From Lachnoclostridium sp. An118 (GTDB lineage Bacteria; Bacillota; Clostridia; Lachnospirales; Lachnospiraceae), in the NCBI RefSeq assembly GCF_002160985.1, contig NZ_NFLQ01000015.1, forward strand, positions 1 to 64,000: a stretch of 64,000 bases of DNA. The letters are read 5' to 3'. The notes below the pieces were generated by a model that was not told the DNA's origin, made no database searches, and saw only the letters and a program-made list of their open reading frames with translations. The stretch's first letter is position 1. Every line of letters begins with the position of its first letter. The translations under genes were made by a program, and so were the position numbers. This document shows, piece by piece, positions 1 through 64,000 of this stretch.

Positions 1-79
1 ACGGTAAGGAAACAATAACATCTGATGGAGAGGGAAGCCCTCCTTCAGTTATTCATTTAGACTTTGTAACTATTAACCC

Positions 80-97
80 GTAGTCATTATTGACTAC
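80..97. promoter_or_regulatory. Perfect dyad upstream of proC
   Basis: A 7-bp perfect inverted repeat, GTAGTCA and TGACTAC separated by TTAT, sits about 27 bases before the proC start. It could be an operator or a small leader hairpin. I see no convincing -35/-10 pair correctly placed around it, and the rest of positions 1-124 shows only a weak GAGGG/CCCTC hairpin near 30-45. Confidence 0.3.
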
Positions 98-124
98 ACC
101 ATTATTATACTAGGAGGAATGAAA

Positions 125-922
125 ATGATCACAAAGAAGATTGGATGGATCGGATGCGGAAACATGGGAGGAGCAATCCTCCGCGGAGCTCTGGAGAGCG
201 GTGTGCTTGCCAGGGAAAACGCCATGGTCTATGATGTCAGCGCAGCCGCCATGGAGAAGGCAGAGGAATGGGGAGTGGCTCTGGGGGCGGACTGTGCGGA
301 TGTGTGCAGGAACAGCGACCTGATCCTGCTGGCGGTGAAGCCCCAGTACACGGAGCAGACGCTGGCCCAGTGCGGGGACGCCCTGGAGGGGAAGGCCCTC
401 GTTTCCATAGTGGCCGGGATCACGGCGGAGAGACTGAGGGGGATGTGTAAGGGAAGTCCCCGCATCCTGCGGACTATGCCCAATGCGCCGGCCATGGTGT
501 TTGAGGGAGCGTTCGCCCTCTGCTCCGACAATGACCTTGCGGCGGAAGAGATGGCGGCGGCCGAGGAGCTTTTCGAATCCATCGGTACTGTGGAGCAGGT
601 GTCGGAGCATCTCATTGACGCGGTCTGTGGCCTTAGCGGCGGAGGCCCGGCCTATGTGGCCATGTTCATCGAGGCAATGGCTGACGGGGGCGTAAAGCAG
701 GGACTGCCCCGGGCTGCCGCCTATCGGCTGGCGGCTCAGACCTGCCTGGGTACGGCAAAGATGATCCTGGATCTGGACATCCACCCGGGCCAGCTCAAGG
801 ATATGGTCACCTCTCCGGGAGGAACAACCATTGAGGGCTGCGAGGCGCTGGAAAAGGGCGGCATGAGAGGCGCGGTCATGGAGTGTATCAACGTGGCTAC
901 AGAGAAGTCGAAGAGGCTGTAA
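125..922 (+). CDS. proC: Pyrroline-5-carboxylate reductase
   Basis: This enzyme makes L-proline from 1-pyrroline-5-carboxylate using NAD(P)H, the last step of proline synthesis in the cytoplasm. The N-terminus carries the Rossmann motif IGWIGCGNMGGAIL. The C-terminal dimerisation domain has the family signature LSGGGPAYV and DMVTSPGGTTIEG. At 265 residues it has the family's normal length. An ATG two codons earlier (119) lies only one base after the AGGAGG at 112-117, so the ATG at 125, seven bases away, is the better start. It stands alone, convergent with the AraC-type gene downstream. Confidence 0.95.
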   Translation: MITKKIGWIGCGNMGGAILRGALESGVLARENAMVYDVSAAAMEKAEEWGVALGADCADVCRNSDLILLAVKPQYTEQTLAQCGDALEGKALVSIVAGITAERLRGMCKGSPRILRTMPNAPAMVFEGAFALCSDNDLAAEEMAAAEELFESIGTVEQVSEHLIDAVCGLSGGGPAYVAMFIEAMADGGVKQGLPRAAAYRLAAQTCLGTAKMILDLDIHPGQLKDMVTSPGGTTIEGCEALEKGGMRGAVMECINVATEKSKRL

Positions 923-955
923 AAGAAAAAGCTGCACTCAGGGGAACAGATATAG

Positions 956-994
956 GGAACGGGGGCTGTCCGGCAGGAGGACAGTCCCCGTTCC
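956..994. terminator. Hairpin between convergent proC and AraC-type gene
   Basis: The arms GGAAC-GGGG and CCCCGTTCC, extended by CTGTCC/GGACAG, form a strong stem with a 7-base loop. It lies between the convergent 3' ends of proC and the regulator and probably ends both transcripts, although the T-runs on either side are weak. Confidence 0.6.
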
Positions 995-1015
995 CTGTGA
1001 GAAGCTCTTTCCTGT

Positions 1016-1993
1016 CTATCTGTTCGGCGGCTGGGATATCCGACGGAATTCTCTGGGGCTTTTTTGGTACTTTTCCCTGAATTTGCGATAGAAGAAGCTG
1101 CTGTTTTCATAGCCTACCGCATGCAGGATGTCCTCTGCCGGGAGCTTTGTGTTTGCCAGCAGATAGGCGGCCTGCTGCAGTCTGCGCTCCATGAGGAGCT
1201 CCTTGAAATTTCTGGAGGTGTGCTGCTTTAAAAGGCGGCTGATGGCGTAGGGCTTCATATGAACAGAGGAGGCATACTCCTCCAGGGTGCCGGAGCGGTA
1301 GTGCTCATCGATGTACTGCAGAGCCATAAAGACCAGGTTCTGGTCAAAGAGCTCTCCCTCTTCATAGTCAATGGCGTCTGCAAAGCTGGTCAGATTGAGG
1401 AAGAGCAGGCCCATGGAGAACTGATTGATCGTATTTGGAGCAGAACTCTTCTGCACCAGCGTCCAGATCATGTTCTCAATGAGATTCTGGACGGGAAGGG
1501 CATCCCGGACATGAAAATGGAGATAGCTCCTTCCTGCGTTGTGCGCCTGAAGAGTGGAAAGGATAAAATTATAGAGGATGCTCCCGCTTTCCAGCATGTG
1601 TATAGCCTTGTCAAAAAACTCAGGGAGTATGATGAAGTTGACGGCAATATCATTTTCCCCGGCAGGAAGGATTTCCTGGGTAGCGTTCTGCCCCAGGAGA
1701 AGCAGGTCCCCCTCTGAGAGCACGATCCGGTGGGATCCGTTAATGATGTGGGTGGTGGAGCCGGCGCACATGTAGACCATTTCCACATAGTTGTGACCGT
1801 GCCGGGGGAAGTGTACAAACCTTGTGTGGGGGCGGACCTCAATAAGCTTTCCCTTTGACAGGAGCCTTCCGCTGTCGATGATAAAGCTTTTGGCGGATGT
1901 GTAGAGCTCGCGCCGGACATCTGTATTTCCATTCAGGATTTCCTGTTCTTCCGGTGTGATCTGTTTTAATATTTCTAAAATCCGTGGATCCAT
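1016..1993 (-). CDS. AraC-family regulator, probable rhamnose regulator
   Basis: A 325-residue transcription factor. The N-terminal part (about residues 45-160) looks like a cupin sugar-binding domain, with a HxHNYVEMVYMCAG segment and a GDLLLLG turn. The C-terminal 100 residues form the double helix-turn-helix of the AraC family: GTLEEYASSVHMKPYAISRL followed later by ILHAVGYENSSFFYRKFREK. I start it at MDPRILEI because GGAGAGGAG precedes that ATG; an in-frame ATG exists further upstream. It is divergent from rhaB, so by position it likely senses rhamnose or a phosphorylated product and controls the rha operon. The ligand is inferred, not shown. Confidence 0.85.
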   Translation of the reverse strand: MDPRILEILKQITPEEQEILNGNTDVRRELYTSAKSFIIDSGRLLSKGKLIEVRPHTRFVHFPRHGHNYVEMVYMCAGSTTHIINGSHRIVLSEGDLLLLGQNATQEILPAGENDIAVNFIILPEFFDKAIHMLESGSILYNFILSTLQAHNAGRSYLHFHVRDALPVQNLIENMIWTLVQKSSAPNTINQFSMGLLFLNLTSFADAIDYEEGELFDQNLVFMALQYIDEHYRSGTLEEYASSVHMKPYAISRLLKQHTSRNFKELLMERRLQQAAYLLANTKLPAEDILHAVGYENSSFFYRKFREKYQKSPREFRRISQPPNR

Positions 1994-2140
1994 TCTGCCT
2001 CTCCTCTCCAATTGGGTGTATGTTAGTATATAGTATAGCACATGCTGCAAATAAGGTCCGTTTTTTTTGAAAATGCAGACCTAAAAAACCGGAGAAAAAG
2101 AGGGTATCCTAAAAGAAAAACGAAAGGAGAGAGGAAGCAG
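1994..2140. promoter_or_regulatory. Divergent rha promoter region
   Basis: The 147 bases between the divergent AraC gene and rhaB hold AT-rich -10-like sequence (TATAGTATAG near 2026-2037) and a spaced inverted repeat, AGGTC at 2054-2058 and GACCT at 2078-2082. The repeat may be a regulator half-site pair. The assignment is tentative. Confidence 0.3.
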
Positions 2141-3565
2141 ATGAAGAGCTATCTGGCGGTGGATATCGGAGCCTCCAGCGGCCGTCATATGCTGGGATAT
2201 ATGGAAGACGGCAGGATGAAGATGGAAGAAATCTACCGCTTTCCAAACGGGATGACTCAGAGGGACGGAAAGCTTTGCTGGAATGTGGAGGAGCTGTTTG
2301 GCGAGATCATAAACGGCATGAAGCAGTGCGTTAGGATGGGATATACTCCCGGGAGTATGGGGATTGATACCTGGGGGGTGGACTTTGTGCTCCTGGATGA
2401 GAAGGACCGCCTGCTCGGCCCGGCTGTGGGTTACAGAGACGGACGGACAAGGGGGATGGACCGGAAGGTCTATGAGACGGTGCCGGAGGAGGAGCTGTAT
2501 ATGCGGACCGGGATCCAGAAGCAGCTGTTTAATACCGTGTATCAGCTTGCGGCCCTGAGAGAGCGTGAGCCGGAGCTGCTGAGCCGGGCTTACAGCCTTC
2601 TCATGCTCCCTGACTATTTTCATTTTCTGCTGACAGGACAGAAGTCGGCAGAGTACACAAATGCGACTACCACTCAGCTTGTGAATGCGAGGACTGGACA
2701 GTGGGATAGAGAGCTCATAGAGCGTCTTCGCTTTCCTGGCAGGATCTTCCAGAAAATCCACAGACCGGGCACGGTCCTCGGGACGCTTCAGGAGAAGATC
2801 CGAAAAGAGGTGGGATTTGACTGTCAGGTAGTGCTGCCGGCCACCCATGATACGGGATCTGCCGTGCTCGCCATGCCATGCCGGGAGGACACAGGGCTGT
2901 ACATCAGCTCCGGCACATGGTCCCTGATGGGGACAGAGGTGAGAGAGGCAGTCCTGACCGGGCAGGCGATGAAAGCAAATCTCACCAACGAGGGGGGCTA
3001 TGACAGGAGATTTCGGCTTCTGAAAAATATCATGGGCCTGTGGATGATACAGTCTGTGCGCCATGAGGACGGAGATGCCTACAGCTTTGCATGGATCTGC
3101 GGGGAGGCAGAAAAAAACAAGTCTTTCCCCTCCAGAGTAAATGTAAATGACGACAGCTTTCTGGCCCCGGAAAGTATGAAAGAGGCTGTGAAGGCATATT
3201 GCCGGAGCACAGGACAGCAGGTGCCTGACACGCCAGGGCAGATCGGGGCGGTGATCTATCAGAGCCTGGCAGAGTGCTATGGGAGGACGATAGAGGAGAT
3301 AGAAGCGGTCACGGGACAGACTTACCCGTGGATCCACATTATAGGAGGCGGAGCGAACGCTGATTACTTAAGCCAGATCACGGCAGAGGTTACCGGGCGC
3401 TGTGTGTCCGCCGGCCCTACAGAGGCGACCGCTATAGGCAATCTGGTGGTGCAGATGATGGCGGACGGCGTGTTTGGCAGCCTGAAGGAGGCGAGAGAGC
3501 ACGTCAGAGAGTCGTTTGGGATAAAGGTATTTGCGCCGCAGAGAATATGTGAGAAGGGAGAATAA
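2141..3565 (+). CDS. rhaB: Rhamnulokinase
   Basis: An FGGY-family sugar kinase of 474 residues that phosphorylates L-rhamnulose with ATP to rhamnulose 1-phosphate. The N-terminus (YLAVDIGASSGRHMLG) is the phosphate-binding DIGASSGR form typical of RhaB. GIDTWGVDFVLLD and the C-terminal IIGGGANADYLSQITA also match this subgroup. The ATG at 2141 follows AAAGGAGAGAGG; the upstream in-frame extension is lysine/arginine-rich leader sequence and unlikely to be translated. It is the first gene of the rhaB-rhaA'-rhaD run, with rhaA starting 5 bases after its stop. Confidence 0.93.
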   Translation: MKSYLAVDIGASSGRHMLGYMEDGRMKMEEIYRFPNGMTQRDGKLCWNVEELFGEIINGMKQCVRMGYTPGSMGIDTWGVDFVLLDEKDRLLGPAVGYRDGRTRGMDRKVYETVPEEELYMRTGIQKQLFNTVYQLAALREREPELLSRAYSLLMLPDYFHFLLTGQKSAEYTNATTTQLVNARTGQWDRELIERLRFPGRIFQKIHRPGTVLGTLQEKIRKEVGFDCQVVLPATHDTGSAVLAMPCREDTGLYISSGTWSLMGTEVREAVLTGQAMKANLTNEGGYDRRFRLLKNIMGLWMIQSVRHEDGDAYSFAWICGEAEKNKSFPSRVNVNDDSFLAPESMKEAVKAYCRSTGQQVPDTPGQIGAVIYQSLAECYGRTIEEIEAVTGQTYPWIHIIGGGANADYLSQITAEVTGRCVSAGPTEATAIGNLVVQMMADGVFGSLKEAREHVRESFGIKVFAPQRICEKGE

Positions 3566-3570
3566 AAGAA

Positions 3571-4681
3571 ATGACAGCCGAGGAGCGTTACAAGGAGGCA
3601 AAGTCAAGATATGCCGGAATAGCTGTGGACACGGACCGGGCGCTGGATATTTTAAAGGAGATCCCTGTGTCCATGCACTGCTGGCAGGGCGACGACGTGG
3701 CTGGCTTTGACTATGACGGCCCGCTCACAGGCGGGATCCAGACAACCGGAAATTATCCGGGGCGGGCCAGGACACCAGAAGAGCTGATGGAGGATATAGA
3801 CAAGGTGCTGGCCCTGGCCCCGGGCAGGACAAAGCTGAATCTCCATGCATCCTATGCGGTTTTTGAGGATGGAGTGCAGGTGGACAGAGACAGGCTGCAG
3901 CCACGGACAGGCATGTCTTCGGATCGCGGAGTATTTTGCTGAGGAGACAGGGCAGCCCTGTGTCATGAACATATGGATACCAGACGGATTCAAGGACATT
4001 CCGGCGGACCGCCTGTCGCCCAGAGCCAGGTTTAAAGCCTCTCTGGACCAGATCCTGGACCTCCCCTACGACAGGGAGAAGGTGCTTGTGTGTCTGGAGT
4101 CCAAGGTGTTTGGCATCGGCATGGAGTCCTACACGGTCGGCTCCTGGGAGTTTGCCGTCAGCTATGCGGCCGGAAGGGGCATCCTCCCCCTGATGGACAA
4201 CGGTCACTACCATCCCACGGAGATGGTCTCGGACAAGCTCTCTGCCATGCTGCTTTTCTTTGACAGGATCGCGCTGCATGTGACAAGGCCGGTGCGCTGG
4301 GATTCGGATCATGTGGTGCTCTTTGACGATGAGACGAGGGAGATAGCCGGAGAGATCGTGAGGAATAATGCTCTGGACAGAGTGATGATCGGCCTGGATT
4401 TCTTTGATGCCAGTATCAACCGCATAGCTGCCTGGACGGTGGGGCTGCGGAGCTTTCGAAAGGCCCTTCTTTATGCGCTCCTGACACCAAATGAAAGACT
4501 GGCAGAGCTCCAGAAGGAGGGCAGGCTTACGGAGGTCATGGTGCTGCGGGAGGAGCTGAAGACATACCCCTTCGGAGCTGTATGGGATTATTTCTGCGAA
4601 AAGGAAGGGGTTCCTGTGGGCGAGTCATGGTTTGAGGAAGTAAAGGAGTACGAGAGGAAAACTCTGGCCGGCAGACAGTAG
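3571..4681 (+). pseudogene. rhaA: L-rhamnose isomerase, broken by internal deletion/frameshift
   Basis: RhaA converts L-rhamnose to L-rhamnulose. The first 112 or so codons (MTAEERYKEAKSRYAGIAVD to VDRDRLQP, with SMHCWQGDDVAGF and GGIQTTGNYPG) are intact. Reading then shifts at 3901-3902 and that frame stops at 3942. The rest of the enzyme continues in the +2 frame, from HGQACLRIAEYFAEETG to 4681, with LESKVFGIGMESYTVGSWEF, GHYHPTE, RPVRWDSDHVV and GLDFFDASINRIAAW. Against the remembered E. coli RhaA, about 48 residues are missing at the join, a deletion near 146 bp that removes the DFNPxxFSHP substrate-site segment. Metal-site residues in the second part remain. It is either a true pseudogene or an assembly error. 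Confidence 0.88.
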
Positions 4682-4729
4682 GCAGATCGCCGGTGAAGAG
4701 ATATAATAAAAGAAAAAGGAGAAGTAAAA

Positions 4730-5563
4730 ATGAGTGGTGTTACGGATGCAAAATTTGTACAGGGTTTTATGAAAATGTGCAGTGACGGATGGGAGCTTGG
4801 ATGGCATGAGAGGAACGGAGGAAATCTTACCTATCGCATGAAGGAGGAGGAAGTTCGGGAGGTGCTTCCCCTGCTTGACAGGACCGGAGAGTGGAAGTCC
4901 ATTGGCGCTTCTGTCCCCGGACTTGCGGAGGAATATTTTCTGGTCACCGGAAGTGGGAAGTATTTTCGTAACGTGTCTCTGGACCCGGAGGACAGTACGG
5001 CCATTATTGAAATCGATGGGAAGGGAGAAAATTACCGGATCTGCTGGGGGCTGGTGAACGGCGGAAGACCTACCAGCGAGCTGCCCAGCCACCTGATGAA
5101 CCATGAGGTGAAAAAGGAAGTCTCAGGCGGAAGGCACAGAGTCATCTACCACGCCCACACCCCGAATGTGATCGCTCTCACCTTTGTCCTTCCCCTCAGA
5201 GACGAGGTGTTTACAAGGGAAATCTGGGAGATGATGACAGAGTGCCCCATCGTGTTCCCGGACGGCATCGGCGTTGTGGGATGGATGGTGCCCGGCGGCA
5301 GAGATATTGCAGTGGAGACAAGCAGGTTGATGCGCACATACAATGTGGCTGTCTGGGCTCATCATGGCATGTTCTGCTCCGGGGAGGACTTTGACCTGAC
5401 CTTCGGACTGATGCACACCGTGGAGAAATCTGCCGAGATACTGGTGAAGGTGCTCTCCATGCGCCCGGACAAGCGGCAGACGATCCAGCCTCAGGATTTC
5501 CAGGACCTTGCAGAGGAATTTCAGGTGGAACTGCCGGAGAGATTCCTCTATGAGAAGGGCTAG
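4730..5563 (+). CDS. rhaD: Rhamnulose-1-phosphate aldolase
   Basis: A zinc class II aldolase of 277 residues that splits rhamnulose 1-phosphate into dihydroxyacetone phosphate and L-lactaldehyde. The expected zinc and acid residues are visible: IYHAHTPNVIALT gives the HxH pair, VWAHHGMFCSG the third histidine, and RPTSELPSHL the glutamate. WHERNGGNLTYR near the N-terminus is also typical. The start follows AAAGGAGAAG. It lies 48 bases after the broken rhaA. No rhamnose transporter, mutarotase or lactaldehyde reductase is encoded nearby. Confidence 0.93.
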   Translation: MSGVTDAKFVQGFMKMCSDGWELGWHERNGGNLTYRMKEEEVREVLPLLDRTGEWKSIGASVPGLAEEYFLVTGSGKYFRNVSLDPEDSTAIIEIDGKGENYRICWGLVNGGRPTSELPSHLMNHEVKKEVSGGRHRVIYHAHTPNVIALTFVLPLRDEVFTREIWEMMTECPIVFPDGIGVVGWMVPGGRDIAVETSRLMRTYNVAVWAHHGMFCSGEDFDLTFGLMHTVEKSAEILVKVLSMRPDKRQTIQPQDFQDLAEEFQVELPERFLYEKG

Positions 5564-5613
5564 ACAGCCGGATAAAGCGCTGTATTTTTTACGTCAGGAG
5601 GGAGGCATAGGCT

Positions 5614-6615
5614 ATGCAGAAAAATAAATGGACGGATTTCCCCAAGGTGGAGCTGCACTGCCACCTGGACGGTTCCCTGAGCCGGGAGTTCGTGGAAGAG
5701 AGGCTGGGGAGGAAGGTGTCCCTTAAGGAGCTGCAGGTGGACAGGGACTGCCGGAGCCTTTTGCAGTACCTGGAAAAATTCAGCCTGCCCCTTGCCTGCC
5801 TCCAGGACGAGGAGGGGCTGCGGGGAGCCGGGTATGACTTTATAAAATCTGTGTCAAGGGAGAATGTGCGATATGTGGAGGTGCGCTTTGCGCCCTCCCT
5901 CTCGGCTCACGGCTCCCTTACCTGCGGGAGGGTGATACGGTCCCTCCTGGAAGGGCTGGAGCAGGGCAGAAGAGAGCTTGGGACAGAGTACAATGTCATT
6001 GTGTGCGCCATGCGGGGGCATACCTTTGAGCAGAATCTGGCTATGCTTCAGGCGGCCCGGGAGTTTCTGGGCCAGGGCGTGTGCGGGGCGGACCTGGCGG
6101 GCAATGAGGCGGCCTATCCCATGGCGGATTTCCTGGAGCTCTTTGCCCGGGCAAAAGAGATGGGGATGCCCTTCACCATCCATGCGGGAGAGTGCGGGAG
6201 CCCTGCAAATATCCGGGATGCCATAGACGCCGGAGCCTGGCGGATCGGCCACGGGATTGCGATGAGAGGGCAGGATGAGCTCAAAAGGCTCTGCAGGCAG
6301 AAGAATATCGGCATTGAGCTGTGCCCTGTCAGCAATCTCCAGACAAAGGCGGTGGAGAGCCCCGGGGATTATCCTTTGAGAGAATTTCTGGACGGGGGAC
6401 TGAAGGTCACTGTCAACACCGATAACCGCACGGTCAGCGGCAGCACGCTGTCCGGGGAGCTGGAGCTTGTGCAGGAACTTTATGGTATCAGTGACCTGGA
6501 GATCCGCCGGATGATGGAGAACGCCGCTGAGGTCTCCTTTGCGGACGACAGTGTAAAGCAGGAGCTGCTCCGGCAGATACGGGCCGCGAAAGGAGGAGAC
6601 TATGAAACGCTATAA
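5614..6615 (+). CDS. add: Adenosine deaminase
   Basis: Hydrolyses adenosine (and deoxyadenosine) to inosine and ammonia. It has 333 residues, as usual for bacterial Add. The zinc and catalytic motifs are present in order: [13 protein letters not shown] at the N-terminus, [19 protein letters not shown], and [15 protein letters not shown] near the C-terminus. The last differs slightly from the common NTDDP form, as in clostridial members. The ATG has a strong GGAGG upstream. It overlaps the next gene, deoB, by 14 bases, so the two are translationally coupled. Confidence 0.9.
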
Positions 6616-7792
6616 AAGGATTTTCGTTATTGTCCTGGATTCTCTGGGCGTAGGAGCCATGCCCGACGCACCGGAGTACGGAGATGCGGGTGTGGATACC
6701 TTCGGACATATCCTTCGGGCTGTGGGTCCTCTCTCCATCCCTCATCTGCAGAAGCTGGGCATGCTGAACCTGCATCCCTGTCCGCAGCTGGGCCCTGTTC
6801 CGGCGCCTGCGGGGCGCTTCATGCGGATGGCGGAGGCCAGCAGGAGCAAGGACACCATGACCGGTCACTGGGAGATGATGGGGCTGAAGGTGGAGAAACC
6901 ATTTAAGACCTTTACGGAGCACGGATTTCCGCCGGAGCTGATCGCCGAGCTGGAAAAGCGGTGCGGCAAAAGGGTGATAGGCAACAAGAGCGAGAGTGGG
7001 ACGAAGATCCTGGACGAGCTGGGGGAGGAGGAGATACGGGACGGCTCCATGATCGTCTACACCTCTGCCGACTCGGTGCTCCAGATCGCAGGCAACGAGG
7101 AGACCTTTGACCTTGCTGAACTGTACCGGTGCTGTGAGATTGCCAGGGAGCTTACTATGAGGGATGAGTGGAAGGTGGGGCGGGTCATTGCAAGACCTTA
7201 TGTGGGAAAGAAGAAGGGCCAGTTTGTCCGCACCAGCAACCGCCGGGACTATGCGCTGAAGCCATTTGGAAGGACGGCTATGAACGTGCTCAGGGACGCA
7301 GGCCTCGATGTGATCGCGGTTGGCAAGATCCACGACATCTTCTCGGGTGAGGGGATCACCCGCTCCCTCCACTCGGACAGCTCCGTACACGGCATGGAGC
7401 AGACCTGCGGACTGTGCCGGGAGGATTTCCGGGGACTGTGCTTTACGAATCTGGTGGACTTTGACGCCCTGTGGGGACACAGGAGAGACCCTGCCGGGTA
7501 TGCGGGGGAGATAGAGAGGTTTGACGCGGGCCTGGGACGGCTGATGGAGCTTATGAGGGAGGATGACCTGGTGATCCTGACGGCGGACCACGGCAATGAC
7601 CCCACATACACAGGGACGGACCACACCCGGGAGTACGTGCCCTTTATTGCCTGGTCTCCCTCCATGGAGAGCGGAGGGGCACTGCCGGATGCGGACACCT
7701 TTGCCGTCATAGGGGCTACCGTGACGGACAATTTCGGCCTGGAGCTGCCGGAGGGGACTATAGGTACCTCCCGGCTGCCTGAGCTGCTGTAG
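6602..7792 (+). CDS. deoB: Phosphopentomutase
   Basis: Interconverts ribose (or deoxyribose) 1-phosphate and 5-phosphate, feeding nucleoside-derived pentose into central metabolism. The 396-residue length is typical. It belongs to the alkaline phosphatase superfamily: the N-terminal [17 protein letters not shown] and the C-terminal [20 protein letters not shown] hold the metal ligands, and [13 protein letters not shown] gives the phosphorylated threonine region. It starts inside the end of add and is followed after 25 bases by a purine nucleoside phosphorylase, so the three form a salvage operon. Confidence 0.95.
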
Positions 7793-7817
7793 AGAATTGC
7801 GGAGAAAGGGGAAGACT

Positions 7818-8633
7818 ATGTACAGACGACTGAAAAACTATGTGGATATCATAAGAGAGAGGACGGATCTTGTTCCCGGCGCGGCCATCGTGCTGGGATC
7901 AGGGCTCGGCGCCTACGGGGAGCGGATCCGGGTGGAGGCAGAGATACCCTACAGCCGGCTGGAGGGCTTCCCGGTCTCCACTGTGGCCGGCCATCAGGGA
8001 CGCTTCCTCTTCGGCACGGTGAGGGGAGTGCCTGTGGTGCTGATGCAGGGGAGAGTCCACTACTACGAAGGGTACGACATGCAGGAGGTGGTCCTGCCCG
8101 TCCGGCTGATGGGGATGCTGGGGGCGCACACGCTCCTTCTGACCAATGCGGCAGGAGGGATCAACCTGTCCTACGAGCCGGGTGACCTGATGATGCTCAC
8201 AGACCATATTTCTTCCTTTGTTCCCAGTCCTTTGCGGGGAGCCAATATGGAGGAGCTGGGGCCCCGCTTTCCTGATATGAGCCAGGTCTATGACCGGGGA
8301 CTGATGGAGAAGCTGCGGGGTGCGGCGCAAAGAGAGGGGATCGTCCTGCGGGAGGGCGTATATGCCCAGATGTCCGGACCCAATTATGAGACGCCGGCGG
8401 AGATACGGATGCTCCGCACCCTGGGGGCGGACGCCGTGGGCATGAGCACGGTCTGTGAGGCCATGGCAGCCCGCCATATGGGAATGCGTGTGTGCGGCAT
8501 ATCCTGTATCACCAATATGGCAGCAGGCATACTGGACAGGCCGCTGGACCACCAGGAGGTGCAGGAGACGGCCGACAGGGTGAAAGATCACTTCGAGCGG
8601 CTGGTGACCTCTTTTGTCAGCAGCCTGGCGTAA
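7818..8633 (+). CDS. punA: Purine nucleoside phosphorylase
   Basis: Phosphorolyses inosine and guanosine to the free base and ribose 1-phosphate, the substrate of the upstream DeoB. It has 271 residues and is of the trimeric type. IVLGSGLGAYGERI, VAGHQGRF, MQGRVHYYEGYDM, LTNAAGGINLSY, and MSGPNYETPAEI with GADAVGMSTVCEA are clear family motifs. The ATG at 7818 follows GGAGAAAGGGG; an ATG 7 codons earlier is less well placed. Together, Add, Pnp and DeoB turn adenosine into hypoxanthine and ribose 5-phosphate. Confidence 0.93.
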   Translation: MYRRLKNYVDIIRERTDLVPGAAIVLGSGLGAYGERIRVEAEIPYSRLEGFPVSTVAGHQGRFLFGTVRGVPVVLMQGRVHYYEGYDMQEVVLPVRLMGMLGAHTLLLTNAAGGINLSYEPGDLMMLTDHISSFVPSPLRGANMEELGPRFPDMSQVYDRGLMEKLRGAAQREGIVLREGVYAQMSGPNYETPAEIRMLRTLGADAVGMSTVCEAMAARHMGMRVCGISCITNMAAGILDRPLDHQEVQETADRVKDHFERLVTSFVSSLA

Positions 8634-8656
8634 AAGCTGCCTCTTTGAAACAAGGA

Positions 8657-8696
8657 TTGACAAACTCTGCCGTGGGGCCTATGATTATTACTAATA
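8657..8696 (+). promoter_or_regulatory. Promoter and operator-like dyad for the MarR gene
   Basis: TTGACA (8657-8662), exactly 17 bases, then TATGAT (8680-8685) makes a near-consensus promoter. Immediately after it, TATTA-C-TAATA (8686-8696) is a perfect inverted repeat at the expected transcription start, followed by a further CTAATA. This is where a self-repressing MarR protein would bind. Confidence 0.65.
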
Positions 8697-8725
8697 CTAA
8701 TAGCAATTGCGGATGGAGAGAAAGC

Positions 8726-9151
8726 ATGGATTACAAAGAGATGGCAGAGGAGCTGTTGAAAATGCGCTCTGAATGGTCTCATGTGGCGGCGAATGAGGAG
8801 CTGGCCAGGCTCACGAAGGGAGAGTGCTTTGTCCTGAACTATCTGGAAAAAAGGGGAGGGACAGCCTTCCCGAAGGATCTCAGCAGAGAGATGCAGGTCA
8901 GCACAGCGCGCATTGCCGCGCTTTTAAAGCATATGGAGATGAAGGGGTGGGTGACCCGCGCGGCTGACTGCCAGGATAACAGGCAGGTCATCGTCTCTCT
9001 TACTCCTGCAGGCAGAGCTGAGATCGAAGACAAGAGAGAGAAGGCGCTGGAGGATGTGGCCAGGCTGTTGGAATTTCTGGGGCCCCGGGATGCGGAGACT
9101 CTGCTGCGCATCCAGAAAAAGGTTGTGAAAGAATTTGCAGGACAGGAATAG
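8726..9151 (+). CDS. MarR-family transcriptional regulator
   Basis: A 141-residue winged-helix protein. The central region (FVLNYLEKRGGTAFPKDLSR, then MQVSTARIAALLKHMEMKGW) is the recognition helix, and the wing follows with VTRAADCQDNRQVIVSLTPAG, a standard MarR layout. The long open frame upstream overlaps the phosphorylase gene; the ATG at 8726 follows GGATGGAGAGAAAG and removes that overlap. It has its own promoter and probably represses itself. The inducer and other targets cannot be told from the sequence. Confidence 0.88.
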   Translation: MDYKEMAEELLKMRSEWSHVAANEELARLTKGECFVLNYLEKRGGTAFPKDLSREMQVSTARIAALLKHMEMKGWVTRAADCQDNRQVIVSLTPAGRAEIEDKREKALEDVARLLEFLGPRDAETLLRIQKKVVKEFAGQE

Positions 9152-9153
9152 AG

Positions 9154-9184
9154 AAAGGGCTGGACATGTTGTTCCGGCCCTTTT
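9154..9184 (+). terminator. Rho-independent terminator after the MarR gene
   Basis: AAAGGGCTGG and CCGGCCCTTTT form a GC-rich stem followed by a T-run (CCCTTTTGT), three bases after the MarR stop codon. Confidence 0.8.
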
Positions 9185-9280
9185 GTCACCCGACCGGGAA
9201 ATTTGGCGCACGGAAACAGTTGACTGGCTCCCCCGGCTGTGTGAAAATTATAGATAAGGCTTATATCGCGGGAGGCAGAT

Positions 9281-10744
9281 ATGGAACTGACCCGGCTGCT
9301 CTCACAGGTGAGATATGAGGTGATACAAGGTACAGTCCACACCCCGGCAGAGGGTGTGACGAACGACACGAGGGATTTAAAGAGGGGGGATGTCTACGTC
9401 TGCATTGCGGGGTACGGAACAGACGGACACGGGTTTGTCCCGGAGGCGGTGGAAAAAGGCGCGTGGGTCATTGTGGCTGAGAAGGAGATCACCTGCCCCC
9501 CCGGCGTGACGGTGATCCGGGTATCTGATACCCGTTGGGCCCTGGCCGCCATGTCCGCGGCTGCCCGGGGATATCCTGCAGAGCACCTGCGGGTCATCGG
9601 CATAACCGGGACCAAGGGGAAGACAACCACTGCCTGGATGCTGCGGGATATCCTGCGGATGGAGGAGGGAGCCTGCGGCCTGGTGGGGACTGTCGAGACG
9701 GACACAGGGCTGCGGCGCTTTCAAAGCACACGCACAACCCCGGAGTCCTGCCAGCTCATGAAATATTTTCAGGAGATGAGGGAGGCGGGCATAGCAAGTG
9801 CGGTGATGGAGGTGTCCTCCCAGGCGCTGAAGCTGGAGCGGACCGCCTGCATTCCCTTCCGCATGGGGATATTCACCAACCTGGGGGAGGACCACATCGG
9901 CCCGGGGGAGCATGACAGCATGGAGGAGTACCGGCGGTGCAAGCATCTTCTGTTCCTCCAGTGCGAGACCGGGCTTGGCAATATCGATGATCCCTGCTAT
10001 GGGGAAATCTTTGACCGGACCGGGTGCAGGAGAGTCACCTTCGGCACGGGGGAGGGCGCAAAGTGGCGGGCCGTAAAGATAAAGGAGGAGACCAGGGGAG
10101 GCCGCATCGGCATGAGCTTTGAGATAGAGGGCCGGGAAGGGACCTTTTTCATCCCTCTCCCGGGGAGATACAATGTGTACAATGCCCTTGCAGCTGCGGC
10201 TGCCGCCTTTGAGCTGGGCGCCCGGGGGGAGACAGTGCGAAAGGCCCTGAGCCGGGTCAGAGTCCCGGGACGGATGGAGCTGGTTTCCTCCTCGGGCGGG
10301 CGGACCATTTTCCTCGATTACGCCCACAATGCCATGAGCCTTTCCTGTGCCCTGTCCACTCTGAGGGGGTTCGCGAGAGGCCGGCTCATTGTCCTCTTTG
10401 GATGCGGGGGAAACAGGTCCAGGCAGAGGCGCCGCGAGATGGGGGAGACGGCGGGGCGGATGGCGGACGAGACGTTCATCACCAGCGACAACCCCAGGGA
10501 GGAAAGACCGGAGGACATCATAGCAGACATTGTGGAGGGAATGAGGCGGACGGAAGGGACTTACACGGTCATACCGGACCGCAGGGAGGCTATCCGCTGT
10601 GCGCTGGAGAGGAGCGGGAGCGGGGACGTGGTCCTGGTCGCGGGAAAGGGACACGAGACATACCAGGAAATACAGGGAGTGCGGTATCCCATGGACGACA
10701 GGGAGACCATACTGGATGCACTCCGGGGAGAGAAGGACGGGTAA
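9281..10744 (+). CDS. murE: Mur ligase, UDP-MurNAc-tripeptide synthetase type
   Basis: A 487-residue MurE-type ligase that adds the third amino acid to the UDP-MurNAc dipeptide during peptidoglycan synthesis. The N-terminal domain ends near residue 100. The ATP site is ITGTKGKTTTAWML. TTPESCQLMKYF and MEVSSQALKLERT match MurE substrate positions, and EEYRRCKHLLF carries the carbamylated-lysine position. The C-terminal TSDNPREERPEDII contains DNPR, the signature linked to meso-diaminopimelate. GEDHIGPGEHDS replaces the more usual TRDHLDYHGT, so this may be a divergent or second MurE copy. It is separated from priA by 2 bases. Confidence 0.8.
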   Translation: MELTRLLSQVRYEVIQGTVHTPAEGVTNDTRDLKRGDVYVCIAGYGTDGHGFVPEAVEKGAWVIVAEKEITCPPGVTVIRVSDTRWALAAMSAAARGYPAEHLRVIGITGTKGKTTTAWMLRDILRMEEGACGLVGTVETDTGLRRFQSTRTTPESCQLMKYFQEMREAGIASAVMEVSSQALKLERTACIPFRMGIFTNLGEDHIGPGEHDSMEEYRRCKHLLFLQCETGLGNIDDPCYGEIFDRTGCRRVTFGTGEGAKWRAVKIKEETRGGRIGMSFEIEGREGTFFIPLPGRYNVYNALAAAAAAFELGARGETVRKALSRVRVPGRMELVSSSGGRTIFLDYAHNAMSLSCALSTLRGFARGRLIVLFGCGGNRSRQRRREMGETAGRMADETFITSDNPREERPEDIIADIVEGMRRTEGTYTVIPDRREAIRCALERSGSGDVVLVAGKGHETYQEIQGVRYPMDDRETILDALRGEKDG

Positions 10745-10746
10745 GG

Positions 10747-12990
10747 ATGCCGGGAAGAAGGATTTACGCAGACATCATCATTGACATTACAACTGAAAAG
10801 CTGGACAAAATATTCCAGTACACGGTTCCGGAGGAGCTGGAAGGAAGGCTGGAGGTGGGGACGGAGGTCCTTGTCCCCTTTGGAAAGGGAAATAAAGAGA
10901 CCCGGGGATACATTGTGGGGTTTTCCGAGACTCCCGGCTACGATCCGGCGAAGATAAAGGAAATCCTGGCAGTGCCGGAGGAGAGCGTGGGCATCGAGAC
11001 CCGGCTGGTGGCCCTGGCCGCCTGGATGAAGGAGTCCTACGGGGGAACCATGATCCAGGCCCTGAAGACAGTCCTCCCCATCAAGAGGAAGGAGCGGGAG
11101 AGGGAGAAGAAGACACTGGTCCTTCTCGTCTCCCCGGAGGAGGGAGAGGAGAGATTACGGTGGTATCAGAAGAAGAACCAGAAGGCCCGGGCCCGTCTTC
11201 TTGAGGCCCTCCTTTCAAGCCCCAGGCTGGACTACGACCTGGCCAGAGAGAAGCTGAATATCACTCGTCCGGTGGTGCGGGCCCTGGAGGAGGCGGGACT
11301 TCTTGGCACAGAGTCCTCCCGGGTGTACCGGAACCCGGTGCAGGCCGGAGGGGAAGAAGGAAGACAGATCGCGTACACTCCGGAGCAGGAGGCGGCCATC
11401 CGGAGATTTGCAGAGGACTATGACCAGGGGCTGCGGCGCACCTACCTGGTCTACGGCGTCACCGGCAGCGGCAAGACGGAGGTCTACATGGCCATGATCC
11501 GGAAGGTGGTGGAGGCGGGCAGACAGGCCATTGTGCTCATCCCTGAGATCGCCCTCACCTGGCAGACCGTGCTCCGATTTCAGAGGATGTTCGGGGACCG
11601 GGTGTCCATCCTCAACTCCCGGATGTCGGCAGGGGAGAGGTATGACCAGATGCAGCGGGCGAAAAAGGGGGAGATAGACGTCATGATCGGCCCAAGGTCC
11701 GCCCTTTTTACCCCCTTTCCCAGGCTGGGCCTCATTGTCATAGACGAGGAGCACGAGGGGAGCTACAAGAGTGAGCAGGTACCCCGGTATCATGCCCGGG
11801 AGACGGCTGTGGAGAGGGCCCGTCTGGAGGGAGCCGGCGTGGTGCTTGGATCGGCCACGCCATCCCTGGAGGCATTCTACCGCTGTGAGAGGGGAGAGTA
11901 CGTGCTGCTGCGCCTGCCATCCAGGGCCGGCAGCGCCGCTCTGCCCCGGGTCTGTGTGGCAGATATGCGGGAGGAGCTGAAGAGGGGAAACCGGTCCATC
12001 TTCAGCGACAGACTGAGAGCGCTCATGGAGGACCGGCTGAAAAAGGGACAGCAGGCCATGCTCTTTATCAACCGGAGAGGTTATGCGGGCTTTGTGTCCT
12101 GCCGGGCCTGCGGCCATGTCATCAAATGCCCCCACTGTGATGTGTCCCTGTCCGCACACCGGGGCGGGCAGCTCGTCTGCCACTACTGCGGCTACGAGAG
12201 GCCCATGGTGCGGACCTGCCCGGAGTGCGGCTCACCCCATATCGGCGGGTTTAAGGCGGGCACCCAGCAGATCGAGGAGATGGTAAAGCGGGAGTTCCCG
12301 GGGGCCAGAGTGCTCCGGATGGACGCGGACACCACCCGGAGAAAGGACGGCCATGAGAAGATCCTCTCCGCCTTCGGGGACGGGGAGGCGGATATCCTTG
12401 TGGGCACCCAGATGATCGTCAAGGGCCACGATTTCCCCAACGTGACCCTGGTGGGCGTGCTGGCTGCGGACATGTCCCTCTACAGCGACGACTACCGCTC
12501 CGCGGAGCGCACCTTCCAGCTCCTGACACAGGCCGCCGGCAGGGCGGGAAGAGGAGACTGCGGGGGCGAGGTGGTGATCCAGACCTACAGTCCGGACCAC
12601 TACAGCATCGAGACCGCTGCCCGTCAGGACTACGAGGCATTCTACGAGGAGGAGATACGGTACCGGGAGATGATGGGATACCCGCCCACTGCCCATCTCC
12701 TCGCCGTGCTCCTGTCTGCGGAGGACGAGGAGAAGCTGACAGCCGCCTCCGCCTACCTGAGAGGATTCGCGGCCCGGCTGGGGGCCTCGGGACAGCTTGT
12801 GGTGATCGGTCCGGCCAGTCCCTATGTGGGGAAGGTGAGCGATGTTTACCGAAAGATACTCTATCTAAAATGTGAGAAATATGGTATGCTTGTTAAGGCG
12901 AAGGACAGGATGGAGCAGTATATCGAGCTGAACCGGGGGTTCCGCGACATCCGGATCCAGTTTGATTTTGACCCCCTGCATTCCTTTTGA
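10747..12990 (+). CDS. priA: Primosomal protein N', replication restart helicase
   Basis: PriA recognises stalled forks and reloads the replicative helicase. It has 747 residues. The N-terminal DNA-binding part is followed by helicase motif I YGVTGSGKTEVYM, motif II IDEEHEGSYK, and GSATPSLEAF. The zinc-binding insert has eight cysteines in four pairs: CRAC, CPHC, CHYC and CPEC. VGTQMIVKGHDFPNV and QAAGRAGRG follow. The ATG at 10747, two bases after the murE stop, starts the real protein (MPGRRIYADIIID); the frame stays open upstream but only through murE. Confidence 0.95.
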   Translation: MPGRRIYADIIIDITTEKLDKIFQYTVPEELEGRLEVGTEVLVPFGKGNKETRGYIVGFSETPGYDPAKIKEILAVPEESVGIETRLVALAAWMKESYGGTMIQALKTVLPIKRKEREREKKTLVLLVSPEEGEERLRWYQKKNQKARARLLEALLSSPRLDYDLAREKLNITRPVVRALEEAGLLGTESSRVYRNPVQAGGEEGRQIAYTPEQEAAIRRFAEDYDQGLRRTYLVYGVTGSGKTEVYMAMIRKVVEAGRQAIVLIPEIALTWQTVLRFQRMFGDRVSILNSRMSAGERYDQMQRAKKGEIDVMIGPRSALFTPFPRLGLIVIDEEHEGSYKSEQVPRYHARETAVERARLEGAGVVLGSATPSLEAFYRCERGEYVLLRLPSRAGSAALPRVCVADMREELKRGNRSIFSDRLRALMEDRLKKGQQAMLFINRRGYAGFVSCRACGHVIKCPHCDVSLSAHRGGQLVCHYCGYERPMVRTCPECGSPHIGGFKAGTQQIEEMVKREFPGARVLRMDADTTRRKDGHEKILSAFGDGEADILVGTQMIVKGHDFPNVTLVGVLAADMSLYSDDYRSAERTFQLLTQAAGRAGRGDCGGEVVIQTYSPDHYSIETAARQDYEAFYEEEIRYREMMGYPPTAHLLAVLLSAEDEEKLTAASAYLRGFAARLGASGQLVVIGPASPYVGKVSDVYRKILYLKCEKYGMLVKAKDRMEQYIELNRGFRDIRIQFDFDPLHSF

Positions 12991-13044
12991 CAGGACGCCG
13001 TTTTGACAGACAGAGAATATTTTTATAGAAGGAGCTTGAGATAT

Positions 13045-13521
13045 ATGGCAACCAGAAAGATAAGAGAGCTTGGAGACGAAGTGCTGACCAAGCAGTGCAA
13101 AGAAGTGACGAAGATGACCCTGCGGACAAAGGTCCTGATCCAGGATATGCTGGATACGATGTACGAGGCCCTGGGAGTGGGGCTTGCGGCCCCCCAGGTG
13201 GGTGTGCTCAAGAGGATCGTTGTCATCGATGTGGGGGAGGGCCCCATCATCCTCGTGAACCCGGAGATACTGGAGACCTCCGGCGAGCAGACAGGCGAGG
13301 AGGGGTGCCTGAGCGTGCCCGGCAAATCCGGCCAGGTGACAAGGCCTGACTATGTGAAGGTAAAGGCGCTGAACGAGGACATGGAAGAGGTTGAGCTGGA
13401 GGGCACCGGACTTCTGGCGAGGGCCTTCTGCCACGAGATCGACCATCTGGACGGAAAGATGTACGTGGACCTTGTGGAGGGAGAGCTCCACGATGTGACC
13501 TACGATGAGGAGGATGAGTAG
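13045..13521 (+). CDS. def: Peptide deformylase
   Basis: Removes the N-formyl group from new proteins. It has 158 residues and all three family motifs: GVGLAAPQVG, EEGCLSVPG and FCHEIDHLDG (the HExxH-type metal site with the cysteine in motif 2). The ATG at 13045 follows GAAGGAG. The next gene, fmt, begins on the base after its stop codon, so the formylation and deformylation enzymes are made together. Confidence 0.95.
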   Translation: MATRKIRELGDEVLTKQCKEVTKMTLRTKVLIQDMLDTMYEALGVGLAAPQVGVLKRIVVIDVGEGPIILVNPEILETSGEQTGEEGCLSVPGKSGQVTRPDYVKVKALNEDMEEVELEGTGLLARAFCHEIDHLDGKMYVDLVEGELHDVTYDEEDE

Positions 13522-14457
13522 ATGAGAGTGATCTTTATGGGGACTCCGGATTTCTCCGTGGGGACCCTGGAGGCCCTGATACAGGCGGGGCACGAGGTGG
13601 TGCTGGCCGTGACCCAGCCTGACAGGCCCAGAGGGCGAGGCGGGAAGGTGCAGTACACGCCGGTGAAGGAGAAGGCCCTGGAGCACGGCATCCCGGTCTT
13701 TCAGCCTGTGAAGGTGAGGGAGAAGAGCTGCGTGGAGGAGCTGGCCCGCTATGGGGCGGACGTGATGGTAGTCATTGCCTTCGGACAGATCCTCCCTAAG
13801 GAAATCCTGGAGCTCACCCCCTACGGCTGCATCAACGTCCACGCCTCCCTCCTGCCGAAGTACCGAGGCGCCGCGCCCATCCAGTGGTCCATCATCGACG
13901 GGGAGACGGTCACCGGCGTGACCACCATGCAGATGGACGAGGGGCTGGACACCGGGGATATGCTCCTCAAAGCAGAGGTACCCATCGAGGCGGACGAGAC
14001 CGGCGGCAGCCTTCACGACAAGCTGGCTGCAGCCGGGGCAGAGCTCTGCGTGGAGACGCTGAAGGCCCTGGAGGATGGAACTGCGCATCCCGAAAAGCAG
14101 GGGGAGACGCCCACCCGCTATGCCCGGCAGCTGTCCAGGGAGACGGGCAGGATCGACTGGACAGAGGACGCTGCCTCCATAGAGCGGCTTGTGCGGGGGT
14201 TGAATCCCTGGCCCAGCGCCTGGACCATCTGGGAGGGAGAGACCATGAAGATCTGGGGGGCAGAGGTGCTGGAAAAGGAGAGCGGACAGCCCTGCGGCAC
14301 CGTGGCGGAGGTGACGAAGGAGGGCTTCCTTGTCCAGACAGGGAAGGGACTTCTGGCAGTCACACAGCTGCAGATCCCGGGAAAGAAGCAAATGGCTGCG
14401 GACGCCTTTCTCAGAGGCTACAGGCTGGAGCCCGGGACAAGGCTTGGCGAAGGATAA
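13522..14457 (+). CDS. fmt: Methionyl-tRNA formyltransferase
   Basis: Formylates initiator Met-tRNA using 10-formyltetrahydrofolate. The 311-residue length is standard. MRVIFMGTPDFSVGTLEAL starts the formyltransferase domain. INVHASLLPKYRGAAPIQW holds the catalytic Asn/His segment, and GVTTMQMDEGLDTGDML completes it. The C-terminal third (from about residue 205, GRIDWTEDAASIERLVRGLN) is the tRNA-binding domain. It directly abuts def and ends before a terminator. Confidence 0.95.
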   Translation: MRVIFMGTPDFSVGTLEALIQAGHEVVLAVTQPDRPRGRGGKVQYTPVKEKALEHGIPVFQPVKVREKSCVEELARYGADVMVVIAFGQILPKEILELTPYGCINVHASLLPKYRGAAPIQWSIIDGETVTGVTTMQMDEGLDTGDMLLKAEVPIEADETGGSLHDKLAAAGAELCVETLKALEDGTAHPEKQGETPTRYARQLSRETGRIDWTEDAASIERLVRGLNPWPSAWTIWEGETMKIWGAEVLEKESGQPCGTVAEVTKEGFLVQTGKGLLAVTQLQIPGKKQMAADAFLRGYRLEPGTRLGEG

Positions 14458-14493
14458 ATTGAAGAATAAATGAAAAAGTGTTAAATTTATATG

Positions 14494-14518
14494 AAAAACA
14501 GGTTGACAGCCTGTTTTT
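14494..14518 (+). terminator. Terminator between fmt and the Zn peptidase gene
   Basis: AAAAACAGG and CCTGTTTTT form a 9-bp stem with a 7-base loop, with A-runs and T-runs at both ends. It could act in both directions. A TATAAT (14523-14528) just after it may be the -10 of the next gene, although the TTGACA in the loop is only 14 bases away. Confidence 0.7.
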
Positions 14519-14551
14519 CGTATATAATACTCCTCTAGGAGGTTGATCATT

Positions 14552-15259
14552 ATGTTGTATCCAATGTATTACTGGTTTGATCCCACGTATATACTTGTCA
14601 TTGCGGGTGTGATCATCTGTCTGGCGGCTTCCGCCAAAATGCGGTCCACCTTTAACAGATATTCCAGGGTCCGCAGCCACAGCGGCCTGACCGGGCAGGA
14701 GGCGGCATGTGAGGTGCTGCGCCGGGCGGGCATCTACGATGTGCGGGTGGAGAGGGTGGCAGGAAACCTGACCGACCACTATGACCCCAGGACCAAGGTG
14801 CTGCGCCTCTCCGACGCCACCTACAGCTCTACTTCCCTGGCGGCGGTGGGGGTGGCGGCTCATGAGTGCGGGCACGCCATGCAGCACGCCCAGGGGTATG
14901 TGCCCCTGAAGATCAGAGGGTCCCTGGTGCCCCTGGCCAACCTGGGTAGCACCCTGGCCTGGCCCCTCATCCTCATCGGGCTCCTCTTTACAGGCCGCTC
15001 CTCGGAGATGTTCCTGAACCTGGGCATCCTTGCCTTCTCCCTGGCGGTCCTGTTCCAGCTTGTGACCCTGCCGGTGGAGTTCAACGCCTCCAACAGAGCG
15101 GTGCGCATCCTGGGCAGCTCCGGTATCATGTACCCGGACGAGCTCCAGGGCACAAAGAAGGTGCTGGGAGCGGCGGCACTCACCTATGTGGCGGGGGCGG
15201 CGGCCTCCATCCTGCAGCTTCTGCGTATCATCCTGCTGGCAGGAAACAGGCGGAGATAG
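14552..15259 (+). CDS. Membrane neutral zinc metallopeptidase (YugP type)
   Basis: A 235-residue integral membrane protein. It has an N-terminal membrane segment (ILVIAGVIICLAASAKM), a zinc motif HECGHAMQHAQGY about 110 residues in, and three further hydrophobic stretches (SLVPLANLGSTLAWPLILIG, LGILAFSLAVLFQLVTL and the C-terminal VAGAAASILQLLRIILL). LPVEFNASNRA is a conserved feature of this family. The substrate is unknown. The ATG at 14552 is nine bases from AGGAGG; a TTG at 14543 is too close to it. The position between fmt and rsmB is common in Clostridia. Confidence 0.85.
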   Translation: MLYPMYYWFDPTYILVIAGVIICLAASAKMRSTFNRYSRVRSHSGLTGQEAACEVLRRAGIYDVRVERVAGNLTDHYDPRTKVLRLSDATYSSTSLAAVGVAAHECGHAMQHAQGYVPLKIRGSLVPLANLGSTLAWPLILIGLLFTGRSSEMFLNLGILAFSLAVLFQLVTLPVEFNASNRAVRILGSSGIMYPDELQGTKKVLGAAALTYVAGAAASILQLLRIILLAGNRRR

Positions 15260-15299
15260 AGCCGCGCAAGACGGACAAAGAGAGAAAGAGGAGGGACCG

Positions 15300-16598
15300 A
15301 TGGCAAAAGTCAATACAAGGGACCTGGTGGTGGAGATCCTTCTCCTTGTCACCAGGGACGGACAGTACAGCCATATTGCGCTGAATCAGGTGCTGGGGAA
15401 ATATCAGTATCTGGATAAAAGTGACAGGGCCTTTATCACGAGAGTGGTGGAGGGGACCCTGGAGCGGATGATCGAGCTGGACTATATCACAGACCAGTTT
15501 TCAAAAGTAAAAGTAAAGAAGATGAAGCCTGTCATACAGGCCATTATCAGGAGCGCGGTCTATCAGCTGAAGTACATGGACAGCGTTCCTAATCGTGCTG
15601 TCTGCAGCGAGGCGGTGAAGCTGGCGGTCTCACGGGGATTTGGCGGTCTGAGGGGATTTGTCAACGGGGTGCTCCGCTCCATTGCGAGAAACCTGGACAC
15701 AGTGTCCTACCCGGAGGAGGGGACCCTGGAGCATCTCAGCGTGGCCTACTCCATGCCCCGGTGGATACTGGAGCAGTGGCTCTCTGTATACAGCCTGGAG
15801 CAGGTGGAGAGGATGCTGCAGGATTTCCTTCAGGAGAAGCCCACCTCCATCCGCTGCAATCTCCACCAGATTTCCAGGAAGGAGCTCAAAGAAAAGCTGA
15901 CCCGTGAAGGGGTGAAGGCGGAGGAAGTGCCGGAGCTTCCCTGCGCTCTTCTCATCTCCGGCTATGACTATCTGGCGGCCCTCCCAAGCTTTCAGGAGGG
16001 GGACTTCCAGGTGCAGGACATCAGCTCCATGCTGGTGGCCCGGCGGGCAGACCCGAAGGAGGGGGCCTATGTCATAGACGTGTGCGCTGCCCCCGGCGGG
16101 AAGGCGCTCCACCTGGCGGATATGCTGGCGGGAACAGGTATGGTGGAGGCCAGGGATATCAGCGACTACAAGGTGGAGCTCATATGGGACAATATCCGCC
16201 GGTCCGGCATGGACAATATCCGGGCAGTCCGCTGGGACGCCACGGTCCTGGATGAGGAATCTGTGGAGAAGGCAGACATTGTGATCGCGGATCTTCCATG
16301 CTCAGGACTTGGAGTCCTGGGGAGAAAGAGCGACCTGAAATACCGGATGACACCGGAAAGCGAGGCTGAGCTTGCTTCTTTGCAGAGGAAGATGCTCTCG
16401 GTGGTGTGGAGGTATGTGAAGCCCGGCGGGAAGCTGGTCTACAGCACCTGCACCATCAACCGGGAGGAGAACGAGGAGAACGCGGCCTGGTTCCAGGCGG
16501 AGCATCCGGACTTCCGGCTGGTGAGCGAGGAGCAGCTCCTCCCCGGGCAGCAGGCGGGAGACGGATTTTACATTGCTGTTTTCGTCAGAAAGGATTAA
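15300..16598 (+). CDS. rsmB: 16S rRNA m5C967 methyltransferase
   Basis: Methylates a cytosine of 16S rRNA with S-adenosylmethionine. The 432 residues begin with a NusB-like RNA-binding domain (NTRDLVVEILLLV to GVLRSIARN). The SAM-binding motif is VIDVCAAPGGKALHLADML. The two catalytic cysteines lie in IADLPCSGLGVLG and VYSTCTINREENEE. The ATG at 15300 follows GAGGAGGGACCG. The downstream rlmN gene begins just after its stop. Confidence 0.93.
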   Translation: MAKVNTRDLVVEILLLVTRDGQYSHIALNQVLGKYQYLDKSDRAFITRVVEGTLERMIELDYITDQFSKVKVKKMKPVIQAIIRSAVYQLKYMDSVPNRAVCSEAVKLAVSRGFGGLRGFVNGVLRSIARNLDTVSYPEEGTLEHLSVAYSMPRWILEQWLSVYSLEQVERMLQDFLQEKPTSIRCNLHQISRKELKEKLTREGVKAEEVPELPCALLISGYDYLAALPSFQEGDFQVQDISSMLVARRADPKEGAYVIDVCAAPGGKALHLADMLAGTGMVEARDISDYKVELIWDNIRRSGMDNIRAVRWDATVLDEESVEKADIVIADLPCSGLGVLGRKSDLKYRMTPESEAELASLQRKMLSVVWRYVKPGGKLVYSTCTINREENEENAAWFQAEHPDFRLVSEEQLLPGQQAGDGFYIAVFVRKD

Positions 16599-16602
16599 GC
16601 AT

Positions 16603-17688
16603 ATGGGGGAAACGATGGGGAAAAAGAAAGATATCTGTTCTTATACATACGAAGAGCTGGCAGAGGAGATGCGGGCGGCCGGCGAGAAGGCCTTCCGGGC
16701 AAAGCAGATCTACCAGTGGCTCCACGTGAAGCTGGCGGACAGCTTTGAGGAGATGACCAACCTTTCCAGGGCCCTGCGGGAAAAGCTGGACAAGGAGTAC
16801 CAGATTGCCAGGGTGGAGCTGGTGGAGAGGCAGATTTCCAAGGCGGACCCTACGGAGAAATTCCTCTTCGAGCTGGAGGATGGCAACATGGTGGAGAGCG
16901 TCCTCATGAAATATGACTACGGGAATTCTGTCTGCATTTCCTCCCAGGCCGGGTGTCGGATGGGGTGCCGCTTCTGCGCCTCCACAATCGGCGGGCTCAT
17001 AAGGAATCTGACGACCTCGGAGATGCTGCGGCAGATCTACAGGATCCAGAAGATAACAGGGGAGAGAGTGTCCAACATCGTGGTCATGGGCACCGGGGAG
17101 CCTCTGGACAACTACGACAATTTCGTCCGCTTTGTCCGCATGGTCAGCGCCCCTGAGGGGCTGAACATCAGCCAGAGGAACATCACCGCCTCCACCTGCG
17201 GCATTGTGCCCGGCATCCTTCGGCTGGCGGAGGAGGGCTTTCAGATCACCCTGGCTCTGTCCCTCCACGCGGGCACCCAGGAAAAGCGGAAGAGCCTCAT
17301 GCCCGTGGCAAACAGATACGAGCTCTCAGAGGTGCTGGAAGCCTGCGACACCTATTTCGAGAAGACGGGCAGGAGGATCACCTTTGAGTACAGTCTGGTG
17401 AAGGATGTCAATGACACGGACGAGGACGCGGCGGAGCTGATTCGCATAGCCGGACACAGAAACTGCCATATCAACCTGATTCCGGTGAACCCGGTGCGGG
17501 AGAGGAGCTACGTGCGGCCCAGCCGCCAAAATGCCCTCAAATTCCAAAATAAACTTGAAAAAAACGGAATAAATGTTACTATAAGAAGGGAAAGAGGCTC
17601 CGATATTGACGGGGCCTGCGGACAATTACGGAGACGCTACGCGGCTGCGGGAAAGGAAAGGGCAGATGAAATTTTACGCGCTGACTGA
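16603..17688 (+). CDS. rlmN: 23S rRNA/tRNA adenine C2-methyltransferase (radical SAM)
   Basis: Methylates A2503 of 23S rRNA and A37 of some tRNAs by radical chemistry. It has 361 residues. The iron-sulfur motif is CRMGCRFCAS (CxxxCxxC). GTGEPLDNYDN, TVSTCG-like NITASTCGIVPGI and LALSLHAGTQEKR are conserved. The methyl-carrying cysteine is in IDGACGQLRRR near the C-terminus. An ATG four codons later (16615) is also possible. It overlaps the phosphatase gene by 23 bases. Confidence 0.94.
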   Translation: MGETMGKKKDICSYTYEELAEEMRAAGEKAFRAKQIYQWLHVKLADSFEEMTNLSRALREKLDKEYQIARVELVERQISKADPTEKFLFELEDGNMVESVLMKYDYGNSVCISSQAGCRMGCRFCASTIGGLIRNLTTSEMLRQIYRIQKITGERVSNIVVMGTGEPLDNYDNFVRFVRMVSAPEGLNISQRNITASTCGIVPGILRLAEEGFQITLALSLHAGTQEKRKSLMPVANRYELSEVLEACDTYFEKTGRRITFEYSLVKDVNDTDEDAAELIRIAGHRNCHINLIPVNPVRERSYVRPSRQNALKFQNKLEKNGINVTIRRERGSDIDGACGQLRRRYAAAGKERADEILRAD

Positions 17689-18409
17689 TGTGGGGAGAAG
17701 ACGGGAGGTAAATCAGGACTATGTATTTGCGACAGACAGTCCTATCGGACCGTTCCCGAATCTCCTGGTAGTTGCGGATGGGATGGGCGGCCACAAGGCC
17801 GGCGATTTCGCATCCAAATTTACCGTTGAGACGCTGAAAAAAGAACTGGAAAAGAGCGCGCCGGGCAGACCGGATGAGATTTTCAAAGCTGCCATTGACA
17901 CCGCTAACCGCAGACTGATCGAGGAGGCGCAAAGGGATGTAAAGCTGGAGGGCATGGGAACTACCCTGGTGGCGGCCACGGTCATTGACAATACGCTGCA
18001 CTTTGCGAATATCGGCGACAGCCGGCTCTATCTGATCAGTGACAACATCCGTCAGCTGTCCAAGGACCACTCTCTGGTAGAGGAGATGGTGCGTCTGGGA
18101 GGCATCAAGGCGGAGGAGGCCAGAAACCACCCGGACAAGAACATCATCACCAGGGCTATGGGAGTCAAGGACGAGGCGGAGGCAGATTTCTATGAGTTCC
18201 GCATCAGCAGGGGAGACAAGATACTGATGTGTACGGACGGCCTGAGCAACATGGTGGAAGACGAAGTCATGTTCGGCATCGTGAAAGGCTCCAGAGATAT
18301 CATAGAGGCTGTGCATATGCTGATCGACAGGGCAAATGCAAATGGAGGCAGAGATAATATAGGGGTAGTGATGGCAGAGCCCATCGCTGATGAGGTAGGC
18401 AAATGGTAA
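17666..18409 (+). CDS. prpC: PP2C-type Ser/Thr protein phosphatase
   Basis: A 247-residue metal-dependent phosphatase that reverses the neighbouring PrkC kinase. Motifs include TDVGRRREVNQDYVF, VVADGMGGHKAGDFAS with its metal aspartate, GTTLVAATV, ANIGDSRLYLI and LMCTDGLSNMV. ANGGRDNIGVV near the C-terminus holds the last metal aspartate. The ATG at 17666 follows GGAAAGGAAAGG inside the end of rlmN. It overlaps prkC by 7 bases, so the pair is translationally coupled. Confidence 0.94.
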   Translation: MKFYALTDVGRRREVNQDYVFATDSPIGPFPNLLVVADGMGGHKAGDFASKFTVETLKKELEKSAPGRPDEIFKAAIDTANRRLIEEAQRDVKLEGMGTTLVAATVIDNTLHFANIGDSRLYLISDNIRQLSKDHSLVEEMVRLGGIKAEEARNHPDKNIITRAMGVKDEAEADFYEFRISRGDKILMCTDGLSNMVEDEVMFGIVKGSRDIIEAVHMLIDRANANGGRDNIGVVMAEPIADEVGKW

Positions 18410-20406
18410 AAGATGGTATTTTTTTAGGAAACAGATATGAGGTAATAGAGAAGATAGGCGCAGGCGGCATGGCGGATGTCTACAAGGGCAGGGATACGAT
18501 GCTGAACCGCTATGTCGCTATCAAGGTTTTAAAAAAAGAGTTCCGGGAGGATGCGACCTTTGTAAAGAAGTTCCGCTCCGAGGCCCAGGCCGCGGCGGGC
18601 CTCCTGAATCCCAACATCGTCAATGTCTATGATGTGGGGGAGGACAGGGGACTCTACTATATGGTCATGGAGCTTGTGGAGGGCATCACGCTGAAGGAGT
18701 ATATAGACCGGAAGAAGCGCCTCTCCGCCAGAGAAGTGATCAGCATCGCCATTCAGATGTGCTCGGGCATCGAGGAGGCCCACAAGCATCACATCATACA
18801 CAGGGACATCAAGCCCCAGAATATTATTATATCCAACGATGGAAAGGTGAAGGTGACAGATTTTGGCATTGCCAGGATGGTGACCTCCACGACCACGACC
18901 ACAGTGGCTATGGGGTCGGTCCACTACACCTCACCCGAGCAGGCGAGGGGCGGCTACAGCGACGAGAAGAGCGACATCTATTCCATCGGTATCACACTGT
19001 ACGAGATGGTCACAGGCCAGGTTCCCTTCAACGGTGACACCACGGTGGAGGTGGCCATGAAGCATCTGCAGGAGGAGATCACGCCTCCCTCAGAGCTGGT
19101 GCCCGACATCCCCTACAGTCTTGAGCAGATCATTTTGAAATGTACCCAGAAAAACGCGGAGAGAAGATACAGCGATGTGGACGAGCTGATCCAGGACCTG
19201 AAGCATTCCCTTGTGGACCCGGAGGGAGATTTTGTCCAGATCGTCCCTGTAGGAAATGCGGACACTGTGATCATCACGGAGGATGACCTGGACGATATCC
19301 GCAGTTCCTATGGAGATGATGACGAGGATGACGACTACGGCGAGGACGATGAGGATTACGACGAGGACGAGGACGACCACGACAGCGATGAGGTCAATCC
19401 CCGCATGAACAAGGTCATCAAGATCATGACCATCGTCGTGGCGGTCATCATCATACTGGTGCTTGCCCTTGTGATCGGCCGGGCAGCCGGATTGTTCCGC
19501 TTCGGGGGCTCAGGGACCCAGCAGGAGGAGGACAGCGGCCAGGTGGAGGTGCCCGATGTGGTGGGCATGACACTGGACGACGCCAAGAAGGAGCTGAACG
19601 ACGCCGGACTTGGATGGAAGATCGGCAAGCAGGAGGAGTCTGCCCAGTATGACAAGGGCTATGTCATGGGACAGGATCCGGAGGACGGTGAAAAAGTAAA
19701 GAAGAACACGCAGATCACGCTGGATGTGAGCACCGGCAAAGCCGAGGAGCAGGTGGAGGTGCCCAACGTGGTGGGACAGGACGAGGCGGATGCCCAGAAG
19801 ACCCTGGAGGATGCAGGCTTTAAGGTAGAATCCACCGCAGTCTACAGCAGTCAGCCCCAGGGGGAAGTCGTGGCTACCACCCCGGAGGCAGGTACCCAGG
19901 CAGCCAAGGGCTCCACTGTGACCATACAGGTCAGCAAGGGGGAAGAGAAGGTCAGTGTTCCGGACGTGCGGGGCACAGATGAAAACACAGCCAAGAACAC
20001 GCTGTCGGGCGCCGGGCTGAAAGTGACAGTCACCACGGACTACAGTGACAGCGTGGCTCAGGGAAATGTCATTTCCCAGGACCCGTCGGGCGGCACAAAG
20101 GTGGACGCGGGGACAAACGTGAATATCGTGGTCAGCCTGGGGTCAAGACCGGTCAGCGTGCCCTCTGTGGTGGGCGTGTCGGAGAGCAATGCCCGCCAGC
20201 TGATCGCCAGCGCCGGGCTCAGTGTGGGGACCGTGACCTACAGGGAGGACTCGGCACCGGCAGGCCAGGTGATATCCTGTGACCCCGGCGTGGGGACCAG
20301 CGTGTCCAGAGGCACCACAGTCAACCTGGTGGTAAGCCAGGGACAGTCTTCGTCCGGCGGGGAAACAGATGAGCCGGATGAACCGGACACAGGAGAAGGA
20401 CAGTAA
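18403..20406 (+). CDS. prkC: Ser/Thr protein kinase with four PASTA domains
   Basis: A 667-residue membrane kinase that senses cell-wall fragments and controls growth and division. The kinase domain covers about residues 10-275: IGAGGMADVYKG, lysine 41 in VAIKVLKK, HRDIKPQN with catalytic Asp135, DFGIARM, and a threonine-rich activation loop (TSTTTTTVAMGSVHYTSPE). A strongly acidic linker (about 300-330) precedes one membrane helix (about 341-362). Outside are four PASTA repeats starting near 381, 450, 516 and 583, each with V-P-x-V-x-G, and a Pro/Glu/Asp-rich tail. It is partner to the overlapping phosphatase. Confidence 0.95.
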   Translation: MVKDGIFLGNRYEVIEKIGAGGMADVYKGRDTMLNRYVAIKVLKKEFREDATFVKKFRSEAQAAAGLLNPNIVNVYDVGEDRGLYYMVMELVEGITLKEYIDRKKRLSAREVISIAIQMCSGIEEAHKHHIIHRDIKPQNIIISNDGKVKVTDFGIARMVTSTTTTTVAMGSVHYTSPEQARGGYSDEKSDIYSIGITLYEMVTGQVPFNGDTTVEVAMKHLQEEITPPSELVPDIPYSLEQIILKCTQKNAERRYSDVDELIQDLKHSLVDPEGDFVQIVPVGNADTVIITEDDLDDIRSSYGDDDEDDDYGEDDEDYDEDEDDHDSDEVNPRMNKVIKIMTIVVAVIIILVLALVIGRAAGLFRFGGSGTQQEEDSGQVEVPDVVGMTLDDAKKELNDAGLGWKIGKQEESAQYDKGYVMGQDPEDGEKVKKNTQITLDVSTGKAEEQVEVPNVVGQDEADAQKTLEDAGFKVESTAVYSSQPQGEVVATTPEAGTQAAKGSTVTIQVSKGEEKVSVPDVRGTDENTAKNTLSGAGLKVTVTTDYSDSVAQGNVISQDPSGGTKVDAGTNVNIVVSLGSRPVSVPSVVGVSESNARQLIASAGLSVGTVTYREDSAPAGQVISCDPGVGTSVSRGTTVNLVVSQGQSSSGGETDEPDEPDTGEGQ

Positions 20407-20409
20407 TCC

Positions 20410-21288
20410 ATGCAGGGAAAGATCATAAGAGGTATTGCCGGGTTCTACTACGTTCACGTGGCGGGATCCGGTATTTACGAATGTAAGGCAAAAGGGATTT
20501 TCAGGAAAGAGAACAAAAAGCCCCTTGTGGGGGACAATGTGGAGATAGATGTGCTGGACGAGAGGGACAGGGAGGGAAACCTGGTCCGCATCCTGCCGAG
20601 AAAAAACGAGCTGGTCCGGCCGGCGGTGGCCAACGTGGACCAGGCCCTCGTCGTTTTTGCGGCGGCAAAGCCGGACCCCCATCTGAACCTGCTGGACCGT
20701 TTCCTGGTCATGATGGAGAGAAAAGAGATCCCGGCCGTGCTCTGTTTTAACAAAAAGGACATCGCCGATGACCCGAGGCTGGCGCAGCTGGAAGAGATTT
20801 ACCGGGACTGCGGCTGCCAGATCCTCTTTACAAGCGCGGAGAAAAGGGAAAATATCCGGCAGCTGAAGGAAATCCTGGAGGGGAAGACGACCACAGTGGC
20901 AGGCCCCTCCGGCGTGGGAAAATCCTCCCTCATCAATCTGCTCCAGAGCGAGATCCGGATGGAGACCGGCTCTATCAGCGAGAAGATCGAGAGAGGGCGG
21001 CACACCACCCGCCACAGCGAGCTCATCGCCATAGACGGAGATTCCTATATCATGGATACGCCGGGATTCAGCTCCCTCTACACAAACGATTTCGAGAAGG
21101 AGGAGCTGAAGCATTATTTCCCGGAATTTTTCCCCTATGAGGGACAGTGCAGATACAATGGATGCGACCATGTGCACGAGCCGGACTGCGCCGTGAAGGA
21201 GGCGGTGGATGCCGGAAGGATACACAGGACCCGGTACGACAGCTATCTGGATATGTATGAAGAGCTGAAGGCAAAGAGGAGGTATTGA
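20410..21288 (+). CDS. rsgA: Ribosome small subunit-dependent GTPase A
   Basis: A late 30S-assembly GTPase of 292 residues. It starts with an OB-fold, and the G-motifs are in the circularly permuted order of this family: NKKD (G4), then GPSGVGKSSLIN (G1), then DTPGFSSL (G3). The C-terminal zinc finger is CRYNGCDHVHEPDC. It lies three bases after prkC in the usual Firmicutes order and precedes rpe. Confidence 0.95.
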   Translation: MQGKIIRGIAGFYYVHVAGSGIYECKAKGIFRKENKKPLVGDNVEIDVLDERDREGNLVRILPRKNELVRPAVANVDQALVVFAAAKPDPHLNLLDRFLVMMERKEIPAVLCFNKKDIADDPRLAQLEEIYRDCGCQILFTSAEKRENIRQLKEILEGKTTTVAGPSGVGKSSLINLLQSEIRMETGSISEKIERGRHTTRHSELIAIDGDSYIMDTPGFSSLYTNDFEKEELKHYFPEFFPYEGQCRYNGCDHVHEPDCAVKEAVDAGRIHRTRYDSYLDMYEELKAKRRY

Positions 21289-21292
21289 GGTT

Positions 21293-21955
21293 ATGGACTA
21301 CATTTTAGCGCCGTCCATACTGGCGGCGGACTTTACAAAGCTGGGAGAGGAGATCCGGCTGACAGAGGAAAACGGAGCTGCCTGGCTCCATTTTGACGTT
21401 ATGGACGGCATGTTTGTCCCCAGTATTTCTTTTGGCATGCCTGTGCTGAGATCCATCCGTCACGCTACGGGACAGTTCATGGACGCCCACCTCATGGTGC
21501 AGGATCCGATCCGCTATGTGGAGGCCTTCAAGGAGGCGGGAGCGGACGGTGTGACCGTCCATCTTGAGGCATGCCCGGATGTGAAGGCCGCCCTGGACAA
21601 GATCCATGCGTGCGGCATGAAGGCGGGACTTTCCATCTGTCCAGAGACGCCGGCGGCGGAGGTGGAGAAGTACCTGGGCGATGTGGAGATGATCCTCATC
21701 ATGTGCGTCCACCCAGGGTTCGGCGGCCAGAAATTTATCCCCGAGTCTCTGGACAAGATCCGGACTGTGCGGGCGATGGCCGTGGAAAAAGGGATGGATC
21801 TGAACATCCAGGTGGACGGCGGCGTATACCTGACCAATGTCCATGAGGTGCTGGATGCGGGGGCCAATGTGATCGTCGCCGGCTCCGCTGTCTTTAACGG
21901 CAGCCCGGCAGAAAATACAAAGAATTTCATGGAGATACTGAAGAGCTATGAGTAG
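21293..21955 (+). CDS. rpe: Ribulose-phosphate 3-epimerase
   Basis: Interconverts ribulose 5-phosphate and xylulose 5-phosphate. It is a TIM barrel of 220 residues. APSILAADF, WLHFDVMDGMFVPSISFG, MDAHLMV, MCVHPGFGGQKFI and VDGGVYLTNV give the metal and catalytic positions. It starts 4 bases after rsgA and overlaps thiN by 8 bases. Confidence 0.95.
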   Translation: MDYILAPSILAADFTKLGEEIRLTEENGAAWLHFDVMDGMFVPSISFGMPVLRSIRHATGQFMDAHLMVQDPIRYVEAFKEAGADGVTVHLEACPDVKAALDKIHACGMKAGLSICPETPAAEVEKYLGDVEMILIMCVHPGFGGQKFIPESLDKIRTVRAMAVEKGMDLNIQVDGGVYLTNVHEVLDAGANVIVAGSAVFNGSPAENTKNFMEILKSYE

Positions 21956-22607
21956 GAGAGCAGTGATCATCAGCGGGGGAATTCTGTACGAAGAGCTGAT
22001 AGAAAAGACCATCGGGGAGTGCGAAGATCCATGCATTATCGGCGTGGACAAAGGGGTGGAGTTCCTGTATCGTCACAGGATCCAGCCCAGTTATATCGTG
22101 GGAGATTTTGACAGTCTGTCCCAGGAGATCGTGGACTATTATAAAAACGAGACCCACGTCTCCGTGCGTGAGTTCAATCCGGTCAAGGACGCCTCTGACA
22201 CGGAGATCGCAGTGCGGCTTGCCATCACCCTGGGATGCCACGAGATGGTGATCCTGGGCGCTACCGGAAGCCGGGTGGACCATCTGTGGGCGAATATACA
22301 GACTCTGACGATTCCGTTCAAGGCCGGGATCGATGCTGTCATTCTGGATCCGATGAACAGGATACGGCTTATTGGCGGAGAGACACACCTGAAAAAAGAG
22401 GATGCCTTCGGGGACTACTTTTCCGTGTTCCCGCTGGGGGAGACAATTTACGGATTTAATATCTGCGGGGCAAAGTACCCGTTGGAGGATCATACGCTGA
22501 CGCCTTACGACAGTCTCTGCGTGAGCAATGAGTTCCAGGAGGATGAAGTGGTCATTGATTTTATCGGCGGGATCGTCATCCTGATGGAGACCCGGGATTT
22601 TGCTTAG
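21948..22607 (+). CDS. thiN: Thiamine pyrophosphokinase
   Basis: Makes thiamine diphosphate from thiamine and ATP; PFOR in this window needs that cofactor. It has 219 residues. GVDKGVEFL, YIVGDFDSLSQE, KDASDTEIAVRLA and LGATGSRVDHLWANI match the family's thiamine- and ATP-binding segments. It overlaps the end of rpe and closes the housekeeping run. No TPP riboswitch precedes it; it depends on upstream transcription. Confidence 0.92.
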   Translation: MSRRAVIISGGILYEELIEKTIGECEDPCIIGVDKGVEFLYRHRIQPSYIVGDFDSLSQEIVDYYKNETHVSVREFNPVKDASDTEIAVRLAITLGCHEMVILGATGSRVDHLWANIQTLTIPFKAGIDAVILDPMNRIRLIGGETHLKKEDAFGDYFSVFPLGETIYGFNICGAKYPLEDHTLTPYDSLCVSNEFQEDEVVIDFIGGIVILMETRDFA

Positions 22608-22643
22608 TAAGTATGCACATAGAGCGGTTAAAGAGGCTGGATT

Positions 22644-23426
22644 ATGGGTTACAAAAATGAATGGTTTCTATTAGAAGCAGATGATGACATTGACGAGATC
22701 GAACACCGTGAACCCACGGAAGAGTTTTTGTTTTACCGGGCAGTGGCGACAGGAGATGTGGAAACAGTCAAAAAGAATTGTGAGCAGGGGCGCTTTATAG
22801 AAGAAGAGGGAGTAGGCATTCTCTCAAGGGATCCTGTGGTTAATCTGAAGTATCACTTTGTGATCACAACCGCCATGATCACGCGCCTTTGCAGGCAGAA
22901 CGGTATGGAGCTGGAACAGGCTTTCCGAATGAGTGATTTTTATATCCAGAAACTGGACGATATACATACGAAAACGGAAGTACGTAAACTTCATGACGAG
23001 ATGGTCATGGACTATACGGAGAAAATGCGTAAATATTCCTGCAATGATACTAATTCGAAGCATATTAATGCATGCAAGGAATACATATATTCGCATATTA
23101 AAGAGAGGATTACGATTGAAGATTTGTCAGATGAACTTGGCGTATCGTCAGGTTATCTTTCCCGCCTGTTTAAAAAAGAGACAGGGGTGTCCGTAAGCGT
23201 ATATATACGCAGACAGAAGATTGATATGGCGAAGAACCTTCTCAGATTCAGTGATTATTCTATGATAGAAATTGCAAACAGGCTTTCTTTTTCATCTCAG
23301 AGTCATTTTATACAGCAGTTCCGTGAAGCGGTTGGGATGACTCCAAAGAAATACCGAGATGAATACTATATGGTTCAGTGGAACATCGAAACAGATGCGC
23401 CAAAACCGAACGACGGCGATGCCTGA
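22644..23426 (+). CDS. AraC-family regulator, probable controller of the beta-glucan island
   Basis: A 260-residue regulator. The first 150 residues form an alpha-helical domain (FYRAVATGDVETVKKN, LKYHFVITTAMITRLCRQNG) seen in many Lachnospiraceae AraC proteins; its ligand is unknown. The C-terminal 100 residues are the AraC DNA-binding domain: RITIEDLSDELGVSSGYLSR and SMIEIANRLSFSSQSHFIQQ, ending VGMTPKKYRDEY. It begins 36 bases after thiN, but its composition is more AT-rich than thiN and like that of the sugar genes that follow. By position it likely activates the GH94 and ABC genes. Confidence 0.85.
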   Translation: MGYKNEWFLLEADDDIDEIEHREPTEEFLFYRAVATGDVETVKKNCEQGRFIEEEGVGILSRDPVVNLKYHFVITTAMITRLCRQNGMELEQAFRMSDFYIQKLDDIHTKTEVRKLHDEMVMDYTEKMRKYSCNDTNSKHINACKEYIYSHIKERITIEDLSDELGVSSGYLSRLFKKETGVSVSVYIRRQKIDMAKNLLRFSDYSMIEIANRLSFSSQSHFIQQFREAVGMTPKKYRDEYYMVQWNIETDAPKPNDGDA

Positions 23427-23452
23427 GCGCCGGACAAAGAGAATTCCTGAAA

Positions 23453-23490
23453 AAACGGGATACAGTTACCATTTGGCCTGTATCCCGTTT
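23453..23490. terminator. Bidirectional terminator between AraC gene and GH94 gene
   Basis: AAACGGGATACAG and CTGTATCCCGTTT form a perfect 13-bp stem with a 12-base loop, A-rich before and T-rich after. It sits between convergent genes, so it can stop both transcripts. Confidence 0.9.
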
Positions 23491-23494
23491 GTAT

Positions 23495-25906
23495 TTACAT
23501 TGTCAGGAAAATTTCATTGCTCTCTGTGAGCAGTTCTTCAGGTATGTAATTATCAGGCAGTTCTTTCCCGTTCAGAATCAGGCTCCTGCAGCCGGACTCA
23601 CGGTGATCCGGATTTTCAACCCGGATGTGGAGATGCTTCCCTCGGAAATCTTTATCCATCTCAAAGGAATCCCATGTTTCAGGTATTGCCGGTTCGATCC
23701 GTATCCCATCCAGATCCGGCCTCAGTCCGAGAATCCCTTCTACGCAGCCTACCATTACGGTGGAAGCGGTTCCTGTCAGCCAGTGTACGTGGGAACGGCC
23801 GAAATGTCTGCTGGCCGGCCCTTCTGTAAACTGTCCATAGCAGTACGGCTCAAGATGACGGATCTCTGCCCGGTCATTCTGGGCGGCAGGCGCATTTTCC
23901 GTAAAGTATTCAAATGCACGGTTGCCATGGCCGCTGAGAGCTTCAGCAAGGATCAGCCAGCCCTGGGACTGAGAGAAGATGCCGGAGTTTTCTTTTGTCC
24001 CTTGATTATAGATTACGGCAAGTGCGCCGTCAAATGCGTGTGCATGGTAGGGCGGATCCATCAGGATGGCGCCGTATGATGTATTGAGCCTCTGATACAC
24101 ATTTTCCAGAGCGGCATCAGCCTGGTCTTTGGATGCAAGACCGCTGATGACAGCCCAGCTCTGGGGATTCAGCCACATATTTGCCTCCGGATCCGCTGCT
24201 GCGCCGATCCGCTCACCATTCTCAGTAAAGCCGCGGATGAAACGGTCGTTATCCCAGCAAAGTTTTTGAATCTTCTCTCCGATTTCTTTCTGCTTTTTTT
24301 CGAGATAGCGGATGTATTCGCTGTCCTGTTTATGGACGGCAAATTTTTTTAATATGGTCATTGCATAGTAGAACTGCAGTGCGACAAAGGAGGATTCCCC
24401 TTCTGCTCCGAGGCGGAGGCAGTCATTCCAGTCCGCATATAATCCGGCAGGCATACCGTGGGGGCCCAGATGATCAAAGGAAAACTGTACGGCGCGTTTC
24501 AGATGCTCGTAAACACTTCCTTTATCTTTATTGGCAAAGGGGATGACTTCATCGAGAAACGCGGTATTTCCTGTCTCCGAGATGTATTTGTAGACTGTCG
24601 GGAACAGCCAGAGGGCATCGTCGGCGCGGTAGGCGGGGTGCCCGGTTTCACGGACATAGGAGGCGTCGTCCGGCGTATCCTCATGTCCCGGATCATGGGT
24701 GAATTTTACAAGTGGAAGACCGCCGCCGTTATCTACCTGTGCCGAGAGCATGAAGCGGATCTTCTCACATGCCATTTCAGGGGCAAGATGGATGATTCCC
24801 TGAATATCCTGTACGGTATCACGATAGCCGTAGCCGTTTCGCAGTCCGCAGTAAATGAAAGATGCGGCCCTTGACCAGACAAAGGTTATGAAACAGTTGT
24901 AGGCGTTCCATGTATTGACCATCGTATTGAAGGCGGGATCTGGCGTTTTGATCTTCAGATGATCCAGTTTTCCATACCAGTCTGCTTTCAGTGTGCTGAT
25001 CTCCTGTTTTACCTGTGCGGACGGATCTTTATAGGAGTCGATGATAGCGGCCGCTTCCGCGGAAGGCTTCATACCGAGAAGAAAGAGTACAGTCCTGGAT
25101 TCGCCGGGATCCAGAGTGATCTTGCAGGAGAGAGCGCCGCATGAGTTTTCATTGTAGCTGTTTACGTTTCCAAGATCAGAGGAGATTACGCCCTGAGGAT
25201 TGCCGTATCCGTGGTATTTTCCCAGAAATACTGCTTTATCTCCGCAATAGGAGGAAACTTCTGCTCCCGCAAGACCGAAGAATCGTTCTGTTACCTTTTT
25301 ATCATCTACTTTTTCATCTTCCCTCAGTGCATCGAGATTACCGTGAATCTGCTGGATGATCCGGTTTTTTTCAAATAATGTGCGGGTGATAAAAAGGGAA
25401 TACTGGAGGTTCACCTGATCTTGTTCATAATTGCTGTGGTTTGTGAACTCTGCATATCCGGTAAGTGTAAGCTCCCGCTTCCGGTCCGATTCGTTGGTCA
25501 CGGAAAGCGCCCAGACTTCATAGGATTTCCCAAGGGGAACATAGTAGTCCGCCTCAGAATGTATGCTGCTGTAATCTGCAAGCATTCTTGTATAACCCAT
25601 ACCGTGGCAGCATTTGCTTTGATATTCTTTGGTGTCTTTTCCTACCGGCTGCCATGAGGCGGACCAGTAATCGCCGGAAGTGTTATCCCGGATATAAATG
25701 TAGCGCCCAGGCTGGTCAAACTGGTTGAATATATACCGGAGGATACGCCCGTTTGCCCCTGATCTGGCAAAGCTGTATCCGCCTGCATTGTTAGAGATGA
25801 TCGCTCCGTACTCCGGCGATCCCAGATAATTTACCCAGGGAGCAGGTGTGTCCGGACGGTCGATCACATATTCACGTTCTTTGTCATCAAAATATCCATA
25901 TTTCAT
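23495..25906 (-). CDS. GH94 phosphorylase, cellobiose phosphorylase type
   Basis: An 803-residue GH94 enzyme that most likely splits cellobiose with phosphate to glucose 1-phosphate and glucose. The start MKYGYFDDKEREYVIDRPDT and the AGGYSF and GRYIYIRDN segments resemble cellobiose phosphorylases, as does the length of about 800. The catalytic acid should be Asp492 in YADWNDCLRLGAEGES; the known cellobiose phosphorylase acid is at almost the same number (490). The C-terminal GSASTVMVGC-like GTASTVMVGCVEGILG is also typical. It follows the other GH94 gene by 28 bases on the same strand, so both share the promoter near 28,690. Exact sugar specificity is inferred. Confidence 0.85.
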   Translation of the reverse strand: MKYGYFDDKEREYVIDRPDTPAPWVNYLGSPEYGAIISNNAGGYSFARSGANGRILRYIFNQFDQPGRYIYIRDNTSGDYWSASWQPVGKDTKEYQSKCCHGMGYTRMLADYSSIHSEADYYVPLGKSYEVWALSVTNESDRKRELTLTGYAEFTNHSNYEQDQVNLQYSLFITRTLFEKNRIIQQIHGNLDALREDEKVDDKKVTERFFGLAGAEVSSYCGDKAVFLGKYHGYGNPQGVISSDLGNVNSYNENSCGALSCKITLDPGESRTVLFLLGMKPSAEAAAIIDSYKDPSAQVKQEISTLKADWYGKLDHLKIKTPDPAFNTMVNTWNAYNCFITFVWSRAASFIYCGLRNGYGYRDTVQDIQGIIHLAPEMACEKIRFMLSAQVDNGGGLPLVKFTHDPGHEDTPDDASYVRETGHPAYRADDALWLFPTVYKYISETGNTAFLDEVIPFANKDKGSVYEHLKRAVQFSFDHLGPHGMPAGLYADWNDCLRLGAEGESSFVALQFYYAMTILKKFAVHKQDSEYIRYLEKKQKEIGEKIQKLCWDNDRFIRGFTENGERIGAAADPEANMWLNPQSWAVISGLASKDQADAALENVYQRLNTSYGAILMDPPYHAHAFDGALAVIYNQGTKENSGIFSQSQGWLILAEALSGHGNRAFEYFTENAPAAQNDRAEIRHLEPYCYGQFTEGPASRHFGRSHVHWLTGTASTVMVGCVEGILGLRPDLDGIRIEPAIPETWDSFEMDKDFRGKHLHIRVENPDHRESGCRSLILNGKELPDNYIPEELLTESNEIFLTM

Positions 25907-25934
25907 AATCTTATTTCTGTCCTTTCCATTGGTT

Positions 25935-28634
25935 TTAATTGAGCTTTACTATGATACGGTGACGTCCACCCGAAAGAGTATCAAGCATTCTGCGAGGAAG
26001 AACGGCGCGGCCGAGTTTGTCTGTCTGAAGCTTCTGCCCTTCGCAGAAAGACGAGGAGACTTTGTAGGCGCCGCTGTCTTTCCTGTCAGGATTTTCGTAG
26101 ATGACATCAAGTTTCTTTCCGGCGAAAACAAGGCTGACCGATGCTTTTCCCTGATCGTCGAACTGTTCGGCCATAAGCCGGGGAGCCAGGATGAGATCCC
26201 CGGCCTCTCCACGGACGCCGAAGACCTGAGTGATCATGGTCATCATGAACCAGCTTGCGGCTCCTGTCAGATAGTGGTACATTCCTCTTCCGTCGGAGCG
26301 GAAATATTCCGGAATCCCCGGATAGATACGGCTGGTGTCAAAATCCAGGGCAGTTTCTGCCAATGTTTTCAGCGCTTTCCATCCTTCTTTGGCAAAACCA
26401 CGGCGGTACAGGGCGTTGGCATACATCACAGTCATATGGGAGAATACGGCTCCGTTTTCTTTTTCACCGTATGCAAACCCGAACATGCGTCCCATGTCAA
26501 ACTTTAATTCATGGAAATCCGTGTTCAACCGGTATCCCCCGATCTCTTTCTGGTAGAGATAGTGATCCGCGCTGTTTACGATTTTGCGGATCTGCTGTTC
26601 CGAAGCGACATTCCCCATAATTGCAAAAACCTGCCCTGTGAGTATCATTCGGACTTCATTTGGGAAAAATCCTTCTACCGCGCGCCCGTGATTATCGTAA
26701 TAACTGTTAAACCATCCTTCATCCGCTCCGCCGTCAATCCATTCATGATCCTTCAGATAACCCGTCAGCCAGTCAGCTTTGTGCTCCAGATTTTCCGCCA
26801 GTTCGGACAGAGGGACGGAAAACCGTCTGCCGCTGACCCTGTGCCGGCAGCTCTGGGTATAGCTTGCAAGCAAATTTATTTTGTCTGCTGTGTTTTCAAA
26901 TAATTCAGGATCATCGTTGAGCAGGATCCGCAGCTCTTCGGTCAGTTTTGTTTCTTTTACAGGAGAGCGGCTTTCAAGAAGCCGGATCATTGAGGCAAGC
27001 TCGCGAAGATTCCCTGTATATGCAAAGGTAAAAGCGACGCTTTCTCCGTGTTCGGAGGCCATGTCCAGGGCGTCGTTCCAGTCAGCTCCCCGAAGGCGGT
27101 AAATATTGTGGCCACCGACCTCATAAAAAGCGGTCAGCTGCTGAATCAGAAGATGTTCCAATATGGTTCCGGTATAAATATTATTGTCCTCTGTGCGCAG
27201 CAGATTTCCCTGCCCGGCATCCCACAGGGTATCGATCTGTGTTCCTCTGTCTGACTGGGCATCTTTAAAATAAGGAGCCTGCCTGTTCAGGATATCGATA
27301 TCACCTGTCTGGTCGATGTAAAGTTTCGTAGTCATTTGCGGCCAGAGTGCGTGATCCATCCATACCCGTGAGATTCCGTTGCGGTCTGCGATGAAATTGC
27401 CGTCTCCGTCTCCGATGATCGTTGCGTTTGTTCCATCGATCCGCACTCCGCCGAAGTTTTTCTCTATCATCTGCCCTACTCCGTTTGGATCCATGAGAAG
27501 GAGAGAAAGGCAGTCCTGCCAGAGATCCCGCCACCCTCGTCCGCCTCTTCCGTAATCGTGATGAGGCAGGAAAGAACATCCGAACAGACGCCGGAGGAAA
27601 GGCTGGAAACAGATCCATTTCATTAGCCGGTCAAAATCGGCGTCTCCGGTATGAAATCCCGTGTTGACTTTCTCTTTCCACCATGATTTCGTTATTTCTA
27701 GAGACTTCCGTACCTTGTCCGGAGAGTTGTATTTTTCATAAATACGGGCAATGCCCTCGTGTGTGCCTTCTACTCCGAGGAGCAGGATATATTCCGCTTC
27801 TTTGCCGGGGGCAAGCCGGATCCGGGGGAAACGGAAAGCGCCCATTGCTTCTTTGCCGGCGGCTGTGGTTCCTGCCGGCACACCGGAGTAATTTTCACAG
27901 ACGGCACGGGGATGTGTGTAGGTGCCTCCTTCTCCCAGAAAGTCCTCTACAGTGGGATAGAAACTTTCCGGAGCCTGACCGCTGCCGCTGCATCCGCATA
28001 CATAGTAGATTTTTGTGTTGGGACGATGTCCCCGCTCGTCAAAAGACATTGTCGGACGGACGAAGACTCCATTGGAATCTGTCCGGATGCGGTGGAGCAT
28101 GGAAGTTACATTTCTGTGATCCCTTATATTATCAGCGCTCCGTCCGTAGATCGGAATTGCGGCGTAAGGGATCAGATCCTTTGTACTGTCTGACTGATTA
28201 CGGACAGTAATGTGCATGATTTCTACATTATCATTTACAGGAATAAAGGAAGTGATCCGTGTCTCAAGGGAAAGGGCGGAAGAGAACCTTTCCAGTGTAT
28301 GCCACATGAATCCTGCGGTAATTTTGCTTTGATCCTGAAGGGCTGTAAACTTTACCGCTTCCTGCTTTGCAGATGCGCCAGTCGCAGAGAAAATCCCTTC
28401 TTTTTCACATACAAGCCAGAAATTTCTGACAGAACGGTTGTTATGAAGATTTTCCGCGCTGACAGGTTCTAATAAGAAGGTTTCCTGATCTGTCTTGGAG
28501 TCACCGCCCAGATTTGGGGTAAGAGAACTCTTCAACCCTGTTTCTGATGCCAGCGGAAAATAAAGATAACTAGTATTTTCCGGCTGTTTTATAGAAAAAC
28601 TGCCGTATTCGTCAATAAACTGCAGATGTTTCAT
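25935..28634 (-). CDS. GH94 phosphorylase, possible laminaribiose/beta-1,3-oligoglucan type
   Basis: An 899-residue GH94 enzyme, about 100 residues longer than its neighbour and clearly different from it. The N-terminus (GSFSIKQPENTSYLYFPLAS, then LLEPVSAENLHNNRSVRNFW) recalls the longer laminaribiose/oligoglucan phosphorylase branch rather than cellobiose phosphorylase. The predicted catalytic acid is Asp518 in RGADWNDALDMASEHGES. GRGWRDLWQDCLSLLL and GWFNSYYDN are conserved substrate-site segments. AAAGGAGA precedes the ATG. It is first in the minus-strand operon, divergent from the ABC importer. The linkage specificity is a suggestion only. Confidence 0.8.
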   Translation of the reverse strand: MKHLQFIDEYGSFSIKQPENTSYLYFPLASETGLKSSLTPNLGGDSKTDQETFLLEPVSAENLHNNRSVRNFWLVCEKEGIFSATGASAKQEAVKFTALQDQSKITAGFMWHTLERFSSALSLETRITSFIPVNDNVEIMHITVRNQSDSTKDLIPYAAIPIYGRSADNIRDHRNVTSMLHRIRTDSNGVFVRPTMSFDERGHRPNTKIYYVCGCSGSGQAPESFYPTVEDFLGEGGTYTHPRAVCENYSGVPAGTTAAGKEAMGAFRFPRIRLAPGKEAEYILLLGVEGTHEGIARIYEKYNSPDKVRKSLEITKSWWKEKVNTGFHTGDADFDRLMKWICFQPFLRRLFGCSFLPHHDYGRGGRGWRDLWQDCLSLLLMDPNGVGQMIEKNFGGVRIDGTNATIIGDGDGNFIADRNGISRVWMDHALWPQMTTKLYIDQTGDIDILNRQAPYFKDAQSDRGTQIDTLWDAGQGNLLRTEDNNIYTGTILEHLLIQQLTAFYEVGGHNIYRLRGADWNDALDMASEHGESVAFTFAYTGNLRELASMIRLLESRSPVKETKLTEELRILLNDDPELFENTADKINLLASYTQSCRHRVSGRRFSVPLSELAENLEHKADWLTGYLKDHEWIDGGADEGWFNSYYDNHGRAVEGFFPNEVRMILTGQVFAIMGNVASEQQIRKIVNSADHYLYQKEIGGYRLNTDFHELKFDMGRMFGFAYGEKENGAVFSHMTVMYANALYRRGFAKEGWKALKTLAETALDFDTSRIYPGIPEYFRSDGRGMYHYLTGAASWFMMTMITQVFGVRGEAGDLILAPRLMAEQFDDQGKASVSLVFAGKKLDVIYENPDRKDSGAYKVSSSFCEGQKLQTDKLGRAVLPRRMLDTLSGGRHRIIVKLN

Positions 28635-28675
28635 TTTGCGTCTCCTTTCATGATTCTTATTTATTATTTATGGAA

Positions 28676-28784
28676 ATTATATAAGAATCTTTATATAGCA
28701 AAAATCAGAAAAAGGGGGAAAAATATCAGAATCATGACATGAAATCTTAATGTGCCGAAAACGGGTCATAAATCTGATATTTTT
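28676..28784. promoter_or_regulatory. Divergent GH94/ABC promoter region with AraC-type half-sites
   Basis: For the minus-strand GH94 operon, a -10 TATAAT (28681-28676) lies 17 bases from a poor -35 (28704-28699). The hexamer ATCAGA occurs at 28704-28709, touching that -35, and again at 28725-28730, exactly 21 bases further away in the same orientation. A 12-bp arm AAAAATATCAGA (28719-28730) is repeated in inverted form as TCTGATATTTTT (28773-28784) toward the ABC genes, which have a TATAAT at 28821-28826. This is the layout expected for AraC-type activation in both directions. Confidence 0.6.
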
Positions 28785-28885
28785 TCGGAATTTATAATAT
28801 ATTGAGCAGCCGGCTTGAGCTATAATTCTATCATCGTAAGCAGGGCGGGGGCCTTGTGGATAATATAAGACAGGAGGATTGAACA

Positions 28886-30271
28886 ATGAAAAAGAGAGTA
28901 TTTGCTGCTTTAATGGCAGCAGTCACTGCGGCAGGATTGCTGGCAGGCTGCGGCAGTTCGGGATCTGATGAAGGATCCGGAACAACAGAGAGCACGGAAG
29001 AGGGAAAGGTCATCAATATTTACAGCTGGAATGATGAGTTCCGTACTCGGCTGGAGGCTGTGTATCCGGAAGTTGAGAGTACATCCGATGACGGAACAGT
29101 AACCACATTGAAAGATGGAACGGAGATTCACTGGGTGATCAATCCGAACCAGGACGGCGTCTACCAGCAGAAACTCGATGAAGCGCTCATGAACCAGGCG
29201 GACGCGGCGGCAGATGATAAGATCGATATTTTCTTATCAGAGACAGATTATGTTTATAAATATACGGATGCAGAAGCCGACGTTGCAATGCCGCTTACTG
29301 ATCTGGGAATTGATCCGGACACAGATCTTGCAGATCAGTATGACTTTACAAAGACAACAGCTTCTGACCGTGAAGGAGTCCAGAGAGGTTCTACCTGGCA
29401 GTGCTGCCCGGGAGTCCTTGTATACCGCAGAGATATTGCAAAGGATGTATTCGGAACGGATGATCCGACAGCAGTAGGCGAGAAAGTAAAAGACTGGGAT
29501 ACTCTGAAAGCAACTGCCGAGGAGCTGAAGGCAAAAGGATATTATACATTTGCTTCTTATGCAGATACATTCCGTGTATACAGCAACAATATGAGCGAGC
29601 CTTGGGTAGCGGACGGCGAGACTACAGTAAAAATAGACCCGCTGATCATGGACTGGGTGGAAAATTCCAAAGAGTGGCTGGATGCCGGCTATCTGGACAA
29701 GACTGTAAAAGGCCAGTTTAATGATGACTGGAACAAGGCAATGGGATCTTCTTCCAAGGTGTTCGCATTCCTGCTTCCGCCGTGGGGCATTGACTTTACC
29801 TTGAACCCGAACTGGGACGGCGATGCAGGCGCATGGGCAGTCACGAATCCTCCGCAGGAATACAACTGGGGCGGATCTTACATCCATGCGGCAACGGGTA
29901 CGGACAATCCAGAACACGTAAAGGACATTATTTTGGCAATGACTGCAGACAAAGATACTCTGCTGAAAATCTCCAAGGATTATCTTGACTTTACAAATAC
30001 GGTAAGCGGTATGGAAGAGGCAGCCGCAGACGATACATATGCATCTGATTTCCTGGGCGGACAGAACGCATATGAGTACTACGCACCGGTAGCGGAAAAT
30101 ATAAAGATTGCTCCGCTTTCAGCGTATGATCTGGGATGTGTCGAACTGTTCCAGAACTCATTCAGCGATTATTTTCAGGGTAATGTAGACTTTGACAAGG
30201 CGAAAGCAAACTTTGAAACCGCAATCAAAGAGCGTTATCCGGATATCACAGAGGTTGAGTGGCCCGAATAA
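28886..30271 (+). CDS. Sugar ABC transporter substrate-binding lipoprotein
   Basis: A 461-residue extracellular binding protein. The signal peptide KKRVFAALMAAVTAAGLLAGC ends in the lipobox LLAGC, so it is anchored by lipid at Cys21, using the lgt product encoded downstream in this window. After a Gly/Ser/Glu linker the mature domain (INIYSWNDEF onward) fits the family 1 solute-binding proteins for oligosaccharides. AGGAGG-like GACAGGAGGATTG precedes the ATG. It is the first gene of the importer and probably binds a beta-glucan oligosaccharide, judged from its neighbours. Confidence 0.88.
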   Translation: MKKRVFAALMAAVTAAGLLAGCGSSGSDEGSGTTESTEEGKVINIYSWNDEFRTRLEAVYPEVESTSDDGTVTTLKDGTEIHWVINPNQDGVYQQKLDEALMNQADAAADDKIDIFLSETDYVYKYTDAEADVAMPLTDLGIDPDTDLADQYDFTKTTASDREGVQRGSTWQCCPGVLVYRRDIAKDVFGTDDPTAVGEKVKDWDTLKATAEELKAKGYYTFASYADTFRVYSNNMSEPWVADGETTVKIDPLIMDWVENSKEWLDAGYLDKTVKGQFNDDWNKAMGSSSKVFAFLLPPWGIDFTLNPNWDGDAGAWAVTNPPQEYNWGGSYIHAATGTDNPEHVKDIILAMTADKDTLLKISKDYLDFTNTVSGMEEAAADDTYASDFLGGQNAYEYYAPVAENIKIAPLSAYDLGCVELFQNSFSDYFQGNVDFDKAKANFETAIKERYPDITEVEWPE

Positions 30272-30280
30272 TGCAGCAAG

Positions 30281-30319
30281 CCGGCAGCCCCGCGGACGGA
30301 CAGTCCGTAGGGCTGCCGG
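30281..30319 (+). promoter_or_regulatory. Stable hairpin between binding-protein and permease genes
   Basis: CCGGCAGCCC and GGGCTGCCGG form a perfect 10-bp stem, with CGGAC/GTCCG paired again inside. There is no T-run, so it is more likely an mRNA-stabilising or partial processing/termination hairpin, giving more binding protein than permease, than a full terminator. Confidence 0.55.
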
Positions 30320-30341
30320 AAACAGAAAGGAATGATACTTT

Positions 30342-31298
30342 ATGAAAAAGAAGCGTAAAAGTGTCAGCTATGCTAAGTGGGGATATATTTTTATCCTGCC
30401 GTTTTTTATATGTTTTCTGATTTTTTCTTTGATTCCTCTGATCGATACAGTCAGATATAGTTTCTTTGAATATTACCGGTCGGGGATCAAAGAAATCGGT
30501 CCCGATTTTATCGGGATGCAGAATTATATCAGCCTGCTGGGATCAGATATGCTGAAATATGCGGGCAATACACTGATCCTTTGGGTCATTGGATTTATTC
30601 CGCAGATTGTTGTGGCGCTGCTTCTTGCAAACTGGTTTACGGATATCCGTCTGAAGATCAGAGGCAAGCAGTTCTTTAAGGTGGTTATCTATCTCCCGAA
30701 CTTGATCATGGCATCCGCATTTGCAATGCTGTTTTTTGCAATGTTTTCAACAAACGGACCGATCAATTCGATCATGATATCTCTAGGATGGATCAGCAAG
30801 CCGATAGATTTCCTCGGATCCGTGATCGGGACCAGATCCCTTATAGGACTTATGAATTTCCTGATGTGGTTTGGAAATACGACGATTATGCTTATGGCGG
30901 CAATCATGGGGATTAGTCCGGATATATTTGAAGCCTGTGAACTGGACGGATGTACAGGCATTCAAAGATTCTTTTATATAACACTTCCGCAGATCAGACC
31001 GATTCTTGCATATACATTGATCACATCAATTATTGGAGGGTTGCAGATGTTCGATGTACCGCAGATCCTGACCAATGGACAGGGAAATCCGGACCGTACA
31101 TCCATGACACTGATTATGTTCCTTAACAGCCATCTGGAGAGCAGAAACTATGGAATGGCAGGAGCGTTGTCCGTATATCTGTTTATTGTAAGCGGAATCC
31201 TATGTTTCTTTGTATACAGAATCACAAACGGGAGCAGCGATGATGGGACAAAAGCGGAAAAGAAGAAATTAAGAAAAACACGGAAAGGGGGAAGATAG
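30342..31298 (+). CDS. Sugar ABC transporter permease (MalF type)
   Basis: A 318-residue inner-membrane permease with about six membrane helices, starting WGYIFILPFFICFLIFSLIP. The coupling loop that contacts the ATPase is the EAA-like stretch FEACELDGCTGIQRFFYITL with LPQIRP. It pairs with the next permease 3 bases downstream. The cytoplasmic tail is lysine/arginine-rich (KKLRKTRKGGR). No ATPase gene is present in the cluster, so a shared MsmK/UgpC-type ATPase elsewhere is likely used. Confidence 0.9.
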   Translation: MKKKRKSVSYAKWGYIFILPFFICFLIFSLIPLIDTVRYSFFEYYRSGIKEIGPDFIGMQNYISLLGSDMLKYAGNTLILWVIGFIPQIVVALLLANWFTDIRLKIRGKQFFKVVIYLPNLIMASAFAMLFFAMFSTNGPINSIMISLGWISKPIDFLGSVIGTRSLIGLMNFLMWFGNTTIMLMAAIMGISPDIFEACELDGCTGIQRFFYITLPQIRPILAYTLITSIIGGLQMFDVPQILTNGQGNPDRTSMTLIMFLNSHLESRNYGMAGALSVYLFIVSGILCFFVYRITNGSSDDGTKAEKKKLRKTRKGGR

Positions 31299-31301
31299 GT
31301 T

Positions 31302-32147
31302 ATGAAATCGAAAAATAGAATGCGGGGAAAGACAATACTTGCCTATATAGTGCTTATATTCCTTTCGTTCTTATGCCTATTTTTCTTTTATATCCTGATT
31401 GTGAACGCAACACGTTCCCATGCAGATCTGCAAAAAGGTTTTTCGGCAATTCCGGGAACCTATTTTCTGGAAAACTTGAAGAACGTTGCAAATGATGGAA
31501 GTTTTCCAATGTTTAAGGGAATTTTGAACAGTCTGATTGTTTCTGCCTGTTCAGCGGCTCTCTGTACATACTTTTCAGCATTGACCGCATACGGTCTTTA
31601 CGCATATGATTTTAAGGCCAAAAAAGTTGCATTTACATTTATCATGGCAATACTTGTCATGCCGACACAAGTAACGGCAATGGGTTTTCTTCGGCTGATC
31701 ACAAATATGGGTATGTATGATTCGCTTCTTCCGCTGATCATACCGTCCATTGCGTCTCCCGCTGTATTTTACTTTATGTACAGTTATCTACAGTCGTCTC
31801 TTCCGCTGTCCCTTGTAGAAGCGGCAAGAATTGACGGATCAGGAGAGTTTAGGACGTTTAACCAGATTGTAATCCCGATCATGAAGCCGGCGATTGCAGT
31901 ACAGGCAATATTTACTTTTGTAAGTTCATGGAATAATTACTTTATTCCTGCGTTGGTGATTCAGTCCAAGGACAAAATGACGGTGCCGATCCTGATTGCA
32001 ACGCTCCGGGGCGCGGATTATATGAATTTTGATATGGGTAAAATCTACATGATGATCACAGTAGCAATCGTGCCGATCATTATTGTATATCTTCTTCTTT
32101 CCAAATACATCATTGCAGGCGTAACGCTTGGTGGTGTAAAAGAATAA
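31302..32147 (+). CDS. Sugar ABC transporter permease (MalG type)
   Basis: A 281-residue partner permease with six predicted helices, beginning ILAYIVLIFLSFLCLFFFYI. The EAA loop is VEAARIDGSGEFRTFNQIVI, followed by PIMKPAI. The end, LLLSKYIIAGVTLGGVKE, with its GxxxGxxK-like finish, is standard for this subfamily. It forms the transmembrane pore with the upstream gene. Confidence 0.92.
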   Translation: MKSKNRMRGKTILAYIVLIFLSFLCLFFFYILIVNATRSHADLQKGFSAIPGTYFLENLKNVANDGSFPMFKGILNSLIVSACSAALCTYFSALTAYGLYAYDFKAKKVAFTFIMAILVMPTQVTAMGFLRLITNMGMYDSLLPLIIPSIASPAVFYFMYSYLQSSLPLSLVEAARIDGSGEFRTFNQIVIPIMKPAIAVQAIFTFVSSWNNYFIPALVIQSKDKMTVPILIATLRGADYMNFDMGKIYMMITVAIVPIIIVYLLLSKYIIAGVTLGGVKE

Positions 32148-32164
32148 AAGGCAGAAAAACTGAG

Positions 32165-32219
32165 AAACCGCTACGGGGCAATCCTCTTAATATGCAGGAA
32201 AACACGGTGGCGGTTTCTT
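32165..32219 (+). terminator. Hairpin between the importer and the GH3 gene
   Basis: GAAACCGC (around 32165) pairs with GCGGTTTC (around 32212), followed by TTTT. It is a plausible attenuating terminator that lowers expression of the downstream glucosidase. AT-rich sequence with TATAAT near 32240 follows and may hold a separate GH3 promoter. Confidence 0.5.
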
Positions 32220-32256
32220 TTGCTGTAATATAAAAAATTATAATAGATAACGGGGT

Positions 32257-34710
32257 ATGATAATGAAAAAACAGATACACAGCGGCAGTCTGAAACAGGA
32301 ACTGTCTGAACGTGAGAAAAGACACAGCGCGTTGGCGAGAAGAGCGGCGGCGGAAGGAATCGTGCTTCTTAAAAACGAGGGGATGCTCCCGCTGAAGACG
32401 TCTGATCCCATCGCCCTGTTCGGCAGCGGCGCCGGGAAGACAGTAAAAGGCGGCATAGGATCCGGCGATGTAAATAACAGGAACAGTATTTCTGTTTACA
32501 GAGGAATAAAAGAAGCCGGAGCAGTGGTTACAAATGAGGACTGGATCCAGGATTATGATAAACGTTATAAAGAAGCCAGAGAAGAGTGGAAAGAAAAGAT
32601 ACTGGAGGATGTGCGTCATGTACAGAATCCATTTGATGCCTACGCGGCGAATCCGTTTTCTCTTCCGGACGGACGCAGAATTCAGGAAACGGATCTGAAG
32701 GGAGCCGCTGCCGCGGTTTATGTGATAAGCAGGATCTCCGGAGAAGGGAAAGACCGGCGCATTGAAAAGGGAGATTATTATCTGAGCAGCAGAGAGAGGG
32801 AGGATATATTGTACCTTGACAGGTTTCATATTCCTCTGATTTTGATATTGAACTCCGGCGGTCCGGTTGAGCTTACGGATATCCTTCAGGAAACGGAGAA
32901 TATCCGTGCGGTTCTGAACATTTCCCAGCCGGGGCAGGAAGGTGGACACGCTGTTGCGGATATTCTTTTCGGCAGGGCGGTGCCGGAAGGAAAACTTACG
33001 GCAACATGGGCCCGGCAGTATGAGGACTACCCTTTCTCAGATACATACAGCTATCTCAACGGAGATCTGGAAAAAGAAGAGTACAGGGAAGGTATCTATG
33101 TGGGGTACCGTTACTTTGACAGTTTTGGCGTAAAGCCGCTGTTTTCTTTCGGATACGGACTCTCCTATACATCGTTCGGCTTGGCATTCCGTGTCCTGCA
33201 GACGGAAAAATCTTCTGTTCAGGCACGGGTCGCGGTCACAAATACAGGACAAAGCTATGCCGGCAGGGAAGTGGTGCAGGTATATGTATCTTTTCCTCAG
33301 GGCAGAATTGAAAAAGAGAGCCGAAGACTTGCGGGATTTGCAAAGACAGACCGTCTGATGCCGGGAGAGAGCCGGGAAGTAGTTGTGGAGATCCGGCAGA
33401 AGCAGCTTGCCGTATTTTCTGAAGAGCGGCAGGCGTGGATCGTGGAAGCAGGAACATACGGTATATGGGTGGGAAACAGTCTGGATTCTGCTGTGCTCTC
33501 GGCTTATCTCACAGTCCCCCGGGAAGTGGTTCTGGAGAGAACGCACCGGATCTGTCCCCGAAAAGAGCCGTTTGAAGAACTATGTCGGGACAGTTTCGGA
33601 AACAGTGAAAGCAGAGCGGAGGAAGAAAAGAAAAAAACGATACCGGTATATGAATTTGTGCCATGCAGCCAACCGGAAATTCAGTATGTATCACCGGCAG
33701 AAGAACAGTATTCTGTGGAGGAACTGATCCCGCTTCTGTACGGTAATATTACAGCAGGAGCCAGTACACTTGGATCAGCCGGAATCCGTGTACCCGGTTC
33801 GGCGGGCGAGACAACAGAATCACTGGAGGGAAAATATGATATCCGTTCTCTGATCATGGCGGACGGACCGGCAGGTCTGAGGCTCAGACAGAGTTACCAG
33901 GTTGACAGGGAGACAGACTCTGTTCACAGCGCCGGCGTTTTAGGTTCTCTGGAAAACGGTTTTCTGGAATCAGAGGAAATTTATGAAAACGCGGACACTT
34001 ACTATCAGTATTGTACGGCGTTTCCGGTAGGCACTGCTTTGGCGCAGACATGGGATACCGACCTGCTCTGCGAGTTCGGACGTGCAGTTGCGGAAGAAAT
34101 GAGAGAATTCCATATAGATCTCTGGCTGGCACCCGGTATGAATATCCAGAGAAATCCTCTCTGCGGGAGAAATTTTGAATATTTTTCGGAAGATCCGCTT
34201 CTGACAGGCGTACTTGCATCCGCAGTCACCAGGGGTGTTCAGGAGCAAACAGGATGTGGTGTGACGGTCAAACATTTTGCCTGCAACAATCAGGAGGATA
34301 ACAGAATGGGAGTGGACTCCTGTGTTTCAGAGCGGGCGCTGCGTGAGATATACTTGCGCGGGTTTGAGATTGCGGTAAAAGAGAGTACACCGGCGGCAAT
34401 CATGTCATCATACAATCTGATCAACGGCGTCCATGCGGCGAACAGTTACGACTTGTGTACGGTTGTCGCACGAAAGGAATGGGGATTTGAAGGCGTGATC
34501 ATGTCGGATTGGAATACAACAGTACCGGAGGACGGAAGTATCCCGTGGAAATGTGCCGATGCCGGAAATGATATCATCATGCCGGGAAATAGTGATGATG
34601 ATGAGAATATCCGGCAGGCGTATGCACGGGGTGATCTGACAGAACAAAAGATCCGTGAATGCGCAGGAAGGATCATATCATTAGTAAAAAAATTAAGTGA
34701 GGATGCGTAG
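32257..34710 (+). CDS. GH3 beta-glucosidase with swapped domain order
   Basis: An 817-residue glycoside hydrolase without a signal peptide, so it acts in the cytoplasm. The usual C-terminal GH3 domain comes first (RRAAAEGIVLLKNEGMLPLK, FGSGAGKTVKGGIGSGDVNN), then a fibronectin-III-like region (about 310-400). The catalytic barrel comes last: MADGPAGLR, PGMNIQRNPLCGRNFEYFSE, VKHFACNNQE and MSDWNTT. The nucleophile is Asp751. The same inverted order is known in Ruminococcus albus and Butyrivibrio beta-glucosidases. A second ATG two codons on (32263) is an equal start candidate. It would hydrolyse imported beta-glucosides not handled by the GH94 enzymes. Confidence 0.88.
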   Translation: MIMKKQIHSGSLKQELSEREKRHSALARRAAAEGIVLLKNEGMLPLKTSDPIALFGSGAGKTVKGGIGSGDVNNRNSISVYRGIKEAGAVVTNEDWIQDYDKRYKEAREEWKEKILEDVRHVQNPFDAYAANPFSLPDGRRIQETDLKGAAAAVYVISRISGEGKDRRIEKGDYYLSSREREDILYLDRFHIPLILILNSGGPVELTDILQETENIRAVLNISQPGQEGGHAVADILFGRAVPEGKLTATWARQYEDYPFSDTYSYLNGDLEKEEYREGIYVGYRYFDSFGVKPLFSFGYGLSYTSFGLAFRVLQTEKSSVQARVAVTNTGQSYAGREVVQVYVSFPQGRIEKESRRLAGFAKTDRLMPGESREVVVEIRQKQLAVFSEERQAWIVEAGTYGIWVGNSLDSAVLSAYLTVPREVVLERTHRICPRKEPFEELCRDSFGNSESRAEEEKKKTIPVYEFVPCSQPEIQYVSPAEEQYSVEELIPLLYGNITAGASTLGSAGIRVPGSAGETTESLEGKYDIRSLIMADGPAGLRLRQSYQVDRETDSVHSAGVLGSLENGFLESEEIYENADTYYQYCTAFPVGTALAQTWDTDLLCEFGRAVAEEMREFHIDLWLAPGMNIQRNPLCGRNFEYFSEDPLLTGVLASAVTRGVQEQTGCGVTVKHFACNNQEDNRMGVDSCVSERALREIYLRGFEIAVKESTPAAIMSSYNLINGVHAANSYDLCTVVARKEWGFEGVIMSDWNTTVPEDGSIPWKCADAGNDIIMPGNSDDDENIRQAYARGDLTEQKIRECAGRIISLVKKLSEDA

Positions 34711-34749
34711 GAAGGTTTCCGGAAGTTAAAACAGATATTTCATGAGAAA

Positions 34750-34803
34750 CCGCTGGCGGGAAAGAATTCCAATGAAGGGATCTTACCTGTCAGCGGCTTT
34801 TTT
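34750..34803 (+). terminator. Rho-independent terminator after GH3
   Basis: An 11-bp stem (CCGCTGGCGGG with CCTGTCAGCGG, including G-T pairs) is followed by CTTTTTTT. It closes the sugar island. Confidence 0.85.
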
Positions 34804-35068
34804 GTGGTACAGAAAATTGGTAACACGTAAAGAATTTGAAGAGTACATCAGTCAGAGTCTTGTAATCTGACGACTATACTCTTGAGGGTTTAAGGTCACT
34901 GTGATATAATCTGAGTGTTGCAGTGGAACCTTTTCCGCCTGGGGAAAGGAATCGGGTATTCTGACATATAACTCGGCGTATATCCATGCGAAAATTGTGT
35001 AAATATGGTGTTGTGCCACCGAAGAAAGCCTTGTAAATACAAGAAAAATAAAGGAGATGTAGAGATAT
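34804..35068 (+). promoter_or_regulatory. ychF promoter with overlapping dyad
   Basis: In the 358-base gap before ychF, TTGAGG (34882-34887), 17 bases, then TATAAT (34905-34910) forms a good promoter. Overlapping its -35 is a nested inverted repeat: AAGAGTA (34839-34845) with TACTCTT (34877-34883), and inside it GTCAGA (34851-34856) with TCTGAC (34866-34871). The transcribed leader (about 34917-35068) holds a small CCTTTTCC/GGGAAAGG hairpin near 34929-34949. No gene is seen here. Confidence 0.55.
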
Positions 35069-36169
35069 ATGAAATTAGGAATCGTAGGCCTGCCCAACGT
35101 GGGCAAGAGCACATTATTTAATTCACTGACAAAGGCGGGGGCGGAGTCCGCAAACTACCCCTTCTGCACCATCGACCCCAACGTGGGCGTGGTGACAGTG
35201 CCTGACGAGAGGCTGAACGTGCTGGGAGAGATGTATCACACAAAGAAGATCATCCCGGCGGCCATTGAATTTGTAGACATCGCAGGGCTTGTCAAAGGAG
35301 CCTCAAAGGGAGAGGGCCTCGGGAACCAGTTCCTGGCCAACATCCGGGAGGTGGACGCCATCGTGCATGTGGTGCGCTGCTTTGAGGACAGCAATATTGT
35401 CCACGTGGATGGAAGCATTGATCCGCTCCGCGACATCGAGACCATCAATCTGGAACTTGTATTCTCAGATCTGGAGATCCTGGAGCGGCGCATCGCCAAG
35501 ACCACAAAGGTGGCCAGAAATGACAAGACGGCGGCCAAGGAGCTGAAGCTCCTGGAGAAGATAAAAGCCCACCTGGAGGAGGGTAAGCTGGCCAAGAGCT
35601 TTGACGGGGCTGAGGACGAGGAGGAGCAGGAGTGGCTGGAGAGCTACAACCTTCTCACCTGGAAGCCGGTGATCTTTGCCGCCAATGTGGCGGAGGACGA
35701 CCTGGCTGACGACGGCGCCTCCAACGCCGGCGTGCAGGCGGTGAGGGAGTACGCGGACAAAGAAGGCTGCGAGGTGTTCGTTGTGTGCGCCCAGATCGAG
35801 CAGGAGATCGCGGAGCTGGACGATGACGAGAAGAAGATGTTCCTGGAGGATCTGGGGCTCTCCGAGTCCGGCCTTGAAAAGCTTATCAAGGCAAGCTACC
35901 GTCTCCTTGGACTTATCAGCTATCTGACGGCAGGGGAGCCGGAAGTGCGGGCATGGACGATCAAGAACGGTACAAAAGCGCCCCAGGCTGCCGGCAAGAT
36001 CCACTCTGACTTTGAGAGAGGATTTATCCGGGCCGAGGTGGTGGCCTACGACGACCTGATCGCCTGCGGCTCCCACAATGCGGCGAAGGAGAAGGGGCTG
36101 GTCCGCCTGGAGGGAAAGGACTACGTGGTCAAGGACGGAGATATCATGCTGTTCCGTTTCAATGTGTAG
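35069..36169 (+). CDS. ychF: Redox-regulated ATPase/GTPase YchF (Obg family)
   Basis: A 366-residue P-loop protein that binds ATP and ribosomes. The P-loop is [18 protein letters not shown], followed by [12 protein letters not shown], the switch [18 protein letters not shown] and an alpha-helical insert. A C-terminal TGS domain ([20 protein letters not shown]) completes it. AAAGGAG precedes the ATG. It has its own promoter and is followed by lgt after 30 bases. Confidence 0.95.
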
Positions 36170-36199
36170 AGAGACAGACGGGAAAGGACAAGATGTATC

Positions 36200-37078
36200 A
36201 TGCACACTTCAATTGAATTCCCCAATATTGGCATCCACCTGGAAAACGTGGGAAAGACGGTGACCGTGTTCGGTTTTGATTTTGCCTACTACGGCATTGT
36301 GATCGGGATCGGCATGCTGGCGGGCATCGGTATGGCCATGATGGAGGCGAAGAGGACAGGCCAGAACCAGGAGGACTACCTGGACCTGGCCATCTTTGCC
36401 ATCATATTCGGGATCATCGGGGCCAGGCTCTACTATGTCATCTTTGCCTGGGATATGTATAAGGACGATCTGCTGGAGATATTCAACACCCGACACGGCG
36501 GCCTGGCCATCTACGGCGGCGTCATAGCGGCGGTGATCACCGTGTTTGTGGTGGCAAAGGTGAAAAAACTGCCTGTGGCCCGGCTCCTGGACACGGCGGT
36601 GCTGGGGCTTGTGACCGGACAGATGATCGGCAGATGGGGCAACTTCTTTAACCGGGAGGCCTTCGGAGACTATACCGACGGACCCCTTGCCATGAGGCTG
36701 CCTCTGGACGCGGTGCGCTCATCGGACGTGACGGAGAAGATCCGGGAGCACATGGATGTGGTGGACGGGGTGTCCTACATCCAGGTCCACCCCACCTTCC
36801 TGTATGAGTCTCTCTGGTGCCTCATGGTGCTGGTGCTCCTGCTCCTGTATCGGACTCACAAGAAGTTTGAGGGTGAGATCTTTCTCCTGTACCTGGCGGG
36901 CTACGGAGCCGGCCGGTTCTGGATCGAGGGACTCAGGACGGACCAGCTGTGGATACCGGGCACGGAGATCCCGGTGTCCCAGGTGCTGGCAGGCGTGCTG
37001 GTGGTGGTATCCGCAGTCTGGATCGTGTGCGGGAGAAAGGGGCTTGTACCAAAAAAGAAACAAAAGAAAACAGGGTAA
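36200..37078 (+). CDS. lgt: Prolipoprotein diacylglyceryl transferase
   Basis: Transfers diacylglycerol from phosphatidylglycerol to the lipobox cysteine of lipoproteins, such as the binding protein at 28.9 kb. It has 292 residues and seven or so membrane helices. HGGLAIYGG and the Lgt signature IGRWGNFFNREAFG hold the essential residues, and HPTFLYESLWCL and GYGAGRFWIEGLRTDQL follow. The C-terminus is lysine-rich. It is probably co-transcribed with ychF. Confidence 0.94.
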   Translation: MHTSIEFPNIGIHLENVGKTVTVFGFDFAYYGIVIGIGMLAGIGMAMMEAKRTGQNQEDYLDLAIFAIIFGIIGARLYYVIFAWDMYKDDLLEIFNTRHGGLAIYGGVIAAVITVFVVAKVKKLPVARLLDTAVLGLVTGQMIGRWGNFFNREAFGDYTDGPLAMRLPLDAVRSSDVTEKIREHMDVVDGVSYIQVHPTFLYESLWCLMVLVLLLLYRTHKKFEGEIFLLYLAGYGAGRFWIEGLRTDQLWIPGTEIPVSQVLAGVLVVVSAVWIVCGRKGLVPKKKQKKTG

Positions 37079-37082
37079 AATC

Positions 37083-37111
37083 TGGACTTTTAAAATGGCA
37101 CGGTCTATAAT
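37083..37111 (+). promoter_or_regulatory. nifJ promoter
   Basis: TGGACT (37083-37088), 17 bases, TATAAT (37106-37111), about 60 bases before the nifJ start, which has a strong AAGGAGG. Confidence 0.65.
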
Positions 37112-37170
37112 AAAGATATATGTGAAAAATTAAATTATTATTTTTCAAAAATCTAAGGAGGAACAAGAAA

Positions 37171-40100
37171 ATGGCAAGAAAAATGAAGACCATGGATGGT
37201 AATCATGCGGCAGCTCATGCGTCATACGCATATACAGACGTTGCAGCTATTTACCCGATCACGCCTTCATCCGTTATGGCAGAGGCCACAGACGAGTGGG
37301 CGACACAGGGAAGAAAGAACATCTTTGGACAGGAAGTGCAGGTTACAGAGATGCAGTCAGAGGCCGGCGCAGCAGGTGCTGTTCACGGATCACTGGCAGC
37401 AGGTGCCCTGACTACTACTTATACAGCTTCCCAGGGTCTGCTTCTTATGATCCCCAACCTTTACAAGATCGCCGGCGAGCAGCTCCCGGGCGTGTTCAAC
37501 GTATCTGCCCGTGCACTTGCAAGCCACGCGCTTTCTATCTTCGGTGATCACTCAGACGTTTATGCCTGTCGTCAGACCGGATGCGCAATGCTCTGCGAGT
37601 CCAGCGTACAGGAAGTTATGGACCTGACACCGGTTGCACACTGCGCAGCTATCAAGGGACGCATTCCTTTCATCAACTTCTTTGACGGCTTCCGTACATC
37701 TCACGAGATCCAGAAGATCGAGACATGGGATTACGAGGACCTGAAGGACCTGGTAGATATGGATGCCATCGATGCGTTCAGAAAACACGCTCTGAACCCG
37801 AACCATCCGTGCCAGAGAGGTTCCGCTCAGAACCCGGATATCTTCTTCCAGGCAAGAGAGGCAAGCAACCCGTACTACACAGCTATGCCGGCTATCGTTC
37901 AGGAGTACATGGACAAGGTTAACGCCAAGATCGGCACAGACTACAAGCTGTTCAACTACTACGGAGCAGAGGATGCAGAGAAAGTCATCATCGCTATGGG
38001 CTCTGTATGCGACACGATCGAGGAGACAGTTGACTACCTGCTCGCGGCAGGCCAGAAAGTCGGCCTTGTAAAAGTACGTCTGTACAGACCGTTCAGCGCA
38101 CAGGCACTGATCGATGCGATCCCGGATACAGTTAAGACAATCTCTGTATTAGACAGGACAAAAGAGCCGGGAGCTCTCGGCGAGCCTCTGTGGCTGGATG
38201 TTGTCGCTGCATTAAAGGGAACAAAATTCGACGCAGTTCCGGTACTTTCCGGACGTTACGGATTAGGCTCCAAGGATACAACACCGGCACAGATCGTTGC
38301 TGTATACAATAACACAGAAAAAGAGAAATTCACGATCGGTATCGTGGACGATGTGACAGGACTTTCCCTGGAAGAGGGCGAGCAGCTTGTTACAACTCCG
38401 GAAGGAACCATCAACTGTAAGTTCTGGGGACTTGGAGCCGACGGTACTGTAGGAGCGAACAAGAACTCCATCAAGATCATTGGTGACAACACAGATATGT
38501 ACGCACAGGCTTACTTTGACTATGACTCCAAGAAGTCCGGCGGTGTGACAATGTCTCACCTTCGTTTTGGTAAGAAGCCGATCAAATCCACATATCTGAT
38601 CAAGAAGGCTAACTTTGTTGCATGCCACAACCCGTCCTACATCAACAAGTACAACATGGTACAGGAGCTGGTAGACGGAGGAACATTCCTTCTGAACTGC
38701 CCGTGGGATATGGAAGGACTGGAGAAACACCTTCCGGGACAGGTGAAAGCATTCATCGCTAACCACAACATCAAATTCTACACGATCGACGGTATCAAGA
38801 TCGGTAAGGAGATCGGACTTGGCGGACGTATCAACACAGTCCTTCAGTCTGCATTCTTCAAACTGGCTGCCATCATTCCGGAAGAGGAAGCCATCGACCT
38901 GATGAAGGCCGCTGCAAAGGCTACCTACGGAAGAAAAGGTGACAAGATCGTACAGATGAACTACGATGCCATCGATGCAGGTGCAAAACAGGTGCACGAA
39001 GTGACAGTTCCCGAGAGCTGGAAAGACTGTGCAGATGAAGGATTATTCACACCTGAGGTTAAGGGCGGAAGGACAGAGGTCGTAGACTTCGTTAAGAATA
39101 TCCAGTCCAAGGTAAATGCTCAGGAAGGAAATACACTGCCTGTATCTGCCTTCAAGGATTACGTAGACGGTTCCACACCGTCCGGTACATCTGCATACGA
39201 GAAGCGCGGTATCGCAGTAGACATCCCGGTATGGAAGTCAGAGAACTGTATCCAGTGTAACCGCTGTGCGTATGTATGTCCGCACGCAGTTATCCGCCCG
39301 GTAGCGCTGACAGAGGAAGAGGCAGCCAAGGCTCCGGAAGGATTTGACACGATCGATATGATCGGCATGCCTGGCATGAAGTTCGCCATCACTGTATCAG
39401 CTTACGACTGTACAGGATGCGGTTCCTGTGCAAATGTCTGCCCGGGCAAGAAGGGCGAGAAGGCTCTCGTTATGGCAAACATGGAAGAGAACGCAGGATG
39501 CCAGACAGGATTCGACTTCGGAAGAGAGATTCCTGTAAAACCGGAAGTAGTAGCAAAATTCAAAGAAAATACAGTAAAAGGTTCTCAGTTCAAACAGCCG
39601 CTGCTTGAGTTCTCAGGCGCATGTGCAGGATGTGGCGAGACACCTTACGCAAAACTGATCACACAGCTCTTTGGTGACAGAATGTACATTGCCAACGCTA
39701 CAGGATGCTCCTCCATCTGGGGTAACTCCTCACCGTCCACACCTTACACGGTAACACCGGAAGGCAAGGGACCGGCATGGGACAACTCCCTGTTCGAGGA
39801 CAACGCAGAGTTCGGATATGGTATGCTGCTGGCTCAGAACACGATCAGAGCAGGTCTGAAGACAAAAGTTGAGTCTGTTATGGAGTCCGACAAAGCTTCT
39901 GAGGAAGTGAAAGCTGCATGCAAAGAGTGGCTTGACACATACGGATGCGGCGCTACAAACGGAACTGCTACAGACAACCTTGTAAAAGCTCTGGAAGGAT
40001 GCGACTGCGAAGTATGCAGGGAAATCGTGAACAACAAAGACTTCCTGTCCAAGAAATCCCAGTGGATCTTCGGTGGTGACGGATGGGCTTACGATATCGG

Positions 40101-40710
40101 ATTCGGCGGTGTTGACCACGTACTTGCAAGCGGCAAGGATATCAACATCATGGTATTCGATACAGAGGTTTACTCCAACACAGGCGGACAGTCCTCCAAG
40201 GCTACAAAGACAGGCGCGGTTGCTCAGTTCGCAGCAGGCGGAAAAGAGACAAAGAAGAAAGACCTGGCCGGCATCGCCATGAGCTACGGATACGTATATG
40301 TTGCTCAGATCGCCATGGGAGCTGACTTCAACCAGACTGTAAAGGCCATCTCCGAGGCTGAGGCATATCCGGGACCGTCTCTTATCATCGCATACGCTCC
40401 GTGTATCAACCACGGTATCAAGAAGGGCATGAGCAAAGCCCAGACAGAGGAGCAGCTGGCTGTAGAGTGCGGATACTGGAACAACTTCCGGTTCAACCCG
40501 GCAGCAGAGGGTGCGAAGTTCACTCTGGACAGCAAAGAGCCTAAGATGGAAGGATACCAGGAGTTCCTGAACGGCGAGGTTCGTTACAATTCACTTGTAA
40601 GATCCAACCCGGAGAAGGCAAAGGTCCTGTTTGCAAAGAACGAGCAGGAGGCAAAAGAGAGATACGACTACCTGAAGAAGCTCGTTACCCTGTACGGAAC
40701 AGAGGAATAA
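37171..40710 (+). CDS. nifJ: Pyruvate:ferredoxin (flavodoxin) oxidoreductase
   Basis: A single-chain PFOR of 1179 residues that oxidises pyruvate to acetyl-CoA and CO2 and reduces ferredoxin. The N-terminal domain begins YAYTDVAAIYPITPSSVMAE, with the pyruvate-binding TPSS. Two 4Fe-4S clusters are in CIQCNRCAYVCPHAV and CTGCGSCANVCPG. CAGCGETPYAK supplies part of the third cluster. The thiamine diphosphate site is GDGWAYDIGFGGVDHVLASG through EVYSNTGGQSSKAT. Its regular codon choice, differing from neighbours, suits a highly expressed gene. It has its own promoter and terminator. Confidence 0.97.
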   Translation: MARKMKTMDGNHAAAHASYAYTDVAAIYPITPSSVMAEATDEWATQGRKNIFGQEVQVTEMQSEAGAAGAVHGSLAAGALTTTYTASQGLLLMIPNLYKIAGEQLPGVFNVSARALASHALSIFGDHSDVYACRQTGCAMLCESSVQEVMDLTPVAHCAAIKGRIPFINFFDGFRTSHEIQKIETWDYEDLKDLVDMDAIDAFRKHALNPNHPCQRGSAQNPDIFFQAREASNPYYTAMPAIVQEYMDKVNAKIGTDYKLFNYYGAEDAEKVIIAMGSVCDTIEETVDYLLAAGQKVGLVKVRLYRPFSAQALIDAIPDTVKTISVLDRTKEPGALGEPLWLDVVAALKGTKFDAVPVLSGRYGLGSKDTTPAQIVAVYNNTEKEKFTIGIVDDVTGLSLEEGEQLVTTPEGTINCKFWGLGADGTVGANKNSIKIIGDNTDMYAQAYFDYDSKKSGGVTMSHLRFGKKPIKSTYLIKKANFVACHNPSYINKYNMVQELVDGGTFLLNCPWDMEGLEKHLPGQVKAFIANHNIKFYTIDGIKIGKEIGLGGRINTVLQSAFFKLAAIIPEEEAIDLMKAAAKATYGRKGDKIVQMNYDAIDAGAKQVHEVTVPESWKDCADEGLFTPEVKGGRTEVVDFVKNIQSKVNAQEGNTLPVSAFKDYVDGSTPSGTSAYEKRGIAVDIPVWKSENCIQCNRCAYVCPHAVIRPVALTEEEAAKAPEGFDTIDMIGMPGMKFAITVSAYDCTGCGSCANVCPGKKGEKALVMANMEENAGCQTGFDFGREIPVKPEVVAKFKENTVKGSQFKQPLLEFSGACAGCGETPYAKLITQLFGDRMYIANATGCSSIWGNSSPSTPYTVTPEGKGPAWDNSLFEDNAEFGYGMLLAQNTIRAGLKTKVESVMESDKASEEVKAACKEWLDTYGCGATNGTATDNLVKALEGCDCEVCREIVNNKDFLSKKSQWIFGGDGWAYDIGFGGVDHVLASGKDINIMVFDTEVYSNTGGQSSKATKTGAVAQFAAGGKETKKKDLAGIAMSYGYVYVAQIAMGADFNQTVKAISEAEAYPGPSLIIAYAPCINHGIKKGMSKAQTEEQLAVECGYWNNFRFNPAAEGAKFTLDSKEPKMEGYQEFLNGEVRYNSLVRSNPEKAKVLFAKNEQEAKERYDYLKKLVTLYGTEE

Positions 40711-40747
40711 GAAGGTTCTGTAAAACAGATCAGACAGAGATAAAGCT

Positions 40748-40785
40748 GCGGCCAGCAGGCGGACAACCGTCTGCTGGCCGCTTTT
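40748..40785 (+). terminator. Rho-independent terminator after nifJ
   Basis: A 15-bp GC-rich stem (GCGGCCAGCAG arm) with an ACAA loop is followed by CTTTTG, 38 bases after the nifJ stop. Confidence 0.92.
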
Positions 40786-40975
40786 GTGATGACGGAAAGC
40801 CAAAGTCCGGGCCTGTCCGGTACCCTGGCGAGTGCCTGCCATCCCGGAATGCGCCCTGAGGCACCCGTGGTGATCCATGCAGGACGGGTTTTCGTCAGAT
40901 TTACAGTGTGGATGTGGAAATAACGGTTGACTTTCCCGGCCAAAGATGATAGAAATGTATATATGGATAAGTAAG
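40786..40975 (+). other. Gap before the lysine riboswitch
   Basis: No gene is seen. The stretch from 40787 to 40899 can fold on itself, with TGACG pairing CGTCA at its ends and TGCCT/AGGCA inside, but matches no RNA class I recognise. TTGACT (40927-40932), with a weak TAGAAA 17 bases later, is the best candidate promoter for the riboswitch transcript. Confidence 0.3.
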
Positions 40976-41143
40976 ACTGGATAGAGGCGCAGTGTCCATC
41001 AGTACCGCGCGGCCATGGTCCCGGGAGGACTGCCGCACAGGGAAAGGGGACTCTGCCGAAGGGAACAGCTGCCCGGAGTGGGTTCCCTGGGCCGTACGGA
41101 GAAGATCCTGCGGACTGTCACAACTGTGGAGCGCTATCATAGT
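40976..41143 (+). ncRNA. Lysine riboswitch (L box)
   Basis: The conserved L-box blocks are present in order. GGATAGAGGCGC opens the P1 stem (GATAG, closing with CTATC at 41134-41138) and is followed by CAGTA. Then come GACTCTGCCGAAGGGAACAG, CCCTGGGCCGTACGG, CTGCGGACTGTCACAACTGT and GCGCTATC. These match the known lysine aptamer pattern of GCCGAAG, GGCCG, ACUGUC and GCUAUC. The aptamer is followed by a terminator and then an NhaC-family transporter gene. When lysine is bound, the terminator should form and switch the gene off. Confidence 0.9.
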
Positions 41144-41210
41144 ATCAATGGATGAGGAACATACACTGTCCTGTCGGCGGGAAGGCAGTATATCTGACCT
41201 TGGTTTGACA

Positions 41211-41257
41211 TGCCATGAATGAGTGCACGCAGCGCTTATTCATGGTATTTTTGTTTT
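41211..41257 (+). terminator. Riboswitch expression-platform terminator
   Basis: A 16-bp continuous stem (TGCCATGAATGAGTGC with GCGCTTATTCATGGTA, four G-T pairs) with a 5-base loop is followed by TTTTTGTTTTT. It lies between the lysine aptamer and the transporter start, as expected for transcriptional control. Confidence 0.9.
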
Positions 41258-41315
41258 TGCGGGGAAGCCCTTTGGGTCCCCTCGAGAAGTCTTTGTATGA
41301 GAGAGGAAGGTACTT

Positions 41316-42935
41316 ATGAGAAATGTAAAAAGAAAGATTTTGTGGACGCTCTCCTTGGTCATGCTCTTCGTGGCCTGCAGTCCGCTCCTGGCTTTTGCGG
41401 CTGAGGAGGGAGAAGAGTATGTCCCGCAGCTGTTTGCCACGCCGTGGTCCCTGCTTCCGCCCCTCGTGGCCATTGTGCTGGCGCTGATCACAAAGGAAGT
41501 GTACAGCTCCCTGTTTATCGGGATCCTGATCGGCGGTATTTTTTATTCGGGATTCACATTTGAGGGGACCATCACACATGTATTCCAGGGAGGCATCATC
41601 TCGGTGCTCTCGGACAGCTACAATGTGGGGATCATCGTGTTCCTTGTCATCCTCGGTATCATGGTGTGCATGATGAACAAGGTGGGCGGTTCAGCCGCCT
41701 TCGGAGAGTGGGCCAAGGACCACATCAAAACAAGGACAGGCGCTCAGCTCTCCACGATCCTCCTCGGTGTGCTCATTTTTATCGATGACTACTTTAACTG
41801 CCTCACAGTAGGAAGTGTCATGCGGCCGGTGACGGACAAGCATCAGATATCCAGGGCAAAGCTGGCCTATCTGATAGATGCCACTGCGGCTCCGGTGTGC
41901 ATCATAGCGCCGATTTCTTCCTGGGCTGCAGCTGTGACGGGATTTGTGGAGGGAGAGGATGGATTTTCCATTTTTATCCGGGCTATCCCATACAACTTCT
42001 ACGCACTGCTCACTATTGTCATGATGATCGGTCTGGCTGTTCTTAAGGTGGACTACGGTTCCATGAGGCTTCATGAGGATAACGCGATCAAGGGAGATAT
42101 ATATACTACGCCGGACCGGCCCTACGCAGATGCGGAAAAGGAAATCGTGGAGGGCAAGGGAAGGGTCATCGACCTTGTATTTCCGATCGTTGTGCTGATC
42201 ATCTGCTGTGTTATAGGAATGATATACACAGGAGGCTTCTTCTCCGGAACGGACTTTGTCACCTCCTTCTCTCAGAGCGATGCCTCTGTGGGTCTTGTGC
42301 TGGGAAGCTTTTTTGCCTACGTGATCACGATCGTTTTTTACATGGCGCGCAGGGTGATACGGTTTGGAGAGTGCATGTCCTGTGTGCCTGACGGATTTAA
42401 GGCCATGGTTCCGGCCATACTGATCCTGACCTTTGCGTGGTCGCTGAAGGCGATGACAGACAGTCTGGGAGCGGACGTATTTGTGTCCGAGCTTGTGAGG
42501 TCCAGTGCGGACGGGCTGATGAATTTCCTGCCCGCCATCGTATTCCTGGTAGGATGCGGACTCGCCTTTGCCACAGGAACATCCTGGGGAACATTCGGTA
42601 TCCTGATCCCCATTGTTGTGGCTGTCTTCCAGGGACAGAACGAGACCATGATGATCATCTCCATCTCCGCCTGCATGGCAGGTGCTGTGTGCGGCGACCA
42701 CTGCTCGCCCATCTCGGACACCACGATCATGTCGTCAGCGGGAGCCCAGTGCAACCATGTGAACCATGTCACGACGCAGCTTCCCTACGCGATCACAGTG
42801 GCGGCCATCTCGTTTGTGACCTACATCATTGCCGGGTTTGTGCAGACAGCCTGGATCGCTCTTCCGGCAGGTATCGTACTTACACTGGGAGTGCTGCTTG
42901 TGCTGAGACATATTTACGGAAAAGAGGAAGGATAG
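41316..42935 (+). CDS. lysW: NhaC-superfamily transporter, predicted lysine transporter
   Basis: A 539-residue membrane protein with about 12 helices of the Na+/H+ antiporter NhaC superfamily (LPPLVAIVLALITKEVYSSL, ILLGVLIFIDDYFNCLTVGS, AVCGDHCSPISDTTIMSSAG). The GDHCSPISDTT segment is diagnostic. By sequence alone it would be called an antiporter. The lysine riboswitch directly upstream instead points to lysine uptake, and NhaC-superfamily LysW proteins have been predicted as lysine transporters from such riboswitches. The N-terminus looks like a signal peptide (LVMLFVACSPLLAFAAEE), which is unusual. The gene symbol is an inference from regulation. Confidence 0.8.
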   Translation: MRNVKRKILWTLSLVMLFVACSPLLAFAAEEGEEYVPQLFATPWSLLPPLVAIVLALITKEVYSSLFIGILIGGIFYSGFTFEGTITHVFQGGIISVLSDSYNVGIIVFLVILGIMVCMMNKVGGSAAFGEWAKDHIKTRTGAQLSTILLGVLIFIDDYFNCLTVGSVMRPVTDKHQISRAKLAYLIDATAAPVCIIAPISSWAAAVTGFVEGEDGFSIFIRAIPYNFYALLTIVMMIGLAVLKVDYGSMRLHEDNAIKGDIYTTPDRPYADAEKEIVEGKGRVIDLVFPIVVLIICCVIGMIYTGGFFSGTDFVTSFSQSDASVGLVLGSFFAYVITIVFYMARRVIRFGECMSCVPDGFKAMVPAILILTFAWSLKAMTDSLGADVFVSELVRSSADGLMNFLPAIVFLVGCGLAFATGTSWGTFGILIPIVVAVFQGQNETMMIISISACMAGAVCGDHCSPISDTTIMSSAGAQCNHVNHVTTQLPYAITVAAISFVTYIIAGFVQTAWIALPAGIVLTLGVLLVLRHIYGKEEG

Positions 42936-42952
42936 GCTTCTGCTGATAAAAG

Positions 42953-42991
42953 AAAAGCGGGGCTGTGCCTTGACGGCACAGCCCCGCTTTT
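42953..42991. terminator. Bidirectional terminator between transporter and LysR gene
   Basis: A perfect 17-bp stem (AAAAGCGGGGCTGTGCC with its complement) and a 5-base loop, with A-run and T-run at the two ends, sits between convergent genes. Confidence 0.93.
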
Positions 42992-43878
42992 TAAAACGGA
43001 TAGGACTTTACAAAATCAGTGAAAGACCGGACGGCGGGGGTATCCAGAAGCTCTTTTAAGGTTACGTAGTAGATGGTGCGGGACAGACTGACTTCCAGAG
43101 GAACGATGCGGCATCCCGGCACGAGGAGCCTTTCCGCAATGGAGCGTGAGGCAAAGCCCACGGCAAGATTCTGGGCAGCGAGCTGCATGACAATGTCAGA
43201 CTGGCTGGTCTCGCAGAGAACATTGGGGACTGCCTGGAAACGGGCAAAGACCTGCTCAATATCCTTGCGAAAGGCGGATTCCTTTGCAGGCATCAGAATG
43301 TCTGCCCCGTCCAGATCCCGGATGCAGAGGGTGTCTTTTCCGGAAAGCGGATTGGCCTGTGACATAACGGCCACATAATGGTCTTCCATGATCTTGTGGC
43401 AGTAGAAGTCCTCGCTGTCCGAAAGGTCGTCGGATGCGATGACGAAAACGGCGTTGAGCTGCCGGGCGGCCAGCATGCGCATCAGAGTGTTGCTGCCGTC
43501 CACATGGAGCTGGTAGCTGATCAGCGGAAAGAGCTGGTGGTAATCGGTGATCACTCTGGGAAGCTGGAGATATCCCGCGATCCAGAGCATGCCGATGCGC
43601 AGCGTCCCTGCCTCCAGGATACTGTATTTTTTCATGTTTTCTGCAAGCTGGTCTACTTCATTGAGGATCCGCCGGGCCGCTGTGACGAACTGCTCCCCTG
43701 CCTCGGTGAGGGAGACGGACTTGGAGTGGCGGACAAAGAGGGAGACCCCCAGCTCTTTTTCCAGATGGAGGATCTGCTGGGACAGGGAGGGCTGGGAGAG
43801 GAATAAAGCTTTGGCTGCCGCTGAAAAGCTCTTTTTTTCCGCGGCGGCAAGCACATAGCGCATCTGCTGGATCTGCAT
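42991..43878 (-). CDS. LysR-family transcriptional regulator
   Basis: A 295-residue LysR protein. The N-terminal helix-turn-helix is QMRYVLAAAEKKSFSAAAKA then LFLSQPSLSQQILHLEKELG. The effector domain starts near residue 90 (TLRIGMLWIAGYLQLPRVI). AGGAGG precedes the ATG. It is divergent, across 150 bases, from an SLC13-type transporter and likely regulates it. The effector is unknown, possibly the carboxylate being transported. Confidence 0.9.
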   Translation of the reverse strand: MQIQQMRYVLAAAEKKSFSAAAKALFLSQPSLSQQILHLEKELGVSLFVRHSKSVSLTEAGEQFVTAARRILNEVDQLAENMKKYSILEAGTLRIGMLWIAGYLQLPRVITDYHQLFPLISYQLHVDGSNTLMRMLAARQLNAVFVIASDDLSDSEDFYCHKIMEDHYVAVMSQANPLSGKDTLCIRDLDGADILMPAKESAFRKDIEQVFARFQAVPNVLCETSQSDIVMQLAAQNLAVGFASRSIAERLLVPGCRIVPLEVSLSRTIYYVTLKELLDTPAVRSFTDFVKSYPF

Positions 43879-43947
43879 GGGAATGACCTCCTTTATGAAT
43901 GGATTATGGTATAAGAAAAACCTATTGGTATTATAATATATTAATTC

Positions 43948-43976
43948 TTTACAAATAGCACGAGATTGTTTATAAT
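43948..43976 (+). promoter_or_regulatory. Promoter of the SLC13 transporter gene
   Basis: TTTACA (43948-43953), 17 bases, TATAAT (43971-43976), in the divergent LysR/transporter gap. Confidence 0.65.
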
Positions 43977-44034
43977 ATAACAGTAATTTAATACATCAAA
44001 GTAATAAAGTAATAGGAATGAGAGGAGAATGACA

Positions 44035-45498
44035 ATGCAAAACAAGAAAAGCGTAAAAGACACTGCATTCCTGGTACTTGCCCTTGTAGTCATCATAGGC
44101 TCCCGGTTTATGCCGGCCATGGGAGGACTTTCCGAAGACGCATGGGCTGTGCTGGGTGTATTTTTCGGTTCACTCATCATGTGGATCGGGATTTCCATTG
44201 ACTGGCCCAGTATGATCACGCTGCTGGCTCTGGGACTGATCCCGATATTCGGATTTTCCGGTACATTTGCAGGGGCGTTCGGCAATACAACGGTAGCCTT
44301 CCTGCTGTTTACCTTCATGCTGGTATATCCGCTTTCCAAGACCAACTTTGTGCGTCGCTGTACCATTTATTTTATCACAAACAGGATCGCAAGAAAAGGA
44401 CCCTGGTATTTTGTGTGTTTCCTGCTTGCGGCTGTGACGTTTATGGGACTTTTTATTTCCCCGTCCGTACTGTTCGTGGCCTTCATGCCCTTCCTGGAGG
44501 ATATCTACCAGGTACTGGGACTTAAGAAGGGCGGCAAGGCCGGAAATATGATCATGATGGGCTCTGCTTTCTGCATCAGCCTTTCCTCCGGTATGACAGC
44601 CATCGGCCATGTGTGGCCCACAATGGCCATCGGGTACTACACAGCGGCTACGGGAAATGATGTAAACCAGTTCCAGTACATGGCTATGGGTATTCCCACA
44701 GGTATCATCCTGATCGTGATCCTGATCCTGATATTTAAATTTATCTACCGTCCGGACGATATGAAGGACATCCAGCCGGATAAGGCCATGAGTCTTCGCG
44801 GAACTGTTCCGGCGGCGGATTTCAAAGAGAAAGTGATACTTGGCGTTATGGCCCTCACCGTATTTCTCTGGGTGGCTCCCAGCCTTGTGCAGAATGTGCT
44901 TCCGGAGTTCTACGAGACCGTCAACAGCTGGTCAACAGCCATGCCTCCGCTTCTTGGATGCATCATCCTGTTCGTTGTGCGTGTGAACGGCGAGAGCATC
45001 ATGAACTTTAAAGAGACTGTCAGCAAGGGGGTCCTCTGGGGCAGCGTACTGATGACAGCGGCAGCCACGCAGCTTGGCTCTTGCCTGACAAACGAGGACG
45101 TAGGCATCAGCTCCTGGCTGACAGGTGCGCTTGAGCCTCTGACAGCAAACCTCCCCGTGATCGGACTGATCCTGTTCTTCATGACATGGGCGGTTATCGA
45201 GACCAACTTCTCGTCCAATATCGTTACCACAACAGTTGTTAGCGCGGTTGCCCTGTCTGTCCTGACAGCCCTTCCGGCAGGTTCCGTGAATGTGGGCGCT
45301 GTTGTATGTATGGTAGGCTTTGCGGCGGCGATCTGCAACATGACGCCGGCAGGACAGAGTACGGTGAACACGGTTGCCATTGGTTCAGGATGGACAGACA
45401 CCAAGTCCATGTTCGTGTGGGGCGGACTGTTTGCCATCGCAGGTATCCTGGTGCTCAGCTTTATCGCATACCCGCTTGGATCTCTGTTCATTGCATAG
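44035..45498 (+). CDS. SLC13/DASS-family Na+:carboxylate symporter
   Basis: A 487-residue membrane protein with about 12 helices (TAFLVLALVVIIGSRFMPAM, LFISPSVLFVAFMPFLEDIY, SAFCISLSSGMTAIGHVWPT). The repeated Ser-Ser-Thr-type motifs and TNFSSNIVTTTVVSAVALSV near the C-terminus match divalent anion:sodium symporters for citrate, succinate or tartrate-like acids. The ATG at 44035 is seven bases from AGGAG; the ATG at 44029 is only one base away. It is divergent from LysR and precedes an FAD oxidoreductase, so the imported acid may be that enzyme's substrate. Confidence 0.85.
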   Translation: MQNKKSVKDTAFLVLALVVIIGSRFMPAMGGLSEDAWAVLGVFFGSLIMWIGISIDWPSMITLLALGLIPIFGFSGTFAGAFGNTTVAFLLFTFMLVYPLSKTNFVRRCTIYFITNRIARKGPWYFVCFLLAAVTFMGLFISPSVLFVAFMPFLEDIYQVLGLKKGGKAGNMIMMGSAFCISLSSGMTAIGHVWPTMAIGYYTAATGNDVNQFQYMAMGIPTGIILIVILILIFKFIYRPDDMKDIQPDKAMSLRGTVPAADFKEKVILGVMALTVFLWVAPSLVQNVLPEFYETVNSWSTAMPPLLGCIILFVVRVNGESIMNFKETVSKGVLWGSVLMTAAATQLGSCLTNEDVGISSWLTGALEPLTANLPVIGLILFFMTWAVIETNFSSNIVTTTVVSAVALSVLTALPAGSVNVGAVVCMVGFAAAICNMTPAGQSTVNTVAIGSGWTDTKSMFVWGGLFAIAGILVLSFIAYPLGSLFIA

Positions 45499-45538
45499 GA
45501 GATAAAAGGATATCTGTTGTGTGAGAGGAGAAATTCAC

Positions 45539-46801
45539 ATGAAAAGAAAATATCAGTATGATGTAGTCGTGGCAGGCGGCGGGACGGCAGGAGTTGCTGC
45601 CGCCGCCGGAGCTGCCATGGCAGGGGCAAAGACACTGCTTATTGAGAGAAATCCTTACCTTGGAGGCGAGGCCACCCATTCCGGCGTGGCTGCCTTCTGC
45701 GGATTTTTCACCTGCGGCGGAAACCCGGTTCGGGTCGTGGAAGGAGCGGGAGAGCTGATCCTGAAAGAGATGAAGGCTCTCAGCGAAAGCTCCTGGAACT
45801 ATGTTGTCTCTGCCACGGGAAATAAAAATGTCAATTTTCATCCGGAGTATCTGAAGTGCGCCATGGACAATGTGCTGGAAAAGACCGGCGTCACCTGCTT
45901 TTTCCACACAAGGATCACAGGCGTTTGCGCGGAGGAGCGGGCAGTGACAGCCCTTGAATGCGTGGACGATGAGGGGGGCTTCCTGGTGGAGGCAAAGGCG
46001 TTTGTGGACACGACCGGAGACGCCAATGTGGTCCACCTGGCGGGCGCTCCGACGCTCTGGGGAGATGAAAACGGGAATGTGCAGGCGGCCACGCTTCCCT
46101 TCCGCTTAAGCGGCGTGGACACCTCCTGTGACCTGACGCCTCAGGCGGTGGAGAAGGCAGTCATACGGGCAAAGGAGGATGGTATTCCCCACCTGACAAA
46201 GGAGAAGGGCTTCATCCTGAAAAGGGAAGGCTCGGATCAGGTGGCAGTCCTGCTTCCCAGCACCATCCCCGCAGGCCTGGACTGCGAGGAGCTCACGAAA
46301 ATGGAGCTGGATACGAGAAGACAGGTGCTCTACTACGTGGAGGCCTTTAAAAAGTATCTCCACGGCATGGAGGACTGTGAGCTGACAGTCATCGGCCCGG
46401 CCATCGGCTTCCGGGAGACGAGGCGGATGAAGGGCAAGGAGATCATCACGGCAGAGGATGTGCTGGGAAGGAGAAAGCGGCCCGATGGTGTGGCCAGGGC
46501 CGGATGGAAGCCGGAGATCCACATGGATGCCAACAAGATGGGAACCTACATCGAGGTGTCTGAGGGAAGCTGGTTTGACGTGCCACTGGGCGCTCTCCAG
46601 TGCGAGAGCCTGGACAATCTCTACGGTGCCGGAAGGATGGTGTCCTCCGAGCAGACAGCCCACGCGGCGGTCCGGGTCATGGGAACATGCTTTGCTACCG
46701 GGCATGCAGCAGGCGTGGCGGCGGCCTGCCAGGCGCTTCACGGTGAGGCTCCGGCAGAGGCGGTGCGCGCGGAGTTGGAGAAGCAGGGAGCGCTTCTGTA
46801 A
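45539..46801 (+). CDS. FAD-dependent oxidoreductase of unknown substrate
   Basis: A 420-residue flavoprotein. The N-terminal dinucleotide fold is DVVVAGGGTAGVAAAAGAAM, followed by LLIERNPYLGGEAT. FVDTTGDANVVHLAGAP in the middle and LYGAGRMVSSEQTAHAAVRV at the end match the FAD_oxidored (PF12831-like) group. No iron-sulfur motif or signal peptide is seen. The ATG at 45539 follows GAGAGGAG. It lies 40 bases after the carboxylate transporter and is likely in one operon. The substrate is not known. Confidence 0.82.
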   Translation: MKRKYQYDVVVAGGGTAGVAAAAGAAMAGAKTLLIERNPYLGGEATHSGVAAFCGFFTCGGNPVRVVEGAGELILKEMKALSESSWNYVVSATGNKNVNFHPEYLKCAMDNVLEKTGVTCFFHTRITGVCAEERAVTALECVDDEGGFLVEAKAFVDTTGDANVVHLAGAPTLWGDENGNVQAATLPFRLSGVDTSCDLTPQAVEKAVIRAKEDGIPHLTKEKGFILKREGSDQVAVLLPSTIPAGLDCEELTKMELDTRRQVLYYVEAFKKYLHGMEDCELTVIGPAIGFRETRRMKGKEIITAEDVLGRRKRPDGVARAGWKPEIHMDANKMGTYIEVSEGSWFDVPLGALQCESLDNLYGAGRMVSSEQTAHAAVRVMGTCFATGHAAGVAAACQALHGEAPAEAVRAELEKQGALL

Positions 46802-46856
46802 CACGGTTGTAAAGAAGTACGAAATTATATAAAAGAGACAGGGAAGGAGACGGATC

Positions 46857-47417
46857 ATGACACTTGAGGAAGCTCGCGCGGATATTGACGCTGTGGATAC
46901 ACAGATGAAACCTTTGTTTTTGAAGAGAATGGAATGTGCAAAAAAAGTGGCCGAGGTGAAGGCCCAGACAGGGGGCGATGTGTTCGTCCTCGAGAGAGAA
47001 CTTTCCATTATCGAGAAGAGAGCCGGGGATGTGGACAAGGAAGTTTACGATGAGTATGTTACATTCCTGCGCCATCTTATGAGCGTCAGCAGAAGATACC
47101 AGTACGGCAAGCTGACAGCCATGCAGGACGCAGTGGTGGATGGCGCTGCGGCTGCGGCAGGCGTGGATAAAAATGCCGCCCACACGCGGGTGGAGATATC
47201 CTTTACCTGCCCGGCGGCGACCAGCGATCTCAATCTGTTCATCAATATGACAAAGCTGAACAAGATTGCCATAGACAGCATGAATCTGTCTACAGAGGGC
47301 GGAGTACAGAAGATCACCATGACTCTGGACGGGAATCTGAAGGAGAGCAACATGAGGCGCCTCCTCTGCCAGATTGGCAAAGAGGCGGACGATTTTAAGA
47401 TCCTGGCAGTAAAATAG
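46857..47417 (+). CDS. Chorismate mutase (AroQ) fused to an ACT-like domain
   Basis: A 186-residue protein. Residues 1-90 are an AroQ chorismate mutase, which turns chorismate into prephenate. The active-site positions are kept: Arg in LEEARADID, Arg in LFLKRMECAKK, Lys in EVKAQTG, Arg-Glu in VLERELSI, and Ser...Gln in SVSRRYQ. The remaining 95 residues have a beta-alpha-beta-beta-alpha-beta pattern (TRVEISFTCP, SDLNLFINMTKLNK, KITMTLDG, SNMRRLLCQIG, FKILAVK) like an ACT regulatory domain. There is no prephenate dehydratase between them. It follows the FAD enzyme after 55 bases. Confidence 0.8.
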   Translation: MTLEEARADIDAVDTQMKPLFLKRMECAKKVAEVKAQTGGDVFVLERELSIIEKRAGDVDKEVYDEYVTFLRHLMSVSRRYQYGKLTAMQDAVVDGAAAAAGVDKNAAHTRVEISFTCPAATSDLNLFINMTKLNKIAIDSMNLSTEGGVQKITMTLDGNLKESNMRRLLCQIGKEADDFKILAVK

Positions 47418-47454
47418 TGGCTGTCCGTCTGGAATGGACAGCGTGAAAGCAAGG

Positions 47455-47494
47455 GAACCCGGCGGGGCTGCGAGCAGCTCTTCCGGGTTCTTTT
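47455..47494 (+). terminator. Terminator after the AroQ-ACT gene
   Basis: GAACCCGG (47455-47462) pairs with CCGGGTTC (47483-47490), with GCTGC/GAGCAGC pairing inside, followed by TTTT. It lies between convergent genes. Confidence 0.8.
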
Positions 47495-47513
47495 CCTGTT
47501 CCGGGCGATATTT

Positions 47514-48050
47514 TTAGAGAAGCTTCTCAAAGGCGATCCTCGGGTCTCCGTCCTCAGCCCCGCCTTTCAGGAAGATGGTGCCGCAGCGGGCGAAGCCGGA
47601 TTTCTCAAGGGCCCTCTGCATGGGCAGATTTCCCTCGTGGGTGTCGATGCGGATGCTGTCCATGCCGCTTTCCCGGGCCAGGGCAGCGACCTCCTCAAAG
47701 AGACGGCCCGCATACCCTCTCCCCCGCAGAGAGGCGTTCACGGCCATGCGGTGGATGGCAGCGTAGGCGGGTGCTTTTCCGTCCCTGTTTTGGGTCAGCC
47801 ACTGTCCGCCGTAAATTTCCCCGTAGGACGCGTCTTCGGTGAAGGTGACAGCGCACACGGCGGCGATATGCCCCTCCTCCTCCAGCACATAGCCAAAGCC
47901 TGTGGCTGTGTCCGAGAGGAAGGTCTGCCTGTCCGGGTAGCCCTTCTGCCACTGGTCCAGTCCCTGGGACCTGAGAAAGGTGCGGGCCCGCTCTGTGATT
48001 TCCATGATCTCTTCCATATCATCCGGTGTGGAATGTCTGAATGCTGTCAT
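47514..48050 (-). CDS. GNAT-family N-acetyltransferase
   Basis: A 178-residue acetyltransferase. The acetyl-CoA site is seen in IHRMAVNASLRGRGYAGRLF, with RGRGYAG fitting the Q/RxxGxG/A motif. MDSIRIDTHEGNLPMQRALE and KSGFARCGTIFL complete the fold. GGAGG precedes the ATG by eight bases. The acceptor is unknown. It is divergent from the M16C peptidase gene. Confidence 0.85.
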   Translation of the reverse strand: MTAFRHSTPDDMEEIMEITERARTFLRSQGLDQWQKGYPDRQTFLSDTATGFGYVLEEEGHIAAVCAVTFTEDASYGEIYGGQWLTQNRDGKAPAYAAIHRMAVNASLRGRGYAGRLFEEVAALARESGMDSIRIDTHEGNLPMQRALEKSGFARCGTIFLKGGAEDGDPRIAFEKLL

Positions 48051-48224
48051 TTGTATATCCTCCGATCTGCTTTTTTCAATCTGCCCTGACTATAGCACAT
48101 CCTGAGATTTTTTTCATCTGGTCAGGGGGGTAAAAAGAGATGATTAGCTTTCTTATTTGCGGGAAAACTGCTATAATATATGTTCAGATAAAAAGAGATC
48201 AAAGAAGAAACGGGGATAGATAGT

Positions 48225-51146
48225 ATGGAGATAAAAAACTGCAGAGCATATGAGCTGATCCGACGGGAGGAGCTGGAGGGGCTCAGATCCACGGGCTACC
48301 TCTTAAGACACAGGAGGAGCGGAGCAAGAGTGGTCCTCATCGAAAATGACGATGATAACAAAGTGTTCAGCATCGCCTTCCGCACACCGCCTTCAGACAG
48401 CACCGGGGTGCCTCATATCATGGAGCACTCGGTCCTGTGCGGGTCAAAGCATTTTCCGGCAAAGGATCCTTTTGTGGAGCTGGTGAAGGGCTCCCTGAAC
48501 ACATTTCTAAATGCCATGACCTACCCGGACAAGACGGTCTATCCGGTGGCCAGCTGCAATGACAGGGATTTCCAGAACCTGATGCATGTGTATATGGACG
48601 CTGTGCTGTATCCGAATATTTACGAGCACGATGAGATCTTCCGCCAGGAGGGGTGGAGCTACCGTCTGGAGGAGAAGGACGGGAAGCTGACCTACAACGG
48701 GGTCGTGTACAATGAGATGAAGGGGGCCTTTTCCTCACCTGAGGGTGTGCTGGACAGAGTGGTGCTGAATACCCTGTTCCCGGACACCTCCTACGCCAAT
48801 GAGTCCGGCGGGGACCCGGAGGTGATCCCGGAGCTGACCTACGGGCAGTTCCTGGATTTTCACCGGAGATATTACCATCCGTCCAACAGCTACATTTACC
48901 TCTACGGGGATATGGACATGGAGGAGAAGCTGAACTGGCTGGATGCGGAATATCTGAGCGCCTATGAGAATGAGCCGGTGGACTCGGCCATCCGTCTGCA
49001 GAAGCCTTTTGACAGGATGGTGGAAAAGGAGATCCCCTACTCCATCGCAAGCGATGAACCGGAGGAGGATAACACCTACCTCTCTTACAATAAAGTGATC
49101 GGCACCAGCCTGGACAAAGAGCTGTATCTGGCTTTCCAGATCCTGGATTACGCTCTTCTGTCCGCGCCGGGAGCGCCCCTCAAGAAGGCGCTGACAGACG
49201 CCGGTATCGGAAAGGACATCATGGGCTCCTACGACAACGGCATCTACCAGCCCATCTTCTCTGTTGTTGCCAAAAATGCCAACGCGGAGCAGAAAGAGGA
49301 ATTTATCCGCATCATCGAAGAGGTGCTGACAGATGCAGCGGACAAAGGCATAGACAAGAAAGCCTTGGAGGCGGGGATCAACTACCATGAATTCCGGTAC
49401 AGGGAGGCGGACTTCGGCAGCTATCCCAAGGGACTTATGTACGGGCTGCAGATGATGGACAGCTGGCTCTACGATGAAAACGAGCCATTTATGCACATTG
49501 ATGCCCTGGATACATTTGCGTTCCTGAAAAGTCAGGTGGGAACAGGGTACTATGAGGAGCTGATCCGGAAATACCTGCTGGACAACACTCACGGGGCCAT
49601 TGTCGTGGTGAAGCCGGAGAAGGGCCGCACGGCCAGGATGGACAGGGAGCTGGAGGAGAAGCTGGAGGCCCTCAAGGACAGCCTCAGCGATGCCCAGAAA
49701 GAGCGCTTGGTGGAGCAGACCAAAGAGCTGGAGGACTACCAGTCCCAGCCGGACAGGCCGGAGGATATTGAGAAGATCCCCGTGCTGCAGAGGACGGATA
49801 TTTCCCGGGAGATTGCGCCCATCATCAACGAGGAGATGACACTTGCCGGTGTGCCTGCTGTGTTCCACGAGACCTGGACCAACGGGATCGGCTATGTGGA
49901 TCTGATGTTTGATCTTTCGGATGTGCCGGAGGAACTGCTGGGGTATGTGGGTATCCTTCAGTCCGTGCTGGGCATTATCGACACGGAGAACTACGGATAC
50001 GGGGAACTGTTCAACGAGATCAACAGCCACACCGGCGGTATCGGCACATCCCTGGAGCTCTACAACGATGTGACAAGAGTGGAGGAGAAGGCATTCCGGG
50101 CCACCTTTGAGATCAAGGCAAAGGCTATGTACGGCCAGCTCCCCTTTGCCTTCCGCATGATGAGGGAGATCCTGACCGGGTCAAAACTGGAGGATACAAA
50201 GCGGATCAGGGAGATACTGGATATGCTGAAATCCCGGCTCCTCATGCGGTTCCAGTCCTCGGGACACACCACGGCCGCCCTGCGGGCACTGTCCTACGCC
50301 TCGCCCTCGGCGAAATTCAAGGATATGACAAACGGCATTGAGTTCTATCAGTTCGTGGCAGACCTGACAGACCACTTTGAGGAGAGAAAAGAGGACCTGA
50401 CCCGGACCCTTGAGACCCTGACCCGCCATATCTTCCGGGGAGACAATATGATGGTCAGCTACACCGCCTCCCGGGAAGGACTGGAAGGGATGGAGGAGCT
50501 GGCAGGAGAGATGAAGGAGAGCCTCTTCGCCGGGGAGGCGCAGGGGACGCCCTGCGTGATCCACTGCCAGAAGAAGAACGAGGGCTTCAGGACAGCCTCC
50601 AAGGTCCAGTATGTGGCCCGCACCGGCAACTTCATCGACCACGGGGCGTCCTACACAGGGGCCCTGCAGATACTGAAGGTGATCCTGAGCTACGACTACC
50701 TGTGGCAGAATATCCGCGTCAAGGGCGGTGCCTACGGCTGCATGAGCAGCTTTAACCGGATCGGGGAGGGATATCTGGTCTCTTATCGTGATCCTCATTT
50801 AAAGCGCACCATGGACGTGTACGAGGGTGTTGCGGACTATCTGAGAAGCTTCACAGTCAGCGACCGGGATATGAACAAATATATCATAGGTACCATCAGC
50901 AATCTGGATCAGCCTATGACCCCGGCGGCCAAGGGAGACAGGTCCATGAACCTTTATATGAACCATGTCAGCGCTGAGATGATACGGGCAGAACGGGCCC
51001 AGGTGCTGGACGCCACCCAGGAGGATATCCGGGCTCTGGCAGGCGTTGTGGAGGCTATGCTGGCGGCGGACCAGATCTGCGTCATCGGAAGCGAGGAGAA
51101 AATTGAGGAAAACAGGGACATGTTTGACAGTGTGACAAACTTTTAA
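48225..51146 (+). CDS. M16C zinc peptidase (presequence-protease/insulinase type)
   Basis: A 973-residue peptidase. The inverted zinc motif is PHIMEHSVLCGSKHFP (HxxEH), with a downstream glutamate in YNEMKGAFSSPE. The two halves, each of about 450-500 residues, form the enclosed chamber of the family. QNIRVKGGAYGC in the second half is the conserved R/Y substrate-binding element. It probably degrades small peptides in the cytoplasm, since no signal peptide is present. TATAAT (48172-48177) marks its promoter. It is followed by a palindromic REP-like element rather than an ordinary terminator. Confidence 0.92.
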   Translation: MEIKNCRAYELIRREELEGLRSTGYLLRHRRSGARVVLIENDDDNKVFSIAFRTPPSDSTGVPHIMEHSVLCGSKHFPAKDPFVELVKGSLNTFLNAMTYPDKTVYPVASCNDRDFQNLMHVYMDAVLYPNIYEHDEIFRQEGWSYRLEEKDGKLTYNGVVYNEMKGAFSSPEGVLDRVVLNTLFPDTSYANESGGDPEVIPELTYGQFLDFHRRYYHPSNSYIYLYGDMDMEEKLNWLDAEYLSAYENEPVDSAIRLQKPFDRMVEKEIPYSIASDEPEEDNTYLSYNKVIGTSLDKELYLAFQILDYALLSAPGAPLKKALTDAGIGKDIMGSYDNGIYQPIFSVVAKNANAEQKEEFIRIIEEVLTDAADKGIDKKALEAGINYHEFRYREADFGSYPKGLMYGLQMMDSWLYDENEPFMHIDALDTFAFLKSQVGTGYYEELIRKYLLDNTHGAIVVVKPEKGRTARMDRELEEKLEALKDSLSDAQKERLVEQTKELEDYQSQPDRPEDIEKIPVLQRTDISREIAPIINEEMTLAGVPAVFHETWTNGIGYVDLMFDLSDVPEELLGYVGILQSVLGIIDTENYGYGELFNEINSHTGGIGTSLELYNDVTRVEEKAFRATFEIKAKAMYGQLPFAFRMMREILTGSKLEDTKRIREILDMLKSRLLMRFQSSGHTTAALRALSYASPSAKFKDMTNGIEFYQFVADLTDHFEERKEDLTRTLETLTRHIFRGDNMMVSYTASREGLEGMEELAGEMKESLFAGEAQGTPCVIHCQKKNEGFRTASKVQYVARTGNFIDHGASYTGALQILKVILSYDYLWQNIRVKGGAYGCMSSFNRIGEGYLVSYRDPHLKRTMDVYEGVADYLRSFTVSDRDMNKYIIGTISNLDQPMTPAAKGDRSMNLYMNHVSAEMIRAERAQVLDATQEDIRALAGVVEAMLAADQICVIGSEEKIEENRDMFDSVTNF

Positions 51147-51223
51147 CAGGGGACGTAACACTTTTAAAAAGTGTTACGTCCGGATTAACACTAACTGGTG
51201 CGCAATTGTGCGCGATCCCCTGT
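51146..51223. repeat. Solo REP-like palindromic element (copy A)
   Basis: A perfect 31-base palindrome (51151-51181, arms GGACGTAACACTTTT) is followed by CTAACTGGTG and a second hairpin, GCGCA-ATTG-TGCGC. Outer arms ACAGGGGA (51146-51153) and TCCCCTGT (51216-51223) close the unit. The order TTACGTCCGGA, TTAA, CTAACTGGTG, then AATTGTG is shared with both copies flanking the transposase gene at 59 kb. It overlaps the last base of the M16C gene and precedes era. Confidence 0.8.
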
Positions 51224-51246
51224 GAAATGGAGTAAAAGGAGTTAAT

Positions 51247-52143
51247 ATGACAGACAATTTTAAATCGGGTTTTGCGACTCTCATAGGTCGCCCAAATGTC
51301 GGGAAATCAACGCTCATGAACTATCTGATCGGCCAGAAGATTGCGATAACATCCAACAAGCCCCAGACTACGAGGAACAGGATACAGACCGTGCTGACCA
51401 CGGAGGAGGGCCAGATCATCTTTGTGGACACGCCGGGCATACATAAGGCGAAGAACAAGCTGGGCGAGTATATGGTCAATATCGCTGAGCGCACCCTGAA
51501 CGAGGTGGACGTGGTGCTCTGGCTCGTGGAGCCCACCACGTTTATCGGGGCAGGTGAAAAGCACATTGCGGACCAGCTCCGGAAGGTGACAACACCGGTG
51601 ATCCTTGTGATCAACAAGGTGGATATGGTAAAGAAGGAGGACGTGCTCCCTGCTATCGCCGCCTACAAGGACCTCTACGATTTTGCCGAAATCGTGCCTG
51701 TATCTGCCAGGAGCGGAGAAAATACGGATGAGCTCCTGAAGGTGATCATGAAATACCTGCCCTTTGGCCCGCAGTTCTACGATGAGGACACCATCACAGA
51801 CCAGCCGGAGCGCCAGATCGTGGCTGAACTGATAAGGGAGAAGGCCCTTCACTGCTTAAATGAAGAAATCCCCCACGGCATCGCCGTGACGATAGAGAGC
51901 ATGAAAAAAAACAGGAAGGTCATGCACATCGATGCTACCATTATCTGCGAGCGGGACAGCCACAAGGGGATAATCATTGGAAAACAAGGAAATATGTTGA
52001 AAAAGATCGGCAGCACAGCCCGGTACGAAATTGAGAAAATGCTGGGATGCCAGGTAAATCTGAAGCTCTGGGTGAAGGTGAAAAAGGACTGGAGAGACAG
52101 TGAATACCTGATGAAAAATTTTGGATACCGGGAGGATGAATAA
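51247..52143 (+). CDS. era: GTPase Era
   Basis: An essential GTPase that binds 16S rRNA during 30S maturation. It has 298 residues. [14 protein letters not shown] (G1), TRNRI (G2 region), VDTPGIHKAKN (G3) and INKVDMVKK (G4) are clear. The C-terminal KH domain has ERDSHKGIIIGKQGNMLKKI (GxxG in GKQG). AAGGAG precedes the ATG. It lies just after a REP-like element and before a YqzL-like gene and recO, the usual era-yqzL-recO order. Confidence 0.96.
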   Translation: MTDNFKSGFATLIGRPNVGKSTLMNYLIGQKIAITSNKPQTTRNRIQTVLTTEEGQIIFVDTPGIHKAKNKLGEYMVNIAERTLNEVDVVLWLVEPTTFIGAGEKHIADQLRKVTTPVILVINKVDMVKKEDVLPAIAAYKDLYDFAEIVPVSARSGENTDELLKVIMKYLPFGPQFYDEDTITDQPERQIVAELIREKALHCLNEEIPHGIAVTIESMKKNRKVMHIDATIICERDSHKGIIIGKQGNMLKKIGSTARYEIEKMLGCQVNLKLWVKVKKDWRDSEYLMKNFGYREDE

Positions 52144-52198
52144 AAAGAACTGTCCAGAGGAGATGCTAACCTCATCAGGAACAGGATGAGGTGATACA

Positions 52199-52384
52199 AT
52201 GGAAGGATACTGGGACAGGTTCATGCGCTCGGGAGCGGTCAAAGACTATCTCGAGTACAAGGGAATGGAAAGATGCATGGAGATCATGCAGAAGTATGAC
52301 AGCGCTGTGGCCGGGATGGGAGAGGAGAAAAGTGGAGCAGATAATGTTGACAGGGATGGTCCTTTTGACCACTCCTATCGGTGA
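52199..52384 (+). CDS. Small YqzL-like protein between era and recO
   Basis: A 61-residue protein whose start YWDRFMRSGAVKDYLEYKGM recalls the YqzL family pattern (W-x-x-F-x-x-(T/S)G-x-x-x-x-YL-x-YK) found between era and recO in Firmicutes. GAGGTG lies eight bases before the ATG. It runs 41 bases into the start of recO in another frame, suggesting coupled translation. The C-terminal 20 residues, which lie over the recO start, are probably not conserved. Its function is unknown. Confidence 0.65.
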   Translation: MEGYWDRFMRSGAVKDYLEYKGMERCMEIMQKYDSAVAGMGEEKSGADNVDRDGPFDHSYR

Positions 52385-53078
52385 ATATGATAAGCGGGTC
52401 GTGCTGCTGACAAAGGAGCGGGGCAAGATTGCCGCATTTGCCAGGGGGGCGCGCAGGCCAAACAGCCTCCTGGCAGGTGCGACTGAACCCTTCTCCTTTG
52501 GCAGCTTTTCCCTGTATGAGGGGCGCACCTCCTACACGCTGGTATCCGCCTCTATCTCCAACTACTTTGCGGAGCTGCGGATGGACGTGGAGGGAGCCTG
52601 CTACGGGTTCTATTTTATGGACATTGCCAACTACTATGCACGGGAGGCGAATGATGAGACCCAGCTCCTGAAGCTGCTCTATCAGACCCTCCGGGCCCTG
52701 GCCAAGAAGTCCATCCCTGATAAACTGATACGGTACATATATGAGCTGAAGTCCATTACCATTAACGGAGAAGGACCGGATGTTTTCCACTGTGTAGTCT
52801 GCAGGAAAAATGCGGAGGGCAGCTCCTTCAGCCCCCTTAAGGGCGGCCTGGTATGTGACGGGTGCCGGCACCTCAGCGCGGACTGTCTGCCCATGGACCC
52901 ATCCACCCTCTACACGATGCAGTACATCGAGACTTCCAGCATTGAAAAGCTGTACACTTTTGCTGTCTCGGAGAAGGTGTTGGGTGAGCTGGGCCTGATC
53001 ATGAAAAGGTACATGGAAATCTATGTGGACCGCCATTTTAAGTCGCTGGATATACTGGAGCAGATGATCGGGGCTTGA
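52344..53078 (+). CDS. recO: DNA repair protein RecO
   Basis: Loads RecA on SSB-coated DNA together with RecR. It has 244 residues, and the N-terminal OB fold reads MLTGMVLLTTPIGEYDKRVV and RGARRPNSLLAGATEPFSFG. The C-terminal zinc site is CVVCRKN and CDGCRH. The frame is open further upstream, but the ATG at 52344, with GGAG seven bases before it, gives the standard start and length. Confidence 0.92.
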   Translation: MLTGMVLLTTPIGEYDKRVVLLTKERGKIAAFARGARRPNSLLAGATEPFSFGSFSLYEGRTSYTLVSASISNYFAELRMDVEGACYGFYFMDIANYYAREANDETQLLKLLYQTLRALAKKSIPDKLIRYIYELKSITINGEGPDVFHCVVCRKNAEGSSFSPLKGGLVCDGCRHLSADCLPMDPSTLYTMQYIETSSIEKLYTFAVSEKVLGELGLIMKRYMEIYVDRHFKSLDILEQMIGA

Positions 53079-53103
53079 AAACTGCGGTGGTTAACGGTAT
53101 AAT
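53075..53103 (+). promoter_or_regulatory. glyS promoter
   Basis: TTGAAA (53075-53080), 17 bases, TATAAT (53098-53103). The -35 overlaps the recO stop codon. Confidence 0.65.
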
Positions 53104-53143
53104 ATTGACATTATCCAGAACTATATAAAGGAGAGGAAGAAAA

Positions 53144-54535
53144 ATGGTTGAAAAGACAATGGACAAGATCGTGGCCCTTGCGAAATCAAGAGGTTTTGTC
53201 TATCCGGGGTCTGAGATTTACGGCGGTCTTGCAAATACATGGGACTATGGAAATCTTGGCGTGGAACTGAAAAACAACGTAAAGAGGGCATGGTGGCAGA
53301 AATTTGTCCAGGAAAATCCATACAATGTAGGTGTGGATTGTGCAATCCTGATGAATCCCCAGACATGGGTGGCATCCGGGCATCTGGGCGGCTTCAGCGA
53401 TCCCCTGATGGATTGTAAAGAGTGCCATGAGAGATTTCGCGCGGACAAGATGATCGAAGACTTTGCCCAGGAGAACGGCATTGACATCGGCCCTACCATT
53501 GATGGATGGAGTCACGAGCAGATGGAGGCCTTCATCAAGGAACACAGTGTTCCATGCCCGTCCTGCGGAAAACATAATTTTACAGAGATACGGGAGTTCA
53601 ATCTCATGTTCAAGACCTTCCAGGGAGTGACAGAGGACGCTAAAAATACTGTGTATCTGCGGCCGGAGACAGCCCAGGGTATTTTTGTAAACTTTAAGAA
53701 TGTGCAGCGTACATCCAGGAAGAAGATCCCGTTTGGTATCTGCCAGATCGGAAAATCCTTCCGAAATGAGATCACACCCGGAAACTTTATCTTCCGTACA
53801 AGAGAATTTGAGCAGATGGAGCTGGAATTCTTCTGTGAACCGGGAACGGACCTTGAATGGCACGCTTACTGGAAGAAATACTGTCTTGACTGGCTGAAGA
53901 CACTTGGGATCAAGGATGAAGAAATCCGTCCGAGAGACCATTCACCTGAGGAGCTGTGCTTCTACAGCCGTGCGACCACGGATGTGGAATTTCTCTTCCC
54001 CTTCGGATGGGGTGAGCTCTGGGGTATCGCTGACAGGACAGATTACGACCTGAGCCAGCATCAGGAGGTTTCCAAGCAGGATCTGACTTACTTTGACGAT
54101 GAGAAGAAAGAAAAATATATTCCCTATGTCATCGAGCCTTCCCTGGGAGCAGACAGGATGGTCCTTGCCTTCCTGTGCAGCGCCTACGATGAGGAGGAGC
54201 TGGAGGGCGGAGACATGCGCACGGTCCTTCATTTCCACCCGGCGATCGCACCCGTGAAGATCGGTGTGCTGCCTCTCTCTAAAAAGCTGAGCGAGGGAGC
54301 TGAAAAGGTTTATGCGAAGCTCTGCAAAAAGTACAACTGTGAGTTTGACGAGCGGGGCAATATCGGAAAGCGTTACCGCCGTCAGGATGAGATTGGAACG
54401 CCCTACTGCGTGACCTATGATTTCGAGTCGGAGGAGGATGGCGCAGTGACTGTCCGCGACAGAGATACCATGGAGCAGGAGAGAGTGAAGATCGAGGATC
54501 TGGAGAAATATTTCGAAAAGAAATTTGAATGGTAA
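53144..54535 (+). CDS. glyS: Glycyl-tRNA synthetase (single-chain, class II)
   Basis: Charges tRNA-Gly. At 463 residues it is the homodimeric type, not the alpha/beta type. It begins [20 protein letters not shown]. Class II motif 2 is in [20 protein letters not shown] and motif 3 in [23 protein letters not shown]-like [13 protein letters not shown] is also present. The C-terminal anticodon-binding domain begins near residue 365 ([10 protein letters not shown]). AAAGGAGAGG precedes the ATG. No T-box leader is seen, as only 65 bases separate it from recO. Confidence 0.96.
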
Positions 54536-54567
54536 GACAGCAGCAGAAAGTAAAAAGAGTTGATAAG

Positions 54568-54626
54568 AAAAGGAGTGTTGCAAAATAGATGAGTCATTCA
54601 TCTGTGGAGCAATGCTCCTTTTTTGT
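54568..54626 (+). terminator. Terminator after glyS
   Basis: AAAAGGAG (54568-54575), extended through TGTTGC, pairs with GCAATGCTCCTTTT, with an inner GATGA/TCATC hairpin, followed by a T-run. Confidence 0.85.
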
Positions 54627-54861
54627 GCTTAAAATAGAAAACGGACTCCAAAGGTCGTGATCCATGGTATCATCAGATATGAGCAATATCAAAAAATACA
54701 ATAAGTTTCCCAGAACATTTATTTATCCAGAAGGGTTGAGACGGCGTGTGAGCGGATGTCAACTTTATGTGGCTGCTGGCAGGAAGAACCCTTTCGTATC
54801 TTTTCTGAACCAGGAGTATGTCCACAAACAGAGGGATACTCTCTTGATTTTTCCATAAACA
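54627..54861. other. Gene-poor stretch between glyS and sstT
   Basis: About 235 bases with no recognisable gene. A 64-codon open frame at 54664-54858 on the plus strand lacks a ribosome binding site and recognisable motifs. I see no promoter or repeat here. Confidence 0.4.
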
Positions 54862-54910
54862 GAACAAGGGTGCCGCCCGATCCTCTGATCTGATGATCGG
54901 GCGGCACCCT
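54862..54910 (-). terminator. Terminator of sstT
   Basis: A perfect 16-bp stem (arm AGGGTGCCGCCCGATC) with a 12-base loop, read on the minus strand after the sstT stop, followed by TTGTTCTGTTT. Confidence 0.8.
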
Positions 54911-54946
54911 ATTCTACTTGCCGTATATTTACTTGTCTGTATTATC

Positions 54947-56212
54947 TTATTTGTTCTTAGGAACTTTGAAGCGAGCTTCCGGCTTTCCAACGTAGTTCTC
55001 AGGGTGAAGCCGTCTGTCGCGGAACTCCGCACAGGCTGTGTAGAGAACATCTGTGGAAGAGTTGATACCTGTCTCGCAGGAATCCTGGATAACGCCGATG
55101 ATGAAGCCTACGCCGACAACCTGCATAGCGATATCGTTCGGGATGCCGAAGAGGCTGCAGGCGAGCGGGATCAGCAGAAGGGAACCGCCGGCCACGCCGG
55201 AAGCTCCGGCCGCACTTGCTGCTGCCAGTACGCACATGATCAGAGCGGATCCGAAGGATACCTGGATGTCCAGTGTTGTCGCTGCTGCCAGCGCCATGGT
55301 GGAGATCGTGATAGCGGCTCCGGCCATGTTGACTGTGGATCCCAGCGGGATGGAGATAGAATATGTATCCTCATCCAGGTTCAGCTTCTTACAGAGCTCC
55401 ATGTTGACCGGGATATTGGCGGCAGAGCTTCTTGTGAAGAACGCCGTGATAAAGCTCTCTTTTAAGCAGGTGAACACGAGCGGGTATGGATTTTTGCGCA
55501 CACATATAAATGTAACAAGCGGGTTGATGATAAAAGCGACAACCGCCATACTGCCAACCAGAACAGCGATCAGCTTTCCGTACTCTACAAGTGCACCCAG
55601 TCCCTGCTCGGAGATGGTGCCGAAGATCAGGCCCATGATACCGAAGGGAGCACAGCTGATAACCCACTGCACGGCAACGGAAACGGCCTCGGAGATATCC
55701 TCCAGGGCTTTTTTCGTGCCGGGGCCGGCCTTCTTGAGGGCTACGCCGAAGATGATGGCCCATGCCAGGATGCCGATGTAGTTGGCGTTCACGATGGCAT
55801 TCACCGGATTGTCCACCAGGTTCATCAGAAGGTTGGTCAGCACTTCTACAACGCCGCTCGGGGGAGCTACATCACTTGTAGCAGTGTTCTCGGAGAAGGT
55901 TACGGTGACCGGGAAGATATAGTGCGCGATCACAGCTACCAGAGCGGCCAGAAGGTTGCCCAGGCAGTAGAGGATCACGATGGCCTTCATGTTGGTCTTC
56001 TGTCCTTCGCCCATGTGGCACAGTGCACTCATGACCAGGAAGAATACCAGGACGGGTGCAACGCCGCGGAGCGCCCCAACGAACAGATCTCCGAGAATGG
56101 AAATGCCGGTTGCCTGTGGAACAGCAAGCCCCAGGATGATACCGATGATCAATCCGCAGATGATACGCGTTACAAGACTGATGCTGTTCCATTTTTTGAT
56201 TAGATTTTTCAT
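54947..56212 (-). CDS. sstT: Serine/threonine:Na+ symporter
   Basis: A 421-residue transporter of the dicarboxylate/amino acid:cation family. SLVTRIICGLIIGIILGLAV starts the membrane core. FFTRSSAANIPVNMELCKKL and GSTVNMAGAAITISTMALAA are the substrate-site hairpin and helix, with RSSAANIP and STVNMAGAA close to the SstT forms. The best ribosome binding site (GAGGAGAA, 56250-56243) is about 30 bases upstream, with a GCAGAT/ATCTGC hairpin between. It is divergent from the threonine-degrading tdh-kbl operon, supporting threonine/serine as substrate. Confidence 0.88.
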   Translation of the reverse strand: MKNLIKKWNSISLVTRIICGLIIGIILGLAVPQATGISILGDLFVGALRGVAPVLVFFLVMSALCHMGEGQKTNMKAIVILYCLGNLLAALVAVIAHYIFPVTVTFSENTATSDVAPPSGVVEVLTNLLMNLVDNPVNAIVNANYIGILAWAIIFGVALKKAGPGTKKALEDISEAVSVAVQWVISCAPFGIMGLIFGTISEQGLGALVEYGKLIAVLVGSMAVVAFIINPLVTFICVRKNPYPLVFTCLKESFITAFFTRSSAANIPVNMELCKKLNLDEDTYSISIPLGSTVNMAGAAITISTMALAAATTLDIQVSFGSALIMCVLAAASAAGASGVAGGSLLLIPLACSLFGIPNDIAMQVVGVGFIIGVIQDSCETGINSSTDVLYTACAEFRDRRLHPENYVGKPEARFKVPKNK

Positions 56213-56543
56213 ACTTTTTTTCGCAGATATGTTTGGATCTGCTTCTCCTCTCTTTCTCTCATGATTTCAGTTGCTGTATTTCCTGATAGGACTTATTATC
56301 GCATATTATCATCAATAATGCTATAGAAAAAGTGAAAAAACTTGTAAAAAGTAGAATAAATCTTACAAAAATGTTATAAGATTAACAATTAAAATAATGC
56401 AAAATGCATAAAATTTGTCAATATATAATTGTAGTCACTGGCCAGGAGTGCTATAATAAACAAAGGCAGGCTGCCGCTATTTTTTATAGAATATTTCTAT
56501 AAAAACGGGGCAGTAATTGATAGAATATGGAGGTATGTATATC
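56213..56543. promoter_or_regulatory. Divergent sstT/tdh region with tdh promoter and leader hairpin
   Basis: A strongly AT-rich 330 bases. TTGTAG (56429-56434), 17 bases, TATAAT (56452-56457) is the tdh promoter. In the leader, TTTTTATAGAA (56481-56491) and TTCTATAAAAA (56495-56505) form a perfect 11-bp stem with a 3-base loop, bracketed by CTGCC (56471-56475) and GGCAG (56509-56513). GGAGG at 56528-56532 precedes the tdh start. No gene is seen. Confidence 0.6.
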
Positions 56544-57608
56544 ATGGGAGAAGGAAAAAATGATGGAATGATGTGGGCGCTTGTCAAGGAGAAACCGGAA
56601 GAGGGACTCTGGATGAAGCGAGTACCCATACCGGAGGTAGGACCGAATGATGTGAAGATCAAGATCCACAAGACAGCGATCTGCGGGACAGACGTACATA
56701 TCTGGCAGTGGAATGACTGGGCACAGCATACGATTCCCATTGGTCTTACGGCCGGCCACGAGTATGTTGGGGAAGTCGTGGAGACAGGGGAAGGCGTTCG
56801 CGGATTTAATATCGGTGACCTGGTGTCCGGAGAAGGACATATCACATGTGGAAAATGCCGCAACTGTCTGGAAGGACACAAGGAAAACTGCAAGGATGCC
56901 AAGGGTGTGGGTGTAAACCGCAACGGAGCGTTTGCGGAGTATCTGGTCATCCCGGCTTCCAACGTATGGCCCTGCAATCCTAATATACCGGAAGAGATGT
57001 ATGCGATTTTCGATCCCTTTGGAAATGCGACCCACACAGCTCTTTCCTATGACGTGCTGGGTGAGGATGTACTGGTGGCAGGCGCAGGCCCCATCGGTAT
57101 CATGGCAGCAGCTATCGTAAAATTTGCGGGCGCAAGACACGTGGTGGTGACAGATTTCAACGAGTACCGTCTCGACCTGGCAAAGAAGCTGGGTGCTACC
57201 AGGGTAGTTGATCTGGGCAAAGAAAAGCTTCCGGATGTTATGAAAGAGATCGGAATGACAGAGGGCTTTGACGTTGGTCTTGAGATGTCCGGTTCCCAGG
57301 CAGCGCTCCACGATATGATCCACAATATGAAGCACGGCGGCAAGATCGCGCTTCTCGGACTGCAGAGGACAGATGCCAAGGTGGATCTGGAGACCGTCAT
57401 CTTCAACGGACTGAACCTGCGCGGTATTTATGGAAGAAAGGTATGGGATACATGGTACAAGATGTCCACTATGCTTCAGGCTGGTCTGGATATCAGCGGC
57501 ATTATCACGCACCATTTCGACATCAAAGATTACCGCAAGGGATTTGAGGCGATGATTTCCGGAGAGTCCGGCAAGGTGATCCTGGACTGGGCCCATGTAA
57601 ATGACTGA
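56544..57608 (+). CDS. tdh: L-threonine 3-dehydrogenase
   Basis: Oxidises threonine to 2-amino-3-ketobutyrate with NAD+. It has 354 residues and belongs to the zinc alcohol dehydrogenase superfamily. The catalytic zinc ligands are in [12 protein letters not shown] and AGHEYVGEV. The structural zinc site is [15 protein letters not shown]. The NAD fold is [31 protein letters not shown] near the end is typical of Tdh. Several in-frame ATGs exist; I choose the one at 56544, 11 bases after GGAGG. It is followed by kbl, which uses its product. Confidence 0.92.
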
Positions 57609-57746
57609 TCGCCGGTCCTGGGGTGATATGCCGGCCCGAAGGTGCCGGGAAACGGCATCGCAGGGGACGTACTATCATCATAGGCTGCGATGAAAATGTA
57701 CGCAGGAAGCTGCATTAATAATAAGGTAAAGGAGCGAAAAAAGAAA

Positions 57747-58943
57747 ATGGCACGTAAAGACGATATTTTAAGCATTTATGCAAAAGAAGTGGAGGGAATC
57801 AAGGAAGCAGGACTGTTTAAAGGCGAGGCGCCTTTCGTTTCTCCGCAGGGGGCAAGAGTCACCATGGAGGATGGAAGAGAGCTCCTCTGCATGTGCGCAA
57901 ATAACTATCTGGGCCTGGGCGACAGCCCGAGGCTGATCGAGGCTGCCAAGAAAACATATGACGAAAAAGGATTTGGCGTGGCATCCGTGCGATTCATCTG
58001 CGGAACACAGGATATCCATAAGGAGCTGGAGAAGACTATCTCCGATTTCCTTGGAACAGATGACACCATCCTGTATTCCTCTTGCTTTGACGCCAACGGC
58101 GGACTTTTCGAGACACTTCTGACAGCTGATGACGCAGTGATCAGCGATGAGCTGAACCATGCTTCCATCATTGACGGCGTGCGCCTGTGCAAGGCAAAGA
58201 GATACCGCTATAAAAACAACGACATGGAGGACCTGGAAGCTAAGCTGAAAGAGGCTGACGAGGCCGGAGCCAGGATCAAGCTGATCGCTACAGACGGTGT
58301 GTTCTCCATGGATGGAATTATCTGTAACCTGAAGGGCATCTGCGATCTGGCAGACCAGTACAACGCGCTGGTCATGGTGGATGACAGTCATGCAGTCGGA
58401 TTTGTCGGAAAGACAGGACGGGGAACTCCTGAGTACTGCGGCGTGCAGGGACGTGTGGACATTATCACAGGTACTCTTGGAAAAGCCCTCGGCGGAGCAT
58501 CAGGCGGATACACATCCGGCCGCAAGGAGATCATCGACCTTCTCCGCCAGAGAAGCCGTCCGTATCTGTTCTCCAACTCCCTTGCTCCCGCTATTGCAGG
58601 CGCCAGCATTGAGATGTTCAGGATGCTGGATGAGAGCACAGAACTTCGGGATCATCTGGAAGAAGTGACAGCTTACTACAGAAAACTTCTTGTGGACAAC
58701 GGCTTTGACGTGATCCCGGGCACACATCCCTGCGTCCCTGTCATGCTGTACGATGAGAAGACAGCAGCAGAATTTGCAAAGCGTATGGTGGACAAGGGGG
58801 TATATGTAGTTGCCTTCTCCTACCCGGTTGTACCGAAGGGCAAGGCCAGGATCCGTACACAGGTGTGTGCAAGCCATACAAAAGAAGATATCGATTTCAT
58901 CGTAAAATGCTTCATCGAAGTAAGAGAAGAGATGGGATTGTAA
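57747..58943 (+). CDS. kbl: 2-amino-3-ketobutyrate CoA ligase (glycine C-acetyltransferase)
   Basis: Splits 2-amino-3-ketobutyrate with CoA into glycine and acetyl-CoA. It has 398 residues and is a PLP enzyme of the alpha-oxoamine synthase family. [32 protein letters not shown] and [17 protein letters not shown] are conserved. The PLP lysine is in [15 protein letters not shown]. The ATG at 57747 follows AAAGGAG. The 138-base gap after tdh shows some weak dyads but no gene. With tdh and sstT this forms a threonine uptake and degradation module. Confidence 0.94.
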
Positions 58944-58955
58944 TATGTAATTCCG

Positions 58956-59033
58956 TTAATTCCGGACGTAATACTTTGCAAGAGTATTACGTCCGGAATT
59001 AAACTAACTGGTGTGTAATTGTGTGAAATGTCC
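58956..59033. repeat. REP-like element, upstream copy (copy B)
   Basis: A 20-bp perfect stem (58956-58975 with 58983-59002, arm TTAATTCCGGACGTAATACT) with a 7-base loop is followed by CTAACTGGTGTG and GTGTAATTGTGT (59013-59024). The 33 bases 58983-59015 recur exactly, inverted, at 59858-59890 on the other side of the transposase gene. Confidence 0.85.
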
Positions 59034-59068
59034 CTGTGGCAAGTGAGAGGAGAGATATTTTGCCACAG
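59034..59068 (+). promoter_or_regulatory. Hairpin holding the transposase start codon
   Basis: CTGTGGCAA (59034-59042) and TTGCCACAG (59060-59068) form a perfect 9-bp stem. The 17-base loop contains the Shine-Dalgarno AGGAGA (59048-59053), while the TTG start codon (59060-59062) is inside the stem, so initiation should be weak or controlled. Confidence 0.6.
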
Positions 59069-59827
59069 AGAAAAAGACAGGAGAGTAGTACCGGCATATA
59101 CCACGTTGTTGGAAAAGGAATAGCCCGGGAAAATAATTTCGATCAGACAAGAGAAAAGAAATATTTCCAGAAAATTATCAGAAAATATCAGAGTAAATAT
59201 GAAGTAAAAATCTATGCCTATTGTATCATGTCGAATCATGTGCATATTATGATAGGGGCAGAGCTTCAGGTTTTATCTTTGTTCATGGCCAGGATCCTGG
59301 CAGAATACGCATTTTATTATAATTATAAACACAACCGTAATGGGCATGTGTTTCAGAATCGTTTTACAAGTGAATGTATTGAGACAGAATCTTATTTCTG
59401 GAATTGTCTTCGCTATATTCATATGAACCCGGTAAAAGCCGGAATGGTGGCGCATGCAGGAGATTACCGCTTCAGCAGTATGAAAGAGTTCTTTTCTGGG
59501 AAAGATCCGCTGATACATCCAGACAGTATACAACTAGTAAAACAGAGATTTTGTGATAGGATGTCTTTTGATGATTTCCATGGAAAGAGGAAGTACGAAA
59601 TTTTCCAGGATACCTATGAGGAAATGGAGCAGCAGAGGATTGAGATTGCAGAAAGAATCGCAAGAGAAATGTATGCGCAGGCAAAGATGAATTATCTCAG
59701 CCAGGTGTTTGAAGAAAAAGAATATCGGGAAGAATATGTGGAAAGGATTCAACAGACACTGCATGTATCACAGCGCAAATCTAAACTTCTATATTCAAAA
59801 GTAAAAAATCAGGTAAAAAACAACTGA
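59060..59827 (+). mobile_element. REP-associated tyrosine transposase (RAYT, IS200-like)
   Basis: A 255-residue single-strand DNA transposase of the Y1/HUH class. It starts PQRKRQESSTGIYHVVGKGI, which matches the usual RAYT start. The HUH metal site is MSNHVHIMIGAE. YAFYYNYKHNRNGHVFQNRF and YIHMNPVKAGMVAHAGDYRF are the other conserved blocks. The basic, helical C-terminal tail (IAREMYAQAKMNYLSQ and onward) extends past the core. I use the TTG at 59060, six bases after AGGAGA; a GTG at 59036 lies before that site. The gene is AT-rich compared with its neighbours and sits between inverted REP-like copies, in the kbl-pepM18 gap. Confidence 0.88.
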
Positions 59828-59908
59828 CACAATTACACGGGGAATATTTCATAAAAGCACACCAGTTAGTTTAATTCCGGACGTAATACTTTTCAAAAGG
59901 ATCACGTC
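59827..59908. repeat. REP-like element, downstream copy (copy C, inverted)
   Basis: Reads as the inverse of copy B. ACACAATTACAC (59827-59838) comes first, then a spacer of about 19 bases absent in copy B, then CACACCAGTTAG and a hairpin arm GGACGTAATACTTTT. The hairpin (59878-59908) has two mismatches in 15. It begins exactly at the transposase stop. Confidence 0.82.
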
Positions 59909-59920
59909 CCCCATCAAATG

Positions 59921-59929
59921 TGTTATACT
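59921..59929 (+). promoter_or_regulatory. Extended -10 promoter of the M18 aminopeptidase gene
   Basis: TGT-TATACT (59921-59929) is an extended -10 element lying just beyond REP copy C. The -35 position falls inside the repeat and is poor, so the insertion may have altered this promoter. Confidence 0.45.
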
Positions 59930-59960
59930 ATACCCATCATCAAAAAGGAGGTCTACAACG

Positions 59961-61370
59961 ATGGAAAGAACAAATGCATGGCTTGGCTATACACAGGAGC
60001 AGCTTGGAGAGCTGGAGCGCATCAACAATTTATACAAATGCTGCCTGGATGAGGGCAAGACGGAGCGGGAGTGCGTGAAAGCTGCTGTCCGCATTGCGGA
60101 GGAAAAGGGATACAGGGATTTAAAAGATGTCATTGAGAAGGGAGAATCCCTAAGAGCCGGAGACAAAGTCTATGCGGTGTGCATGGGCAAGAGCATACTC
60201 CTGTTCCACATGGGAGAACAGCCTTTGGAGAAGGGAATGAACATACTGGGCGCCCACATTGATTCCCCGCGTATTGACGTAAAGCAGAATCCTCTCTATG
60301 AAAGCGAGGAGCTGGCCTATCTGGACACCCATTATTATGGAGGGATAAAAAAATACCAGTGGGTGACTCTGCCGCTGGCTCTTCACGGCGTAGTGGCGAA
60401 AAAGGACGGGGCCGCCGTGGATATCTGCATAGGAGAGAAGGAGGATGAGCCTGTCTTTGCAGTGACTGACCTCCTTGTCCATCTGGCAGGAAAGCAGCTG
60501 GAGAAAAAGGCTAACATTGTCATAGAGGGCGAGAAGCTCGATCTCCTTGTGGGCAGCAGACCCCTGTCCGGAGAGAGCGGCGGGGAGGACGAAAAGGAAA
60601 AAGCGGGGAAAGAGGCGGTGAAACAGCAGATCATGCAGCTCCTGCGCGACAACTATGATATCGATGAGGAGGATTTCTGCTCCGCAGAGCTGGAGATCGT
60701 TCCAGCCGGACGGGCCCGGGACTGCGGCCTTGACCGCAGCATGATCATGGCCTACGGACAGGACGACAGAGTCTGCGCATTCACATCCCTGTTCGCCATG
60801 ATGGACACGGCTGATCTGAAAAAGACCGCCTGCTGTATCCTTGTAGATAAGGAGGAGATCGGCAGTGTGGGCGCTACCGGCATGCACTCCAGGTTTTTTG
60901 AAAACACGGTGGCGGAGGTGCTGGCGCTCAGTGAGGGCGAGTCAGAGCTGAAGCTGCGCCGGGCCCTGCAGAATTCCAAGATGCTCTCCTCTGACGTGAG
61001 CGCTGCCTATGACCCCATGTACGCGGAAGTATTTGAAAAGAGAAGCTCTGCCTTCTTTGCCAAGGGGCTTGTGTTCAACAAATTTACCGGAAGCAGGGGA
61101 AAAAGCGGTTCCAATGACGCCAATGCGGAGTATCTGGCACAGATCCGGCGGGCTATGGATGACCGGAATGTTGCCTACCAGTTTGCCGAGCTCGGAAAGG
61201 TAGATGCGGGCGGAGGCGGGACTATCGCCTATATCATGGCAAATTACGGCATGGAGGTCATTGACAGCGGCGTGGCTGTCCTGTGCATGCACGCCCCCTG
61301 GGAGATCACCAGCAAAGCCGATGTGTACGAGGCGTATAAAGGGTATAAAGCATTTCTCCAGGAGATGTAA
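59961..61370 (+). CDS. M18-family zinc aminopeptidase
   Basis: A 469-residue aminopeptidase I-type enzyme that trims N-terminal residues, preferring acidic or neutral ones in the family. The metal and active-site segments are NILGAHIDSPRIDVKQNP, MAYGQDDRVCAFTSLFAMMD, LVDKEEIGSVGATGM, SSDVSAAYDP and GVAVLCMHAPWEITSK. AAGGAGG precedes the ATG by nine bases. It has no signal peptide, so it acts in the cytoplasm. Confidence 0.93.
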   Translation: MERTNAWLGYTQEQLGELERINNLYKCCLDEGKTERECVKAAVRIAEEKGYRDLKDVIEKGESLRAGDKVYAVCMGKSILLFHMGEQPLEKGMNILGAHIDSPRIDVKQNPLYESEELAYLDTHYYGGIKKYQWVTLPLALHGVVAKKDGAAVDICIGEKEDEPVFAVTDLLVHLAGKQLEKKANIVIEGEKLDLLVGSRPLSGESGGEDEKEKAGKEAVKQQIMQLLRDNYDIDEEDFCSAELEIVPAGRARDCGLDRSMIMAYGQDDRVCAFTSLFAMMDTADLKKTACCILVDKEEIGSVGATGMHSRFFENTVAEVLALSEGESELKLRRALQNSKMLSSDVSAAYDPMYAEVFEKRSSAFFAKGLVFNKFTGSRGKSGSNDANAEYLAQIRRAMDDRNVAYQFAELGKVDAGGGGTIAYIMANYGMEVIDSGVAVLCMHAPWEITSKADVYEAYKGYKAFLQEM

Positions 61371-61446
61371 TATGTCAGGCTTTGACGGAGCATTTCGGAA
61401 AAAGCAGGACCCGTGCATATTATTTGAGAACTTACTGGTTAAGGAC

Positions 61447-61475
61447 TTGACGAACCATGGCAAAAACAGTAAAAT
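61447..61475 (+). promoter_or_regulatory. ppdK promoter
   Basis: TTGACG (61447-61452), 17 bases, TAAAAT (61470-61475), 60 bases before the ppdK start. Confidence 0.65.
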
Positions 61476-61534
61476 ATTATGTGCAAATTACTAGATGTTA
61501 CTAGAAAGAAAAAATTTTAGGAGGTCATTGGAAC

Positions 61535-64000
61535 ATGGCAACAAAATGGGTTTATATGTTCACAGAAGGCAATGCGACCATGAGAAACCTTCTTGGCGGA
61601 AAAGGCGCCAACCTCGCTGAGATGACAGGCCTGGGACTCCCGGTACCGCAGGGATTTACCGTTACGACAGAGGCTTGTACACAGTACTACGAGGACGGAA
61701 GACAGATCAATGACGAGATCATGGATCAGATCATGGCTGCTATGGCTAAGCTTGAGGAGATCACAGGAAAGAAATTCGGAGACAAAGAGAATCCGCTTCT
61801 CGTTTCCGTTCGTTCCGGTGCAAGAGCTTCCATGCCTGGTATGATGGACACGATCCTGAACCTGGGATTAAATGAGGAAGTTGTTGAGACTCTGGCAGAG
61901 GCTTCCGGTAACCCGCGCTGGGCTTGGGACTGCTACAGAAGATTCATCCAGATGTACTCTGATGTAGTTATGGAAGTTGGTAAGAAATACTTTGAAGAGC
62001 TTATCGACAAGATGAAAGAAGAGAAAGGTGTTACACAGGATGTTGACCTGACAGCAGAGGATCTGAAGACTCTTGCAGGACAGTTCAAGGCTGAGTACAA
62101 AGAGAAGATTGGCTCTGACTTCCCGTCTGACGCTAAAGAGCAGCTGATCGGAGCTGTTAAGGCTGTGTTCCGTTCATGGGACAACCCGAGAGCAAACGTA
62201 TATCGTCGTGACAACGACATCCCGTATTCATGGGGAACAGCTGTCAACGTACAGATGATGGCATTTGGTAACATGGGTGATGACTGTGGTACAGGTGTTG
62301 CCTTCACGCGTGATCCTGCTACAGGAGAGAACGGACTTTTCGGTGAGTTCCTGACAAACGCACAGGGCGAGGACGTTGTTGCCGGCGTGCGTACACCTAT
62401 GCACATCGCAGAGATGGAAGAGAAATTCCCGGAGGCATTTGCTCAGTTCAAGAGCGTATGCAAGACTCTGGAGACACACTACAGAGATATGCAGGACATG
62501 GAGTTTACTGTAGAGCACGGCAAGCTGTACATGCTGCAGACACGTAACGGTAAGAGAACAGCTCAGGCTGCTCTTAAGATTGCCTGCGACCTGGTTGACG
62601 AGGGAATGAGGACAGAGGAAGAGGCTGTTGCAATGATCGATCCCCGTAACCTGGATACACTGCTCCATCCCCAGTTTGACACTGCTGCACTGAAGGCTGC
62701 TACTCCTATGGGCAAAGGTCTTGGAGCTTCTCCTGGAGCTGCCTGCGGTAAGGTTGTCTTCACAGCTGATGACGCTGTAGAGTGGGCTGCAAGAGGCGAG
62801 AAGGTTATCCTTGTTCGTCTTGAGACATCACCTGAGGATATCACAGGTATGAAGTCTGCTCAGGGTATCCTGACAGTCCGCGGTGGTATGACATCTCACG
62901 CAGCCGTTGTTGCCCGTGGTATGGGTGAGTGCTGCGTATCCGGATGCGGTGACATCGTTATGGACGAGGCAAATAAGAAATTCACACTTGGTGGAAAAGA
63001 GTTCCACGAGGGAGATGCTATCTCTATCGATGGTTCCACAGGTAATATCTACGACGGTATCATCCCGACAGTAGACGCTACGATCGCTGGTGAGTTCGGT
63101 CGTATCATGGACTGGGCTGACAAATACAGGACAATGAAAGTCCGCACAAATGCAGATACACCGGAGGACGCGAGAAAAGCTGCTGAGCTTGGCGCTGAGG
63201 GTATCGGACTTTGCCGTACAGAGCATATGTTCTTCGGCGAGGGAAGAATTGACGCATTCCGTGAGATGATCTGTGCTGAGACAGAGGAAGAGAGAGAGAA
63301 AGCTCTTGAGAAGGTCCTTCCGTATCAGCAGAGCGACTTCGAGAAGCTGTACGAGGCTCTGGAAGGCAACCCGGTAACGATCCGTTTCCTTGACCCGCCG
63401 CTCCATGAGTTCGTTCCGACAGAGGAAGAGGACATCAAGAAGCTGGCAGAGGCTCAGGGCAAATCCGTTGAGAGGATCAAAGAGATCATCGACAGCCTCC
63501 ATGAGTTCAACCCGATGATGGGTCACCGTGGATGCCGTCTGGCTGTAACATATCCTGAGATTGCAAAGATGCAGACAAAGGCTGTTATCCGCGCGGCTAT
63601 CAATGTACAGAAGGCTCATCCGGGCTGGAAGGTTCAGCCGGAGATCATGATCCCGCTTGTTGGCGATATCAAAGAGCTGAAATACGTGAAGAAATTCGTT
63701 GTTGAGACAGCTGACGCTGAGATCGCTGCTGCAGGAAGCGACCTGGAGTACGAAGTTGGTACGATGATCGAGATCCCGAGAGCTGCTCTTACAGCTGACG
63801 AGATTGCTGCAGAGGCTGATTTCTTCTGCTTCGGTACAAACGACCTGACACAGATGACATACGGCTTCTCCCGTGACGATGCAGGTAAGTTCCTTGACGC
63901 TTACTATGATGCTAAGATCTTCGAGAACGATCCGTTCGCAAAACTGGATCAGGTTGGCGTTGGCAAGCTGATGAAGATGGCTATCGACCTTGGAAAACCG
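61535..64000 (+). CDS. ppdK: Pyruvate, phosphate dikinase (3' end beyond window)
   Basis: Interconverts pyruvate, ATP and phosphate with phosphoenolpyruvate, AMP and pyrophosphate. It begins MATKWVYMFTEGNATMRNLL, 10 bases after AGGAGG (61519-61524), and stays open to the window end: 822 codons, of about 875 expected. The nucleotide-binding domain includes LLGGKGANLAEMTGLGLPVP and SVRSGARASMPGMMDTILNL. The phosphohistidine is His455 in GGMTSHAAVVARGMG, the same number as in the well-studied Clostridium symbiosum enzyme. The PEP-binding barrel follows (GLCRTEHMFFGEGRI, NPMMGHRGCRL, FFCFGTNDLTQMTYGFSRDD). The catalytic cysteine near residue 831 lies outside the window. Its uniform codon use suggests high expression. 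Confidence 0.97.
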   Translation, partial: MATKWVYMFTEGNATMRNLLGGKGANLAEMTGLGLPVPQGFTVTTEACTQYYEDGRQINDEIMDQIMAAMAKLEEITGKKFGDKENPLLVSVRSGARASMPGMMDTILNLGLNEEVVETLAEASGNPRWAWDCYRRFIQMYSDVVMEVGKKYFEELIDKMKEEKGVTQDVDLTAEDLKTLAGQFKAEYKEKIGSDFPSDAKEQLIGAVKAVFRSWDNPRANVYRRDNDIPYSWGTAVNVQMMAFGNMGDDCGTGVAFTRDPATGENGLFGEFLTNAQGEDVVAGVRTPMHIAEMEEKFPEAFAQFKSVCKTLETHYRDMQDMEFTVEHGKLYMLQTRNGKRTAQAALKIACDLVDEGMRTEEEAVAMIDPRNLDTLLHPQFDTAALKAATPMGKGLGASPGAACGKVVFTADDAVEWAARGEKVILVRLETSPEDITGMKSAQGILTVRGGMTSHAAVVARGMGECCVSGCGDIVMDEANKKFTLGGKEFHEGDAISIDGSTGNIYDGIIPTVDATIAGEFGRIMDWADKYRTMKVRTNADTPEDARKAAELGAEGIGLCRTEHMFFGEGRIDAFREMICAETEEEREKALEKVLPYQQSDFEKLYEALEGNPVTIRFLDPPLHEFVPTEEEDIKKLAEAQGKSVERIKEIIDSLHEFNPMMGHRGCRLAVTYPEIAKMQTKAVIRAAINVQKAHPGWKVQPEIMIPLVGDIKELKYVKKFVVETADAEIAAAGSDLEYEVGTMIEIPRAALTADEIAAEADFFCFGTNDLTQMTYGFSRDDAGKFLDAYYDAKIFENDPFAKLDQVGVGKLMKMAIDLGKP

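Follow-up and report, generated by a model that had tools for sequence, protein, structure and literature searches.

RAYT transposases and the repeats that accompany them have been described in several arrangements, among which the TIRtrons and TIRYTs come closest to the locus analyzed here. TIRtrons were described by Di Nocera et al. (2013; PMC3733652) as having terminal inverted repeats (TIRs) with the motif GGGGWSAS, which form moderately abundant families, and repeats without an obvious correlation to the RAYT genes; the words Firmicutes, Clostridi- and Lachno- are absent from the main text of that paper. In the survey of Quentin et al. (2018; PMC6006769), 20 of 26 TIRYTs belong to subclass 2.1, for which the automatic or manual searches given there did not find REP-like sequences, while IS200 enzymes are characterized by a Y---Q motif and by having no C-terminal extension. 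The RAYT biochemistry that we found in print (PMC8266576) concerns enzymes of the GTAG type. We found no report of such repeats in Firmicutes in the open-access literature, so priority is not established. The DNA analyzed in this work, referred to as the window, is a stretch of 64,000 nucleotides from Lachnoclostridium sp. An118, a strain that falls in the genus of Claveliimonas bilis (Lachnospiraceae).

The RAYT gene occupies positions 59060-59827 of the forward strand and encodes a protein of 255 amino acids from a TTG start behind AGGAGAG, or of 263 if read from a GTG at 59036. Its product exceeds the cut-offs of NCBIfam NF047646 REP_Tyr_transpos (85.5 bits vs 80) and of Pfam Y1_Tnp, in agreement with a previous reading of the sequence alone (the sequence-only reading), which had named it a Y1/HUH transposase. 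Residues H60, H62 and Y119 are invariant across 32 aligned homologues. In a structural search with the predicted model (mean pLDDT 92.7), the top hit was 4er8, the complex of a RAYT with a REP hairpin (TMt 0.74), and IS200/IS605 transposases came next, including distant matches to IS608 and ISDra2; when structures were searched by sequence, 4er8 was the sole chain at E <= 0.001 (E 0.00097), the five weaker chains up to E 1 being unrelated by name. The HUH motif NHVH and the Y motif YIHMNP, together with FQNRF and FSSM, agree with the published table for subclass 2.1 (compared by eye), model residues 154-254 form a predicted helical C-terminal extension without a Pfam HTH match, where the subclass has an extension that resembles a helix-turn-helix, and the gene is flanked by the long TIRs that characterize TIRYTs of this subclass. 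By its protein motifs, and by the TIR motif of its relatives, the enzyme fits TnpA-Y1 subclass 2.1 (TIRYT/TIRtron).

With regard to these TIRs, the two 33-base blocks at 58983-59015 (forward) and 59858-59890 (reverse) are exact reverse complements (33/33), as had been claimed, and the match extends into 71-nt arms that are 80% complementary; the best inverted match between the two flanks scores 39.5, compared with a maximum of 14.5 in 60 Markov-1 resamplings. The left unit (58952-59026, forward strand) consists of a palindrome at 58956-59002, with 20-nt arms, followed by the tail AACTGGTGTGTAATTGTGT (59006-59024), which points toward the gene. As single-stranded DNA this palindrome folds at -20.9 kcal/mol (z -8.6). 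The right unit (59847-59921, reverse strand) is inverted and its palindrome (core 59879-59909) is decayed, with -7.1 and -7.2 kcal/mol and z values of -1.7 and -2.4 for the two strands. The second shared block that had been noted farther in is GTGTAATTGTGT, present at 59013-59024 and, inverted, at 59827-59838 (reverse strand), where it is displaced inward and so lies farther from the palindrome than on the left side. Allowing up to 2 mismatches, the palindrome arm has 6 matches in the window against 0.09 expected, all of them in the two flanking copies and in a third, solitary unit at 51139-51213 (forward strand), ahead of a GTPase gene that looks by eye like era. At gathering scores, Rfam matched no known structured RNA in positions 50000-64000.

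Some other features of the window were observed along the way. Between 59031 and 59071, the start region of the RAYT gene, TTGCCACAGAGA, can pair with the innermost part of the left flank, TCCCTGTGGCAA, so that the ribosome-binding site is enclosed; RNA folds of this stretch in six genomes contain a stem at this place with different letters (single minimum-energy folds, without shuffles), and translation of the RAYT may be held down in this way. A stretch of about 105 bp at 54808-54916, which contains a strong hairpin (54867-54910), is matched at 79-80% in several parts of genome G004 and could be a shared terminator or another repeat, and a 39-nt GC-rich palindrome behind a gene at 42953-42991 looks like an ordinary bidirectional terminator.

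A majority of 15 aligned copies defined the palindrome of the unit as GGACGTAAYACTTTT-N-AAAAGTRTTACGTCC with variable outer arms, followed by AATTAA and then by AACTGGTGTGTAATTGTGT. The alignment shows the unit as a hairpin whose foot is GGAC, often GGGGAC, and whose tail lies on one side, and this bears out the earlier remark that the repeat does not resemble GTAG/GGAG-headed REPs; on the basis of this foot in the 15 units, a GTAG-type REPtron was rejected. A genome-wide count of copies, proposed in the sequence-only reading along with a check that they are intergenic, gave 32 distinct units, hence not only the flanking ones, for a single RAYT. The units were obtained by reducing 65 matches of profile R1 at E <= 1, many of which were both strands of one palindrome; the structure of R1 was two columns out of register, so that it acted as a sequence profile with misplaced pairs, and its matches were backed by separate pattern searches, among them a one-arm pattern (up to 3 mismatches) with 30 matches in the whole genome and 0 for the reversed control. 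Besides the 2 units at the RAYT gene, 6 form three inverted pairs of 296-297 bp, 2 lie around a 2.4-kb gene pair and 22 are found elsewhere. The check supported a dispersal outside genes: no ORF of 80 aa or more runs through the palindrome in 17 of the 32, while one or more do in the other 15. No Pfam match was found for 7 of the 8 longest of these ORFs, which cross 7 units, and the helicase domain of the eighth is about 200 residues away. Many units lie close behind stop codons, and by eye no T run follows the stem on either strand.

Conservation of the stem was analyzed with 86 distinct rows from six genomes, an alignment in which some palindromes are entered from both strands. With the register corrected, 88.7% of cells were paired, against 82.7% after shuffling and 32-46% in slid registers, and two-sided changes numbered 148 against 65.5, a value reached in none of 500 shuffles. 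This covariation shows that the stem is conserved as a stem. Twelve inverted pairs of 240-298 bp from four genomes were also aligned; ten of them have a common interior with a terminator-like hairpin, at several different loci (by eye), which suggests that the pairs constitute a MITE-like element. In a different arrangement (L095 2259-4738; G000:C12:121258-123737), two inward-facing units enclose an operon for putative DNA repair proteins (TIGR03916 rSAM_link_UDG and TIGR03915), and unit pairs with similar spacing exist in all six RAYT-bearing genomes of the genus, three of the loci having been compared.

Within the genus, 6 of 11 genomes carry the RAYT, always in one copy and at the same locus, next to the genes for glycine C-acetyltransferase (kbl) and an M18 aminopeptidase, which is the pattern of a single-copy, vertically inherited gene. 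Full-length copies, comprising gene and ends, were not found in these six genomes. Of 15 genome pairs, 13 are saturated or not computable at silent sites; the remaining two, G000/G005 and G001/G002, have dN/dS ratios of 0.14 and 0.06, respectively, which indicate that the RAYT is under purifying selection. At E <= 0.001, R1 gave 26-52 matches (both strands counted) in the six RAYT-bearing genomes and no units in the five RAYT-less congeners, where the best 150 candidates per genome were scored. Copy number thus followed the presence of the RAYT, a point that the sequence-only reading had proposed to test, and the result named there as refuting, many copies in genomes that lack this RAYT, did not occur in the genus. 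Fisher's value is 0.002 and ignores phylogeny; the RAYT-less congeners are also more distant, and shared descent therefore explains part of the association. A plain palindrome pattern yielded 28, 25, 29, 9, 31 and 30 matches in the six genomes and 0-2 in the other five, although these counts are noisy, because reversed controls gave 6-13 and 1-5, respectively, and G003 (9 vs 7) is hardly above its control. By these profile matches, the units of the genus are shown to occur only together with the RAYT. Among the matches listed for the RAYT-less congeners no empty site for the gene was found: G007 has both neighbor genes, on different contigs, G008, G009 and G010 have only the aminopeptidase gene, and G006 has neither.

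The turnover of the units is slow. Orthologous sites exist in G003 as well as G005 for at least 21 of the 32 units, in one of the two for 8 and in neither for 3; the comparison covered the fetched sites, so the shared-site counts are lower bounds, and most unit sites are old. For 12 variable sites the two flanks were joined and used as queries against 11 genomes, and five of the sites were aligned. The unit at C23:170805 is present in G000 while the site is empty in G003, G004 and G005, and would most simply be a gain. The other four fit loss as well as gain, some flanks being different too: the unit at G005:C1:139445 is also in G004 and absent from G000 and G003, that at G005:C33:136547 is also in G003 and absent from G000, that at G000:C34:215786 is in G004 and G005 and absent from G003, and that at G000:C2:50110 is in G003 and G005 and absent from G006.

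A wider search found 373 related stretches, and the 80 best were retained. Of the first 17 loci (L127-L143, beginning with Eubacterium sp. ER2 and Claveliimonas bilis as L127 and L128), 15 have the gene between TIRs of one architecture, consisting of a GG(A/C)CG palindrome, CG(T/G)CC, an AATT-like link and usually then GGTGTACC or CCTGTCCC. The palindrome is a different one at L137 and a short GGGGTC one at L142; no convincing TIR was seen in the flanks of L145-L149, L151 and L152, and some more distant loci again show GGGGAC-type TIRs. As for the dispersed palindromes, the tail was one-sided in many, not all, of those inspected, a sample of 20 loci in G023, which has 306 palindromes, and 20 in G012, which has 50.

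The lower-stem words of the palindromes were compared with those flanking the RAYT genes. Three stem words were counted in 23 genomes, and a RAYT search at E <= 1e-10 in the 17 genomes of other genera gave 24 matches, whose flank words were then read. Where a RAYT carried the word at its flank, which was the case in 19 genome-word cells, the palindromes numbered 6, 9, 10, 12, 20, 26, 26, 26, 27, 34, 36, 37, 38, 44, 50, 50, 76, 306 and 319, compared with 0-5 in the other 50 cells; labels were read from the TIRs, some of them debatable, and the TIR copies are included in the counts. The flank word was the abundant word in 19 of 19 cells. Three genomes (G011, G012 and G013) have two words and two RAYTs each and are rich in both words, the second RAYT of G016 accounts for 44 copies of GGACGGGG, and a partial RAYT at a contig end in G018 for 34 of GGACGTAG; the gene in G025 is also partial. 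Small numbers of GGACGGGG without a RAYT carrying this word occur in G021 (5) and G018 (3). As for debatable labels, in G015 the two TIR arms carry different words; the label chosen was GGACGTAG, and choosing the other would give a cell of 1. A second RAYT match in this genome (L278) has no TIR, and the second TIR of G012 has CTCCGTCC on one arm. When word sets were permuted among the 21 RAYT-bearing genomes, the best of 20,000 trials, which ignore relatedness, reached 14 matches against the 19 observed. In other genera too, then, the word flanking the RAYT and the abundant word of the genome are shown to agree in these counts, and recognition by word is strongly suggested.

Several of these loci have features of their own. 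The second RAYT of G013 (L277; G013:C50:25938-26369) has one internal stop, and the genome keeps 37 palindromes with its flank word. G023 and G022 (L268 and L269) each combine more than 300 GGACGGGG palindromes with a single detected RAYT. In two Faecalicatena genomes, G012 and G011 (L274 and L276), the second RAYT is apparently at the same locus, behind the apparent end of a prolyl-tRNA synthetase gene (by eye).

In a RAYT tree with 27 labelled rows and an outgroup of 3, from which L277 (stop) and L279 (partial), among others, were left out, the word changes 5 times, compared with 15.3 after shuffling (0 of 200 as low). GGACGTAA forms one clade, while GGACGGGG requires 2 changes and GGACGTAG 3, neither being a single clade, and the word largely follows the RAYT tree. 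Among the units themselves, 4 of 20 loci in G012 share a gene neighbor with a unit locus of G000. At three gene boundaries common to both genomes, upstream of era, upstream of valS (both named by eye) and behind the gene next to C15:37871, a unit is at the same place, with GGACGTAG in G012 and GGACGTAA in G000. At the fourth locus, the gap at C54:101031, the G012 unit is at the other end of the gap, and G004 has an inverted pair in apparently the same gap. The difference in word at orthologous boundaries fits descent with change; independent insertion at favored spots could also produce it.

We give a probability of roughly three in four to the reading in which a domesticated RAYT of the TIRYT kind, present as one copy and inherited vertically, has a family of dispersed units of its own, which, we infer, it recognizes and moves. 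As judged by sequence comparison, a RAYT with its own repeat family in a Gram-positive lineage is real. The description of the locus as a Gram-positive REPtron therefore stands insofar as a RAYT is associated with its own dispersed palindromic repeat, but not as to the name, the type being that of TIRYTs/TIRtrons and not of a GTAG REPtron. The HUH/tyrosine enzyme would recognize the hairpin in single-stranded DNA through the foot, the lower-stem word and the tail, would nick beside it, and would copy or move the units, while the RAYT gene itself would stay fixed between kbl and the M18 aminopeptidase gene. If an enzyme lineage changed its preferred word, units with the old word would decay or be replaced, so that word and enzyme would change together. 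A more specific proposal, to which we give even chances, is that subclass 2.1 RAYTs of Lachnospiraceae read a stem-word code, made of a shared GGGGACG foot and a lower-stem word set by the enzyme lineage (ACGTAA, ACGTAG, ACGGGG and others), and that enzyme and dispersed palindromes change the word together, partly at the same orthologous sites.

Other explanations of these data have to be considered. The palindromes could be host elements, such as terminators, mRNA stabilizers or protein-binding sites, multiplied by other means, with the RAYT merely located between two of them. Their frequent position close behind stop codons would be in line with this, as would the fact that 12 of 12 inverted pairs flank an interior, mostly with a terminator-like hairpin (by eye); the absence of units from the five RAYT-less congeners, the identity between their word and that of the RAYT flanks in all 19 cells and the lack of a T run argue against it, and we consider it unlikely. 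If, on the other hand, RAYT and repeats were ancestral and had simply diverged along the same tree, with no functional link today, the genus split would be expected to follow one genome group and most unit sites to be shared by descent, as is the case. Such plain co-inheritance is distinctly improbable, however, given the genomes with two RAYTs that are rich in both words, the failure of permuted word sets to reach 19 matches (with relatedness ignored) and the purifying selection on the RAYT. The HUH/Y1 fold, the hairpins at both ends and the distant structural matches to IS608 and ISDra2 transposases could also correspond to an ordinary insertion sequence of the IS200 type that ends in hairpins, with the scattered units as its dead ends. 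This is very unlikely, however, given that six genomes have one gene copy each, all at the same kbl/M18 locus, and given the class 2 motif Y---NP and the C-terminal helical extension; an ordinary IS200 element was rejected on account of the single copy and the class 2 motifs.

The reading of a domesticated RAYT with its own units assigns a repeat partner to a RAYT subclass reported without any, and includes two gut Lachnospiraceae genomes in which more than 300 palindromes coexist with such RAYTs. Matched enzyme-repeat pairs bear on how RAYTs recognize and spread repeats, and since the pairs differ in their words, and some genomes have two enzymes with a word each, recognition could be tested by swapping. 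Were the stem-word code true, it would represent a natural series of orthogonal recognizers of single-stranded hairpins.

In comparison with known systems, the locus has long terminal inverted repeats and moderately abundant TIR families in common with TIRtrons/TIRYTs of subclass 2.1, and its RAYT has their NH[V]H, FQ, Y-I-H-x-N-P and SS motifs and a C-terminal part that is likewise long. The tail of the relatives' TIRs (CTGTCCCC, the complement of GGGGACAG) fits GGGGWSAS, whereas the right copy in the window carries GGGGGACG, which is unlike this motif. The locus differs from TIRtrons/TIRYTs in that the TIR is a palindrome plus a tail dispersed as 32 units in this genome, with up to 319 palindromes in a relative, and in that lineage-specific stem words match the RAYT. 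A single-copy RAYT with flanking and dispersed, mainly non-coding palindromes has been described for the GTAG REPtron of Escherichia coli TnpA-REP (in the account of PMC8266576), and the catalytic fold is that of 4er8, but here there is no GTAG/GGAG foot, and the GGAC-footed stem is longer, the tail one-sided and a C-terminal extension present; compared with a classic REP the unit is longer and asymmetric, and some units are arranged in inverted pairs of 240-298 bp. As in REPINs (according to PMC8049555), non-autonomous repeats are tied to a vertically inherited, single-copy RAYT, although the single unit is here a long palindrome in itself and the spacer of the inverted pairs, 240-298 bp in total, often contains a terminator-like hairpin. 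Finally, IS200/IS605 elements such as IS608 and ISDra2 resemble the locus in their HUH/Y1 transposase and in the hairpins near their ends, and the single fixed gene copy and the class 2 motifs set it apart from them.
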